Origin: Dictyophora rubrovolvata | Taxonomy: Eukaryota; Basidiomycota; Agaricomycetes; Phallales; Phallaceae | Reading direction: 5' to 3' | NCBI GenBank assembly: GCA_029959195.1 | Contig: CP114125.1 | Span: 1,612,001 to 1,676,000 of the forward strand | Length of the DNA: 64,000 bases | Part shown: in pieces, positions 1 to 64,000 of the stretch | How positions within the stretch are numbered: the stretch's first letter is position 1 | Layout of the letters: each line of letters starts with the position of its first letter | The notes under the pieces: model-generated | The model's database searches: none | Seen by the model: the letters and a program-made list of their open reading frames with translations, nothing else | What the model was told of the DNA's origin: nothing | Made by a program: the position numbers and the translations under genes

Positions 1-1337
1 AGCAATAGGCAATAATAATGATGGTTAGTTTCTAAACACAGAGTAAGGTAACTGTAGCTTACTCAACGTAAACAAATTAAAGATCGTATAAGTTTACTGT
101 TTGGCTGCATTGTCCAGTTTATCGTTCAAGTTCTGCGGCCAAAGTCAAGACCGAAAGTGGTCGCGGTGTCACACATCCTGTCACGGTTTAACTTTGTCCA
201 AAAGCCTTCGCCCATATCAAGTACATATTAACGGGGAGAATATTCCGAAAGCTAAAGGACCAAGCTCACCTATTCGCTGTCAATATATAGCCACGAAGGA
301 AAACGGATTGGCTTTCATATGATGACTCTTCGCAAACTTGCTTGTGTCATTCTCGCACTACAACCACGACAATTACATCCCGACGACATCTACACTCTCA
401 GCGGAAAAACATGTGCTTCTTATCTCTCGCATTGATATTTCGCGGCCCCCTAACTACATTTCACGAAGATTGGATGCATGGATGACATGCGCGCACAATG
501 CTAGCATTCCCGCTGTCGCTCTTGTTGAAGCGTAACAAAGACTTGCAGGGTTCTAGATCGAATGAACGAGGCTGTTTAAGGTACTGTTTGTTTATATGTT
601 ATCCGGGACTCACAAATGTGCGTCGACCTTACCATATTCTGATGTTCCATAAGCTGACGTTTATCTTTAGTTTGACACTCGAGGTGATCCAAATGTCTAA
701 GAAGCTGGTGAATTTAGCCTCGCAAATGAGCAATCAATCTCGATGGGTGCCGAAAATAACGACAATAACTCGGCCAGCACCAACACCGGCAGCAAACTTA
801 TCAAACCTTCTTTGACATTCTTCGCAAGCTTCGTCTTCCAATCTCATTATGAACCCAAATACTAGTGTGGTCCGTATTCGTTTGCCAACTAAAGCCGCAG
901 GCAACTCATTCTCATAACCTCCTCACTTTCCTCATCCTTCACAAATCCGGCCGTACTAGGAATTAGATTAATCACCCCACGCATCCTCATCCGCCTCCAC
1001 CTCCCCGAACCTAAACTCTTACTCACGGTGGCGCCACTTATGATTCTTCAATTCAGATGAGGAACTTATTTGAGTTTGGCAGTCAGTGGGAAATATTTGG
1101 ATTGTGACTCGCAAATCATTCGCTGACGCTTCTTCAACGCCTTTCTCAAAAGTATTTTATACCGATATCTTTCGAAAACTGTGAGACTCGAAATCAATCT
1201 CCACTGCTTTCTTTCTCTGCTCAGTCTCTGGTAAGTTCTTGATTGCATTGAGCTTTCACTTTTGCCCTTTTTTGTAAATCTTAACTTCCACATTCCCCTA
1301 CAACAGCACGGTGCATATACTCTCCATTCCATCTCTC
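1..1337. other. Gene-poor left edge with dispersed-repeat fragments
   Basis: No convincing gene is visible before the small secreted protein at 1338. Bases about 50-150 resemble about 14,470-14,590 in the left arm of the inverted duplication and its mirror near 27,560-27,680. Bases about 245-325 resemble about 19,000-19,075. The segment therefore looks like a short mosaic derivative of the repeat island further right. Short open frames at 338-535 and 498-815 have no recognisable domain. A GT-AG intron fits at 1231-1306, which would lie in the 5' UTR of the next gene. Confidence 0.5.
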
Positions 1338-1715
1338 ATGGGCAGTAAACTCTTCACCGCTGCAACCCTCGCAGCTGCAAGCTTCCTGAATATCACATTC
1401 TACGAATCCATTACATGCGACCCATCGAACAGCCCATCCACCTTCACGTTTACATTGAACCCCATTCCTTCCGGGACTAGATGCATTAGCTGGGCCGCTG
1501 ATGACTCAAGCCTCTCTTTCAAGTCTTTTTCATTTGTGTTGGAAGGCTGCCCGTATTTCATCATTTACGAAACTGAAAACTGCGGTCAATCTACAATTAT
1601 GGGGGAATACGCGTCTACTATTCTTTTGGATAAAGAAATTGAAAATGAGAGGTTAGAGCCCATCTGTCAGAAAGTTCAGGGAATATATCGTTCTTTCAGA
1701 ACTGTATGCCCTTAG
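1338..1715 (+). CDS. Small cysteine-containing protein, probably secreted
   Basis: Single-exon reading frame of 125 residues. The N-terminus is short and alanine/leucine-rich (roughly residues 4-17) and could act as a signal peptide, though it is weak. Six cysteines (the first near residue 27, the last next to the C-terminus) would suit disulphide bonds outside the cell. The ATG at 1338 was chosen because the codon opening the frame upstream is GTG; a canonical donor at 1231 and acceptor at 1306 suggest an intron in the leader. I do not recognise a family. It could be a non-functional open frame, but length, cysteine spacing and upstream splice signals favour a real small secreted protein. 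Confidence 0.45.
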   Translation: MGSKLFTAATLAAASFLNITFYESITCDPSNSPSTFTFTLNPIPSGTRCISWAADDSSLSFKSFSFVLEGCPYFIIYETENCGQSTIMGEYASTILLDKEIENERLEPICQKVQGIYRSFRTVCP

Positions 1716-3010
1716 TGTTCAGGAGATTGATGATAATATGACGGATTGGATGCCCCTGTATCTCTGACTCTTTCTTGAAACATTTGTGCATATCATAATG
1801 AATGTGGCACGAAATCGTAATATATATGCAATGTCGTTTCGATGTTTGTTTTTTCACGAAGTGTTTCTAATGATGTCTGGCTGTCAGCACAAAGCACTTA
1901 CTTTCTTTATTGGAGAATGATTTTGTTATAGTCTTATTGGTCGACCAAGCAACATAGGCTGGACTTATTTAAAATTCTTCATGCTTCGAATCGGCTGCGT
2001 CCGGCAGGGCAAAAATTCAAATACCGCTAACGAAGTTAGACCAAGCTGGTTGTGCGGACCTCAGTTTGCCACGAACCAAATTTCTCACCAATGGCCCAGT
2101 TTAAAGGGCAAAATTCACATAAAAGGATGCTTACGCTATCAACTTTGAACACAGTGCGCCGCATATTCGATAGCACCGGAATAAATGACAAGAGTTCATA
2201 TGATAGCTTCTCGGCAAGTGCTAGTGAGGTTTCATGAAATTCATACTTTCATTCCGCCAATGCAATTGCGAGCGTGTTGAACAGATTTAATCAAGTATCG
2301 GTTTCTTCTATTCTATATGTATGGATGTGTTGCCTCTATGGAAAACTGTAATTCAAATGAACATCCACTTGTCGATTTGCTCACGGCGACCCAGCTCATA
2401 ATCAATTATTCATCGACATCACACCACGTGGCATACTCTCATTTAAACCATAACTCAAACTCAAAGGCTGCTTATTGCACCATCCTCGCCATACGTTATC
2501 CTCTCTTGGCCACGACACGTGATCGTAGTGCCATATGTGGAACCATATTGATTCACCGCACATGTGAGCAGTGGCTAAATCCAGTCACTAGCGCACTGGC
2601 TGATCTGATCCAGACTGTGTGGTGCTGGCAAAACCAAAAGCCTCGAAATTCACCACTTGGAGCAGTAACTGGTGACCATGGGACCCTGCCAGCTTCGAGT
2701 CATTTCCCCATCGTTGACTAAAACTTCTCGCTCACCCTCACCTGATCCACTTCTTATATATCGCCACCACGTAAAGGTGCAAATTCGTCCCTAGTTCCCT
2801 CGTCGTCACCAAAAAAAAACTTATGGAACATTTATTTAGTAGCGTGGATCCTTTTTTTAGTACATACAGTGGCAGCGGACAAAACTATGCCGGCGGCATC
2901 GTGCGCATTTCAATGCGTTCAATGATGAATTCAATCGTTTCGCTTACATTCGGATAGAAGAAGCAGAAGAAGGCCGGTTCCATTTGCGCCTTTTTGACCA
3001 GAACATTGCC
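1716..3010. other. Intergenic, no supported gene
   Basis: An open frame at 2317-2721 (134 codons) and one at 2052-2237 show no domain, no biased composition and no splice structure that extends them, so I do not call them genes. The stretch ends in the core promoter of the GH79 gene. Confidence 0.4.
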
Positions 3011-3020
3011 TATATATAAA
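3011..3020 (+). promoter_or_regulatory. TATA box of the GH79 gene
   Basis: TATATATAAA lies 66 nt upstream of the chosen ATG at 3086. This spacing suits a transcription start around 3040-3050 and argues for the ATG at 3086 over an in-frame TTG at 3047. Confidence 0.55.
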
Positions 3021-3085
3021 AGGGGCTCTCCATTTTCAATGAATGTTTGCCAAGTCTGGTTGTCTTTACCCCAACAGCAGCAGCC

Positions 3086-5091
3086 ATGCGTTGTCGTTCC
3101 GCTGTTCTCTCGTTTTGCCTTCTCGCTTTGACCGGTTTCGTCTCAGCAGACAACGTCACCGTCAGCTTGTCCCAGAACGTTCCTTCAGATGCTCAATCTC
3201 TCACCTCCACTCATTTATCATTCTCCATCGAACAAGATCGTTGGCCAGGTACGTGCTTCATTAACCAGCCATTATTCCTGTTCAACGTTGTGCAGATTGG
3301 GTCGGAACAACACAACGCAATGACTTCACGTTCAATGCTCTCACCAACTTGGAAGCTTTAACCGGCTCTCCTCCCAAAATTCGCGTCGGTGCCAATTCAG
3401 AAGACCACACGACATGGTCTCCAACCGTGACAGTCAGTCTCATACTTCCATTCTCTCATATCCGCCCGAAAGCACCCGCCACCTAATCTAATCCGAACTC
3501 ATAATTCATAGATCAACGAAGATGAGTTCCCAACTCCAAATTCAGTCACGCCATATCCAGAGGCTACCAAAATCACCGTTGGAGATGAATATTATACGCT
3601 CGTCAAGTACCTCCCACGTGGGACTCAGATGACGTGGGGCGTGAATCTCGGTGCCAATAATGCCACGAATGCAGTCAACATGGCTAAATCCATCATGAGG
3701 GCGTTCGAGAATCCAGAAGTCAAGCAGTCCGGAGTCGAGTTGGACCTGATCGAAGTCGGTTCGTTTTTTTTCCTCTCATGCCACGTCTTTTCTCTCGTAA
3801 TATCTGGGTTTTAAAAATATGAAATAATAATAGGTAATGAAGCTGACTTGTACGGAAACAATGGTCTCCGAGACCCCTCGAACTGGACTGAAGCGGATTA
3901 CGTTACCGAGTAAGCATTACGGTCTTCCGTCCCTGACCTGATTCTAAAACCATTCGTCTCTGCACGTAGCTGGTCTGGCATCGCGGGTGCAGTAGTTGAA
4001 GCGACAGGTATCAAAGGCGGCAATGGTGTCGGTATCCAAGGTTGTGCCTTCGCCGGTCAAGGATTTACACCAACTGGAGTATTCAACCTTGGAATTCTTA
4101 ACACAACAGCCGGAAAAGCTATCAAACAGTGCGTTTGTTTTTTTCCCGTCCCCACTCCAGAAGAACTGTAGTCTGAGTACATTTAACAGAATCAGCCAAC
4201 ACCGCTACTCCGGAGCCTTCTGTTCCGGCGGAGACTTCGCCCTAACTTCCTTCATGAGTAAAGCTGCCGTACGAAGCAATCTTACCGTCTTTGCATCGGA
4301 TGTGCAAGTTGTTATTGATACCGGTTTCCCATACGTTCTTGGCGAAACGAACAGTATAGCTTGTCATGGCGCACCCGGTGTGAGCAATACCGCCGGTGCC
4401 GCACTCTGGGTCATCGACTACACTCTTCAAGCAGCTGTTCAAAGGATGGTTGAAACATTCTTCCACGAAGGTTCGTGTTTCTTTCATCATTCTCGTGAAT
4501 AATAATGTTATTAAAAGAGTCTATCAAACAGGTATCGGATTCAAATACAACTTCGTACGTCCCACCAACTCCACACAGAATAACTACTAACCAAAACCCC
4601 AAACTAAGATCCAACCAATATCGCTCAACCGCTCAACTGTTGACGGATCACCTCTAAACCCGCCTCAACCAGCCTTAATCCAACCCGCATACTACGCCGC
4701 AATCCTAGTCGGCCACGCAATCGGCTCAACAAACACCGCTCAAATCATCGAACTCGATCTCTCAACCGAACCTAACATATCCGGCTATGCAATATACGAA
4801 CACGGTTCTCTCAAACGCGCCGTATTCATCAACCTCAACGCCTGGCTTACTTCGTCCACGGGTACACGACCGAGCGTGCATATCTCTCTATCCGGTTTAA
4901 GCGGATATGAAAAAGCGACTGTTAGCAGGCTTGCTATCAATCATGCGGATGATATTTCGAATTTGACGTTCGCTGGTCAGTCGTATGAGACTTCTAACGC
5001 GCTTGTTAGTGGGAAGAGTGTTGTTCAGACTATTCAGTTGGAGCAAGGTGTCGATATTAGTTCGACAGAGGCTATTTTGGTTGCATTTTGA
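3086..5091 (+). CDS. Secreted glycoside hydrolase family 79 (beta-glucuronidase-like)
   Basis: Eight exons keep phase throughout: 3086-3248, 3296-3432, 3512-3758, 3834-3909, 3970-4128, 4190-4470, 4532-4554 and 4609-5091, giving 522 residues. Residues 1-21 form a clear signal peptide ending in VSA. The next part reads as the GH79 retaining-glycosidase barrel: the acid/base glutamate is expected in EVGNEADLY (about E185) and the nucleophile in VLGETNS (about E313). The last ~160 residues form the beta-rich GH79 C-terminal domain. Family members cleave glucuronic acid from proteoglycan or plant arabinogalactan side chains outside the cell; the exact substrate here is inference. The gene looks intact. 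Exon 7 is only 23 nt. A TATA box lies 66 nt upstream. Confidence 0.88.
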
Positions 5092-5270
5092 ATGAATGAA
5101 GGAATAATGTGGTTTCTTTTCCTGGAATACTTGCGTTCTGCACAAGGATAACAAACCCTTTCTAAAGTAGATTATGTCAAAAGGAGTAATACATGATCGT
5201 GTCTGAAAACGAAATGAAAACAAGTGGTGCATACTTGGAGAGAAAAAAAGGTAGTCCCAAAAAGGAAACG

Positions 5271-6992
5271 TCATGAATCATCCCCAGTTCTAGCTAAAAA
5301 CGCGCCACTACTCGCCGTCGCCGAAGAATTCCGTCTCCCACTAAATCCAACACTCGGAAAACCATTACTTCCTCCTTCAAGTGTAGCAGTACTTAAACCG
5401 GGACTGGGCAGCCCTTTTGAAAGATCGGACGCAGGCGATCTGAATGGGCTCGGAAGAGGAGACCCCGTGAATTCACCATCGTCCTCCGGTACACCCTCAA
5501 ATGCCGGACTGTGTTGAGGAGGACGCAAGTGATTGTGATTGTGATTGTGGTTGTGGTTGTGGTGATCCGAAGGTTGAACTATTCTGAGATCTGAGGTAGG
5601 TAAAGAATCAGGCGATCGAGGTTGTGAGGAAGACATTGTGGTAGTGGTAGTCGAAGAAGAAGTGCCAGATGTTGAACCGGCTGTTGTGCTTCGACGAGAT
5701 CTGCGCGGTTTTCTCGAGCTCGAGCTCAGACTCGGACTCGTTTGTTGGTCGGTGCCATCCAGTCCGGATGTAGTACTCCTTCTAGTCCTTTTAGATGGCT
5801 TGTCAATACTGGCAGAAACCAGATCTGAAGGAGAAAGAGGATGTTGACGCGGGTCATGTAGTAAAGACGGTGATCGCAGGCCATGAAGCTGGGACTGGGA
5901 CTCTCGAATTCGAGCACTTTCCATTCCTTCAGATCTTGACATAGACACTGAAGTATGCGATCTACTTCCAGATCCCGAATCTGATCGGGAAGCTACCGAG
6001 TTACGACGGATATACGCCACAGCATCAAAATCGGCGTTGTTATCCGCCTCATCCTCCTCCACATCATTACGCGATGATACCCGCACGAATGCATCTCCTG
6101 TCGTTCGAGAAGGACTGTTAAGTGTGACGTTGTTTAAATGATAAGGTTGTTTTGCTTCTTGAAATGCTCCGAATTCTTCTTGCAAAGGTAACCCAGAAGA
6201 AGATGAAGGCGAAGACGACGACAGAGTTCCGGTTGCCACGCTGTTCAAAACTGCATGGGAAGAAGAAGCATCATCTCCATCCCCACCACTTCCTTGAAAT
6301 CCTTGAAATTCGACACTTTGTTCGGCGTTAAGTAACGCAGAAGACAACTTTCGTTGTCTTCTTTTTTCTTTGCGTGCAGCTTTTCTGGCAGTGGCGGCGG
6401 CTGAAGCTTCCTCGTCTTGAGTTTGTGAAGGCTGCGCGACCTCTACCCGACTTTGACTCTGACTCTGACTCGGACGCCTGGTACGACCAGCAGACAACCG
6501 AGCAATAGTATCATCCTCAACCGGCATAGGATCAGAATCCAGAGTTGAAGAAGAAAGCCTTGATATCCTTCTCCGTTCACTATCATCATTATCTCCATCA
6601 TCATCATCCCCATCATCTCCGTCGTCCGAATACCCCTCAGCAGTCTGACCAACAGCAGGCTTCCCAAACAAATCATATCCAAACAACCGAATAGTGCCTT
6701 TACTATTATGTTTCCTCCTCCTTCTCCGCTGTTTCTGCCTCTTGAAATCTTTCCGCCTAGGATTCCCAACATTTGAGTGTAGAGATACAGCATCAGTATC
6801 CATTTCGCCGTCGCTATGCTCTGCATTCCGGAGCAGGCTTTCGAGTTCATCTCGATCGCGGTTCGCATTCCCTTGATTATTATTGTTGTTGTTGTTGTCA
6901 TTATCTTCGGTGCTTTGTTGGTATTGAGGAAAACATGCGAAGCAAGTTGCAAATGCTGCGCGAGCGGTGTCGCCCCAGCTGAACGTTGCCAT
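5271..6992 (-). CDS. Long low-complexity serine-rich protein of unknown function
   Basis: Uninterrupted frame of 573 codons on the minus strand. I take the ATG at 6992 because the codon opening the frame at 7019 is TTG. The N-terminus has a short conserved-looking block with two cysteines (FATCFACFPQY), which might be lipidated, followed by an asparagine run and acidic serine-rich sequence. A strongly basic block (KRQKQRRRRRK) looks like a nuclear localisation signal and is followed by GTIRLFGYDLFGKP. The remainder is serine/proline/arginine-rich with a His-Asn repeat near residue 490 encoded by a hexanucleotide repeat at about 5527-5565. No catalytic domain is visible. The ordered islands suggest a conserved protein with long disordered linkers. 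A small 3' exon cannot be excluded. Confidence 0.6.
   Translation of the reverse strand: MATFSWGDTARAAFATCFACFPQYQQSTEDNDNNNNNNNQGNANRDRDELESLLRNAEHSDGEMDTDAVSLHSNVGNPRRKDFKRQKQRRRRRKHNSKGTIRLFGYDLFGKPAVGQTAEGYSDDGDDGDDDDGDNDDSERRRISRLSSSTLDSDPMPVEDDTIARLSAGRTRRPSQSQSQSRVEVAQPSQTQDEEASAAATARKAARKEKRRQRKLSSALLNAEQSVEFQGFQGSGGDGDDASSSHAVLNSVATGTLSSSSPSSSSGLPLQEEFGAFQEAKQPYHLNNVTLNSPSRTTGDAFVRVSSRNDVEEDEADNNADFDAVAYIRRNSVASRSDSGSGSRSHTSVSMSRSEGMESARIRESQSQLHGLRSPSLLHDPRQHPLSPSDLVSASIDKPSKRTRRSTTSGLDGTDQQTSPSLSSSSRKPRRSRRSTTAGSTSGTSSSTTTTTMSSSQPRSPDSLPTSDLRIVQPSDHHNHNHNHNHNHLRPPQHSPAFEGVPEDDGEFTGSPLPSPFRSPASDLSKGLPSPGLSTATLEGGSNGFPSVGFSGRRNSSATASSGAFLARTGDDS
5527..5565 (-). repeat. Hexanucleotide repeat inside the coding region
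   Basis: A degenerate GATTGT / GGTTGT repeat on the plus strand is translated on the minus strand as alternating histidine and asparagine. The period of six keeps frame, so copy-number change would alter length without a frameshift. Confidence 0.7.
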
Positions 6993-8093
6993 GAGTGAGG
7001 GGGTATACGGAAAGTTCAAAGGAAAGAGATTGAGAAACGATATCGGACACGTACAAAGTTGAGAGGAGAGGAGCGAGTGAGGAACACGTGATTCTCACGC
7101 GGCGCAATCCTGTGCCGATGTTGCCTGACCCCAGCCTCATATGACGATCAAAGTAATTGAAAAACAGAGGCGGTTCTGAATATCATTTGGTCATTTCAAA
7201 AGGTTTGCGCCGACTTTAACAAACTTCCATTATGGAGCCGGAGCATTTAAAAAAAAGGAGGATATGATATAATAGTAAATACGCATGCATGAAATCAGGC
7301 CAATCAGGATCAGTCAGGTTAGAGGCCTAGGTAGACAATCTTCCTGTATACTAATAGTCGTTTAGAGGGATCCACCGACCTGCCATACTCACCTCCATGA
7401 GGATCTGTTCTTCGCATTCCGTATCGGTGTCATGGCGGTTACAGTCAGTTGTGTTTTGTTCCGTTGCGATTAAATCTCCACAGAACTTCAGCGACGATGA
7501 CTGCTTGCCACTTGGAGCATCGCGGATGCCGGTGTGGGTAGAGTTTAGTGTGTCAAATTCAGTGAAGGATGTACATACATTGGAGGAAGTGCGGTGATCG
7601 TTCGGCAGTGAATATGGAAGGCGAGTTGGCAACCTTTTTTACACGATAATAATTGTCATTTAGATTCATATATCTTATGACCATTATTTATCGAAATCTT
7701 GCACATTTATCGGTGGAGTTAAAAGGCTCATGAGTTACAAAACTCAGTGGAGGGGTGTCTGCTTTATACCAGATAGCATCACTGCCAATGGAGCGTGCTT
7801 CATATTCTACAAACAACGCACAAATACCACCTCTCGACAGACAAGAGAAGAGTCTTTATTAATCTGTATACATTCCGTGTATGAAATTATTGACATAATT
7901 TTCCTCGTATGAAGTGATCTCACCCACATAAAATCCGCTTCAGAATATATATAAAAACGTCATCAGCCCCTGGTACCACTGCTTTCAAGGTTCCACTGCA
8001 ACCACATGCACGACCGCCAAAACACTTAATCGTTCAACCGACAAGCACAAGAAGACAGACACTCGACTTACTTACGGATCTAAATAGCCAAAG
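6993..8093. other. Intergenic; promoter region and weak TATA
   Basis: Overlapping open frames on both strands at about 7351-7632 have no recognisable domain and are probably chance. TATATAAAAA at 7947-7956 could drive the very short frame beginning at 8094. Confidence 0.35.
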
Positions 8094-8249
8094 ATGTGTC
8101 ACGAGGTCGAAAAGGCGTATATGCAATGCAAGATTCAGATAGACCCACCGCATACGTATAACGTACAGCAAGGACGACCAATGGTGCCTGCGTACAACAA
8201 TCACTATCATTATCCTAAGCTGAACGAGTGGTGGCTACCAACCTGGTAG
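8094..8249 (+). CDS. Possible very short gene (51 codons) or first exon
   Basis: A 51-residue frame starts at 8094, about 140 nt after a TATA-like run, in a leader of the kind seen before real fungal ORFs. It is rich in tyrosine, histidine and proline and ends PKLNEWWLPTW. A good donor overlaps the stop (GTAGGT from 8246) and a good acceptor ends at 8299. Splicing there would replace the stop and add about 24 residues, mostly proline/arginine. I do not recognise the product. It may be a spurious frame; the TATA box and clean splice signals are the only support. Confidence 0.28.
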   Translation: MCHEVEKAYMQCKIQIDPPHTYNVQQGRPMVPAYNNHYHYPKLNEWWLPTW

Positions 8250-8395
8250 GTGATGATATCAAAGAACAATTTGCGAGTCACTGATGCTACCTTCTGCAGT
8301 TGCCACTTTCAGCTGGTGCTGCTTTCGTTTCCTCGTCCTCGTCCTCTCCCCCCGCCGTCGCCCATATTGCATTGAACCCCCTCATTGCGTTCATC

Positions 8396-8510
8396 CCCCC
8401 GTCCCCGTTCCCGTTCCCATTGCCATTCCCGTTGCCATTGCCACTGCCATTACCAATGCCATTCCCGTTGCCCCTTGGTCCCCCCCGTTCCCGTTGCCAT
8501 CATTATCTCG
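8396..8510 (+). repeat. Degenerate C/T-rich hexanucleotide repeat
   Basis: About 110 bases repeat variants of CCGTTC, CCATTG and CCGTTG with a six-base period. One frame reads as alternating proline with phenylalanine or leucine. It behaves like a decayed minisatellite and explains the open frames seen here. Confidence 0.7.
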
Positions 8511-8520
8511 ATCGCACAAG

Positions 8521-9258
8521 ATAAGCGCTCAAACGTAGCTAATCGGCTGATCAAGTGACTCTTTTGATGGTGTAGTTCGTGCGTGGGTTCGAGTCCCGGC
8601 CATAACATTTTCATTCTAAGTAAAGCAGATGTCCTAGTTTCGTGCTATTCTTTCAATTATAGTAGTCCCCACAAATAAACATGCTTAAAATTCTTCAAAC
8701 TGACTCAATAACATATTATCTATATTATTTTTCATGAAATAAAATGTTTTTACCAAGATGGGTGGTATTCAGGGTCTAATAGCTAGGGGAGCTTTAGCGC
8801 GGCCGGGTCCTAACGAGCGACCATGAACTCGGAAGTAGGGGCTGTAAGCCTTAAGGCTACCTTTCAAATTTTTTTGAACTCCGGAACTTTTAAAGTTGCG
8901 TTGTAGTGATAATACTAACCGTTGGTCCGTTTTAGTCCCAGCAAAATCACGCAGCTGACTAAGCGATGTATAGATTTCTAAGGTCCTTCGATGGTAGTAA
9001 TACACTAAGTTACCTCTCTCTTAGTCGTCCACCCGACTACTTAAATGCATTCTCCTCTTGGTTGTTTAAGTTATACATGGTTTCAATTCCATAAACACAA
9101 TGCCGGCTTTGAAGGTTAGATTCATTGTTCACTGCCATATAGCCTCAACCAAAAAAATAAAAACAAATACCAACGGTGGCGCCAAAGTCACAACAGGCCG
9201 CTTTCGCGTGACGCTCAGGCTGACATACAACCCCTCTACCACAAACCCCTAGCTACCA
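8521..9258. other. Intergenic, no supported gene
   Basis: Contains a tRNA-like B-box (GGTTCGAGTCC near 8584) without a complete tRNA fold, and a minus-strand 78-codon frame at 8769-9005 with no domain. The last ~100 bases should contain the exo70 promoter; no clear TATA box is seen. Confidence 0.35.
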
Positions 9259-11710
9259 ATGGATGATGAGGCTGCTGATATTGAGCTGGTAAGTCGAGTT
9301 TTCATTGTTATTAGTTATCTTATTTATTGTGGAATCAGCTCGAACAGCATCTAAATAAGACGAAGCTTATATCGCAACGTATGACAGGTATCTATCAATC
9401 CCATTCAACGAATCGTCTTTCAACATAAACTAAAAGACAAAATACAAAGGTATTCTGACAAAATTCGACACTCGGCTCGTCAAACTTGAAAAAACTATCC
9501 TTCCTCTTCATAAATCAACGCTTTCTCTGACGAAAATATCTGACAGTATGGTTTCATATCGCCATGATCATGAAACCTGCTAATTAACTGTCTAGATATC
9601 GATAGGACTTTGAGTAGCATTAAACAGGTAGTCACGAATCAAGAAAATGCAACGTCTGAAGAAGCACTTATTATGCGTGGGTGCGTCGTTTCTGCCGGCT
9701 GACAGAGGGTGTCTTATCCCGATCTCACCATCCTCTATATGTAGACCTCAAGTTACAAAACTCTCTTTGTATACAGATGCTTTGGAAAGACTCAATGCCA
9801 ATTTTGCTTTTGCCCCGGACAGAATGACGCCCGATGCTGTACGTTGACCGATTAAGCGTTGCCATTCACAACTAGCTCACTCTCCCAACCACCCAGACCC
9901 GTCTGGTAGAAACCGGTGCCAAAAGGCTGACGCAGCTTTATACCAAACTCGTTGCTGAAGGATCTTCCGGTTCGCCGCCTGAATCATCGCCTCTCGTTTC
10001 TCCCCGTCCTGCCATCCATGCTTTATCAAACACGTTGACACCTCTGGTAGCTGCGTTGCGGTCATTGCCGATACCTGCTACTCATCCATCTCACCCGGCT
10101 AGTCCTGCTATATGGGATACTCTTAAAGAGGCGCAAAAGGGTTATGCTGAGATGCGTGGTCAATGGTGTAGAAGGTGTATTGACTCGCAGTCTCATCGTG
10201 TGATGGATCGGATCGAGACGATGGAAGCTATTGAGGGTGGAAAAGAATTTGGTCGCTGGGTTGATAATTTCCTAAACTATATAGAGGTGTGTATGATATA
10301 CTTATCTTATACGGATGTATTCTCAGCTGATGTTCTAGACGGAATACGTATTGTTGCAATCCATGACGCCGATACCTAGTTTGAATAGCCAAAGCTTTGA
10401 AGACTTTCTACAGCCGTTGATTACGCTTTTCCAATCCGACATGGCAACATTTACCACCCTAATCAAGCGTTCTCTCCCTAAATATACATTTCTGGCGTTG
10501 TCCGCGTACTCATCGCTTATGGCCTTACAAAATCGCTGGGCAGATCTCATCACCAAGCCTACTGCACGACGAGAAAATGAGCTTAAAGAAGGTTTACACA
10601 GCTTGCGTGCGATATGTTTACGGAGTTTTCCCGAGTTTTTGGCAGATATTAAGATGTCTTCTATTAAACCTACCGATGCACAGTTTCTTGGAACGGGTGT
10701 TGCTGAGCTGGTTGTTAAAGTGGGTTAAGCTTCGTCATCCCGCCTGATGATGATTGATTGATTGATTGATTGATTCACACTTTCTTTTTTTTCTTTCTCT
10801 CTCTGCAAAGGCTGTCAACTTTTTGGAACAGGTGCCTTTAGTTGAAGAAGCTGTTATCGCTTCTTTGTCAACTTTAGGAGATGGTAATTGGAGGATGGGC
10901 GAAGGCGTTGGTAAAGGCGGTAAAATTGGCAATACCGCAATTGAGAATGAAAAGGCATTAGTGGGGCACTTTATTCGTAGGTCCTTTATTAATAGAGGAT
11001 TGATCTCTAACACCATTGATGATGCTCTAGACGACGTGATTACGACACTAGTCAACGCCTTGAATATGCTAGCGAAAGGACGTCGACCTCAAATGGGCTC
11101 GATCTATTTCCTCAACAATGTCTCATTCATCCGGTCCCGACTACTCGACAGTCCCGAAACGTCTATTGATTCACTCATAGCACCAGAAACGCGGAATATT
11201 ATCAATTCAAATTTCCGAGTTGCCAAAGCGACCTATTTCGACTCCAACTTCTCACCGCTGATACAATCGCTGGGAGATGACAAAGAGCCTTCGGGCGGGC
11301 TCCTGGGAAGCGGACGGAGCGCTCAGATGAAGGAGAAATGGAGTCGGTTCTTTAGTGCTTTTGAGGAGCTTGCTGAGAGACATCGTGTTGCGAGGGTTAT
11401 GCCTGATGATCCTCAAGGACGGGTTATGCTTCAAGACGAGGCTGTTCGGTTGGTGTTACCGCTTCTGCTGAGGTTCACTGAGAAGCATAAAGATAAGGAG
11501 TTTAGTAAAAGTCGGTCGTTTCTGTTGTTTTTAGGCGCTGCGTTTGTGTTGTTGACAGTTAAACTTTTTTTTTCATTGAACAGATCCTCAGAAATGTAGG
11601 TGTTGAAATTTGCTTGTCGGGTGGTTTTGAACAATTACTGATATCGTTCTACAGATATCAAAGCGACACCGACGGAGGTGGAGCAACAGATCAAGGATTT
11701 TTATCGATGA
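9259..11710 (+). CDS. exo70: Exocyst complex subunit Exo70
   Basis: Ten exons keep phase: 9259-9288, 9339-9387, 9450-9545, 9596-9680, 9745-9838, 9897-10286, 10339-10719, 10811-11510, 11584-11595 and 11655-11710, giving 630 residues, normal for fungal Exo70. The N-terminal ~100 residues form the coiled coil; the long helical Exo70 C-terminal region follows, including GSIYFLNNVSFIRSRL and the terminal motif NPQKYIKATPTEVEQQIKDF typical of the family. Exo70 binds phosphoinositides and Rho GTPases and tethers secretory vesicles at the plasma membrane. Exon 9 is only 12 nt and encodes part of the conserved PQKY motif. The intron at 10720-10810 holds an (ATTG)n microsatellite. No damage is seen. 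Confidence 0.93.
10751..10776 (+). repeat. (ATTG)n microsatellite in an exo70 intron
   Basis: About six tandem copies of ATTG sit in the intron between exons 7 and 8, upstream of a T/C-rich tract and the acceptor. Confidence 0.8.
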
Positions 11711-12420
11711 ATGCTCCTGGGAGTGTATATGTGTGTATTTATGTATTTATTTATGTAATGTACAAGTCACTAGTATACTATAGCTTAATAAAAGTCGAAG
11801 TCGGATTTCAGTCGGAGAAGGCAAGCCAGCCGCCGGGCGGGATGTAAGCACATTTTCCACCCTCTGAACAAGGCACGAGCTTTATTACGGAAAGAAATAT
11901 ATGATCTGGGGTGATGCGAGAGTGGATGATCTCAAAGAGTTGGACAGAGTGATATGCGCCGCTCAGGAGTACGCAGAGATCCAGGGAACCAGTGTTTACG
12001 TATGTCGAGGGAAAATAAGGGATTTTTAGGTAGATAGAAAGAATTGTATAGTAGAATCCATAGATAGAAGATATATTTCTTAAGCTCAAACTGAAGGAAA
12101 AGTTGCGAAAAATGGGGGGAAAAACTCTCTCCTGATGATATTTTTGTTCTATCTATTTGTTATTATATACATGGTTTATGAGTAAGCAGGAACGAGGGAC
12201 TTAAGTATCTAAGTGTGAAGGAAAGGCGAGAAACTGCACTCAATATGAATCAAATACTAATTGCAATATAGTCAAACGCGCTATTGCTATTGCTAATTAG
12301 TCTATTTCCACGTGATCTCCGTGTAAGCCGTTCCGGTCCTCAACAAGAGGTACGAAATCTTACTAATCGAGTTACACTGGGTTGGGATCCATCCGTGTCC
12401 ACCATGTTTGCCGTTGCTTT
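11711..12420. other. Intergenic between exo70 and the inverted duplication
   Basis: Holds the exo70 3' UTR and sequence that does not match the flank of the right arm, so the left boundary of the duplication lies near 12,421. Nothing else is recognisable. Confidence 0.4.
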
Positions 12421-13200
12421 TCCACCACTGTTCGTCCTCAACAACACCACCACTCCACTTTTCATGTTCTCACACCAAAGGACCTTCATCAAAGAATAAG
12501 CAACAAACTCGTCGCGGTCGCGCCTGATTTCCTCGTTTTACCACCTTTGGCCGTTTCCCAAAAGCTTCTGCAAAAGATGGAGTCAAAGCATGCTGACGAG
12601 TCATCTGACTTCTCCATTCGTTGCCTATTGTCGGTTTTGGAATCTATGATTCAAGTCAGACCAGACAAACAGTGGAAGAATAAACAGGCCGTTCATTATC
12701 TCAAGACGATCCTACAACATCGGCCTGATAAAGTAAAAGTACTCGGCGTGTCTTGTAACCAAACCGGATACCGCTTTTACTATCATCTTGACGCGTGTAC
12801 ACAGAAAGCACCAGTCGTATTTTCGTGGACCGATGGCCTAACTAATCTGGTTTACTTTATCCATTCCCTTCAATTCGCAAAGAACATTGGACGAGATACG
12901 TCCGTGAGACTACACGACATTGCTTGTCAGAAAGGGAAGCACAATCCTAGTGCGGTATGGCGGATGTCTTTTAGAGGAGAAGAATAACAAATCCAGCCGA
13001 TATGTGAACGAAAGAGACCTGGATAGCTGTTGGGACATGTACGGTCAACCATACGGACGATATCGAAAGTGCCAAATCCGAGTCAGCCATCCGGGTGGTG
13101 AAGGATATGTGGAGATATAATTCGATGCGATACGAAAGGAGTCTTCTCAGATGTATTTATGAGAATGGATTGATTCCTGGAGTAGTTTGACCAATTGCTG
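12421..13200 (+). pseudogene. FunK1-like kinase relic, left copy
   Basis: The translation around 12,560-12,960 resembles the N-terminal half of fungal FunK1-type kinases (RPDKVKVLGVSCNQTGYRF, then a tryptophan/aspartate-rich strand). Further on, in another frame, come VKDMWRYNSMRYERSLLR and a following GLIPGVV, which resemble the FunK1 lysine-containing strand and next helix. No single frame spans the region and no kinase C-lobe with catalytic HRD- or DFG-like motifs follows, so it is a decayed host gene fragment. The right arm has the mirror copy. Family assignment rests on motif resemblance only. Confidence 0.5.
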
Positions 13201-13625
13201 ACGACACGTTTAGCGAGTTAACTACACCAAGCACCCGCTCGTTATGGGAAGTACTGGTCTTTGATAAATTGAGTGCTTGCAAAAACATTCTCAAACTGTT
13301 TAATAGAAGCATGAAAGCAGTGCCAATGTCCAAGATCTTTTCAGGACGCTGGTGTAGAACGCTTGTTTCAAATTTTATCGGGTGCTTGTCAGCTTGGTGA
13401 TAAAGGTGGTTTGAACTCGTAGAGGTTAAGCGAATCATAGGATGGCCCGGAAGAGGTCTGCTTTTCTCAAAAAAAAAAACGGACAAAGTCCCCAAACTAC
13501 AACTTTAAGAGTGGAAGGCGCATTCCACACTGTCAAATATAACATTGTACGAGGTGGAATATTCATCAAGTACAAGAAATACGAATAAAAAAAGCATTCT
13601 CAATACAACATAATTAATTTGCGTA

Positions 13626-14033
13626 TTGAGTATTGAAAGAGTTGAAAGCAAATGTCTGACAACCAACATTCCAACTACCATTCTCATCCATAATGTCCTC
13701 GTCCGCGGGTTCAGTGCACGTCGAATCACTATAGAATGTGACGGACGTGCATCCAGGGCCTTGCACTATGAGATTGAAGCCCAACCGATGCATCCTCCAT
13801 TAACGGCCGGGTTCAGCTCGGCGATAGCGCTACTGTTTTGGTTGCAGAATTCGGAGCTGAAGAGTGTGATGTCTAAAGAGTTTGCCGTTGCGAGAGCGGC
13901 AGCGCTGAGTATTATGCTTAAGACTGTGCATTGTGCTCTGGAAATGAAAATTGAAACATTTCAGCTGGACATTGGAAAGTTAAGACTTACAATAAAGGGG
14001 GTAGTGATGATTTATACAATGTCAAAGCAGTGA
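13626..14033 (+). CDS. Conserved open frame in left arm, unknown
   Basis: A 135-codon frame kept in both arms with two replacements. It has no signal peptide, no transmembrane segment and no motif I recognise. A second frame (14,035-14,241) follows immediately and is identical in the other arm at protein level. Conservation may only reflect recent duplication, so coding status is unproven. Confidence 0.2.
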   Translation: MSIERVESKCLTTNIPTTILIHNVLVRGFSARRITIECDGRASRALHYEIEAQPMHPPLTAGFSSAIALLFWLQNSELKSVMSKEFAVARAAALSIMLKTVHCALEMKIETFQLDIGKLRLTIKGVVMIYTMSKQ

Positions 14034-14241
14034 AGTGACTCTAGAGGTGAGTGTAAGGTTCAACTCGCAGCTCATATTATCTCGTTGTATAGTCTTACTT
14101 GATGTTGGAGACTGCTTGGGAAGTTCGCTGTCTGGAGATCCAACAGCTACTACCAGCAGCTTTTATACCAGCTTAAACCGAAATTGGAGAGACGGTACTT
14201 GTACTTCTACATACTGGCCCAAGAAAGTCGTCCCGTATTAA

Positions 14242-17200
14242 CGTCCGTCACCGGATAGCAATGGGCACTGAGAAGCATTTGAGACGAGCACTTTTAGACA
14301 GATCCGGAGATAACCCGGTATCCCTATTGGGCCAGAGGTATTTCGGTATTGCGTGATTGGAAGGGTAACTCATGGGATTCACCGAGTCCTGGGTAAAGTT
14401 TAGGCACTTGTATTCGACGTTAGATCTTCTCTTGTAGTAGTTAGCTTTCGAATACTCATCAAGGCAATCGTAGCTTACTTAACATTAAAAAAAATACAAG
14501 ATCATGTGAGTTCACTGTTTGGCTGCACTGTTCAGTACATCGTTCAGTTTGTTGACGACGAACTGACTCGGTCAAGACCGAAAGTGGCCGTACTGGGACT
14601 GAAAACCCTTACCTAATAAGATCGTGGACCATATCGCTTGGTCTTTCGCAGCTTCGCTGACTCCGAGTCGTATCGCTTACCAAAGCTGCTAATTGAATAA
14701 GAGGGGTTTGAAGATTTCTCCGATATCCAGCTCAATTTCAAACATTGGCGTGAGTCTCAATTGAAAATTCCTCTTCTTACTCTCTTGGGGCTGACTCGGC
14801 TGAGTATGATGACTGAAAAGACTGGGTCACCTTTCTTTAAGGAACGCTCAATGAAGTCGACTAAATGGGACCAGGAAAAATTTGGCCTGGCAAGACAAAA
14901 CAGCATGTGGAGCTCATGCCGCGTGCAGGCTTCGAAAACTTTCAATACAGTTGACACTGGACAGCTGGCCGTCGGAAGACTATCGACTATCGTTCAGTTC
15001 ATCATCTAAATCGTTGGTCCTCGGAGACGGACGACCCCTTGTCGCCTACCATATTCCGACTACGAGCACCACATTGAAATTTAACGGTGTGCTTGTGGTG
15101 GAGAAAGGTTTGCGGCCGTTTTGGTGGAAATGTGTCAGGTTGTGGGCGTATGAGCGTACGCCGTGTTGCATTGAGAGAAAACGCGAGCTCTAGGAAACAC
15201 AAGAGCGAAGTCTCGCGTTTTTCCTCTCCTTGTGGATATCTTCTTCTTGCTGGCTCTGTTATTATCTTCCCATTTTGTTCTCATCCCCGCTATGTCTTGG
15301 TCGACTCGACATGTGTCTCATCATCTCGCATCCATCTACCCAGAGAACTCTCCGACGAGGAGCGTCGACAGACACAGACGCTTTGCGTACCGCAACCACC
15401 GCTGTTATTCATGCTCGCCGGAATATCAACCCCATACGATAAACTATCACCGCTATCGGCATTGAACGCAGGTTTATTCGACGCGTGTCGAAGATGGAGT
15501 CGCGCTTCTCCGTTTCTCCTTGCCAACTCACGGACAAGTAACACATATTAGACCCGACGACGGACGTAACACTGGATTCGTGCCGAAAATGCAGTCTCTC
15601 ATAAGAAAATAACTTGAGGGAGAAATATGTGGATAATCCATTGTTGTCTCATACTGGCCACGCGTACTCTTTTGGTATGCTACGCTTGGGTCTCTGTTAC
15701 CTATTATGAGCCTGGGCTGATGTGCTCAAACGATCGGTTTGTGGTATCACTCTATCTTTAAGTGACTGATATGGATCGAATTTATTTTTTAATGGTGTTT
15801 CATATGCATTGGGACTTCTTTTTTTTTATAAAGAAAGAAGACTGCGCTTATGCACAAAGAACTATACCAGCATGGCAAAAGCATCATGTTCGCTTGAGCG
15901 GTCAATCTGTCTCAATGAGTGCACGCATGACAAAAAGATGTGGTGATAGAGCATTGAGTTTATCATACTCCTCTGTATTAACTAGTAAGTGATTGTTTGG
16001 GCCGCTTGACTCAACTCGTTTATGACGCTTACAGTTCTGCATGCAACCCGGGTCGTGACATCTGTCTTGCTGATACCAGCTTTGACTAATGACGGGGCTA
16101 GAAGTACATACTAGTGCGGAACGTCTGCGTTCGTGGGACAACCACAACCTATGTATTATAATGTCAAGAGTTCCAATACACAAAATATACAAACAGAAGC
16201 GATTCAAGTCTACCCTTTTAACCATGCTCTTTCAATCGACTGGTAGGCGTCAAGCTTCGACAAACCTCAAGGTTGACGCGGACGAACACTTATTTATCAA
16301 TAACTCAATCAAGCTCAACCGCTGATGCAAGTTTTTCCATCGGCCTTCGAGAATCCCGTTAGATCGCAATGAGAACCAGAAAATGTTTCAGTACGGATGT
16401 ATGTACATCCATTTGCTCCCTTCAAACTCGCTGACAGTGCCAAAATCGAAGACGAGAAGAGAAGAGAAGCGAAGAGGAAGCAGTGTCTGCTTTCCATTTT
16501 GTGCCAAAAGATTCGTGCCCATCTGAATCGGTGGCTTGGTATTTGTTAAGTTGGTAAGTTTTGTAATGGTACTGGTTGACCGGTTGCTTAGATTATTGAG
16601 AAATCACAATCCTCGGCTGCCTTCCATTGAGCGGTACACCAACGGTTCTTTTTCGAGGTAATTTGGTCATGACAATGTATTTATCAATAATAGAGTTACT
16701 GAAACGTCATTGGCCTCTAGTCTTTCGATGTCACATTGTTTATTCAATGAACACACGCGGTTCTAAATAATAACATGCACGAGGTTCAAACGAACTGACA
16801 GGTTAATTACGTTTTGGGTAATGACGACGCCTTCATGCATCATTGCGCCATTGCCCCCAGGCTTTCATTCCTCCTTTGTACCCTGACAGTTTATTTCTGT
16901 GGCATTACCTGCATCTACAACTGACTTTACCCTCCTACTAGTAACGCCGCATCGTAATCCATGTCCGAAACAGCTGGTTTGAACGAAAACAAAATGCACT
17001 TGAGGCTTCACCGCCAGTGAAAGAAGGTGTGAAGGGCAAACAGCCTAATGAAACAATAGAAAGTTAAGTGGTCCTCTTCCGCGATTTTCTTCAGTAGGTC
17101 GATTGTTTTAGGATATAACAATACATCGCTTACATACTTTCCAAAGGCCGCACCCAACCCAACAACATCTAATTTTACTCATACGCAACGAAACAAGGTG

Positions 17201-18258
17201 GGGCGCAGAAGACTGTTCGGACTGGGCAACCTTTTACCACCGGAAATTAGCTGTGAGTGCTGTAGTCTCAAGATACCGGGCTTGAAAGAGGTCGCCTTCT
17301 GTTTTTTTTTCCTTTTGGCAAAAGCAATGCACACCAACGGACAAGTTCCCTACTAGAATCTAAGTGTTTCGAAGATCTATTCGGGCATGAGATCTTTTCT
17401 TAGGTGATTGAATCGGCCGTTGCGTATTTTGTTGCAGCTTGATTTCAAACCATGAAAACAGTCAGACAATTAATTGAAAATAAATGTCGCAAAAATTCCA
17501 ATGGGTTTATTTACCATTATAAACCTAATAAGGCTGTCAGACGCCGAGGGAGTTTATAATGCATTATAATGAATTCAAGGCTACAACAAACCGGCAGCCG
17601 TGTTTTTTTATATTACTATTTTCAACGAAATGTAATTAAGTTTTGAGTTTACATAGGGAATCTTATATTGCGCACAGACCATCCTCTTCTTGGTGTGATT
17701 TAATGAGCAAAGAGACACTGAGCGATTAACTGATGAACCAGGAGTCTCAGCTGATCACAGCGTTGCACCCCATTTATTAGCGAAAGTCCCCGAAAATAAA
17801 GGCAGACTGTATTAAACTAAGTTTATTCATCGCAAAGAATGAAACTTAATACAAAATTAAAGCCGCCTCAATAAAATAAAGCCGGTTTGGATTATAAACC
17901 TACATATTTCGATTTTTGCGACAAGGAGCTCGTGGCCCACCATCTCCATTCATAGTCTTATCAAAAAAAGATGGAATGGACGTGCCATCCTTTCATTATG
18001 GGGTTACGTTGATGATATCACCCTGAATTCGAGCTTCTCAACAATTCAAACCCTTTGTACCGAGGGAGGCGTACTGGGATGCTGGCATAGTACTTCTACA
18101 TAGAATCAGAACCGATATTAGTTCCTGTATGAACCGGACCTCAGAGAAGTAAAGAAACATAATACAGCGAGACATGTGAGTTTCTTCAAACGTAATAATG
18201 GCTTTCAATGGACTATTATGTCTAGCACCCATAGTCACCCTTTCATAGCGAGTTTAAT
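14242..18258. other. Non-coding part of the left arm
   Basis: Open frames at 14,757-15,551 and 15,762-16,497 are not supported by domains or by conservation in the other arm; several fall in the 1.4-kb segment unique to this arm. About 14,470-14,590 recurs at the left edge of the window. No gene is called until the TATA box at 18,259. Confidence 0.4.
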
Positions 18259-18266
18259 TATAAAAG
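18259..18266 (+). promoter_or_regulatory. TATA box of the left 87-aa gene
   Basis: TATAAAAG about 200 nt upstream of the ATG; the same box exists at the mirrored position in the right arm. The long distance is explained by two predicted introns in the leader. Confidence 0.5.
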
Positions 18267-18459
18267 AGCTCGTTCTCCTCAACATAATCACTCAACAAGC
18301 CTCCTATCATTTTCCTTTCAACATACTGTGAGTCTCTCCATCTTACATTTATTCTCCTTATTAATCGCCCGTTCTCTCCCTCACCGTTAGAACCTCATGT
18401 AAGCCCAAACCTCTTCAGATATTAAGCCAATTTCACTATTCACCTCCGCCGCAGAGACA

Positions 18460-18723
18460 ATGGTCTGGGTACTCAACGGCACCGATGCTGACATCACCGT
18501 TAACGTCACCAATGCTACTGGTGGCAATGCTGGCGACTTTGTGATCAATCCTGCCATCCCTCCTAACTGGGAGCGGAACCACTGGCAAAGGGCAGGAGGC
18601 GAGGTATTAACGGCTGTTTTGGCCAACGGGAATGTGTACAATGGACCAATTGGACCGAATGACCAGATCACCATTTATGATGATACAGTTGTCTTTTTTG
18701 CGGTGGCGACCGCTCAATTCTAG
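18460..18723 (+). CDS. Small conserved 87-aa protein, left-arm copy
   Basis: Starts MVWVLNGT, contains NHWQRAGGE and NDQITIYDD, and ends with VFFAV plus five residues. Strand-forming residues alternate throughout, suggesting a small all-beta cytosolic fold. There is no signal peptide or membrane segment. Proteins opening MVWV with this layout are, to my recollection, common and uncharacterised in Agaricomycetes; I assign no function. Upstream, a TATA box at 18,259 and two GT-AG introns (18,328-18,390 and 18,399-18,454) fit a spliced leader with an 8-nt middle exon. The mirror copy differs at 10 of 87 residues. Confidence 0.65.
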   Translation: MVWVLNGTDADITVNVTNATGGNAGDFVINPAIPPNWERNHWQRAGGEVLTAVLANGNVYNGPIGPNDQITIYDDTVVFFAVATAQF

Positions 18724-18962
18724 GTTTGAATGATGCTCCTTAAGACCATTCCGTGAGTATAGTATCCGTTAATATCACCTTGACTTGCATCTATTCACAC
18801 TAGCCCGTATTCCAGATCAATCTGATAGTTACTTCTCCATATGTCTGTATTTTGATTTTGTTACGAATTTATATCTTGGATGACAGTTTCCACTGTCTAT
18901 TAAAGTGGTGTGAACGGGAGAGGATGTTTCGGTTAATACCTCATACCTAGGAGCGTCCTCGT

Positions 18963-20544
18963 TTATTTTGAACGGGGACAGTATTCTGAATCTTCCTTAA
19001 AGGATACCAAGCTCACCTATTCGCTGTCAATGGGGTGTGGCTACGAAGGAAAAATGGCTTCAAAGTTCATATGATGTTCCCTCATTCACGAAGCTTATCT
19101 TCGTTAAACGTGGTTGCTGAAAATTTGTCAATGGAGTAGCGCTAATATGTTTCGTCGCGGCATTCATTATATATGCTGAACTTGACCTTGACATAACCTC
19201 TAAAGTTCTTGTAGTTGCTTCTGCATATAGGATGGTTCGCGGACACGTTCACTGAAACACCACATCGATAATTATTGTGCACCGAATCTTTGGTGAGATT
19301 CCAGCAGACTCCATTTCTCGTCCCGCCTAGCTCTTGTTTTTGTCTTATCTTTCGGCTTTCATGTTATATCTTCAATGACAGCGACGGTGAGGCTTGCCGC
19401 GTCACGTCATGTACAATGATCAAAACCTTTCAGTTTGTCCCATAATTCGTCCGAGCTGTCCAAAGAGATTGACCTTCGCCCCGCCGTTGTCCGAGTCCAA
19501 ACCCAGTTCATCTTCTGAAGGCATGTCTTCAAACACCAAATTCTCTAATTCTACACACCAATTCGCCTGCAGGTGCCAGGCTCTCAGCAACAAAGGAACG
19601 AGATTTTTTTAAATGACCGGGAGGTTGACGATCAATTCGTGGAGAGCCCCTCCGTCGCTCTCCCGAATGTGGAAAATGACTCTATTGTACAATCAATCAA
19701 AGCCGTTTCGCGGTTCACGGGAGTTAAGTCCGTTTTGACCAATGACGGTCCTCGCCCATTGACATGCATCTCCGACCCAACCCGTCCATTGTCCCCGTGG
19801 AATACGATCGAAAACACTAGAGCGTTACCCAAAGCCCAGATCATCCCCCCTCCCCTTCACCCGTGTCCCTTTTTTTCTGGCATCCCTTTTTCCGCTCCTC
19901 ACTCCAAACCACGTACTGAACCTCAAACACCGCCTCTATGATCCCTATCACGCTAACCTACATCCGCACAAAAATTAAGAATTGGCTTACCTTACGTGCT
20001 CCTCTCAAAGCTCGGCGCAGAGAGAAAGTGTCAGCCATTCGGGGAATTCTTAAGAACAGCGAAAAAAATGCGGTCTCGGGTGAGTTACTTGACAAAAGCA
20101 CTAGCATGCCATCGCTTGAGGCTGACACATACATACTGTGGCGTTGTTTTTTCCCCCCCTTTCTTCATGGCTTACATGTTCTTTCAGATCGATCGGATTC
20201 GATGTGTCCATTTCATACACGCAAGAACAGTGAAACGCGTCAGATGGGCGGAAAATCTTGTCACAGTATATAGCATCGCATAAAACTGGGGTTATGAGTT
20301 ACTTAAATACAGCTCAAGAGAAATGAACATGATCCAGACAAACTGTTCGTTGTCTTCCAGAATTGACCGAGATGAAATTTGTAATTGTGTCATATATGTA
20401 TTTTCCCCGAGTCCAATGCATGAAACGATCTAACGTGTTGTGGAACTATCATGGAGTTTTGAAATCACTCAGGCAGATCTCCTTCGCATCCCCAGTCATA
20501 AATATAGCGTAATATGTCCTCTTGTGTGATATGTCTTTTTATAA
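18963..20544. other. Spacer start with repeat and relic fragments
   Basis: About 19,000-19,075 repeats near 245-325. About 19,380-19,735 is related, in reverse complement, to about 30,200-29,810, next to the right arm; it has an open frame at 19,394-19,612 with a serine-rich SSSSEGMSSNTKFSN stretch. In the right-hand copy this segment abuts the FunK1-like fragment, so it is probably the N-terminal part of the same decayed gene. Frames at 19,938-20,283 have no domain. Confidence 0.4.
19390..19735 (+). pseudogene. Fragment of the FunK1-like gene's N-terminal part
   Basis: Homologous to the minus-strand segment 29,810-30,200. Both share a stretch reading as ...LSNKG/QQQR... and a later GACTC.ATTG....TCAATCAAAGC block. 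In the right copy the segment is followed at once by FunK1-like sequence; here that continuation is missing, so this fragment is separated from its partner by about 6 kb. Identity rests on the right-hand context. Confidence 0.35.
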
Positions 20545-21846
20545 TTATTGATAGCATTGTGCTAGAACTAGGTGAGATTTAGAACCAATATTGTCAGCCT
20601 TGTTCGTGTGTTGATACATTCTACCACGCCTCGGGTAGCCGGTGGTACAGGCGGCTAGGGAGATAAGGGGGTCTACGATCCTCGAGTGTGTAAAAGGTGA
20701 ATGTCTTCCAAATCTCTGAGCTGAAAAAAAGAGTGAGATAAATTGTAAAGTGTACAAATGCCCATGAGCAAATACACACAAGCTCCTGTCACCAACGGGA
20801 GCATAGACGGGATACGTCCATGGCCCAGGCAGTGGAAAATGGACGACCTCACGAAGCAGGGGATGGGTTTTCATAGCTGCTTTAAAACTAGCCGGTGAGG
20901 TCCAGTAGATTCGACTGTAAATCCTTCTTAATGAAGGATTTTTGACAGCGTTGAGAACAACGTCGTTTTCGGCAATGTAGCATGCTCTTGGGACATAAAC
21001 AGTTTGAAGGTTTGGTACAAGAGCAAGAGCTCCTGAAATAGCTTCGGTACGTTTATGACGTTCGCGGTATCTATATGACGAATCAATGTTACCGAGCCAC
21101 AAAATTTCATCGTAAGGATGATCGTATAAAACCTAATTAGAACTGCTTTGAGAAAGAAGAACGAAGATATATTTTAAAATACACAGACCAGATTCGACCA
21201 GATAGATGTCATACACTCAATGAGGACATCGATGACATATTGAACTCCCCGGTTTCCCAAAATTCTGCAGTCGCGAAGGACGAAGTATTGAGGATTGACT
21301 AGTTTGAGACCGCGACAGAGACTGCCCACATTCTGTGAAGATACACCATCCAGTGAGATACATAAAGTCGTAAGCCGGGGCACATTTGAAAGAATTGTAT
21401 AGATAGCCCGTCCTTGCCCTCCCTCGATGCGCAGTTTCTTGATATAGTGGCGGATGGGTTGGTTTCGCTGTCGCAGCTCGAATGCCAAAGCATTCGCCTC
21501 CGACCTGGAGGTAATAATGACAGTTTCATAAGATATAGGCAAAATAATTTGTCTCCAGCGGCGACAAACCAAAGAATAGGACTTCACCTCAGCGCGATGG
21601 GCAAGAAGGGGAGCGATGGAGCGATGGGAAAACATGTCATAGTCGACGGAAAGGCAGTATTCCAAAATGATATGGACGAGTTCATCTGGAAGAAAATCGA
21701 ATAACCTCAACTTGGCTTTCGCTTTTTGGACAATTTTGTCTGCCATTTCATATTTTCAACGAGCACGATGTCTGGGTACTCGAGTCCTAAGTTCCGGTCC
21801 CAGGGAAAGGGGGTTTACCTCCGCACCAATCCAAATTGTTCGGCAT
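20545..21846 (-). CDS. F-box protein with leucine-rich C-terminus (copy A)
   Basis: Three exons fit: 21,846-21,819, 21,739-21,183 and 21,132-20,545, giving about 390 residues. Alternatively translation starts at ATG 21,746 inside exon 2 (MADK...) because the acceptor falls exactly after ATGGCAG. The F-box is FDFLPDELVHIILEYCLS followed by SYSLVCRRWRQIILP; downstream come irregular leucine-rich segments (RHYIKKLRIEGG, VPRLTTLCISLD, ALVPNLQTVYVP). Such proteins usually recruit substrates to SCF ubiquitin ligases; the target is unknown. A possible extra intron near 20,718-20,775 would restore LRDLEDIHLLH but then soon hit a stop, so the 3' end may be eroded. A damaged paralogue lies at 58.0-59.3 kb. 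Confidence 0.65.
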
Positions 21847-22194
21847 TCGGCACGAACATTCCTACCCCACTAATGTCTTCAATGCTACCTCAGGATTTTT
21901 CGTATCTCCCATGCAAAGATCCAATAATGGACAGTCAATGGCGTTCAGACTTGTGGCGATGATGAAGCGGAAGGCAGCCGCCTATCACTGTCTCTCCTCT
22001 TGAGTCTTACTACTCTTTGCTGCTTCACAAATAACGCACATGACGCGTGCAAATGAAGAGTAGCGGGAGATGTTTATATATTGTGTGGAACGAAGTGGAC
22101 CTGCGAAGCGGGAAAAATATCTGTGGGGCTGAGATGAAAAAAAAACGCGGATTAACGGGCATCGGACTGCCAAATTTGAGACCGAGTTTTCAGC

Positions 22195-22226
22195 GGCGCC
22201 ACACAGCGCCACACAGCGCCACACAC
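22195..22226 (+). repeat. Tandem repeat, unit CGCCACACAG
   Basis: Three head-to-tail copies (the last one partial) of a ten-base unit just upstream of the WD40 relic. Confidence 0.7.
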
Positions 22227-22239
22227 TTCATCGCAACCG

Positions 22240-23020
22240 GCTGTGGAATTATATTACTGAAGAAATTAATTACCAATTGGTGTCTGCGAAAGACAAAATT
22301 GGTATCGACAATGTGGTGTTTTCGCCCAAAAGAGAACTGGTTTTAGCGTTGTTTTAATGATGGAATTGTCGAAACTTGGAATGAAAAGACAAATGACACA
22401 ATCCTAGAGTCTTACGAGAAAACTCAAGGTGAGTGCTATGATTGCACCGTTTCATCAGATGGACGTTACATCGCCTTCGCACTTAGGAATGGCGCAGCGC
22501 TTCTACATGACAATAGCTCCGATTCAGCACACACTATTAAAGGCAGTTTCAAGGAGCGCTGCGTCATGTCGTTTTTTCCAAATGGAAATGGTTTGCCCTT
22601 CATGGTAAGGTGTCGCACCTATGGAATACACGCAAAAGACATTCAAACGTCGGTCCCCGAGCCGTCAACTTGGAGGCTACTGGCACTTGCAAACAATCAC
22701 ATTGTTTTGAGAAAAAACACAACCTCGACTCGGGCGTAGAAATTTGGGACCTACGGATAAAACGGATAAACACAAGAGTTAACCTCGTTGAAGAATGACA
22801 GTTGACCGACGTCGTTCATGGCATGATGCTACCTTCATTCCGGATGAAAGATACTTCCTTAACATTGACATCACCATTCTCCATATTCATGTCGTAACAA
22901 CAGGAGATTTAATTATTAGGATTACACTTGCACGTCTGATCGAGCTTCCAAATTTCGGGTACAGCGACTTCCCCGGCCCCGTGCAATCGTCGTATCTCCT
23001 GACTGGAGATTCATAGCTTT
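22240..23020 (+). pseudogene. WD40-repeat gene relic
   Basis: Translations in more than one frame give WD40-like strands: IGIDNVVFSPKRELVLALF, DGIVETWNEKTND, then CTVSSDGRYIAFALRNGAA, and near 22,720-22,780 GVEIWDLR. The pieces are in order but interrupted by stops, with no start and no upstream domain. This resembles the C-terminal propeller of the large NACHT-WD40 or similar proteins common in mushrooms; which parent family is unknown. It is a decayed fragment, not a functional gene. Confidence 0.5.
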
Positions 23021-24461
23021 GTCTGTGTCTTGTGGTACATTGCGCATGCTAACAGGGGATTTCTCTTGTCTGGCGACTCACCGTCCGAGTCATCGTTTCG
23101 AGCTTACCTCACCCCATCCACCCGAACCTCGCAACCCTGCCGAACATTCTCAGCCAATACAATTCTCTGAGCCCTAGTCCCTCACCGTCAATCCAATCCT
23201 TTCTCTTTATCTGTCCCAGGCCCTTGCTCATCTTCATTTTCACACTCAACATAATCATCACACCCGAGTTGAAGCCTCTAGGCTACTGAAGTTGGAGTTG
23301 ACCTCTTCAACGACCACAAGTGCCAACGTCGGCCCAGACGCTGATGCACGCCAACACCGAAGAACACATAATGTCGCAAGGCACATCGACAAGCACCAAA
23401 ACGAAACGGAGCCAGAGGACACCCGGCGGTGGTTGCAACGGGCACGCAACTAATATTCAGTCTATATTGCAGACCTGCATCTTCCCGAGCTCGAGTTCGA
23501 TTTTGTTCGTGCGGCTCCTCCTTCCTCACAGAGTCACATTGAGCACGCACATCGTCTTTCACAAAGAAAGACGATAAATACATCACACGACGCAACGGCT
23601 TGACTTCGGCCTCGCCCTTTCGGCAACCTTAGACTGCGGGCTTCAGCTTGAGACGCAAGGTCCAACGCAAGAAGTAGTACCTTCACCACCTGCCCCACCG
23701 CCTGCTTCCGCATCAACGATAGGTACACCATCGCCTCCAGTTCTGGCGCCCTCGTATCCACATCCTTCCCTTCCACCACGATCCCGGGCCATGCGCAAAC
23801 CACGGCCCAACCTTGCATGGCAACACAACATAGACCGACCAGAGCACTGAATTAATTACGCAGGAAAGACTGAACTGACAGCATCTATAATCTGCTTCGC
23901 TAAGCCCGTAGAGTATGGTTAGGAGAGGTAATAAACAATGGACAAAACAGACTCAATCGTCGATCGGCTTGTTGTTATTTGCGGTGATTCTCTATCTTTC
24001 TTCTCGCCTTTGTCAGCATAATTAGCTTGTTTGCATCTGTCTCTGCATGACCGGCATGGAAGGGGTGTAGAGCCGTCTGACTTGAGAAGTGAACTTGAAA
24101 TCAAAGAATCGGTGCAACAATAATTAGTAATAGATGTTGCAGGTTAACGCGTTTATAACCATTCGTGAGGCAGACGCGGCTCCCGATGCTTCGGATTTTA
24201 TGTCGAAGGTCAAAGTCAAAGCATATATAACAAGTGCCGCCAAAAAAATATGATGTCACTTCATTGGCAACCGAGATAATAGGTGTTGTGAAAAGAACTG
24301 AATGACGAAAAAGACGGTTGAAAAAACCGTCAATGACGGAAGCGAGTGAGAGACTAATAAGGCCAGATATACAAAATGCCATGAATTACATACATGACGT
24401 TTTTGCATTTGGTTCAACTTGTACCATGTACATACAAATTTTTCATCTCGGATTCATCCTG
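23021..24461. other. Spacer remainder, no supported gene
   Basis: Several frames on both strands between 23,250 and 24,380 are proline/arginine/histidine-rich and mutually overlapping; none has a domain. The match to the left arm begins near 24,462. Confidence 0.35.
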
Positions 24462-24699
24462 GATCGAGGACGACATATGAGGTATTAACCGAAACATCCT
24501 CTCCAGTTCACACCACTTTATGTAATAGACAGCGGAAACTGTCATCCAAGATATAAATTCGTAACAAAAATCAAAATACAGACATATGGAGAAGTAACTA
24601 TCGGATTGATCTGGAATACGGGCTAGTGTGAATAGATGCAAGTCAAGGTGATATTAACGGATATACTCACAGAATGGGATTAAGGAGCATCATTCAAAC

Positions 24700-24963
24700 C
24701 TAGAATTGAACGGCCGCCACCGCAAAAAAGACGACTGTATCATCATAAATGGTGATCTGGTCATTCGGTCCAATTGGTCCATTGTACACATTCCCGTTGG
24801 CCAAAACAGCCGTTAATACCTCGCCTCCTGCCCTTTGCCAGTGGTTCTGCCCCCAGTTAGGAGGGATGGCAGGATTGATCACAAAGTTGTCAGCACTGCC
24901 ACCAGTAGCATTGGTGATGTTGACGGTGATGTTAGCAGCGGTGCCGTTGAGTACCCAGACCAT
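24700..24963 (-). CDS. Small conserved 87-aa protein, right-arm copy
   Basis: Mirror copy of the 18,460 gene: same start, length and stop. Codon comparison shows 12 nucleotide differences, 10 of which change the residue, clustered in codons 9-39 and at 84-85; codons 40-76 are identical in sequence. The leader with TATA box, two introns and tiny middle exon is also kept. Both copies point toward the spacer. Function unknown. Confidence 0.65.
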   Translation of the reverse strand: MVWVLNGTAANITVNITNATGGSADNFVINPAIPPNWGQNHWQRAGGEVLTAVLANGNVYNGPIGPNDQITIYDDTVVFFAVAAVQF

Positions 24964-25154
24964 TGTCTGCGGCGAAGGTGAATAGTGAAATTGGCTTAAT
25001 ATCTGAAGAGGTTTGGGCTTACATGAGGTTCTAACGGTGAAGGAGAGAACGGGCGATTAATAAGGAGAATAAATGTAAGACGGAAAGACTCACAGTATGT
25101 TGAAAGGAAAATGATAGGAGGCTTGCTGATTGATTATGTTGAGGAGAACGGGCT

Positions 25155-25162
25155 CTTTTATA
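25155..25162 (-). promoter_or_regulatory. TATA box of the right 87-aa gene
   Basis: CTTTTATA on the plus strand reads TATAAAAG toward the gene, at the position mirrored from the left arm. Confidence 0.5.
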
Positions 25163-26121
25163 ACTCGTTATGAAAGGGTGACTATGGGTGCTGGATGGCA
25201 TAATAGTCCATTGAAAGCCATTATTACGTTTGAAGAATCTCACATGTCTCGCTGTATTATGTTTCTTTACTTCTCTGAGGTCCGGTTCATACAGGAACTA
25301 ATATCGGTTCTGATTCTATGTGTAGAGGTACTATGCCAGTATCCCAGTACGCTCCCTCGGTACAAAGGGTTTGAATTGTTGAGAAGCTCGAATTCAGGCT
25401 GATATCATCAACGTAACCGCATAATGAAAGGATGACACGTCCATTCCATCCTTTTTTGATAAGACTATGAATGAAGAAGGTGGGCCACGAGCTCCTTGTC
25501 GCAAAAATCGAAATAGGTTTATAATACAAACCGGCTTTATTTTATTGAGGCGGCTTTAATTTTGTATCAAGTTTCATTTTTTGCGATGAATAAACTTAGT
25601 TTAATACAGTCTGCCTTTATTTTTTGGTACTTTCGCTAATAAATGGGGTGCAATGCTGTCAATGTGATCAGCTGAGACTCCTTCATCAGTTAATCGCTCA
25701 GTGTCTCTTTGCTCATTAAATCATATCAAGAAGAGGATAGTCTGTGCGCAATATAAGATTCCCTATGTAAACTCAAAACTTAATTACATTTCGTCGAAAA
25801 TAGTAATATAAAAAAACACGGACTTGGTTAATAATAAACACGGCTGCCGGTTTGTTGTAGCCTTGAATTCATTAGAATGCATTATAAACTGCCTCGGCGT
25901 CTGACAGCCTTATTAGGTTTATAATGGTAAATAAACTCATTGGGATTTTTGCGACATTTATTTTCAATTAGTTGTCTGACTTTTTCATGGTTTGAAATCA
26001 AGCTGTCCGTCCGTACGTTTTTTCTCAACAAAATGCGCAACGGTTGATTCAATTACCTAAGAAAGGATCTCATGCCCGAATAGATCTTCGAAACACTTAG
26101 ATTCTCTTTCAAGCCCGGTAT

Positions 26122-26156
26122 CTTGAGTAAATCTGTGCAGATTTAGATACCTCAAG
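26122..26156. repeat. Short hairpin in a right-arm-only insertion
   Basis: TAAATCTG and CAGATTTA are perfect inverted copies two bases apart, flanked by CTTGAG and CTCAAG. It marks one side of about 110 bases that the left arm lacks. Confidence 0.6.
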
Positions 26157-28113
26157 TGTCGGCGACCTCTTCTCCATTTAGATCCCGCGGATATTTCTGT
26201 TCATGATCATATCCGTTATCCATGAATCATGTTTAGTGCCCAAAACAAACGGGTTACAGAACTACTCACAGCTAATTTCCGGTGGTAAAAGGTTGCCCAG
26301 TCTGAACAGTCTTCTGCGCCCCACCTTGTTTCGTTGCGTATGAGTAAAATTAGATGTTGTTGGGTTGGGTGCGGCCTTTGGAAAGTATGTAAGCGATGTA
26401 TTGTTATATCCTAAAACAATCGACCTACTGAAGAAAATCACGGAAGAGGGCCACTAAACATTCTATTGTTTCATTAGGCTGTTTGCCCTTCACACCTTCT
26501 TTCACTGGCGGTGAAGCCTCAAGTGCATTTTGTTTTCGTTCAAACCAGCTGTTTCGGACATGGATTACGATGCGGCGTTACTAGTAGGAGGGTAAAGTCA
26601 GTTGTAGATGCAGGTAATGCCACAGAAATAAACTGTCAGGGTACAAAGGAGGAATGAAAGCCTGGGGGCAATGGCGCAATGATGCATGAAGGCGTCGTCA
26701 TTACCCAAAACGTAATTAACCTGTCAGTTCGTTTGAACCTCGTGCATGTTATTATTTAGAACCGCGTGTGTTCATTGAATAAACAATGTGACATCGAAAG
26801 ACTAGAGGCCAATGACGTTTCAGTAACTCTATTACTGATAAATACATTGTCATAACCAAATTACCTCGAAAAAGAACCGTTGGTGTACCGCTCAATGGAG
26901 GGCAGCCGAGGATTGTGATTTCTCAATAATCTAAGCAACCGGTCAACCAGTACCATTACAAAACAAATAATTATTCTGACCTTAACAAATACCAAGCCAA
27001 GGATTCAGATGGGCACGAATCTTTTGGCACAAAATGGAAAGCAGACACTGCTTCCTCTTCGCTTCTCTTCTCTTCTCGTCTTTGATTTTGGGGGGTCGTC
27101 CTTGTGACAATGACGATACGTCTCCGAGGACCAACGATTTAGATGATGAACTGAACGACAGTCGATAGTCTTCCGACGGCCAGCTGTCCAGTGTCAACTC
27201 TATTGAGAGTTTTCGAAGCCTGCACGCGGCATGAGCACCACATGCTGTTTTATCTTGCCAGGCCAAATTTTTCCTGGTCCCATTTAGTCGACTTCATTGA
27301 GCGTTCCTTAAAGAAAGGTGACCCAGTCTTTTCAGTCACCATACTCAGCCGGGTCAGCCCCAAGAGAGTAAAAGAGGAATTTTCAATTGAGACTCACGTC
27401 AATGTTTGAAATTGAGCTGGATATCGGAGAAATCTTCAAACCCCTCTTATTCAATTAGCAGCTTTGGTAAGCGATACGACTCGGAGTCAGCGAAGCTGCG
27501 AAAGACCAAGCGATATGGTCCACGATCTTATTAGGTAAGGGTTTTCAGTCCCAGTACGGCCACTTTCGGTCTTGACCGAGTCAGTTCGCCGTCAACAAAC
27601 TGAACGATGTACTGAACAGTGCAGCCAAACAGTGAACTCACATGATCTTGTATTTTTTTTTATGTTAAGTAAGCTACGATTGCCTTGATGAGTATTCGAA
27701 AGCTAACTACTACAAGAGAAGATCTAACGTCGAATACAAGTGCCTAAACTTTACCCAGGACTCGGTGAATCCCATGAGTTACCCTTCCAATCACGCAATA
27801 CCGAAATACCTCTGGCCCAATAGGCATACCGGGTTATCTCCTGATCTGTCTAAAAGTGCTCGTCTCAAATGCTTCTCAGTGCCCATTGCTATCCGGTGAC
27901 GGACGTTAATACGGGACGACTTTCTTGGGCCAGTATGTAGAAGTACAAGTACCGTCTCTCCAATTTCGGTTTAAGCTGGTATAAAAGCTGCTGGTAGTAG
28001 CTGTTGGATCTCCAGACAGCGAACTTCCCAAGCAGTCTCCAACATCAAGTAAGACTATACAACGAGATAATATGAGCTGCGAGTTGAACCTTACACTCAC
28101 CTCTAGAGTCACT

Positions 28114-28521
28114 TCACTGCTTTGACATTGTATAAATCATCACTACCCCCTTTATTGTAAGTCTTAACTTTCCAATGTCCAGCTGAAATGTTTCAATTTT
28201 CATTTCCAGAGCACAATGCACAGTCTTAAGCATAATACTCAGCGCTGCCGCTCTTGCAACGGCAAACTCTTTAGACATCACACTCTTCAGCTCCGAATTC
28301 TGCAACCAAAACAGTAGCGCTATCGCCGAGCTGAACCCGGCCGTTAATGGAGGATGCATCGGTTGGGCTTCAATCTCATAGTGCAAGGCCCTGGATGCAC
28401 GTCCGTCACATCCTATAGTGATTCGACGTGCACTGAACCCGCGGACGAGGACATTATGAATGAGAATGGTAATTGGAATGTTGGTTGTCAGACATTTGCT
28501 TTCAACTCTTTCAATGCTCAA
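28114..28521 (-). CDS. Conserved open frame in right arm, unknown
   Basis: Mirror of 13,626-14,033 with two replacements in 135 codons; followed by a 68-codon frame (27,906-28,112) identical to its left partner at protein level. No recognisable motif. Coding status is unproven. Confidence 0.2.
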   Translation of the reverse strand: MSIERVESKCLTTNIPITILIHNVLVRGFSARRITIGCDGRASRALHYEIEAQPMHPPLTAGFSSAIALLFWLQNSELKSVMSKEFAVARAAALSIMLKTVHCALEMKIETFQLDIGKLRLTIKGVVMIYTMSKQ

Positions 28522-28984
28522 TACGCAAATTAATTATGTTGTATTGAGAATGCTTTTTTTATTCGTATTTCTTGTACTTGATGAATATTCCACCCCGTAC
28601 AATGTTATATTTGACAGTGTGGAATGCGCCTTCCACTCTTAAAGTTGTAGTTTGGGGACTTTGTCCGTTTTTTTTTTTTTTGAGAAAAGCAGACCTCTTC
28701 CGGGCCATCCTATGATTCGCTTAACCTCTACGAGTTCAAACCACCTTTATCACCAAGCTGACAAGCACCCGATAAAATTTGAAACAAGCGTTCTACGCCA
28801 GCGTCCTGAAAAGATCTTGGACATTGGCACTGCTTTCATGCTTCTATTAAACAATTTGAGAATGTTTTTGCAAGCACTCAATTTATCAAAGACCAGTACT
28901 TCCCATAACGAGCGGGTGCTTGGTGTAGTTAACTCGCTAAACGTGTCGTCAGCAATTGGTCAAACTACTCTAGGAACCAATCCA

Positions 28985-30200
28985 TTCTCATGAATACATC
29001 TGAGAAGACTTTTTTTGTATCGCATCGAATTATCTCTCCACATATCCTTCACCACCCGGATGGCTGACTCGGATTTGGCACTTTCGATATCGTCCGTATG
29101 GTTGACTGTACAATGTCCTAACAGCTATCCAGGTTCTTCTACCAAATCTCTTTCATTCACATATCGGCCGGATTTGGTATTCTTCTCCTCTAAAAGACAT
29201 CCGCCATACCGCACTAGGATTATACTTCCCTTTCTGACAAGCAATGTCGTGTAGTCTCATGGACGTGTCTCGTCCAATGTTCTTTGCGAAGATCTGTTGA
29301 AGGGAATGGATAAAGCGAATCGGATTAGTTGGGCCATCGGTCCACGAAAATACGACTGATGCTTTCTGTGTACACGCGTCAAGATAGTAAAAGCGGTATC
29401 CGGTTTGGTTACAAGACACGCCGAGTACTTTTACTTTATCAGGCCGATGTTGTAGGATCGTCTTGAGATAATGAACGGCCTGTTTATTCTTCCACTGTTT
29501 GTCTGGTCTGACTTGAGTTATAGGTTCCAAAACCGACCATGGGCAACGAATGGAGAAGTCAGATGACTCGTCAGCATGCTTTGACTCCATCTTTTGCAGA
29601 AGCTTTTGGGAAACGGCCAAAGGTGGTAAAACGAAGATATCAGGCGCGACGCGACGAGTCTGTTGCTTATTCTTTGATGAAGGTCCGTTGGTGTGAGAAC
29701 ATAAGAAGTGGAGTAGTGGTGTTGTTGAGGACGAACAGTGGTGACCAGTGGCGCAGACAGATTGTGCGATCTCATTGAAAATCTGAACAAGGTCGCCGTA
29801 CATTCTTTTCTCCCCGTGAATTGACGAAATAGCTTTGATTGACTATGCAATGGAGTCATCTTCAAGTTTTACATTCGAAACAGTGCCAGTGTCGAGAGTG
29901 AAGAAGAAGTCCCCTACGAATTGATCGTCGATTCAGACCCCCGGGTCAGAGTCCAAACAATCTCGCTCCTTTGTTGCTGAGAGCCGGGTTCCGAAGTGTG
30001 AATCAGTCCTACATGGTGCAGAATTAGAAAATTGGGTGCTCGAAGACATGTCGTTAGAAGATGAACCCTGGCTTTGGTAACTTTTGTCCTTACTCCTATT
30101 TGTACAACAGGGAAAAGCTCAATTTCTTTGGACAATTCGGACGAGAGACAAGTGAAAGGTTTGGATCGTCATTTCGTGGATGGCATGTGACATGACGCGA
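28985..30200 (-). pseudogene. FunK1-like kinase relic, right copy with N-terminal segment
   Basis: Reading the minus strand from about 30,200: a serine-rich N-terminal segment (shared with 19,390-19,735), then TVRPQQHHYSTSYVL, the KVKVLGVSCNQTGYRFYYLD block and a long frame to 29,153, then the remaining homology to the left copy. It is longer than the left relic and has a 216-codon open stretch, but no kinase catalytic C-lobe. Best read as the fuller remnant of the gene whose pieces are scattered through the island. Confidence 0.5.
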
Positions 30201-31721
30201 GGACAAATAGACTCGAATCAGCAGGGTTGATATAACATTGAAATTAGAGTTCTCACCAAGTACGAATGGATAAGGTGATCCGCAAGCCTTCAATCACGGA
30301 TGCATCTGGATAATTGCTTGGCCTGCCTCAAGACTATATCAAGGTCAGTGAAACCTAAAAGAGAATAGATGCCGTTCAAATGCTGGAGAAAGGTTGGTAC
30401 GAGTGTGGTCAGGGTTACACATTCTTTGTGAGCCTACATTGTACACGAGACAATATTATAATTCACCTTCCTTGAATAGAATGAAGATACGCACGTGAAT
30501 GGAAAAATCTGCACATACACATGATCGGGAAACCGAGACAACTTATATCTGCCCAAGTGAGATACCATTAGTAGGCTTCGAAGGTTTCAGTATGACGATA
30601 GACCCAGCTAATAGTAGGGCCTCCGAGAGGAGAATAAGGTTCAAACCTTGGCCTCTTGGGTAGCGTTCAGCGCTTCAGCTTAGAGCTATGATCTATCGTA
30701 TGTAAAAGTATTTGAGTTACGTTTACATGGCGTCTGTAAACAGCTGATTGCAAATTTACTACGGTACCGGTAGTACTAATGTGGACATGCTAATTGAGTT
30801 TTTGCCGATCTTCACGAAACACATCATTGACAGCCACCTCAAATCATTGTTCAGTCAAGCTCACTGCACTTGGGGAAGATGAGAACTTACATTGTCCTTG
30901 AAATGGTAGAATTATGCAGTCTTCCGATTGCTGGAAATGGGTATTATAGAACCGGCCGAAGTTGGATAGATCCGCAATTTGCACATAACGTCAGCTAATC
31001 AAATTTTGTTACCGCTTGAATTCTTGCATCTTCTGCTTGACTGCGCTATCAATGGTTACACGTTTTGTCGGCTTCGAATTCGTAACCAGCATAAAAATTA
31101 GACTTGACATGAGTGATTTTCGGCCAGTGGCTCCGTATTGCAAACGGTCCTGTGATCTGTCGTAGTTAGGCGCATTTGAGGGATTAGGTCAAAGAATGAC
31201 GAAGAATTGCTTGAATTGTATAGTTTAGATGGCATTGCCTGCGATCCGGAGCGCAACGCCTTCGAGAAAGCCGTTACCAGATGAGGCAACCGTAAACGTT
31301 TTAAGTCCTGGAGACGAAACCCTTGATAAAGAGCTGTCAGCAGGGCGACAGTAATTAGTAAGTAACGAATTTGAATAACAGAATATTTACATACATCGTA
31401 TGTCTATCAGAGGAAGAAAAATCTATTGAATTACTGGTAAAAAGCGATCCTTGGCGGTCCGACGTAACATCAGAGGTTCGTACAGCATCATCATGCTTGA
31501 TCGCTCCCTTTGATTTATGAAAAATTGAGCTCAGAAACGGAACGAAACGGGATTAGATTCATCGTTAATGCATAGCGTTGCGTTGATATATAGTCAATCA
31601 CGAGTCTGAGCACTGTCGACGTGGCTTGCGTTTACGTCATATTATTGAACTCTTCGGCTAAGAGATAGCGATGACCGTGTGAGCAGAATCGGCGGTCTCC
31701 TTCAAGTTGCTTGCAGCCATT
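30201..31721. other. Intergenic, no supported gene
   Basis: Only short frames (the largest at 31,098-31,289, minus) without domains. No tRNA or repeat with a second copy in the window was recognised. Confidence 0.35.
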
Positions 31722-33626
31722 ATGCAACGACAGGGAGGGCGTCGTTCATCGCCCCCTCCTTCCCGGACTAACCCTTCGGGCAGAGATCATCGTAGAGAGG
31801 CTAGCTCTTCTGCAGCCGCTCATGATACCAATACTCTTCTGGATACCAAAGATCCATTCACCGCGATGAGCTTGCTGCGCAAGCTACTCAACAACACCGC
31901 CCGTACTGGGTACAGAATTTCATCGGAGGAACACAAACTATCTCTCCGGTTATTGTCGATCATTGAGCCTTTCATCAGCCTTCATCCTGTAGACGGGAGC
32001 CAAATTGGCACGTTAACTAGGCAGCCTAATGAGATCCTTGATATGATCGCGTTTCACATCGATAATCGAAAGGACTTGCTATCATTGGCACTGACATGTC
32101 AACGACTCCGCGATATTGTCGTACCCCGACATTTGGAATACCGCTTCATTCAGTGCAAGCCTAGTTCGGAAAAGCTTTGGAAGCATCTTATTGCACACCC
32201 CCTACTAGCTTGCAATGTCCGACGTCTTCATATAATAGACGAAATGTCCAAGGAAATTGAAGTTGTCCCTTCTCGCGTCGCTGAAGAGACTTTTGTCGTT
32301 GAAGCGCGCAAGCAGGCGTTGGACATCCACATCATACACCAATGTCTAATCATCGAGGCACTGACTCGTATGAGGACTCTGACGACGTTCTCCTGGTCAT
32401 GCAACAGTTCCTTGATCACGTTTGATGATGTTTCACCCACTTTATTCACTTGTGAAATGCTCAAGGAGGTGGACATCACCGACAATCACATCTTTAGTGC
32501 CCGCTCAATTAACGGATTTGAGCAGAATGAAGGTACCTCACTAGCAAGGAACCAACTCGTCTCAAGATCACAGGTAAGTCCGAAGGAGCGTCGCGCAGAA
32601 ATTCTCACGCATGCTTGGGTTTTTTTAGATACTGGATGTTCCGGATTTGACGTCGGTTGCTGTCAGAACTGCCAGAGGTACCTCGCGTCTAAGCAAGCAC
32701 CCGTCTCTTGAAAATATTCAATCTCTCCTCATTTCTCATTGCCCAAACCTGACAACATTAAGGATTGGTTACGATCACCGCCGGCCTTTCATCCCTCGAG
32801 CCGATGACTTCTTCGCTTCAGGTCGCTGGCCAAATTTGCAAAACCTTAGTCTTCAAAACCTTTGGTGCACCACCCAAAACGGGTTTGAAGCCGCTACGAA
32901 TTTCTTAGTCGCACATTCGTCATTGGAGTATCTCCAGTTCGAGCTAGGTCGAGTTCAACTGGATCTCCCTCCGAATTCACTGCCCAAACTGCGTGAGCTG
33001 GCATGTTCCCGTGACGTAGCGGTGTCCATTTTGTCATGTCCTCGCGATGATGAAAGCATTCGCCCTCTTGAATGTGTCAAAGGCGTCAAATTGAACGGCG
33101 GTAGGAAGGAAGCCTTGCTGGAGAACATTGCTAAATATCCGACTTTGAGGAAGATTGAGCTCGCTTGTTATAATGATATTGAGGATATCAAGAAACTGGC
33201 AGAAGCTTCGCCGAAAATAATATGGTTAGATGTGGGGAAAAAGTCCTCCAGTTTTGTTAAGCCCAACAGTGGAGCACCTGCGAGCGTGGTATGATCTTTT
33301 TTACGCGTTTGTTTCTTCTCAGGGGTGTTGCTTTTAATCCCTGATTTTAGAACGAATGGGCTCTTATTCTGTCATCGCTTCCGGAATTGACGACGTTGCA
33401 TGGCGTCCACTTTTTTTATGAATTTTCCGACGCTTTGTCTCATTCGGATCGCAGTCGCATAAAGAAGAACGACGAAGTGGCGTCGATGCTTGCTTGGAAA
33501 TGTCCCAAACTGAAACGAGTGGACTATTCCGATGCTTTCGGCAAGGTTGTCATCCTTGGAAAGGAAGGAGACAGGTCTCGCTGGGAAGTTAAACGGTTGA
33601 AACAGAAGGATATCCTGTGTCATTAA
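31722..33626 (+). CDS. F-box / leucine-rich repeat protein
   Basis: Three exons in phase: 31,722-32,573, 32,629-33,288 and 33,351-33,626, giving 595 residues. I start at ATG 31,722; the codon opening the frame upstream is TTG. Residues about 1-45 are a basic, serine-rich tail. The F-box reads LTRQPNEILDMIAFHIDNRK followed by LLSLALTCQRLRDIVVPRHL. Leucine-rich segments follow (SLLISHCPNLTTLRIGY, NLQNLSLQNLW, LEYLQFELGRVQLDLP, LAWKCPKLKRVDYSDAF). It is expected to act as a substrate adaptor of SCF ubiquitin ligase, substrate unknown. It is unrelated in close sequence to the F-box genes at 20.5 and 58 kb. The gene looks intact. Confidence 0.8.
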
Positions 33627-34100
33627 ACAGCATTACAAAGAGTTGTTTCTTAGGAGGGTTAAAAGATTTAGTTATTACCTAAACGCCACATTGATCCACG
33701 TTGCCTGAAACATAAGTGATGGGGGCTCTTTTAGACATTGGTTCCTGCTCGTTAAGTCGATTAAACTGACATACGACGCAAATTCTGTCAAGGATCTCAG
33801 TGTCGATCTACCATCAAAGTCACATGCGTCATTTCTTTTTCCTCTCAACCATAGCAACTATTAATAAGTGCTGATGCAGTTGTGTGTTGATACCACCCCA
33901 TACAGCTTTGATAAATTTATGCCGAGACCCGTAACGATATTGAGATTAAACTAAGATAACGGAGATGATGATTGATGATGGTGATTCAAGTAATACGATC
34001 TGTTCCGAGATGCGTAAGTAAGGCTGTTGGTGCTCATTGCGGAATGGTATAATAATGGATTTCCATACATTCATTTCCAAAGCTTCCCTTGCTCCAAAAA
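33627..34100. other. Intergenic region between F-box gene and next gene
   Basis: No gene is seen. A T-rich and repeat-poor stretch that should hold the terminator of the F-box gene and the promoter of the next one; no clear TATA box. Confidence 0.4.
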
Positions 34101-35288
34101 ATGATTGTCGCTTTCGGTCCTACTCATGACTCGTATTTTCTCGCACATGGAGACAAGTTCTTTGTCAAGAATCTCCCTCCTTCTTTACAGAATAAGCTGT
34201 AAGTATCCTATTGGCAGCTGGAATAACTCATAAACTATACTCATGCACGTCCACTAGGGCATCAGGACAGCTTAATCCAATCCACATGACATGGATGAGC
34301 ATAGCAAAGGATGGACGACGCTGGGCGGCAGATAACACCTTGACAGGAAGAAGTGGGTGATTGCTTGACACAAGTAAGTCGTATGGCGAAAAATACTCAC
34401 TAGGAAAACAGTTTGGTGGGACAGCAGAATTGGAGAGCAAATTCAAAATGCTTTCATGGGTATTCCTCCAGCTTCTCCAAGCAATTACGTCTCATTTCCC
34501 GAAGAGCCGGATGGGCATTTCTTAAAAGGAATCAATCCTGGCGCTTGGTCGGCTGAATTGAGCGATCTATACGTTGACTCCGTTAAGGAGGCTCAGCGAG
34601 ATATTGATGGCTTCGATTTGGGGCTGAAGCGGATTCTATTCGGAGTAGGAGGGAGTCACATCTTTTGCTTCGATAATGGTTTTCAAGCAAAACTTCAGGG
34701 AGCTCATGACCAGACTGGAAATGCTTTGAACAAGGTTAGCTATGATAATATGCTTTGCGGGGGACTAAAATTGGGGGTTGAATGGTTTTTTCTCGGTTAG
34801 GTTCTTCGGGAATTCGCGTCGCGGGGTCCTGGTTGGATCATTGCTCCAGGTTCTGCGCTAAGCTTGCATGATCCTCATATGTTTGTGCTAGTTTTCCAAC
34901 ATTTGGGTAGTGGAATGGAAGAAATTCGATGGGTAGCTCCTCAAGAAATGTCCGACCGCATAACAGAGCTTATTAGGGCAGCAAGCGATTATAATGCACA
35001 ACAAGCAGGTGCGGGAAATGTTCGTCCAGCGTTGCAAGCCTTATCTGATGAAAAGACTTCTAATCCTTGGTTAGGCCTCGGGACGAGGCTGTTACAAAAA
35101 AATTCTGTGCGTAGAATGAACGTTGAATTCGCCACAAGTACTGAACCGGACTGTAGACCTATCCGTTAAAAATAGTGAGTTCCTAGTTGATGAAGTGTTT
35201 TGATCCTAAAATGCGCGACATCCGTTTGAAGGATCGATCATGGCAGAATTCATCATCTCTTTCTTCGGGCCGTACTACCTTTGGGTAA
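34101..35288 (+). CDS. Uncharacterised fungal protein, six exons
   Basis: Exons 34,101-34,198, 34,258-34,356, 34,404-34,734, 34,801-35,106, 35,157-35,174 and 35,232-35,288 keep phase and give 302 residues. The protein contains repeated short modules of the type aromatic-hydrophobic then SIAKDGRRWAAD / FGVGGSHIFCFDNG, which look like beta-propeller or WD-like blades, and an aspartate/tryptophan-rich middle (PGAWSAELSDLYVDSV). I do not recognise a named family. The end is uncertain: without the last two introns the frame stops at 35,169. Exon 5 would be only 18 nt. There is no signal peptide or membrane span. Confidence 0.6.
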
Positions 35289-35873
35289 GGGCTGGTGTTT
35301 TCTGGTTTTATTTTGAGCGAACTGGAGAAATCAATCATTCACGAAATGTCTCTCCTTCACGTCACTGTCTCTTTCATTAAATTTTGTATTTTATCTGTAC
35401 CTGTATGGATGCAATGGAGATATTTGGACTTCGTTAAATGATGACGGTCCCCTTGGTGGCGCGGTTCTCCTTAAACGTAGTAGCGAGCCACTACAAATGT
35501 AAAAATATCTGATTTGGGTAAACTTACTTGCTAATGAGAATTTAAAAACAAGCTCTTAAGATTAAACATGATGCTTTTTGATGGCTTAAACCAACTTGGA
35601 TACATAGCAAGGTGCCAAAGGCGTTATTGAATTTTAAATTGTGATTATATAACGTTGTACGCACGACTCCGTGTTGCGGTGGTCAATGGCCGATTCAAGC
35701 GGAATATACGGATAAACAATTTAGTGCTTCTCGACGTCCGAGCCAACACCGGCGTTGGCAGATTCTTTGGAACACCATGAAGTTTAAATCGAACGGTGAA
35801 TCTAGTTGAACACGGTGTGACTGCCGTGACAAGATGCGAATTTCTGCCACAACTCTACGTATACCCAAGGACC
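35289..35873. other. Intergenic or unmodelled 5' part of the methyltransferase gene
   Basis: The reading frame of the next gene is open back to about 35,780 but has no ATG before 35,874, and a possible acceptor (AATCTAG) ends at 35,802. An upstream coding exon may lie here; none could be chosen with confidence. Confidence 0.35.
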
Positions 35874-38702
35874 ATGCAAATGTCAAAAGATCGAAAAGCG
35901 TTTTCTAAAAAAATGACCCAACAAATATTTCAAGAAGTTTGGGATGAATTTTACGACTGGGAAGAGGAGTATTGCAAGCAGGCCTTGGCGAGTCTGGCCC
36001 CGACATCTACTCCCGTGACAAGCTTGAAGAACTCGCAACCAAGCACCAACCTGTGTCAAACACCAAAAGCGGTACATGTTTCAAGAACTAAACCTGGCAA
36101 AGAGAGTTACGAGTTCATAACATTTTCTGACGGATGGCAAGGGCCATCAATCGTCCAGCAATGTCCCCCCTCGTATCAGTGTCGGACAACAGAACCTTTT
36201 CCACCTTACGAAGCATGCACCTACTCGCGCAAGAATCTTTATTTTGGCGATGACTGCGATGTACTACCGTTTATGCCATTCTCAGACAAACCTGACTTTC
36301 CCGGCGCTGAATATTTAGAGCATTTTGGTGAAATCGGATGGGATGATCCGAAGGATCCAGATCGTCAGTCCATAGCTTGTCAGCCTTTGTGGCCTTCACA
36401 ACTAATGTTATACTTTTAGTTGAAATGATATTAGCAGAAGTTGTTCGTCGGCTCCACTTTGATCACGGACTTTCTTTCCAGGAGATTGATGAAACAGACT
36501 GTTTACCAATGCCCATCATAGAAGAAAAACATAAAGCTGGCCTTCTTCAAGTATTGAAGGAAAGGTTGGTCCGATTTGGCTAAGTCTACTGATGCGTTTG
36601 AAACAACGTGATTGTAGGGATCAGTTGGAATGGCCAGGTGCAAGATCAGATTTGCCTCCTCTTCCTCGGTCCGATCAGCCACCTCCAAGAAGCTTGAGGA
36701 GACGCGTTAATGGAATCCATTACGTGTTCTGTCCTAACTTAAATTGCTTGGAACCATATTGTCCAACGCATTGTTGGTCCCATTTAGTCTCAATGAATCT
36801 ATGATCACTGTCTGACGGCTACCCAACTAGTAACATTGGATGGTGGTGTCAGGCCGAAATTTTCTATCGATCATGATGGTGACCTGTCATGTAGAAGAGA
36901 GCCACCATGTGGAAATGCCTGTTACAAAGTTAGAAAAATCACTCAAGTAGGTGGATCAAACTGCCTTCTCCGAGTCTTATCTCGATAATGATTTGTTGCG
37001 AACAAGGATCTGATTTGGGATGATGCTGCTATAGATGATCTCAAGTTTATTCTAGAAGGTGCAGCAAATTTACCCAGTTGTGATCTGGCTGTTGTATGTG
37101 ATCGACCATGTAATGAGGTATCTAGTTTATCATTCTTTTTGATCGCGCATATGACTATTTTTAAACCAAAGGTGTACTATCAAAGACGAAATTTCATCGC
37201 TAAAAACGGACCACAACCAACTGATGATCCCGAAAAAGACGGAGATATTTCAGATCATGAAGGTAGTGAATCTTCATCTGATGAAGATAAAGAAAAACCC
37301 AAGTTTGGTATGATTACTCTTGTAAATTCGGGTCTCTGCAAGCTGTGACGCTGACATGCGGTATCAGTCGACGTTCTCCGACAATTTCCCAGTCCTGATC
37401 TTGTTCCTTCGTATGCTTCTGATGCATTATGCAAGTTTGATGATTTTAACTAAAAAACTTTGATTCCCACCAAGGTCCGAAACTTGTCGACATACTGGGA
37501 GATGTAATGCAGCAACTGATTGTGTTTGCTACCGGAGAAGCTTACATTGTCATCGTAATTGCTCATGTGATAAGACTTGTTAGTCAATCCTTCAGGTTTC
37601 AAGTTTTATTTTATTCATTATTTCTTTAGGCATTCGAAGACCAAAAGGCTGCAAATGTAAACCGGTAAATAAAAAGCTCTGTCAAACCTTGAAGTGCCCT
37701 TGTTACAAGGCAGGCAGAGAGTGCGACCCTGAATTATGCCTAAAATGCGAAGCAAAGTATGTGTTGTGTTCTTCTTATAAATAAACTAGCACACTGATTA
37801 GTTTGATGCCGACAGAGGTAAATGAGTTGCGTATCTCTCTTTTAGGAGAATGCTCACAATGTCGTACATGACAGACGTTGATTCCATGAGATGCCGTAAT
37901 AACGGCATACAGCACGGACGAAGGAAGGTTTGTCACTTTGGCCTTCAACATCTGACTTTTCATTAATTTGAACCTACTTCGTGTTGATATCAACAGGCAG
38001 TGGAGGTCAAGGAGGGCGCATTTGGATTAGGTCTCTTTTTAGCCGAGCCGGCTAAAGAAGGCGACCTTATTGGAGGTTCGGCGCACCCGCGCTTCAAAGT
38101 CTTTGATCTTTTTTATAACTCACAACCAAACGTCTAGAATATGTTGGGGAAATCATCGGTCAAGAAATGACAGAAGCTCGAGGGTATGGCATTCATCGAG
38201 CCGTAAAAGGCCCAATTACTATCCATTTACAGATTGCAATCGCGTTATCTCGGCCGCAATTACCTGTTTGCACTTAATGCAACAAGCACTGTTGATGCTG
38301 CGTTGGTTGGCAATGAGACAAGATTCATTAATCATGCATCTGGCAACCAGGCAAATTGCCGTGCTGAAGGTCTGATCAAATTATCACTCATGCTTTGCAA
38401 CGTTCCTTGGCTCATATTGTAAATTCACGGTACAGTCCGAGAAGTGAACGGCGATCACCGGATAGGTAAGAATGTGTTTAAACAACAAGCGGATACTATT
38501 AGCTGATATTCCTTACCTCAGGCGTATTCGTTGGTATGTTCTTAGTTTGTACACGAGCGATAAATTCAAATTACGGGCGTCAGTTAAGAAATTAATTCAG
38601 GTGGGGGAAGAATTGCTTATGGATTATGGTGACCAGTATTTCATTACGACGACAAGCGGGACTCCGAGAGCTGGAGGAAAAGCGTCTCGAGCACAGCCTT
38701 GA
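35874..38702 (+). CDS. E(z)-type histone H3 lysine methyltransferase (CXC + SET)
   Basis: Sixteen exons keep phase: 35874-36363, 36420-36564, 36618-36772, 36831-36946, 37007-37117, 37172-37307, 37368-37434, 37475-37578, 37630-37756, 37846-37927, 37997-38075, 38138-38183, 38233-38369, 38436-38465, 38522-38544 and 38601-38702; 649 residues. A cysteine-rich CXC domain (about 407-490) includes [20 protein letters not shown] and [18 protein letters not shown]. The SET domain follows with [33 protein letters not shown] and [15 protein letters not shown] next to SET is diagnostic of Enhancer-of-zeste, the catalytic subunit of PRC2 that methylates H3K27. An acidic serine stretch lies near residues 360-380. 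The true start may be upstream. The strand before EELLMDYG reads VGMFLV rather than the usual A-x-R-x-I. Confidence 0.85.
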
Positions 38703-39068
38703 CTTCCCTCGGTTCACACGAGATCATATCAAAGAAATGATCATCATTTTCATACCACGTCTGGCCCCCAGAAACTTGTACATACACCCATATCAATGTC
38801 ATTTTTCATTCATAGCCTGAGGCTATTGTTTACTTTAAATGCTTAGAAATGAATATTGAAAGGGCTAAATGTCCCTCTATGGCGAAATCCCATGGGGACA
38901 TGAGCGCTCGTTCTTCCTACGCGTTTCAATCGGCGGCGCCTGATTCGTTGTTCGTGGTTATATCGCTTAGTAATCAGTTGATAGGACTCACATGCCACAA
39001 GGTTTGTTTAGGCTTCCTTTGTTTTTTTCCGCCCTATAATCTGAGCATTCTTTATCCTTTTGAACATC
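38703..39068. other. Short intergenic region before NF-YB
   Basis: Both neighbours lie on the plus strand. No TATA box or gene was recognised; a frame at 38,849-39,196 overlaps the NF-YB first exon and is a shadow. Confidence 0.4.
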
Positions 39069-39733
39069 ATGGCAGAGTATCCTCAAGTACTCGCCCCTCA
39101 GGACAATGGGTCAGGTATAATTGCCGAGACTGTCGAGCAGGGACCCCCGGCTCCCATCACAGAGCAAGAAGTCGGCGAGTATCGAGAACAAGATAGGTTT
39201 CTTCCAGTGAGTTACCCGAATTAATATGCGAAACACCACAAACTGATTGGACCGCGGCGCAGATAGCGAACGTTTCTCGTATCATGAAAGCCGCGGTGCC
39301 ACCGACAGCCAAAATTGCAAAAGATGCAAAAGAGTGTGTTCAGGAATGCGTTTCTGAGTTCATCAGCTTCATTACATCTGAAGCTGCAGAGAAATGCCAG
39401 ACAGAAAAGCGAAAGACGATTGGTGGAGAGGATATTCTTCTTGCGATGAATCTTCTCGGCTTTGAGAATTATTGCGAAACCTTGAAAATATACCTGGCCA
39501 AGCTGCGAAGAGTGCGTGGTTTTTTTTTTCCCATTCATCTTCGTTGTACCCGTGGGTTTTCGAAAAGTGAACTTTTCATCATCTAGCATCAGTATCAGGT
39601 TGCTGCTGCACGAGCAGGAGATGGCGCAGATGGTGAAGGTGAAGGCGAGGGTGAAGGCGAAGGCGAGGGAGAAGGTGACGAAGGAGAAGGAGAAGGTTTT
39701 CAAGACGATGATAACCAAGCGTCGACGTCATAA
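39069..39733 (+). CDS. hap3: NF-Y subunit B / HAP3 histone-fold transcription factor
   Basis: Three exons, 39,069-39,206, 39,263-39,511 and 39,587-39,733, give 177 residues. The histone-fold core follows REQDRFLP and runs [59 protein letters not shown], an almost perfect match to the NF-YB/HAP3 consensus. It pairs with NF-YC and, with NF-YA, binds CCAAT boxes. The first intron sits exactly before IANV, and the tail is an unusual run of alternating glycine and glutamate (about 20 residues) encoded by a GAAGGT/GAGGGT-type repeat. The gene looks intact. Confidence 0.93.
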
Positions 39734-40257
39734 TTCATTCTTGTATCAAATATCTCGTCTGTTGTGTCATGTAGTGTTTCCATTTTCTTCTCCGGACGTT
39801 CTTAGGAACAGACTGTGTATTGGTTTAATTCCATTATATCAATGAAATAACGCTTTTCCACGTGGCGCTGTTTGTGTGAACCTATGTTCTTTGAGAAAGC
39901 TTCGAACTTCCAAGTTTGTTGTAAGATAAAGATAAACAATTGAGCCAAAAAAAACCAAAAGCTTAATTAAAATAGGGTGAAATAGACATCTCCGATAAGT
40001 TATGATTCGTCAATACGTCGTACAATGGTAATAAATATGTTACAAATGATATAATCTTGTACACTGTTATAATTTCGCAAGGTCATTGTTCTCGTTATAG
40101 TAATAGTCGTTGGGATAATAAGTATTAGTATCGATATGATAGGTCACGGGAAGATTTGAGTTTAGGGTAGCGGGGTGGTGATCGGCCTAAAGGCCTTTGC
40201 TACCTGGACCGGGAGGTTGGCTGCCTGCGTTGTCTAAGAGCGTCACTAAAATATACA
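39734..40257. other. Convergent intergenic region
   Basis: A/T-rich 3' flank of NF-YB and of the small minus-strand frame beyond. No further gene. Confidence 0.4.
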
Positions 40258-40608
40258 TCAATAAAGGTCTGACGAGTACAATGAACATGTCGCCTTACAC
40301 AGTGGTAGATTGATACGCCTAGCGTTACCACCGTTGTTCCTGAGCACCGCAGGAGAATTAGGGAGGGTTGACGATTCGGAACCCGAAGATTCGTAGTTGA
40401 CACACCCTTCCCGAGTCAAACTGAGCTGTTCTAGTGCCCACGTCAATTTCTTGAGGAAATAATAATCGATGTTCGAGTCCCGAGCATCCAGAATGTTCAA
40501 GTCCATTCGTCCACCTTGTGAGAAACTCCCACTCTGTTCTAATTTCGGACGAGAAGAACCATTAACAAAAACACCTGATCGAGAAGAAGCAACTTGTGGG
40601 TAGACCAT
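40258..40608 (-). CDS. Possible small protein of unknown function
   Basis: A 116-codon frame starting MVYPQVASSRSGVF with a mid-region MDLNILDARDSNIDYYFLKK that has the look of a genuine helix, followed by a serine-rich stretch. There is no signal peptide or membrane span. Possible splice donors near 40,290 would join a different 3' frame. I do not recognise a family. It is kept because composition differs from the surrounding random frames. Confidence 0.35.
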   Translation of the reverse strand: MVYPQVASSRSGVFVNGSSRPKLEQSGSFSQGGRMDLNILDARDSNIDYYFLKKLTWALEQLSLTREGCVNYESSGSESSTLPNSPAVLRNNGGNARRINLPLCKATCSLYSSDLY

Positions 40609-43600
40609 TGAATGAGTGTGTGAATTGTACTAGCGTTAGAGGCAACGAGCAGTGAGGTTTTAGGTATTTTTGTTAAGAGGTGGAGAGGATGGACGGACGA
40701 ACGTTTTAGCAAAGCAGAATCGTGAGTTGTCCGTTAAATATCTTGTGATTGTGCCACTATTATCTAGGGACATTTGTGATGAATCAATATAAGATCCTTT
40801 GTTACAACTGGCCAAGGAATGACACGTGGTTCATTCCAGAGCGCTGCTTGGACAATGCCGCGGCGGCTGTCCGTCCAGACTCCAAACCCATTGAAATGAC
40901 GCAATCACAGCGCCGTTGGACTCGTTTGCCCATCAAGATTGTGCATGATTTCGTAGATTCGTCCTGGAGTATCTCCTTTTTTGCTCTAGTTAACCTGGTG
41001 GAGGACCGAGGTGGAAAAGCTTGAACAGTCCTGGCACCGCGTCGGGGAAATGTACCCGCACGAAGATTCCTAAAGCTAACAATAGTTTGAAAGAAGAAGA
41101 AGGAAAAGCTTGGCCCCGCTATCGACCTCCCTGTTCTCTATTAATGACCTGGTATTGCCAAGCTTTCGCCGCGCCGCGCCTGATGATTCGAAAAGGACCG
41201 AGACAACTCATTCTCATCATTGTGGCGCTCTTCAACTCAATATTGAATGTATTGTAATTCAAATGACGTCGAAATTAAGCACCCGTTCGTCCATTAGAAT
41301 TTGAAAAGGACCGATCTCACACGCCCAAAAGGAGAAGTTGGGCAATACTAGTCCAAATAACTGGGAGCTTCCTATCAAAGTCAGCGTACGAACTTGAGCA
41401 TGGACAATGTCGGCGGACGCACATGCACATTGCACAGCTTATACATCTGGCTTCCAGTGTCAAATATCATTATCGGATGCGGTACTGTCCGATTATACTG
41501 CATGTGATGCGTGATGTCGGGTTTTGCTATTCAGTGGACTTTCGGAGTCATGAAGCGGAGCTGAATATTTTCTATCGTTATCTTCTCCTACGTTGTTCAA
41601 GTTCGGTGTAAGGGCACGCACATCTCTTTGCTGGACGTCTCCGGGCGGGACCAAACACAAAGGAACATTTCCTCGATAGCAGCACAGTGTGAGAACATGA
41701 GAACACGCACCTCTCACTGTGATAAGGAATAAAGGCCATCATTGATAAGCTTGGGATGATTCACAAAAATCGTCGGTGACAGAAACTGCTCAGATAAAGG
41801 CATGAGAAGAGCGCGTGATGTGAACACTGCTGCGCGACTCGTTGCTGGGTACATAGGGCATTTATTTTGACGCAGACACGGTTGAACTTTTCTTTTTCTG
41901 AGCCATGGTTATTTGAAGGTATAATCTTGCCTGTTAGTGGCTCACCTTAACACACCCAAAGAACGGACATTCCCTGCCTTTCTTCGAGAAGCCAGCAAGT
42001 GCCAGAGAATCGAAACTCATCTGGGAAATACTCTTGCAAGTTTGTGTTTCAATTGAACTTAAAATAGCGTTCTTTTAATCTTTGTGGGAACTAAATGCGG
42101 TGCGAACTTTCACTTGCCAGGGCCAGCTGTATCCAAGAAACTTCGGTCAAAGTGTCGAACTGTCGTACGTGCCAGCAGAGTCATGATTTACAGATAGAAT
42201 CTAGACCATCGGCAAAGACGTAGACTGCGTCCAACCGTTTAAGAAGCCTTCGATTGGTGGGGGGGACGTGGATGCACTCTCAACCGACAATCATCGAGAC
42301 TGACAGGACATCGAGGGCGATCATGAGCAAGATGGTTCCCATAATAGTAAAAACGAAGTGGCATTGGACAGTGATTAGAACTCTTGACAACTGTAAAGGG
42401 ATTAATGTTGGGCACGTGGTTCACGGATGATGTCCACGCCTGGTCAGGTCCCAAAACTTTCCATTGACAGAAAACCTCAAGACAAGGGGCCACCTGTCTC
42501 GGGTGAAATTAAGCGGGATTATCCTTTCTATAAAATCCAGCAATTACTTTTAATTGTCCATACCCATCTCCACGTCACAGTGTTGAATTTTATTAACTGA
42601 GGTTGAAAGTCGATTCAAGATTGGCATTGTGTTTGATACATACAGCCTTTCAACGTGGGCGGTGAAGAGAGAACCCCGTTTTAATTATCATGGTCAGCGT
42701 TTATATGACTTGATGTATGACATGTGTCCTTCAAGAATCGATGCATGTCATGATGAAATTCTGAAGCATTAAATCGGAGGAAAAAAAGTTACCAGTGTGG
42801 TTCCTGAAGGGTAACTCGAATACATGCGAATGTTAACAGTCTTTGTTGTGAAATACGCCGTATTTTTCCACCGGCCGGAGCAGGTGTTCAACGAAAGGCT
42901 TGAAAATAGGAATTCAATAGCATTAATTTAGACCGCCTAAAATGTTCGATGAATTAAGAAAGGAAATAGACTTTATAGACCATGAAATACCCATGGCGAG
43001 AGTTAAGATGAGAGCGATATTAGTGGCCAGCGGTGAATATAACACTTTGGGATAATTGATGGCCGTATTTATCTAACAGGTACACTGCGATGAAAGATAC
43101 GGAAGCATGAGGTACGTTTGAAAATAGGGCGAATATGATTTATGGCCTCGACTTGGTTCAATAGAGGTGATCTCGGCAACTTCTGGTGTAGGTGTATTCT
43201 CACAGGGCTGTGAAATTGGTGTCAAAATAATGATGATAAAATAAAACTCCCAATGAGCTCAATTGGTTTGAAGTATACTGTCATTCGTCGGGTTTGCGGA
43301 TATCGCATGGAAGAGCACTGAAGGACTAAGCGGGTCACGCTTTGTCACATACTTCTGTGCCGGCGAACTCGGCGAACGGTGTGCCGGATTCGGATGAAAT
43401 ATCAACAATCAAGTCCCGACACAACTGTCATGTCACGGTCTCTTACTCTGTCTGACCCTTGCATCTAGTGTTGCTCTGCATCATTTCTGTTTGTTTTTAA
43501 GAACATCCAATTGTGGCAAATGTACACACGGCCCTCCCATCTAATCATCTCCTTGTTCCTAGATTCCAAAAAGCCATCTCTCTCGTCGAGTCTATTACTC

Positions 43601-43949
43601 AGTCTTTTCAAACCAGCCTGTACTGCGGCCAACATCATCATAACGGGGGACTCCAATTAAAAGAGAAACAATAGAAACAATACTACTGGATTGTTATACA
43701 TGTAATCTCAGAATTTCTGGTATTATGGAAACATGAGGTCCTGTCTAGACCCATGCAGCAAAACATTGACTTATGGGAAAGGCACATCTGATTGCGCTTC
43801 TTTTTGTGGCTTTTAACCAACACCCACGTCGGTGATTCCGCATAAGTAAATCTGTCACTTTCAATTGAAACAAGTGCCTTCCCACTTGGTGTGCGTACAG
43901 GTGAAATCCCAGTGGTCCGGGGCATTTCCCGGTTTATCTTTGCGTCGGG
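40609..43949. other. Long gene-poor stretch
   Basis: Over three kilobases without a supported gene. Frames at 40,749-41,304, 41,423-41,717, 42,239-42,493 and 43,465-43,925 are short, overlap on both strands and carry no domain. No second copy of any part was recognised within the window. Confidence 0.4.
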
Positions 43950-43956
43950 TATAAAA
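43950..43956 (+). promoter_or_regulatory. TATA box of the secreted protein gene
   Basis: TATAAAA 77 nt before the ATG at 44,027, a typical spacing for strongly expressed fungal genes. Confidence 0.6.
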
Positions 43957-44026
43957 CACCCATAGAAATGGATTATTGGATCAGGAAACCTCCTCTCTTT
44001 GCCTTCTAAAATCCAAGTTCATTACG

Positions 44027-44816
44027 ATGCCTTCCTTCACCAAGTTCTTTGTTCTCGCTGCTTGTGTAGCTGCTGGTCTCGCTGTCCCTGGTTCGTGTTT
44101 AAGCTACTACGTCTATTGGCTACTATTGACACCCGAGGTGCTCTAGAGGCTAGATGTGACGAAGCCCAGCTAGTTAAATCTCAAACCATCAAGACCTCTG
44201 GTGGATCTGTGTCCGTCAGCTCTTTCTCATGCGCCCCCAGAGTGTCGAAACGACAATCATCCTCTTCCAAGATCGTCAACCTCGCTGGACAAATCTGTAA
44301 GTTGACACTCTGCACCATCCTTCGAAGTTCTTTTCCCTCATGTTCTTTCGTTCAAGGCGAAAACTCTTGCAGTACCGCTGCCGGACCTCTCCCACCTGTT
44401 GCTGACGACTGTAATCAAATTCGAGAAGCCATCCAAATCCTTGGCGGCGTTGGCGCCATCGATCCTACCTTTGATCTCGGAGGTTTTGGCCAACAAAACC
44501 TTAGCTTCCAGACTTGCACTTTCTTCTTCCAGAACAACATTCCCAACGAGATTTCCTTCGACTGGTCGGACTTTGTGGGTCACATTTTGGGCATTGATGT
44601 TTTGTCATAGTCTCATTGTTATAATTCTAATATCTAGGGAAACGATGCTAACCAAGCCGCGTCTGCTTGCTTCCCTCCTGTCATGCCCCTTCAATCCGAA
44701 GGTATTTGCACTGGTCTCAACGGCGAATGGTTCGTAGCGTAAGTATTCGTTTTTTTCAGAATCATTCTTGTGTTTCAATGATTTATTATTGAATATATAG
44801 TGCCGCTCACTCTTAA
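44027..44816 (+). CDS. Small secreted cysteine-containing protein
   Basis: Five exons, 44,027-44,090, 44,138-44,296, 44,357-44,574, 44,638-44,738 and 44,801-44,816, keep phase and give 185 residues. A signal peptide (FVLAACVAAGLAVP) is clear. The mature part has an N-terminal segment with a KR site, then a domain with ICGENSCSTAAG, DDCNQIREAIQILGG, LSFQTCTFFFQNN and ACFPPVMP, ending near WFVAAAHS. Eight or so cysteines suggest disulphides. I recall similar uncharacterised secreted proteins from Agaricomycetes, with C-terminal W-[LVI]-x-x-x-A-H-S, but give no function. It is not a hydrophobin: the eight-cysteine CC pattern is absent. The gene is intact with a good TATA box. Confidence 0.8.
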
Positions 44817-45444
44817 ATGATATCTAAATTCTATGTATAAAGCGAATCTCATTTGATATATATAAATATTTTCCTTTTTAAACAACTATGCAATGAAAAC
44901 GCAATGAAAACACGGCCATGCGAATGAGAATCAATGAGAAAAGTCTTGTTAGAGATCGCATAGGGCTGCTTGGCATACTTAGTGGTAGTAATAGACAACT
45001 TCTGGGGGTTCTACTAGATATAGCACTACGTCCGGGCTCAGTGGTATCGGCTCTTGGCTAACGAGTTCGAGTTCTATGATATCGCCTAAAGCACTCGTCA
45101 AAAAGCACCAGCTAATTAAACGTCGGACCCTTTAGTACTATGTACATGACCCCTACAGCTATCGGCCAGTGTGGGTCGGCCGCTCGGCAGGTCCTCCCGG
45201 GGTTCGTGATAGAATAAAGTAAAAGAAGAACTGCGGTGAATTAGATAATACGCTCTGAAATGAAAAGTTATGGCACTGAAGTAACAGGTACAAAATAAAA
45301 ACATGGCAACTTAGTTGTGTTATAAGCTTAAAGCCTGAGTTGAGTCTACTTCGAGTGTGCGAAATGAAGTAAGCTGCGGAGTTTTCTTTAGTCGCGGTAT
45401 GGAGGCGCTCAGGCGCGACGGCCACGTAAAGCTTACGACGAATC
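44817..45444. other. Intergenic before SEC31
   Basis: Holds a tRNA-like fragment near 45,030-45,080 (A-box GGCTCAGTGG and a B-box-like GAGTTCGAGTTC only 30 bases apart) but no complete tRNA. Otherwise no gene. Confidence 0.4.
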
Positions 45445-48400
45445 ATGAAACTTAAAGAAATTTACAGGACATCCATATTTGCGTGGTCGCCGTCTGGAAA
45501 CGTACCATTACTCGCTACCGGCACAGTTGCTGGTGCACTAGACGAGTCTTTCAGCAATGACAGTCGACTTGAAATCTGGAGTCCCAATTTTTTGGACAGC
45601 CATGAGTACTCTCTTGGTGGAGATGCAGGTCAACCTGGTCCAAAAGCATCCATTACAACAACTTCACGGTATAGCCTACGTTTCTAATGTCGTCACTCAA
45701 CATTTTAACATTATTTTCTTAGATTCAACCGGATAGTCTGGGGATGCGCAGACAGCGCAAGACCATTTGGCATTCTAGCTGCGGGGATGGAGAACGGAGA
45801 GCTAGGTCTTTGGGATGCTGAAACAATTTTGTCGGGAGCGGTGTATGACATCCAGATGCTTCAATTACCAGAGAGTATCTACTTATCCTCAATTTAGTGC
45901 CTCCGAATGCTCGATTTTCAAAAACTCGACTCACACCGGTGCCGTCCGGGGTTTGGATTTCAATCCTATCCAAACTAACCTCTTAGCATCCGGAGGAACA
46001 AATGGCGAGGTACGTTCTTGAATTTGACCATATCTCCATATGTATCTGATCGCGGCTAGACCTACATTTGGGACTTGAAAGATCCCAGCAAACCCTATTC
46101 TCCTGGTGCACGAAGTACCAAACTCGACGAAACGACGGCTAACGCTTGGAACAACCATGTTCCGCATGTTTTGGCGACTTCAAGTTCAACAGGTTATACA
46201 GTGGTTTGGGATTTGCGAGCGAAGCGCGAAATGCTCGCTCTTGCTTACTCCGGCGGTGCGGCCACCGCAGGGAATGCCATGAACATTAACGCCATGGCGA
46301 TGGGCAATAGACGTGGCATGAGCGATGTCTGCTGGCATCCCGATAGCGTAAGTTTTCTTCAAAAGAAGATCCTTATTGTTTCGGCTAAGAAGTCGTGCAG
46401 CCCACCAAACTTGTGACCTCGTCCGAAGACGATGTCTCTCCAATTGTCATGTGCTGGGATCTCCGAAATTCACGTGCTCCAGAAAAGGCTAGTTATCCCG
46501 TCTTTTGTTCAAACTTAAAAGGATATCTTATTCGCTTTTAGATCTTAACCGGACATGAGAAAGGCGTTCTGTCTCTGTCGTGGTGCAAACAAGACTCTGA
46601 CTTACTCTTATCGTGCGGCAAAGACAACCGCGTTCTCTGCTGGAACCCTCAAACAGGAGACAACATCGGTGAAATTCCTCCAGCGAACAACTGGGCTTTC
46701 CAAGTCGACTGGTGTCCACGCAATCCAGATTTATTCGCTACCGCTTTCTTCGACGGCACTATTGGCATTCACTCAATACAAACTCTTAACGAAGATACTG
46801 CATCTGCTACACCATTCCAAGACGATGGAGTTTCCTTATTTGACAATCCAAACTTTGGAAAAGTGTCGCAAGCAAGCCTTGCCTTGACACAATCTCCCAA
46901 GTGGCTCCGTTGTCCAGTCTCCTCATCTTTTGGATATGGAGGTCAGCTCGTGACTGTTGGGAACCTTCCTAGTAGCCAGGGACGACATCAAAGCAGTTCT
47001 GTCCGCATCCACACCGTCATCACCGAGCAGGCCATCATCCAAAGAGCCCAAAAATTCCAAAGTGCTATTGACGAGAAGAAACTTGACACGTTTGCTCAAG
47101 AAAAGACAACGCAAGCTAAAGGAAACTCGGAGGATTACGAAAGTTGGAAAGCTTTACTCAGCTTATTCCGAACAAACTCACGTGAGGAGCTGATCACGCT
47201 CTTCGGGTTTTCGAAGGAAAATGTCGCATCTCAAGTTGCTGAGGCGGTTGCTAAAGTTAAAGCTTCTGCAGCAGCAGCAGCATCCAAGGCCGAAGAGGAT
47301 GACATGGGCACTCCGCATGAGCCTGTTGTTACTTTCGCTGAGCCGGAGACGGTTCATCTGGAAGGCACAGAGAACTCCGAAGCACCTCATAGCGGTGGCG
47401 TCCAAGCTTCTGAAGCTACTCCGTCTGAATTTAGTACGAGCGCGACTTCCGACGGAACAAAAGCAGCTGATATTGAGTCGACTACCACCGAACATAGCTT
47501 GTTCGCAGATGATCTCATTGCTGGAACACCGCAGGCTGAAGCAGCTGCCGACTTCTTCAGTACTATGGGTCCTATACCTAGTGCTCTTCCCTCCCATCTC
47601 TTAGTTCCGCATACAAATTATACCCAGGACTCTTCTGTTGCTGCTACAATCGGTTCAGGTCCTTCATCCGTTGCCTCTGAAACATTGAAGAACAATAATT
47701 TTTCGATTTATCCCGCGGAAACGTCCGAACTAGACCAACTTTTGACAAAAGCTCTGGTATTGGGAGATTTTGAATCTGCAGTAACGTTGTGTATATCGTC
47801 GAATCGTTTTGCCGATGCCATACTTTTGGCTGTAAAAGGAGGCGAGGAATTATTACAGAAAACCCAGAAGGCTTATTTTGAACGACAAACTGCGTCGCTT
47901 CCCTACCTTCGACTATTCCAATCGATCGTTTCAGATGATTTGGAGGATATCGTTCAAAACGCTGACCTGCAAGAGTGGAGGGAGATCTATGTCGTCTTGT
48001 GTACATTTGCCAAGAAGGAGGAGTTTTCGATGCTAATGGAACAACTCGGTCACCGTTTGGAGTTCCAAGGCAATCTTGTCAAAGTTTCGGAGATAATTGA
48101 CGATCCTGATGTTAAAGCCAAGGAATTCAAGAGACATGCGACGCTTTGCTATTTGGCTGCTCAAAAGCTTGAGAAAGTCGTCAATATCTGGGTTGAAGAG
48201 ATGTGCCAAGAGGAAGAGGATCTCCAGCATCAGGAGGCCGTGCTCTCAGCGAAGGCGTCGCGCTACACTGTTCATGCGCAAGCTCTTCAGACGTTCATTG
48301 AGAAAGTTACAGTTTTCCGTGCCGCGACAGAATATATCGATACAGATCTTAATCAATCCTCCAGTGATGCTGCAGCTAAAACGTACAAACTAGCTTCTCT

Positions 48401-50373
48401 TTACGATCGTTACATCGAATATGCCGATCTTCTCGCTTCTCAGGGTCTTGTTAACGAAGCTGTCAAGTATTTGGAATATACTCCGGTCGATTATACAGGT
48501 GTGCCTGGTATGGAGTTCGATGTGGCTAGAAAGAGATTACTGAAAGCTGCTGGGAAATACGAAGCTCCGACGCCAAAGGTTGCTACTGTTCCTGCCCCAT
48601 CCGTTGCTGCTACTTCTACCTATGGTCAAGGTCAAACCTACGGCGCGCCGTACGGAACAACTTATGCACCCCAACAACAACAGCAACAGCAACAGCAGCC
48701 TACTCAACCACCTGTATCGACTGCAAGTTACGGATCATACAACCCCCAAGTTGCTGCGCGTTCTTCCGCGGTTCCGGCATCTAATCCCTATGTTGGCCAA
48801 AACGCACCGACGTATCAATCCCAACCATATGGTACCTATGGTGGTAGTGTAAGCTCTAATGCCTATGTACCCTCTACTGCAACATACACGCAACCCGCAT
48901 CCATGGCTCAAACAGCTCAGACGGCTCCGCTAGCACCACCAGCTGTGAGCGGACCGGGCTCAACAACACTTCCACCGCCACCTCAACGTATCAAACGAGA
49001 AAACGGTGGCTGGAATGATCCACCCGGGATTCACAATGACCGACGCAGCACGCCAAGTCTATCTGCGAATAAAGTAGGTCCTTTGACGGCGCCGTTCCCC
49101 AATTCGGCTCCATCTGCTGGTCCAACAACGCCTATCAGTCCTTATATGCAGACTACCCAGGCTCAGCCGTTGCCACCGCCTCCCAGAGGGGGAGCATCGA
49201 CGCCTCAGCGTGGTATGCCACCACCACCACCTCGTGGGCCGAGTGTTCCTCCAGGTCAAGGTCAGGTTCCACCACCAGTTGGAGTTGGATTGCCCGGACA
49301 CCCACATCCTCCGCAAGGGCAGTTTATCCCGCCAGGAAGACCAGGCTCGGGAGGACCGGGTCAATACGCTCCTCCTCATGCTCATGCTCGTGCTTTGTCT
49401 CCTCTACAAGGAGGTCCACCTGCTAGACCGATGTCGGGTGCTCCACAATTTGCTGGTCGACCGCCTGCTCCAGCCTCAGCTGCAGTGGGAGCAGCCGGAA
49501 TGGGAATGGGAATGGGCCGTGGAACGCCACCTCCGCCTCAAATGCAGAATCTTGCTTATGCACCTCCCGCTCGAGCAACGCCGCCTCCTTCTCAGCAGTT
49601 ACATGCACAGGATGGACGACCAATTGGTCCTGGAGCTCCCGGAATACCTGGAATGCAGCATCACCAACCTCCACCCTCGCACCTTGCACCTTCTCAGGCT
49701 GGACCTTATGTGCCTCCACCGGGTACTATTTCTCGACCTGGTCCGCCGGGAATGCAAGGCCCGCCTTCTGGACTTTTGGGACATCCAGCTCCTCCGCCTG
49801 CTGCACCGCCTAAACCTGCCCCCCCTCGAGGACCGAAGTATCGTGCGTGTCTTTCCCTTTTCGTATGCGTAGTATACTTACGAACATCTCTTTTCTTTCT
49901 TTCCGATAGCTCCTGGTGATCGTAGTCATATTCCAGTTGGTTTTAGACCCATCTTCGAATTCCTGTCAGCAGAGATGACTCGTATGAAGCAAATGACTCC
50001 CGTACGTAGTGGCTATCTTCAACTCTCGGACCTTTGCTCGTGCAAAACTAATCCCATCGCTTTTCAGCCTGCACAAAAACGATTGGCGGACGATACTGAA
50101 CGTAGAGTGAACACCTTATTCGATGCTCTCAACTGTGAAACATTATCACAGTCTGTAGTAGAGCATCTGAAAACACTTGTGAATGGTGCGTAGAATCAGC
50201 TGAAAACAATTCCAGGTCTGGAACTTCGATGGCTGAGAACAATTATAGCAATGATATCACGAAATAGAGATGCGGCGATGGCAATTCATGTTGAATTGCT
50301 CACTCAAGGTTCTGTCACTGACGATATTGGTATGTGGATGGCTGGGGTGAAGCAACTGATAATTCGGCTATAA
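45445..50373 (+). CDS. sec31: COPII coat outer-layer protein SEC31
   Basis: Nine exons: 45,445-45,668, 45,723-45,842, 45,898-46,009, 46,060-46,347, 46,401-46,487, 46,542-49,842, 49,910-50,001, 50,068-50,185 and 50,249-50,373, giving 1488 residues. Residues 1-380 form the WD40 propeller, with GLDFNPIQTNLLASGGTNGE, TYIWDLKDP and ILTGHEKGVLSLSWCKQDSD. The alpha-solenoid (ACE1) follows, with LLTKALVLGDFESAVTLCIS. A long proline/glutamine-rich linker (about 970-1385, with an eight-glutamine run) carries the usual SEC23-binding segments, and the helical tail ends DDIGMWMAGVKQLI. SEC31 with SEC13 forms the COPII cage on ER exit sites. Exon 5 ends in an AAG|GC donor. The gene is intact. Confidence 0.95.
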
Positions 50374-50569
50374 AGAAGAGAAGAGTGGTTGTGTTTACCA
50401 CAATTTTTCGGAAAATGAAGCTTTACGCTTTACTTAGTATTTTAAATTTGACTTTTCTGGTTTTTTTCTATACCAAATATTTATCCTTTGTCCGCTAAGA
50501 ACATACGGTACTGAGCTTGAGAGCGTTACATGTATCTGTGTGACTGTCACAAATCGCGGCTAAGTCGAC
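50374..50569. other. Short intergenic region, SEC31 to GPN2
   Basis: Under 200 bases separate the two plus-strand genes, so terminator and promoter must overlap or lie close together. Confidence 0.5.
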
Positions 50570-51882
50570 ATGCCCTTTGGTGAAATTGTCGTCGGTCCTC
50601 CAGGAAGCGGAAAGACAACATATGCCTACGGAAAATATCAGCTATTCTCTGCGCTCAAAAGGCCTATAGCTGTTGTAAACTTGGATCCCGCCAACGACAA
50701 TATTCTGTACCCATGTTCTATTTCAATTTCATCGCTCATTACCCTGTCTGAAGTGATGGAGACGTATAAGCTCGGTCCTAATGGTGCCATGCTGTATTGT
50801 ATGGAGTATTTGGAGACTAACTTTGATTGGCTTGAGGAAGAGCTGAATCAGTTGGATAAGGAGATGTATGTGGTTTTTGATTTCCCTGGACAGGTCGAGC
50901 TGTGGACGAATCATCCGAGTGTGAAGCGGATAGTGGAACTTTTGACAACCAAAATGGGATACCGAGTGCGTCCAAATTCATTTTATATATCCATTAATTT
51001 TTTATGATAAAAAAAATATGAATTGCGTGGAGTTTTTAGTTAGCTTCGGTTCATCTTTGTGATGCTCATAATGTTACGGATGTTGGGAATTACGTGTCGG
51101 CGTTGCTCCTCTCGTTGCGAACCATGTTTCAACTCGCACTTCCGCATATCAATGTATTGTCCAAGATTGACCTTCTCGGACAGTACGGAGACTTGGGTGA
51201 GCTTTTTTTCCCCTGCATCTTCGTCCTCTCTCGCTCGCTCTGAAAGTCTCGCGTCTTGCGCCACGTAGCATTCAGCTTGGATTTCTATACCGAAGTTCAA
51301 GATTTATCATACCTCCAAAACTTGCTAAACACACATTCACCTCGTTACGCCGCTTTAAACATGGCAATATGTTCATTGATTGAAGACTATTCCTTGGTCG
51401 GTTTCGAAACGTTAGCCGTAGAGGTTAGTCCTCTCCTGTTCTACTACTCGCCTTAGCATAAAACGAACGCGCTAAAAAGCTATCATCACGTCCAGGATAA
51501 AGAGTCAATGCTCCATCTTTCCCGGGTTATCGATAAAGCAACGGGGGCTGTTTACGTACCACCGAGCAACGCACCCGTTCCCGATGGCACTGTAAACCCT
51601 ACCGACGCTCCTTCGTCCGAAAGACCGAACATGTATTCATTGCTCTCAAGCGCTAGCGGTCCAATGAAGGACTTTTATAGCAATGCTAGAGACGTGCAAG
51701 AACGATGGGTCGACGCTCGAGATGAATATGATGCTTTTGAGAGATGGCAGTGGCGGAAAGAAGGAGAGATGTTAGCTGCTCAGAAGGCAAAAGCGAAAGC
51801 GAAAGAAGGAAAGGAGGAAAGTGAGAATGCGAAGGAAGGGAGAGGTCTTCAACATAGAATTCAGATTAGAGAGCGGTTATGA
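50570..51882 (+). CDS. gpn2: GPN-loop GTPase GPN2
   Basis: Four exons, 50,570-50,965, 51,040-51,196, 51,269-51,423 and 51,496-51,882, give 364 residues. The P-loop is GPPGSGKTT (about 9-17), NLDPAND follows, the GPN insertion is LGPNGAMLYCMEYLE, switch II is DFPGQVELW, and NVLSKIDLLGQYG carries the base-recognition motif. FSLDFYTEVQDLSYL and LIEDYSLVGFETL match GPN2 rather than GPN1 or GPN3. GPN GTPases act in assembly and nuclear import of RNA polymerase II. The C-terminus extends about 60 residues beyond the core as a charged lysine/glutamate-rich helix. The gene is intact. Confidence 0.92.
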
Positions 51883-52581
51883 GGATTGTGTTTGGTCGTG
51901 TCCAGTGAGCTGAATGTTTGAACCTTGTTTGGAACCTTGTTTATGGAAACGTTGGTAGTCCATTGTCCATGGGAGTGCCAAATTACTAGAAGCGATAGGA
52001 AAACAATACATAGCAGGCCGCTGTAGACTCAAGTAGGTATTCGGGATAGGTGTATAACTCGAATTCGGGCAAGCATTCTTTCGTATGTATTTGCAGTTCA
52101 GATTAGAAATAAATTGATTTACCATTTCAGGAAAGCATAGTTTATTTCGTTTGTTTACGTATAAGCATTTCTGCACATATACGCCATAATTTGGTATGCT
52201 AAACACAAAATATATGTATGTTAGCCCGAGACGTCGATAGTCAATTATTAAGAGAGAAAAAATATCGTGTGAAAGCACAACAAGCAGTGTTCACAATTGA
52301 CTCGCTGAATATAACTCCGTATATAGCAGTTATTTAGATTGTCCATCACAAAATACTCTAAATAGTAAAATCTAGTAAACTAAACACAGGAACTATGGTA
52401 GCATGAAACATCATTAACATTCCATAACATCATCGACACAGTTATAAAAAACATAATATAACCAAAAATCCAGTATTAATATCTCCATGACATGCCACAA
52501 CATCAGGGTATAAGGATCATGTGAATGAAGCAGAGTCGTCGGGCGATTTTGTTTTCTTTCTTTGGGTAACACTTCCGAGAT
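51883..52581. other. Convergent intergenic region
   Basis: A/T-rich sequence between the 3' ends of GPN2 (plus) and the next gene (minus). A minus frame at 51,877-52,278 has no domain. Confidence 0.45.
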
Positions 52582-54119
52582 CTAGTAGCGGGTATATTCT
52601 GGTTGCATCATTCTACGCGGACGGTCAGGGGGTCTAATAATCATTGTTTTAAGAACAGGGGGGGGGGGGGGGTTATTGGTTATTATGAGAAGAGAAAGAG
52701 TTGGTTTTACGCACGTCCGACCAGTTCTAAAATTAGCGGCATTTGACACATATCTAGGTCTTTCCATTACGTTGTGAGGCATCATATACTGTACATGTGC
52801 ATGACGAGGACGGGGGGAGTAGTAAGTAGGTGGTACATTAGCATATTTGTCGTATGTGTCTGGTGGCGGTGGTGGATAGCTAGGAAAAACAATGAGTAAA
52901 ATCCACTCGTCGTTGCTTTTTTTTTTTTTTTGACATACTGCATATTTTCAAAATTATCAGGATTCATGCGGCTAACGACCGTTTTGAGAGGTAGTTTCTT
53001 TTCAGAAATAACTGAGAGCTTACTTCAAATCTTCACCCCACTTTTTAGTTTCTGCCGCTTCTGCCTCAGCCCTTTTCAACGAAATTAGTAAAGGTGTATA
53101 ACAACAATGGGAAAGGGGAAAAAGTAATTTACTAACCATTCATCCCATGGGGTGCGCGGGTAATTGTCTGTGTTCTTGGAACGAGGGGTAAGCCTTTGTG
53201 GCGGAAGCTTGGCAGGCTGCCTCCCATTTCGACTAGGTGAGTCATCTAGATCGCTTATTCCTGCCCGTGATCTGAATGGAAAATATTAACATTAGTAACA
53301 TGATTTATTTTTTTGCGTCGTTTTGTGACTGGCAAGTGGCAAGACTGACGCGGGACGAGATGGCGTGCTCGTGTCAAACCGGTGAAACGTTCGATGATTA
53401 GGCTTGGTAGACGACTCTGTGTAGTAGCCGGCGACTTTTATCGCAAGTTAGACTAAACTCTCTTTGTGAGAAGAAATTAAAATGGTTTTTTCTTACCTAT
53501 GGGTTCTCTTGCAATCGCGGAGGCTCTCGGTGTTGTCGATCCAGAGCGCAAGAACGTGCCTTTATCCTGTTAGGAGTTTATTAGGGGTACTTTCCACGCT
53601 GACGCGATTTGTTTAGACATACTTGAGCAGCAGATGCAGCTGCCAAAACAAACAAAATTAGTTGAATAAGTTTGACTATTTTCAGGTATCGACGTCGACT
53701 GCATACGGACCAGCATTGCCAGCTTTCCATGCCTTTGAATGTGTCTGCAAGATTCTTTATGATCGAAAGCAACATGGCAGATAATCGGACACTTACAATA
53801 AATAAATCATAAGTACTCTTTATCATACCAACACCGATTCCATAAGTACCAGAATGGCTACCTTCGGGAAGCTGTGTGAGATCCATCGTCACCTCGGAAA
53901 CGATTCTAGGGTAGAGTAAAAAAATACACCATCGCCGGGGGTTAAACGCGAACGCGTAGAAAAAAATCTCAGCAAGAGAACCTACTTGTCTATTCGTTCT
54001 TCCATGTTTCTTTTGATTTCATTCGACGTTTCTCCCTTCTCGTACAACTTTTGGATCGTCTCCTGTAGGAACTCTATGCTTTGCGCGAACTTATCTTCAT
54101 TGCTAGGTGTCGGGGCCAT
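52582..54119 (-). CDS. Uncharacterised protein, coiled-coil N-terminus, basic Pro/Tyr-rich tail
   Basis: Nine exons on the minus strand keep phase: 54,119-53,986, 53,905-53,797, 53,744-53,711, 53,639-53,623, 53,566-53,497, 53,260-53,137, 53,071-53,024, 52,879-52,715 and 52,633-52,582, giving 250 residues. Residues about 5-70 form a helical segment (FAQSIEFLQETIQKLYEKGE, IKRNMEERIDKIVSEVTMDL). A serine/threonine-rich linker and the block TPWDEWAEAEAAETKKWGED follow, then a proline/tyrosine/arginine-rich tail ending EYTRY. I do not recognise the family. One exon is 17 nt. The acceptor of exon 6 is chosen to keep frame (CGGGCAG, ending at 53,261). Introns hold runs of 15 G and 15 T. Confidence 0.6.
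52658..52672 (+). repeat. Homopolymer run of 15 G in an intron
   Basis: Fifteen consecutive G on the plus strand (C on the coding strand) inside the last intron of the gene at 52,582-54,119. A 15-T run lies at 52,917-52,931 in the preceding intron. Confidence 0.85.
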
Positions 54120-56019
54120 TCAAAATAACGCGTACAAGGGAGGTAAAATAATAAGGAATTATCGATAAAGTTCGTCAAGGTCGTCGGCTATAAAAGCAGA
54201 GTTCGTGAAAAAGAGATGACTTGGCCCTCACGTTGAAAGGCTCTTTTTATCATCAACGGAGATTTTGCTTCCGTGTACAGCTTATTCAGCCAAGCTATGG
54301 ACAACTAGATCCTGACCGTGACCAAGGCACCGAGCAACCTTGAACTCTAAACAAAACAAGGGAAGAAACAATAAGCAGGTTTTTGTTTAAAAAACTTTTT
54401 TATGAAATTTTTCTTGTGTCTACTCGACCCTAATCATATGTTCCTCAACCACGAACCTTAGGCCTGCATGGGTATAACCCCATTTTCCAAGATTCCGGTG
54501 GGGCCAAGGCCTTCAGCCTCTAGAACATGACGAACACAAAAGCCATGTATACATATTGGTTGTCGACATACGTATACGTTCAGCCTCCTAGAGCCTCGAT
54601 CGCATCGGATCATGGGTACATGAGCTCAGGGGATGCGCGCATGCTACTATGAATATAGCCATGTCAAACTAATCCGAAAATCTCGAAACCCGCCGACTTT
54701 AGGAATATTGCGGTGCCGATGACATATATTTTTGCATTATCGTGGGTTTCCCACAAATCTTGCTAGATATTCTCAATGCGGTTAGGGAGTTACCCTTTGG
54801 ACAATAAGATTGTATTATCTCATTTCTTGTTACCGAAACAAGATCATCATTACATGGTTGGGCCATGGCCAACTTTCCAACTATCGTCTTGTCCACAAAA
54901 AATAACATTATTGGACAATTAGGAGCTGTTATTTCCCCGATATATCCCAATTGGGTCGAATAAGAAGCATCCTGTCGTGAAGAATTGAGGAGATGGGAAA
55001 CACTGTCATATACTTCACATATAGAAGTGTACCCACAGAAGAACAGCCCATTGACAACAACATGATTATGTATGTAGATGGTGTCTGACTTCTCCCGCTT
55101 ACGGTCGGAGACGACCCAATCCGCTCTTCTCCTTCTTCGGCATTCTGCAGTGGGGCCCTTCTTAATGTCCAGCTCCTATCATTGACTGTGGCAACAGGCA
55201 CTAGGTTGTATTTCTGACGCGGTTTGCAGTATTATGGGGATAGGTCTCAGAATCATTAAAGTAAAGGTCAGAGGAGTCAAATTGAACCCCACAACGGCTC
55301 CTTGACGAAAACAATTTAAATGAACATATCACAAGATATTATAATACCTTATGTTAGTCGTGGCTCGTACGACCTAAGTTTAGGAGGATAGGTTGGACCC
55401 TTGCTAGTGTCAGGGACATGGCACCACTAAACAAGTGTATTATTGCCGTCCCCTCAAGTCGAATTGGGCATTGAAACACAACCTTCGTCGTCAGAGAAGG
55501 GTCAATCCTCATCATGATCAGCAGCGGCGCTCCGGTCATTACTGTCATCGTCATCATTGAAGTAAGGTACGGTAATTAATACAAGGTCTGGGCTTCCCCG
55601 CGCGCGCGAGAACCAAATGTGTTTTCAGGGTTCACCAGCTCTTGAATGTCCTTTTTTTTGTGACCACTTTCTGCCGATTCAGGGTGACTGTGTGAAAGGG
55701 GGACGTGCTAATTGGGATCTTGAATATGGTCCAAGGCTCCAAGCTAAATGTCTTCTAATTCCCACCATACGTCATTGGTCTGAGTTTTTGTTAGGGAAAT
55801 GTCCATCCACCCACTGTAGCAAAAACGAAAGGGTGCCATTTTGTCGATATAATAATGAACTGGCGGGAAAGATATGGGTGACCTCAAAAAGGTCAAATCG
55901 GCATTTGTGGTTTTGTGGCGTGATTTTGTAAAGCAGTAGGGTCCCCATATCGATCTCGTTCCCTGACGTCTGTCGGCTAATTCAAAGATAAATAGCCGAT
56001 ACACATATTGTATGACCTT

Positions 56020-56240
56020 TTGAATGACGGACTTTTCGTAAACTCGTACATAATATATATCTTACTAAAGTGTTGTGGAAGAAATGCGGAGACTCTTATA
56101 GATTCAATGATCACCACGGAAAATCTCCCCCTCCAGTCATACATATAGTGTAATGTCCTCTTGTGTGAGATGTCTTTTTTAAATTATTGGGAGCATTGTG
56201 CTAGAACTAGTTGAGATTACCAATATTGTCAGCCATGTTG
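56020..56240 (-). repeat. Third, partial copy of the F-box 3' region (copy C)
   Basis: Shares the runs around GTGTTGTGGAA, AGTCATA.ATATAG.GTAAT and CATTGTGCTAGAACTAG with copy A's 3' flank; the coding part is absent. Shows that the 3' end of this gene has been copied at least three times. Confidence 0.6.
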
Positions 56241-57013
56241 ATGTTCCGCTGTGGTATCCAGCCCTACAAACACATTGAGGACAAACTGCCCATCGATCAA
56301 CGTACCTCAGCCTTGCCTTGCTCTGATATACATATATAGTGCCTCTGGACCACCTTTTATGCTTACTGCAAGTTCTTCTCATCCTCAATCTCATAAACGC
56401 AAAATGCAAATTCCAACCACTTTCCAACCACTCATTTACCTCGCCATTTCCGATTTCTACCACCACGCACCGCCACCATCAATTGCAACTTTGACAACTA
56501 CGCCGACGTTGCCAGCCAAGCCAACTTGCACTTTGACGACGCAGCATTGCCATCGGCCGTGGCTAGTTCAAATTCGGGCTCTAGCCAGATAACAATCCAA
56601 CAACAACTTCCTGTTCAAACGGTGCGTCCCAACCCTTTTCCTTTTCCTTTTTCCCTTTACACCAACTTTTTATTTTTTTATTCACGCGTATGTCTTTGAG
56701 CAAAACGCTTCAACCCCTCCACGGCTCTGCACTCGACGTTGTCTAGGTTACTTTCGAACCGAGCGATATGAACCCGCTGGGACGTGATTGCGTCTCGTGA
56801 GGACCCACGTTCCGTAAGACAATGTTTGAATCTTACTTCTCTCGTGCGAGCCGCTGATATGTCAATGTCACTTATAGATGACCAAAATCAACAGTCATGG
56901 GTTCATGAAATGCCGAACCAATGAGCCAGCGGTATATCCTTTTATGACGGAGGCCCACAAATAACTGGGGTGGGTGTTGACATTGACAACGGCTTGCGAT
57001 AAATGCAAAGCCC

Positions 57014-57047
57014 TGATCCTGGCAACACTATGATCCTGGCAACACTA
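57014..57047 (+). repeat. 17-bp perfect tandem duplication abutting a TATA-like motif
   Basis: TGATCCTGGCAACACTA occurs twice head to tail; the second copy runs into TATAAACG. Confidence 0.8.
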
Positions 57048-58010
57048 TAAACGCGGCCAGTTTGCCTGCCACTATCCCCATCCTCCTCCCCTTCTGAAAA
57101 CGAAGTCCGTCTCTTTGACCGTGACCGGAAACAAAAAACCGTGTAAAAAAATGAACCTTTCAGCGAAAAAGCACATCAGGTTGCTGGTTGTTGCGATGCC
57201 AACCTCCGTCGTCACGTCGGTCTTCATGCTCAAGCAGAACAAAGGTTGGTAGATGAAGGCTGCCTAGGGGAGGCGGCGGCTCTTCGGAGACAGGTCCTGA
57301 TGGGATATGAGTGCGAGGTTCCCCGCTGGACAACGCTTTCGCTATGTTGGCTATCGAGTTGATAGTTAAAAGGCCAGGCCGTAACAGTGGGACTCGGAAG
57401 AGGTCTAGAGAAATAAAAGCGGTTGTTTATTGAGTTCATGTTAATTTATTAGCGCAAAAGCATACCTTATAAGAAACCATTTATAATTTCATTGAAATAG
57501 AGAAGTCAGTTTACATCAATGAGCCATCGTAGAGAAAGAAGCATGTCCACGTCGGAGCAGGTCGGAGCCTGAAGCTTGAAGTCCGTGAGCGCCCGTAAAT
57601 TGCATCGCACAAACAAACAAACAACGCCTACTATTTCGTGGATTGAGCAATAAGTCGAACGTTGACCTTGTCAGCATTCAATATGCGATATCGACACTGA
57701 CTTTGATGTATATCTCTAGATTATTTTCCACGTGTCACGACGACAAAACATCATCAAATTCTCTTGATTCTTCAACATAAAATTTGTTATGTCGAGGCTT
57801 TCGTATATGCATTTTACCCGAGTCAATACTTAAACGATCTAAAGTGTTGCGGAAGAAATGCAGAGACTCTCATAGATTCAATGTTTGGAAATCACCGCGG
57901 AAATCCTCCTTCACACAATCAGTCATACATATGTCCTCTTGTGTAAGATGCCCCCTTCAAGCCCTGCGCTAAAATTAGGTGAGATTTCAAACCAATATTG
58001 TCACCCTTGT

Positions 58011-59262
58011 TCATGTATTGATACATCCTACCACTCCTCCTGTTGAGATGTTGGGTAGAAGTAACGATCGCCAAGAAGATAAAAGGGACTGTGATTGTTG
58101 AACTTGAGAGTGTAAAAGGTGAATGTCTTCCAAATCTCTGAGCTGAAAAAAGAGTGAGATAAATTGTAAAGTATACAAATGCCCATGAACAAATACACAC
58201 AGGCTCCTGTCACCAACGGGAGCATAGACAGGATATGTCCATGGCCCAGGCAGGAGAAAGTGGACGACCTCACGAAGCCGGGGATGAGCTTTCAAAGCCG
58301 CTTCGAAACTATCCGAACGTTGTGAGGTCCAGTATATTCGACTGTAAATCCTTCTTAATGAAGGATTTTTGACAGCGTTGAGAACAACGTCGTTCTCGGC
58401 AATGTAGTATGCTCTTGGGACGTAAACGGTTTGAAGGTTTGGTACAAGAGCAAGAGCTCTTGAAATAGCTTTGGCACGTTTATGACGTTCGCGGTATCTA
58501 TATGACGAATCAATGTCATCGAGCCACAAAATTTCATCGTAAGGATGATCGTATAAAACCTAATTATGTAGAACTGCTTTGAGAAAGAAGAACGAAGATA
58601 TATTTTAAAACACACAGACCAAATTCGACCAGATAGATGTCATACACTCAATGTGGACATCGATGACATATTGGACTCCCTGGTTTCCCCAAACTAACCA
58701 ATCGCGAAGGACGAAGTGTTGAGGATTGACTAGTGACTAGCCAGAGACCGCTACAGGGACTGCCCACATTCCGCGAAGATATATCATCCAGTGTGATACA
58801 TAAAGTCGTAAGTCGAGGCACTTTTGAAAGAATTGTATAGATAGCCCGTCCTGGGCCTCCCTCGATGCGCAGTTTCTTGATATAGTGGCCGATGCGCTGT
58901 CGTCGCTTGATTGCCAAAGCATCCGCCTCCGACCTGGAGGTAATAATGACAGTTTCATGAGATATTGGCATAATAATGCGTCTCCAACGGCGACAAACCA
59001 AAGAATAGGACTTCACCTCAGCGCGATGTGCAAGAAGGTGAGTAGGGTCGCGATGGGAAAACATGTCATAGTCGACATAAAGCCGGTATTCCAAAATGAT
59101 ATGGATAAGTTCATCTGGAAGCAGATCGAATGACGTCAACTTGGTTTTTCGTTTTTGGACAATCTTGTCTGCCATTTCATAATTTCGAGGACGGTGTCGG
59201 TGTCTGAGTTCCGGTTCCAGGGCAAGGGGGTTTACCTCCGCACCAATCCAACTGTTCGGCAT
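58011..59262 (-). pseudogene. F-box / leucine-rich gene, damaged copy B
   Basis: Same orientation and layout as copy A: MADKIVQ, F-box FDLLPDELIHIILEYRL, SYSLVCRRWRRIIMP, then leucine-rich segments; the second exon region (58,011-58,560) keeps QLRDLEDIHLLHS, longer than in copy A. Around 58,728-58,742 a seven-base tandem duplication (TGACTAG twice) shifts the frame relative to copy A, after which the residues of the conserved C-terminal part of exon 2 are lost until the intron. The upstream leader exon is one base shorter than in copy A. Probably a pseudogene; an unusual splice could rescue it. Confidence 0.6.
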
Positions 59263-60420
59263 TCGGCATTCGGCACCTGCGTACGTCGCACGTCGTCGTA
59301 TATGTTGACCATAGTTTAGTGTCTGGAATATAGTACAGAGGCAAGATAGATGAGTTAAGAACAGATAACTTGAAGCTTTTTATGACCGTGACGGCCGAAT
59401 GGGAAACCGATAAAAAGGATCCGAGCGTGCTGTCCGAGGCAAGCATTTCTACCACTTAAAAGCATATCGCTGACATTCTTGATTTTGGAAATCCTTTACT
59501 TCGATGGTCTCACGGTGGCGTGTGAGGCAGGTTTTCTTCTCTTATACACGCTTTCATCAGTCAAAGAATCGTCCTACTGCGATGCGGGTAGTTAGGTACA
59601 TGAAAGATTTTGCCAATTGACGGTCGCGGGTAAACGAATCGATGACTGAGAGGTCGTTACGTTGCCATCAGCGTGCCCGAGGCAAGAAGATTGGACACAG
59701 CATCGGGTTTATCAATGGAGATCAAAGCCAATGTTCGTTTTGGCTTGAATGGAGGATGAAAAAATTTGTCGTGTTATTCTTAACTCCGACTGAAATTCAC
59801 TGCAATCATACGGTGTCATGGGTTTTAGGTTCGGCGCAAGCCATGAATGCATGAATTTCTGGTGCGACGAGTGGTTTCGGACGATGACTACGAAGACAAT
59901 GGGATGTCTCCTCTCCGAATGCTCGAAAACGATATCAGTGACCGACTGAATTTGAATTCGGAACAGCGACTTGGTACGAACATGGGTTTCATTTTTTAAT
60001 GTATCCTCAAGCTCATATTGAACTTTCGTATATGACGGCGTCACCATTACAAATTTTTAACTCAATCTAAACCTGTCGCACCTCTCTCGAAATCAATGTA
60101 CGCCGTACAATGTATCAGCGTGCCAGCCTGTTCAAGATTTGTTCAAGATAACAGCACAAGGTGGGGAAGTGCTTAGACAATAGAAATCGTACTATCATGG
60201 CCCACGTCGTCCTTCAGAAGACTAGGTTCGGTATTGTGAAAGTCGGAGGCAGGAAGGGATATCTATATCTGATGTGACAGTCTCATGTAACGTACAGGAT
60301 GACAAAGAAGGGATGGATCAGTTGGGCCAATTACGTCATCAATTGCTAAACCACGCCCAAAACCTCATCGTGCGCCGCGCCCACTGTGGTGATGGGTGGA
60401 TGTTGTGGGCTCCACAACTA
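59263..60420. other. Intergenic, no supported gene
   Basis: Frames at 59,642-59,854 and 59,712-60,047 overlap on opposite strands and have no domain. The region leads into the repeat cluster beginning near 60,421. Confidence 0.4.
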
Positions 60421-60930
60421 TAGATCAGGTGAAAATAACCTGCACCCTCAGTTGGGCGTGTAGTCTAAACTTTTTGAGAGTAAAGCGGATTGTTGTGATT
60501 TGCCCATTCCAGGTTTTGCTAGATCAGGTGAAAATAACCTGCACAGCATATGTCCGGCCTGCGAAATGGAGACAGAAACCGTAACGCACTTTCTCTCCAT
60601 ATGCCCTCGATACGACACTTCAGACAACACACCGTCCCAAAGATCCAATTGCTGAAAGATCGAAAAGCGACGAAAGTCCTTTTTGAATACATCAACAAAA
60701 CAGGTCGCTTCATGCAAACACACGGAAAACTAGACGAACCAAAAGGGAGACAGAGAGGAAGAGGATGAAGCAGTACGGTGGGAACATCGATCCCCACGAC
60801 ACCTCATTACGCGCCTGACGAGCGAAGAGTACACGAGAAATGACGCGAGACGGCCATCTCAACGAGTTAACCTGCACAGCTGCACCCTCAGTTGGGCGTG
60901 TAGAAGGGGTGCAGGTTATTTTCACCTTAC
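60421..60930. repeat. Cluster of a 19-bp motif, two direct and one inverted copy
   Basis: AGGTGAAAATAACCTGCAC occurs at 60,427-60,445 and 60,526-60,544, and inverted at 60,909-60,927. The neighbouring 23 bases from 60,441 (TGCACCCTCAGTTGGGCGTG, then TAG) recur at 60,881-60,903. A diverged copy of both lies at about 61,002-61,043. The outer copies act like terminal inverted repeats around a LINE fragment. Confidence 0.65.
60545..60770 (+). mobile_element. 3'-terminal fragment of a LINE-type retrotransposon
   Basis: One frame gives CPACEMETETVTHFLSICPRY, the zinc-knuckle signature near the end of non-LTR reverse-transcriptase proteins (a CPxC pair, then HFL and CP). A second frame follows with KATKVLFEYINKTGRF, the usual C-terminal sequence after it. 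The two lie in different frames, so a small indel or stop separates them; nothing of the polymerase domain is present upstream. It is a dead fragment of about 75 codons. Confidence 0.7.
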
Positions 60931-61480
60931 CCAATCACAACGTTCCGTTTAAGGCCGCTTAAGATTAGACGCTGATAACTGAATAGAAAACTGAATTCAA
61001 GCTAGATTATGTGAAAATGACCTGACTCCTCAGTCGGGCGTGATAGTTCGTTCAAATGGCACTTGTTTTTTTATATGCACTAAATATGTCTCTTGTTAAT
61101 GAGTGACCATCACCGCAAATCGAAACTCCTAAACATCTCACTGAGACACTACCTAAGTTCCATTTTTTTGGGCAGCAAACGTTCTCATATTATGTAAGGC
61201 TTACTAGTCTAAACTTTTTGAGAGTAATTTTCACAGACACCTAGTTGGCTTGTAGTTTGGGCACGCTGTCGCTTGACTACCCATATCACGCAGAAACTGT
61301 TGTTAGATATTATCGATTGTCACAAGAACTACCCATCATTAGGACCAACAGGACAACCAACAGGACGGGGAGCAATAGGTTGCTTTCTCGAGAGTGATCA
61401 GAATCATTTAGTATGCTGTGCCGAAAAAGTCTAATCATGGTTCTTAGTCATGGTTCTTTTTGGCCGCTGCTTTTCTGGTC
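60931..61480. other. Repeat remnants and promoter region of the DUF6534 gene
   Basis: TAGTCTAAACTTTTTGAGAG at about 60,461 recurs at about 61,208. A diverged copy of the 19-bp motif region lies at 61,002-61,043. No gene. Confidence 0.5.
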
Positions 61481-61488
61481 TATAAAAG
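61481..61488 (+). promoter_or_regulatory. TATA box of the DUF6534 gene
   Basis: TATAAAAG 75 nt before the ATG at 61,556. Confidence 0.6.
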
Positions 61489-61555
61489 CAGGAGTCACCC
61501 TGGCATCTACCTTTTTTTCACTCAATCACTTAAACCTAATCCTCCTTCAACAGTC

Positions 61556-63372
61556 ATGGTTAATGTGGAACCAATGTATGTATGTTCTCCCAGAAATTTG
61601 GTCCAAATTGTTAACTTGCCGATATTAAGCTTCGGTCCTATGCTCATTGGTGTCTTTCTTAACACTATATTATATGGCGTAAGCGATTTATCTGAAGCCG
61701 CTTGCGTCCCATACTCAACGATTTGCTCAGGTCCTCCTTGTTCAAGTAAACAACGTCATATTTTTAATTGAAAAACTCGTACCAATTTCCTATCTTAGGC
61801 AATTATATATTATCAAAACTATAAACTGTAAGTGAGCCTACAAGCTTATTAGATCTCACAAGTCTGACAACAGACTGTTATAACCCTCAGAGATGTAAAA
61901 TGGACTCGATATCTAGTGCGTCTCTGTGGCGATAAATACGATTGTTCATTTCACCTTTTTTTTTCTTCCTTGTAGGTCTTGTATTTGTTCATTTGCGAGA
62001 CTATTAACACACTTTGTGACATCGGGATGATGTACGAGCCGCTAGTTGCTCGCTTCGGTATTATGACCTATTCTTTACGTCGGGATGTGTAGTAATTTTG
62101 TCATCAGGAACCGAAAGGGCGGTGACAAGGCTGCCAATATGTACGTCAATTTATGCCCTGGTGTTCGAGCTAATTAAGATATGTGTTATATAGTATTCAC
62201 AGCAGGTGAGAGGAGTTCTCTTATCGTTGAACCTGGTTCTCATGATATCGCTTAAGATCCCATGTTAACAGTATTGAACATTCATTCCTCACGTCTAGTT
62301 CGCATTGACAAGTTCGCATAGGTTCTCATATCCACACCAGTTCAACTGTTCATCTGTTGGCGAATAAAGGTGTTGTTCAAGCTGATAAATACGAGATTTC
62401 AAGGCACGTCATATCTTATCGCTTTCCTTTCCCTCTGTTCATTTGGTAAGTGCATTTTTTACTCCGAGATGATGGATAACTAACGATTTCATTAAACCAC
62501 GACAGTCGGAGGGATATCCGTTTCTGTGTATAATGGTCACATACCGAAGTTTACTCAACTCGGTGACGCTCGCTGGGCTGTCATTCTTTGGCTTGTTCCC
62601 TCAGCCGTAGTGGATATTTCCATAACTATATGTCTGGTATACTCATACGTAAGTTGTCCGATCTCCTCCGAGAGGCTCTTCATCCTTTTCATGCTGATTC
62701 TCATCATAGCGAAAATGCCGAACAGGGTTTGGGAGAACAGACAACGTATTGAATAGAAATATCCGACGTAACCTATGCTTTTTGTTCGTCAATGCCGCTG
62801 ATATTCACAACTGAATGAATTAGTTGCCATCCACACAGGTGCTGTTACTTCTATGTTTGCAATCCTAGACTATCTAGTCTTTCAAACTGTACCCGTAAGT
62901 GGTAATATAGTCTCGTGGTGAGAAATTGTATATAACCTGTTGATTCTAAAGCAAACAACGGCGTAAGTTGCCTATAGCTTTCATTCGCGGATCAACTCAA
63001 ACCTTGCGCATAGTAATTTTGCATTCGACTTCGCCCTCGGGAAGCTGTATTCTAATTCCTTGTTGTCCACCTTCAACGCCAGAGCATATTCTACTCGTAA
63101 TGACATGGAAGATCAAACGAATTACAATATCTTGTTCGGGCCGCAAGACAATACGCAATCAATTGTGAGGGTCTCTCTCGGCTTTTTCTTTTCTTCTGCC
63201 TTACTTTACTTCGGAAATTGAGTCTTTAAATCAGCCAGTTTCGTTCCCACCTGAAGCCTCAGGCTCTTCAAGCGCTGATCTTGAATCACAGGTGTCAACA
63301 AATGATTTACACCCCAAAGTGTTGACTAGGATAGAACAGAATGAAGATATTACGGAACCTACATCTGTCTAG
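61556..63372 (+). CDS. DUF6534 seven-helix membrane protein, microexon-rich
   Basis: Sixteen exons keep phase: 61556-61575, 61630-61678, 61731-61745, 61799-61827, 61891-61915, 61976-62057, 62108-62140, 62194-62205, 62257-62270, 62322-62445, 62506-62648, 62710-62767, 62824-62894, 62952-62962, 63014-63164 and 63235-63372; 324 residues. Seven hydrophobic segments are seen, starting with FGPMLIGVFLNTILYGVLLV, RYLVLYLFICETINTLCDIG and DPMLTVLISTPVQLFICWRI. The C-terminal block LAIHTGAVTSMFAILDYLVF with FALGKLYSNSLLSTFNAR is the DUF6534 signature. Such proteins are expanded in mushrooms and have no known function; a role in the plasma membrane is inference. Four exons are 11-15 nt. All introns are 50-70 nt. 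A serine-rich tail ends the protein. Confidence 0.85.
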
Positions 63373-64000
63373 TCTTTGTTTTCAATATTATATATTGCTA
63401 GCTAAACGTTGTCCAATTCTTGACACTACTTTTGAGCCTAGAGTGAACCGCCGATGCAATGAGTGAGGGCTCAAAATTGATTCAAAAAGAGGTACAAAGA
63501 TCATTATTTGTCAATACGTTGCTGTTGGCTTTCGTGTGCTTTCCTATTTGCTGGGATCTTCCGTATGTCATTCTTTGTTCTCGACGTGAACGTAATTGAA
63601 GAAGCTCTAGGATCCTTCCTCGTCTATCCAATTAAACTATGATGCCCTGCTCCCTAAATCTCATTTCAGTCAGTTTGTCCGATGTATTGCATCCGTCCAA
63701 ACGCGAAATGCTACAAGGCGAAAGGTATTTGTGTCCTTTCCGTAAACCATGGCCGGGTCCTGAATTCATTAGTGCAATCTCAAATTTTTCTGGATTGTCA
63801 CCATAGTCGTGTAAGTTTCATGCTACCCCTCTAGAAATTTTCGTTTTGGATGCTGATCTTTTTCTCTATAGTTTTGTTTATGAGGTACGAGAGACGCACA
63901 GATATTTATCGCACATATTTTCCACCCCTATACAGAGTCCTTCTCCTTCCTGATGGCCTGGCTTTCTTGAACGCACAAGGCTTAAATTTTCACTCCCGAC
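63373..64000 (+). other. Possible start of another spliced gene at the window edge
   Basis: An ATG at 63,459 opens MSEGSKLIQKEVQRSLFVNT, running into a hydrophobic stretch; a donor fits near 63,562 and an acceptor before 63,670. A later exon-like frame near 63,875-64,000 reads as a membrane-protein-like segment. The gene would be cut by the window end, so it is not called as a CDS. Confidence 0.25.

Follow-up and report, generated by a model that had tools for sequence, protein, structure and literature searches.

At positions 61556 to 63372 on the plus strand of the window, by which we mean the whole 64-kb stretch of DNA that was analysed, a sequence-only reading had placed a gene with exons as short as 11 nt. 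This raises two questions, namely whether exons of this size truly belong to the gene, and if so, why there should be so many of them within a single coding sequence.

Gene model and family assignment

Rebuilding the model from the sequence reproduced the 16 exons that the earlier reading had proposed, as a gene model with an open frame: 975 nt of coding sequence for a protein of 324 aa without an internal stop, interrupted by 15 introns of 50-70 nt each, every one of which (15/15) carries GT-AG borders. Exon 1 (61556..61575) contributes 20 nt of coding sequence from the ATG and is followed by exon 2 (61630..61678, 49 nt) and by the first microexon, exon 3 (61731..61745), which has 15 nt, is in phase 0-0 and encodes VLLVQ. 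Exons 4 (61799..61827, 29 nt), 5 (61891..61915, 25 nt), 6 (61976..62057, 82 nt) and 7 (62108..62140, 33 nt) then lead up to two adjacent microexons: exon 8 (62194..62205), with 12 nt in phase 1-1, encodes LFTA with split codons, and exon 9 (62257..62270), with 14 nt and running from phase 1 to 0, encodes DPMLT. Further downstream lie exons 10 (62322..62445, 124 nt), 11 (62506..62648, 143 nt), 12 (62710..62767, 58 nt) and 13 (62824..62894, 71 nt), and the last microexon, exon 14 (62952..62962), has 11 nt, runs from phase 0 to 2 and encodes QTT and a split A. The model is completed by exon 15 (63014..63164, 151 nt) and exon 16 (63235..63372), which encodes a variable tail in 138 nt including the TAG stop. 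The sizes of 15, 12, 14 and 11 nt, and the adjacency of the 12- and 14-nt exons, are as had been described, again at the level of a gene model. Branch-point-like YTRAY motifs occur in 9/15 introns, a modest excess over shuffled introns (mean 4.9, with 9 reached in 17/500 shuffles). The splice-aware protein aligner used throughout was purpose-written, and returned the same junctions when given the window protein, which tests the aligner and not the model. Very probably, the gene is divided into 16 exons, among them four of 11-15 nt.

The assignment of the encoded protein to the DUF6534 family, also made in the earlier reading, holds. Against the Pfam model (PF20152) the protein scores 66.8 bits, where the cut-off is 28.2, with residues 167-253 aligned to profile positions 1-79 of 80, and removing exon 14 lowers this score to 36.3 bits. 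Of the four microexons, only this 11-nt exon is contained in the Pfam domain, the other three being located outside it. There, the N-terminal half of the window protein can be aligned with proteins of the paralogous clades B, C and D discussed below. Four scanned proteins from clade B and the window gene's own clade A, as well as one from clade C, are likewise over the cut-off. Hydropathy analysis (Kyte-Doolittle, 19-residue window) yields six segments of at least 1.2 in the window protein. Exon 3 lies within the first of these (residues 13-31), exons 8 and 9 immediately precede the third, and exon 14 follows the sixth.

That this family is large in mushrooms, as had been supposed, is backed for Agaricomycetes by PMC12842992, where 3893 DUF6534 sequences are reported in the largest cluster of unclassified seven-helix proteins. 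Many DUF6534 proteins are argued there, by machine learning, to constitute a new GPCR class of Agaricomycotina, and the 767 sequences that received a consensus GPCR prediction come without exception from Agaricomycotina. Judged by this family, the host would be an Agaricomycete. It should be noted, however, that the class treated in that study is a putative one with a predicted receptor role, and that its members are seven-helix proteins, whereas the window protein has six predicted segments. A genome-wide six-frame search with the DUF6534 Pfam model (28.2 Mb, 11 contigs, best candidates scored) did not include the window gene among the 9 matches listed at the threshold of E<=0.001. A likeness to an acetyltransferase, seen in two weak matches to solved structures (E 0.017 and 0.018), was judged to be due to chance, and a scan of viral contigs with the first 279 aa of the window protein returned 10 pattern matches and no relative.

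Elsewhere in the window, ten of the 15 listed open frames were scanned with Pfam, and none of them bears on the DUF6534 finding. An Exo70_C match over the cut-off is present at 10766-11596 (+), weak WD40 and Sec16-type matches fall in one 1125-aa frame at 46542-49916 (+), and two F-box-like matches below the cut-off are located at 31683-32708 (+) and 58651-59379 (-). For a 606-aa open frame at 5271-7091 (-), the scan gave no match at E<=0.01.

Paralogues and tests of the short exons

Five further genes of clade A were modelled over exons 1-15 in the same genome, at C11:576k (C11b), at C5:2509k (C5a) and, as a group of three (C8a to C8c), at C8:87-98k. The six genes have identical positions and phases for all 14 introns that precede exon 15, and the microexon lengths of 15, 12, 14 and 11 nt are constant in 6/6. 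The same constancy (6/6) is found for the lengths of exons 1, 2, 4, 6, 7, 11, 12 and 13. Exon 5 has 25 nt in 5/6 genes and 19 nt in C11b, and exon 10 has 124 nt in three genes and 109 nt in the other three. The last intron varies among the paralogues, and at their C-terminal ends the models of C8a and C8b reach no further than into exon 15. The three C8 genes make up a local DUF6534 cluster of about 10.5 kb, in which two genes lie on the plus strand and one on the minus strand.

With splice sites trimmed, introns 1-14 of the window gene share an identity of 0.85 with those of C11b and of 0.74 with those of C5a, where shuffled introns give 0.70 and 0.69, respectively. Against the three C8 genes, the identity of 0.69-0.70 is that of shuffled sequence (0.69-0.71). 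Compared with these genes, then, all junctions are kept while the intron sequence is without visible similarity. All homologue comparisons presented here are between paralogues of one genome.

The tree and the counts exclude two degraded clade-A copies, at C5:2565k and C11:511k, and three distant C6 genes that align poorly (two at L046 and one at L047; scores 92-118); the modelled set excludes loci L052, L053, L054 and L060. In the degraded copy at C5:2565k, exons of 15, 12, 14 and 11 nt are still recognisable, and the one at C11:511k consists of the second half only, with an in-frame stop near its end. A short tail fragment is present at C5:2569k.

The window protein served as query for the clade-A models and for the initial model in each of the other clades, which makes them partly circular. 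This is answered by the divergence of the introns, by an enumeration that is free of similarity, and by the gap-free genes of other clades. In the enumeration, all GT-AG paths between flanking exons were listed for introns of 42-80 nt and exons of 3-40 nt. The pair of 12 and 14 nt proved to be the sole frame-keeping configuration present in 6/6 clade-A genes, and at exon 14 the same is true of a single exon of 11 nt. At the site of exon 3, both 15 nt and 9 nt occur in 6/6 genes, and at exon 5 no configuration is found in all six, with the 25 nt occurring in five and 19 nt in one.

Furthermore, the window-gene stretch between anchors was subjected to dinucleotide shuffling at three sites, with C5a and C8c as queries and 300 shuffles per run. 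The real splice-alignment score was reached by 0/300 shuffles in each of the six runs. The 11-nt exon is the weakest in this respect (z 3.3 and 2.2), its best shuffles scoring 238.8 against 242.9, and 184.1 against 184.9. When the microexon residues of the query were masked as X, the 15- and 11-nt exons were still chosen in 6/6 loci, whereas the pair of 12 and 14 nt was recovered in only 3/6: exon 7 was extended in the window gene and C8c, and C11b received one exon of 26 nt. Support for this pair thus comes both from its residues and from its splice signals.

The genes of clades B, C and D (n=7) provide a comparison at the level of the protein. The sites of exon 3, exons 8/9 and exon 14 align without gaps in 7/7 of these genes, and no intron lies inside the first two sites in any of the seven; in one gene an intron follows the exon 3 site at a distance of 4 nt, and in one gene the exon 8/9 site at a distance of 7 nt. 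For exon 14, 3/7 genes have no intron near the site, and the 4/7 others, all of clade B, carry their own introns almost at the same place. The sequence-only reading had named homologues that are uninterrupted here, yet different in sequence, as what would speak against it, and the genes that are uninterrupted and gap-free at these sites instead favour the model. On a profile made from these seven genes, the full window model scores 149.8 bits, compared with 131.8 when exon 3 is skipped, 138.3 for exon 8, 57.8 for exon 9, 56.1 for exons 8 and 9 together, and 122.1 for exon 14. The microexons improve the match to relatives, but it does not hold that each of them is needed for the reading frame, which requires only the 14- and 11-nt exons. 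Nor can FTAD be maintained as a family consensus, as the three C8 paralogues have LYVD, FPFN and LYVD instead. Exons 3, 8, 9 and 14 are all at most 15 nt long, flanked by GT-AG introns and conserved in size and phase across six of six clade-A paralogues of one genome, as is characteristic of conserved coding microexons.

What does the reading frame itself tell us? Without exon 9 the protein stops at 138 aa, without exons 8 and 9 at 134 aa, and without exon 14 at 225 aa. Retention of a single intron shortens the protein in 14/15 cases, and for introns 2-14 the protein then ends at 38-233 aa. Retaining intron 1 leaves the frame open and lengthens the protein to 342 aa, with a score of 147.1 bits on the profile of clades B, C and D, and with intron 15 retained, a protein of 297 aa scores 150.6 bits, no lower than the full model. 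For these two introns the reading frame thus offers no proof, and the case for them is made by the paralogues and the splice signals.

Skipping exon 3 or exon 8 keeps the frame, giving 319 or 320 aa, and with lengths that are constant in 6/6 genes these two could be regulated cassette exons that alter the first membrane segment and the stretch before the third. In fungi, a regulated microexon is described for Trichoderma Xlr2 (PMC11121469), and PMC4986451 cites codon-sized microexons of Tuber that are alternatively spliced. However, simple constraint on the coding sequence would also keep the lengths constant, skipping exon 3 should damage the hydrophobic segment that it helps to encode, and the profile scores drop by 18.0 bits without exon 3 and by 11.5 bits without exon 8. 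We therefore consider regulated skipping of these exons improbable.

Within clade A, changes in the coding sequence fall mainly on synonymous sites, and the microexons are no exception. For the window gene against its paralogues, pS/pN amounts to 0.17/0.07 for C11b, 0.76/0.19 for C5a and 0.84/0.33 for C8c, and for the 18 codons touched by microexons to 0.07/0.03, 0.80/0.10 and 0.90/0.33 in the same order; where pS is saturated, the corresponding dN/dS value was not used. This synonymous excess also bears on the notion that the window gene might be decaying as a pseudogene, its short exons being sequences that match by chance between dinucleotides resembling splice sites. Degraded relatives do occur in the same genome, as described above for C5 and C11, but the window gene has a full frame, shares its structure with all six genes of the clade, and was not equalled by any shuffle in the six runs. 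We regard decay as scarcely conceivable here.

Intron density and intron gain

With 15.4 introns per kb of coding sequence, the window gene is densely interrupted. When 15 introns are placed randomly in 975 nt, 2.93 internal exons of at most 15 nt are expected, and four are seen. Under such placement, the probability of four or more microexons is 0.33, and that of an adjacent pair is 0.39; for clade B, 1.58 microexons are expected and two are seen. The idea of a special enrichment in microexons was rejected on these grounds. Because intron density accounts for their number, the microexons need no further explanation, and the odd quantity is the density of introns and not the microexons. For comparison, Laccaria genes are reported to average 5.4 exons in 1.1 kb (PMC2897884).

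Could these dense introns be copies of a mobile intron, that is, of an introner-like element? Their density, narrow range of sizes and largely clade-specific positions would agree with such an origin. However, the window introns are mutually no more alike than shuffled ones (mean 5.73 in both cases), the best pair, at 11.0, is reached in 8/60 shuffles, and the stretch of introns 7-9, searched in the genome, matches only itself and the C11 paralogue. In view of this lack of mutual similarity, and of further genome copies of introns 7-9, we rejected an introner origin, which we hold to be very improbable, although introners that are old and diverged may escape such comparisons.

Taken together, we are confident that the window holds a functional DUF6534 gene for a multi-pass membrane protein, cut by 15 short spliceosomal introns, in which the microexons would be constitutive and a by-product of dense introns. 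Fungi recognise short introns as units, a process known as intron definition. With the intron as the unit of recognition, a tiny exon would be no obstacle to splicing, and the four exons of 11-15 nt may simply be constitutive coding exons. As such, they would need no special function, arising wherever introns happen to be closely spaced.

When, then, were these introns gained? Clade B consists of five DUF6534 genes, at C9:1866k, C4:129k, C5:798k, C5:820k and C5:777k, the last of which (loci L051 and L058) is one gene and counted once. The tree splits clade A from clade B, with long branches flagged, and the structure of clade B is unlike that of A, with exons of 14, 41, 19, 38, 15, 36 and 25 nt. 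Of its ten intron positions, eight are present in 5/5 genes and the two that bound the 15-nt exon in 4/5, so that the microexons of 14, 19 and 25 nt occur in all five and the one of 15 nt in four (L050, L055, L056 and L057). In C4:129k (L055) and C5:798k (L056), the first intron after the 135-nt exon begins with GC in the model (gcacgt), in contrast to GT in the remaining three clade-B genes.

Clades A and B have one intron position in exact agreement (column 46, phase 0). A second differs by no more than 1 nt (column 232; phase 2 in A, phase 1 in B) and forms the 3' end of both the 11-nt exon of A and the 15-nt exon of B. The exon 14 spot carries a microexon in both clades, and the two may go back to a single old microexon whose ends have shifted, or may have arisen independently. 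Across the 13 modelled genes we count 42 distinct intron positions, or 39 when merged within 1 nt and 37 within 3 nt. As one ancestor of about 1 kb with all of these positions is not credible, most introns were probably gained within the clades, bearing in mind that this concerns one genome, and that the models of clades C and D derive from a single distant query. The largely different introns of clade B, along with its own microexons, would point the same way within this genome. The near-coincident positions in A and B, on the other hand, weaken the case for gain by clade. More tentatively, and in our view less likely than not, each DUF6534 lineage of mushroom-type fungi could have gained introns in a separate burst and frozen them afterwards as clade-specific microexon barcodes (15, 12+14 and 11 in A; 14, 19, 15 and 25 in B), and the microexon at the exon 14 spot, just before the last membrane segment, may even predate the split. 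If this were general, database entries for much of a putative receptor family would carry truncations or frameshifts, and counts of receptors taken from predicted proteins would be too low.

Relation to known systems

Microexons in basidiomycete genes are already on record, and the view of splicing is unchanged by the present case. Small exons encoding fewer than 10 residues are called frequent in basidiomycetes (PMC2897884), and a study of Ganoderma lists exons of very small size among its annotation problems (PMC11590231). In the literature searched, we found no description of conserved, clade-specific microexon sets in DUF6534. It is plausible that automated annotation mis-models such genes, and the exon sizes, phases and positions given here offer a template, supported by comparison, for re-annotating a large and poorly known family of membrane proteins. 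Moreover, with mostly different introns in two paralogous clades, the genome offers a modest natural setting in which to study the timing of intron gain and the reasons for later retention.

The microexon clusters of plants (PMC8831610) resemble the present ones in having a fixed size and phase within coding motifs, and in often being misannotated; two clusters are there described as adjacent in one gene family. They were found with RNA-seq across species, whereas the window gene represents one genome and is described from its sequence only. In fungi, the one-nucleotide exon of Fusarium CYP621A (PMC12940212) is likewise a tiny exon in a conserved coding region that is hard for annotation pipelines. 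It belongs to an ascomycete P450, is much shorter, and had its splicing confirmed by reads from a sequence archive. The P450 genes of Phanerochaete chrysosporium (PMC1184071) likewise form a basidiomycete multigene family, carry exons for 2-10 aa with a shortest one of 6 bp, and have frequent introns of 45-55 bp, similar to the short introns of the window gene. Whereas those P450 microexons are described as not confined to particular P450 families, the DUF6534 genes carry a fixed set for each clade.
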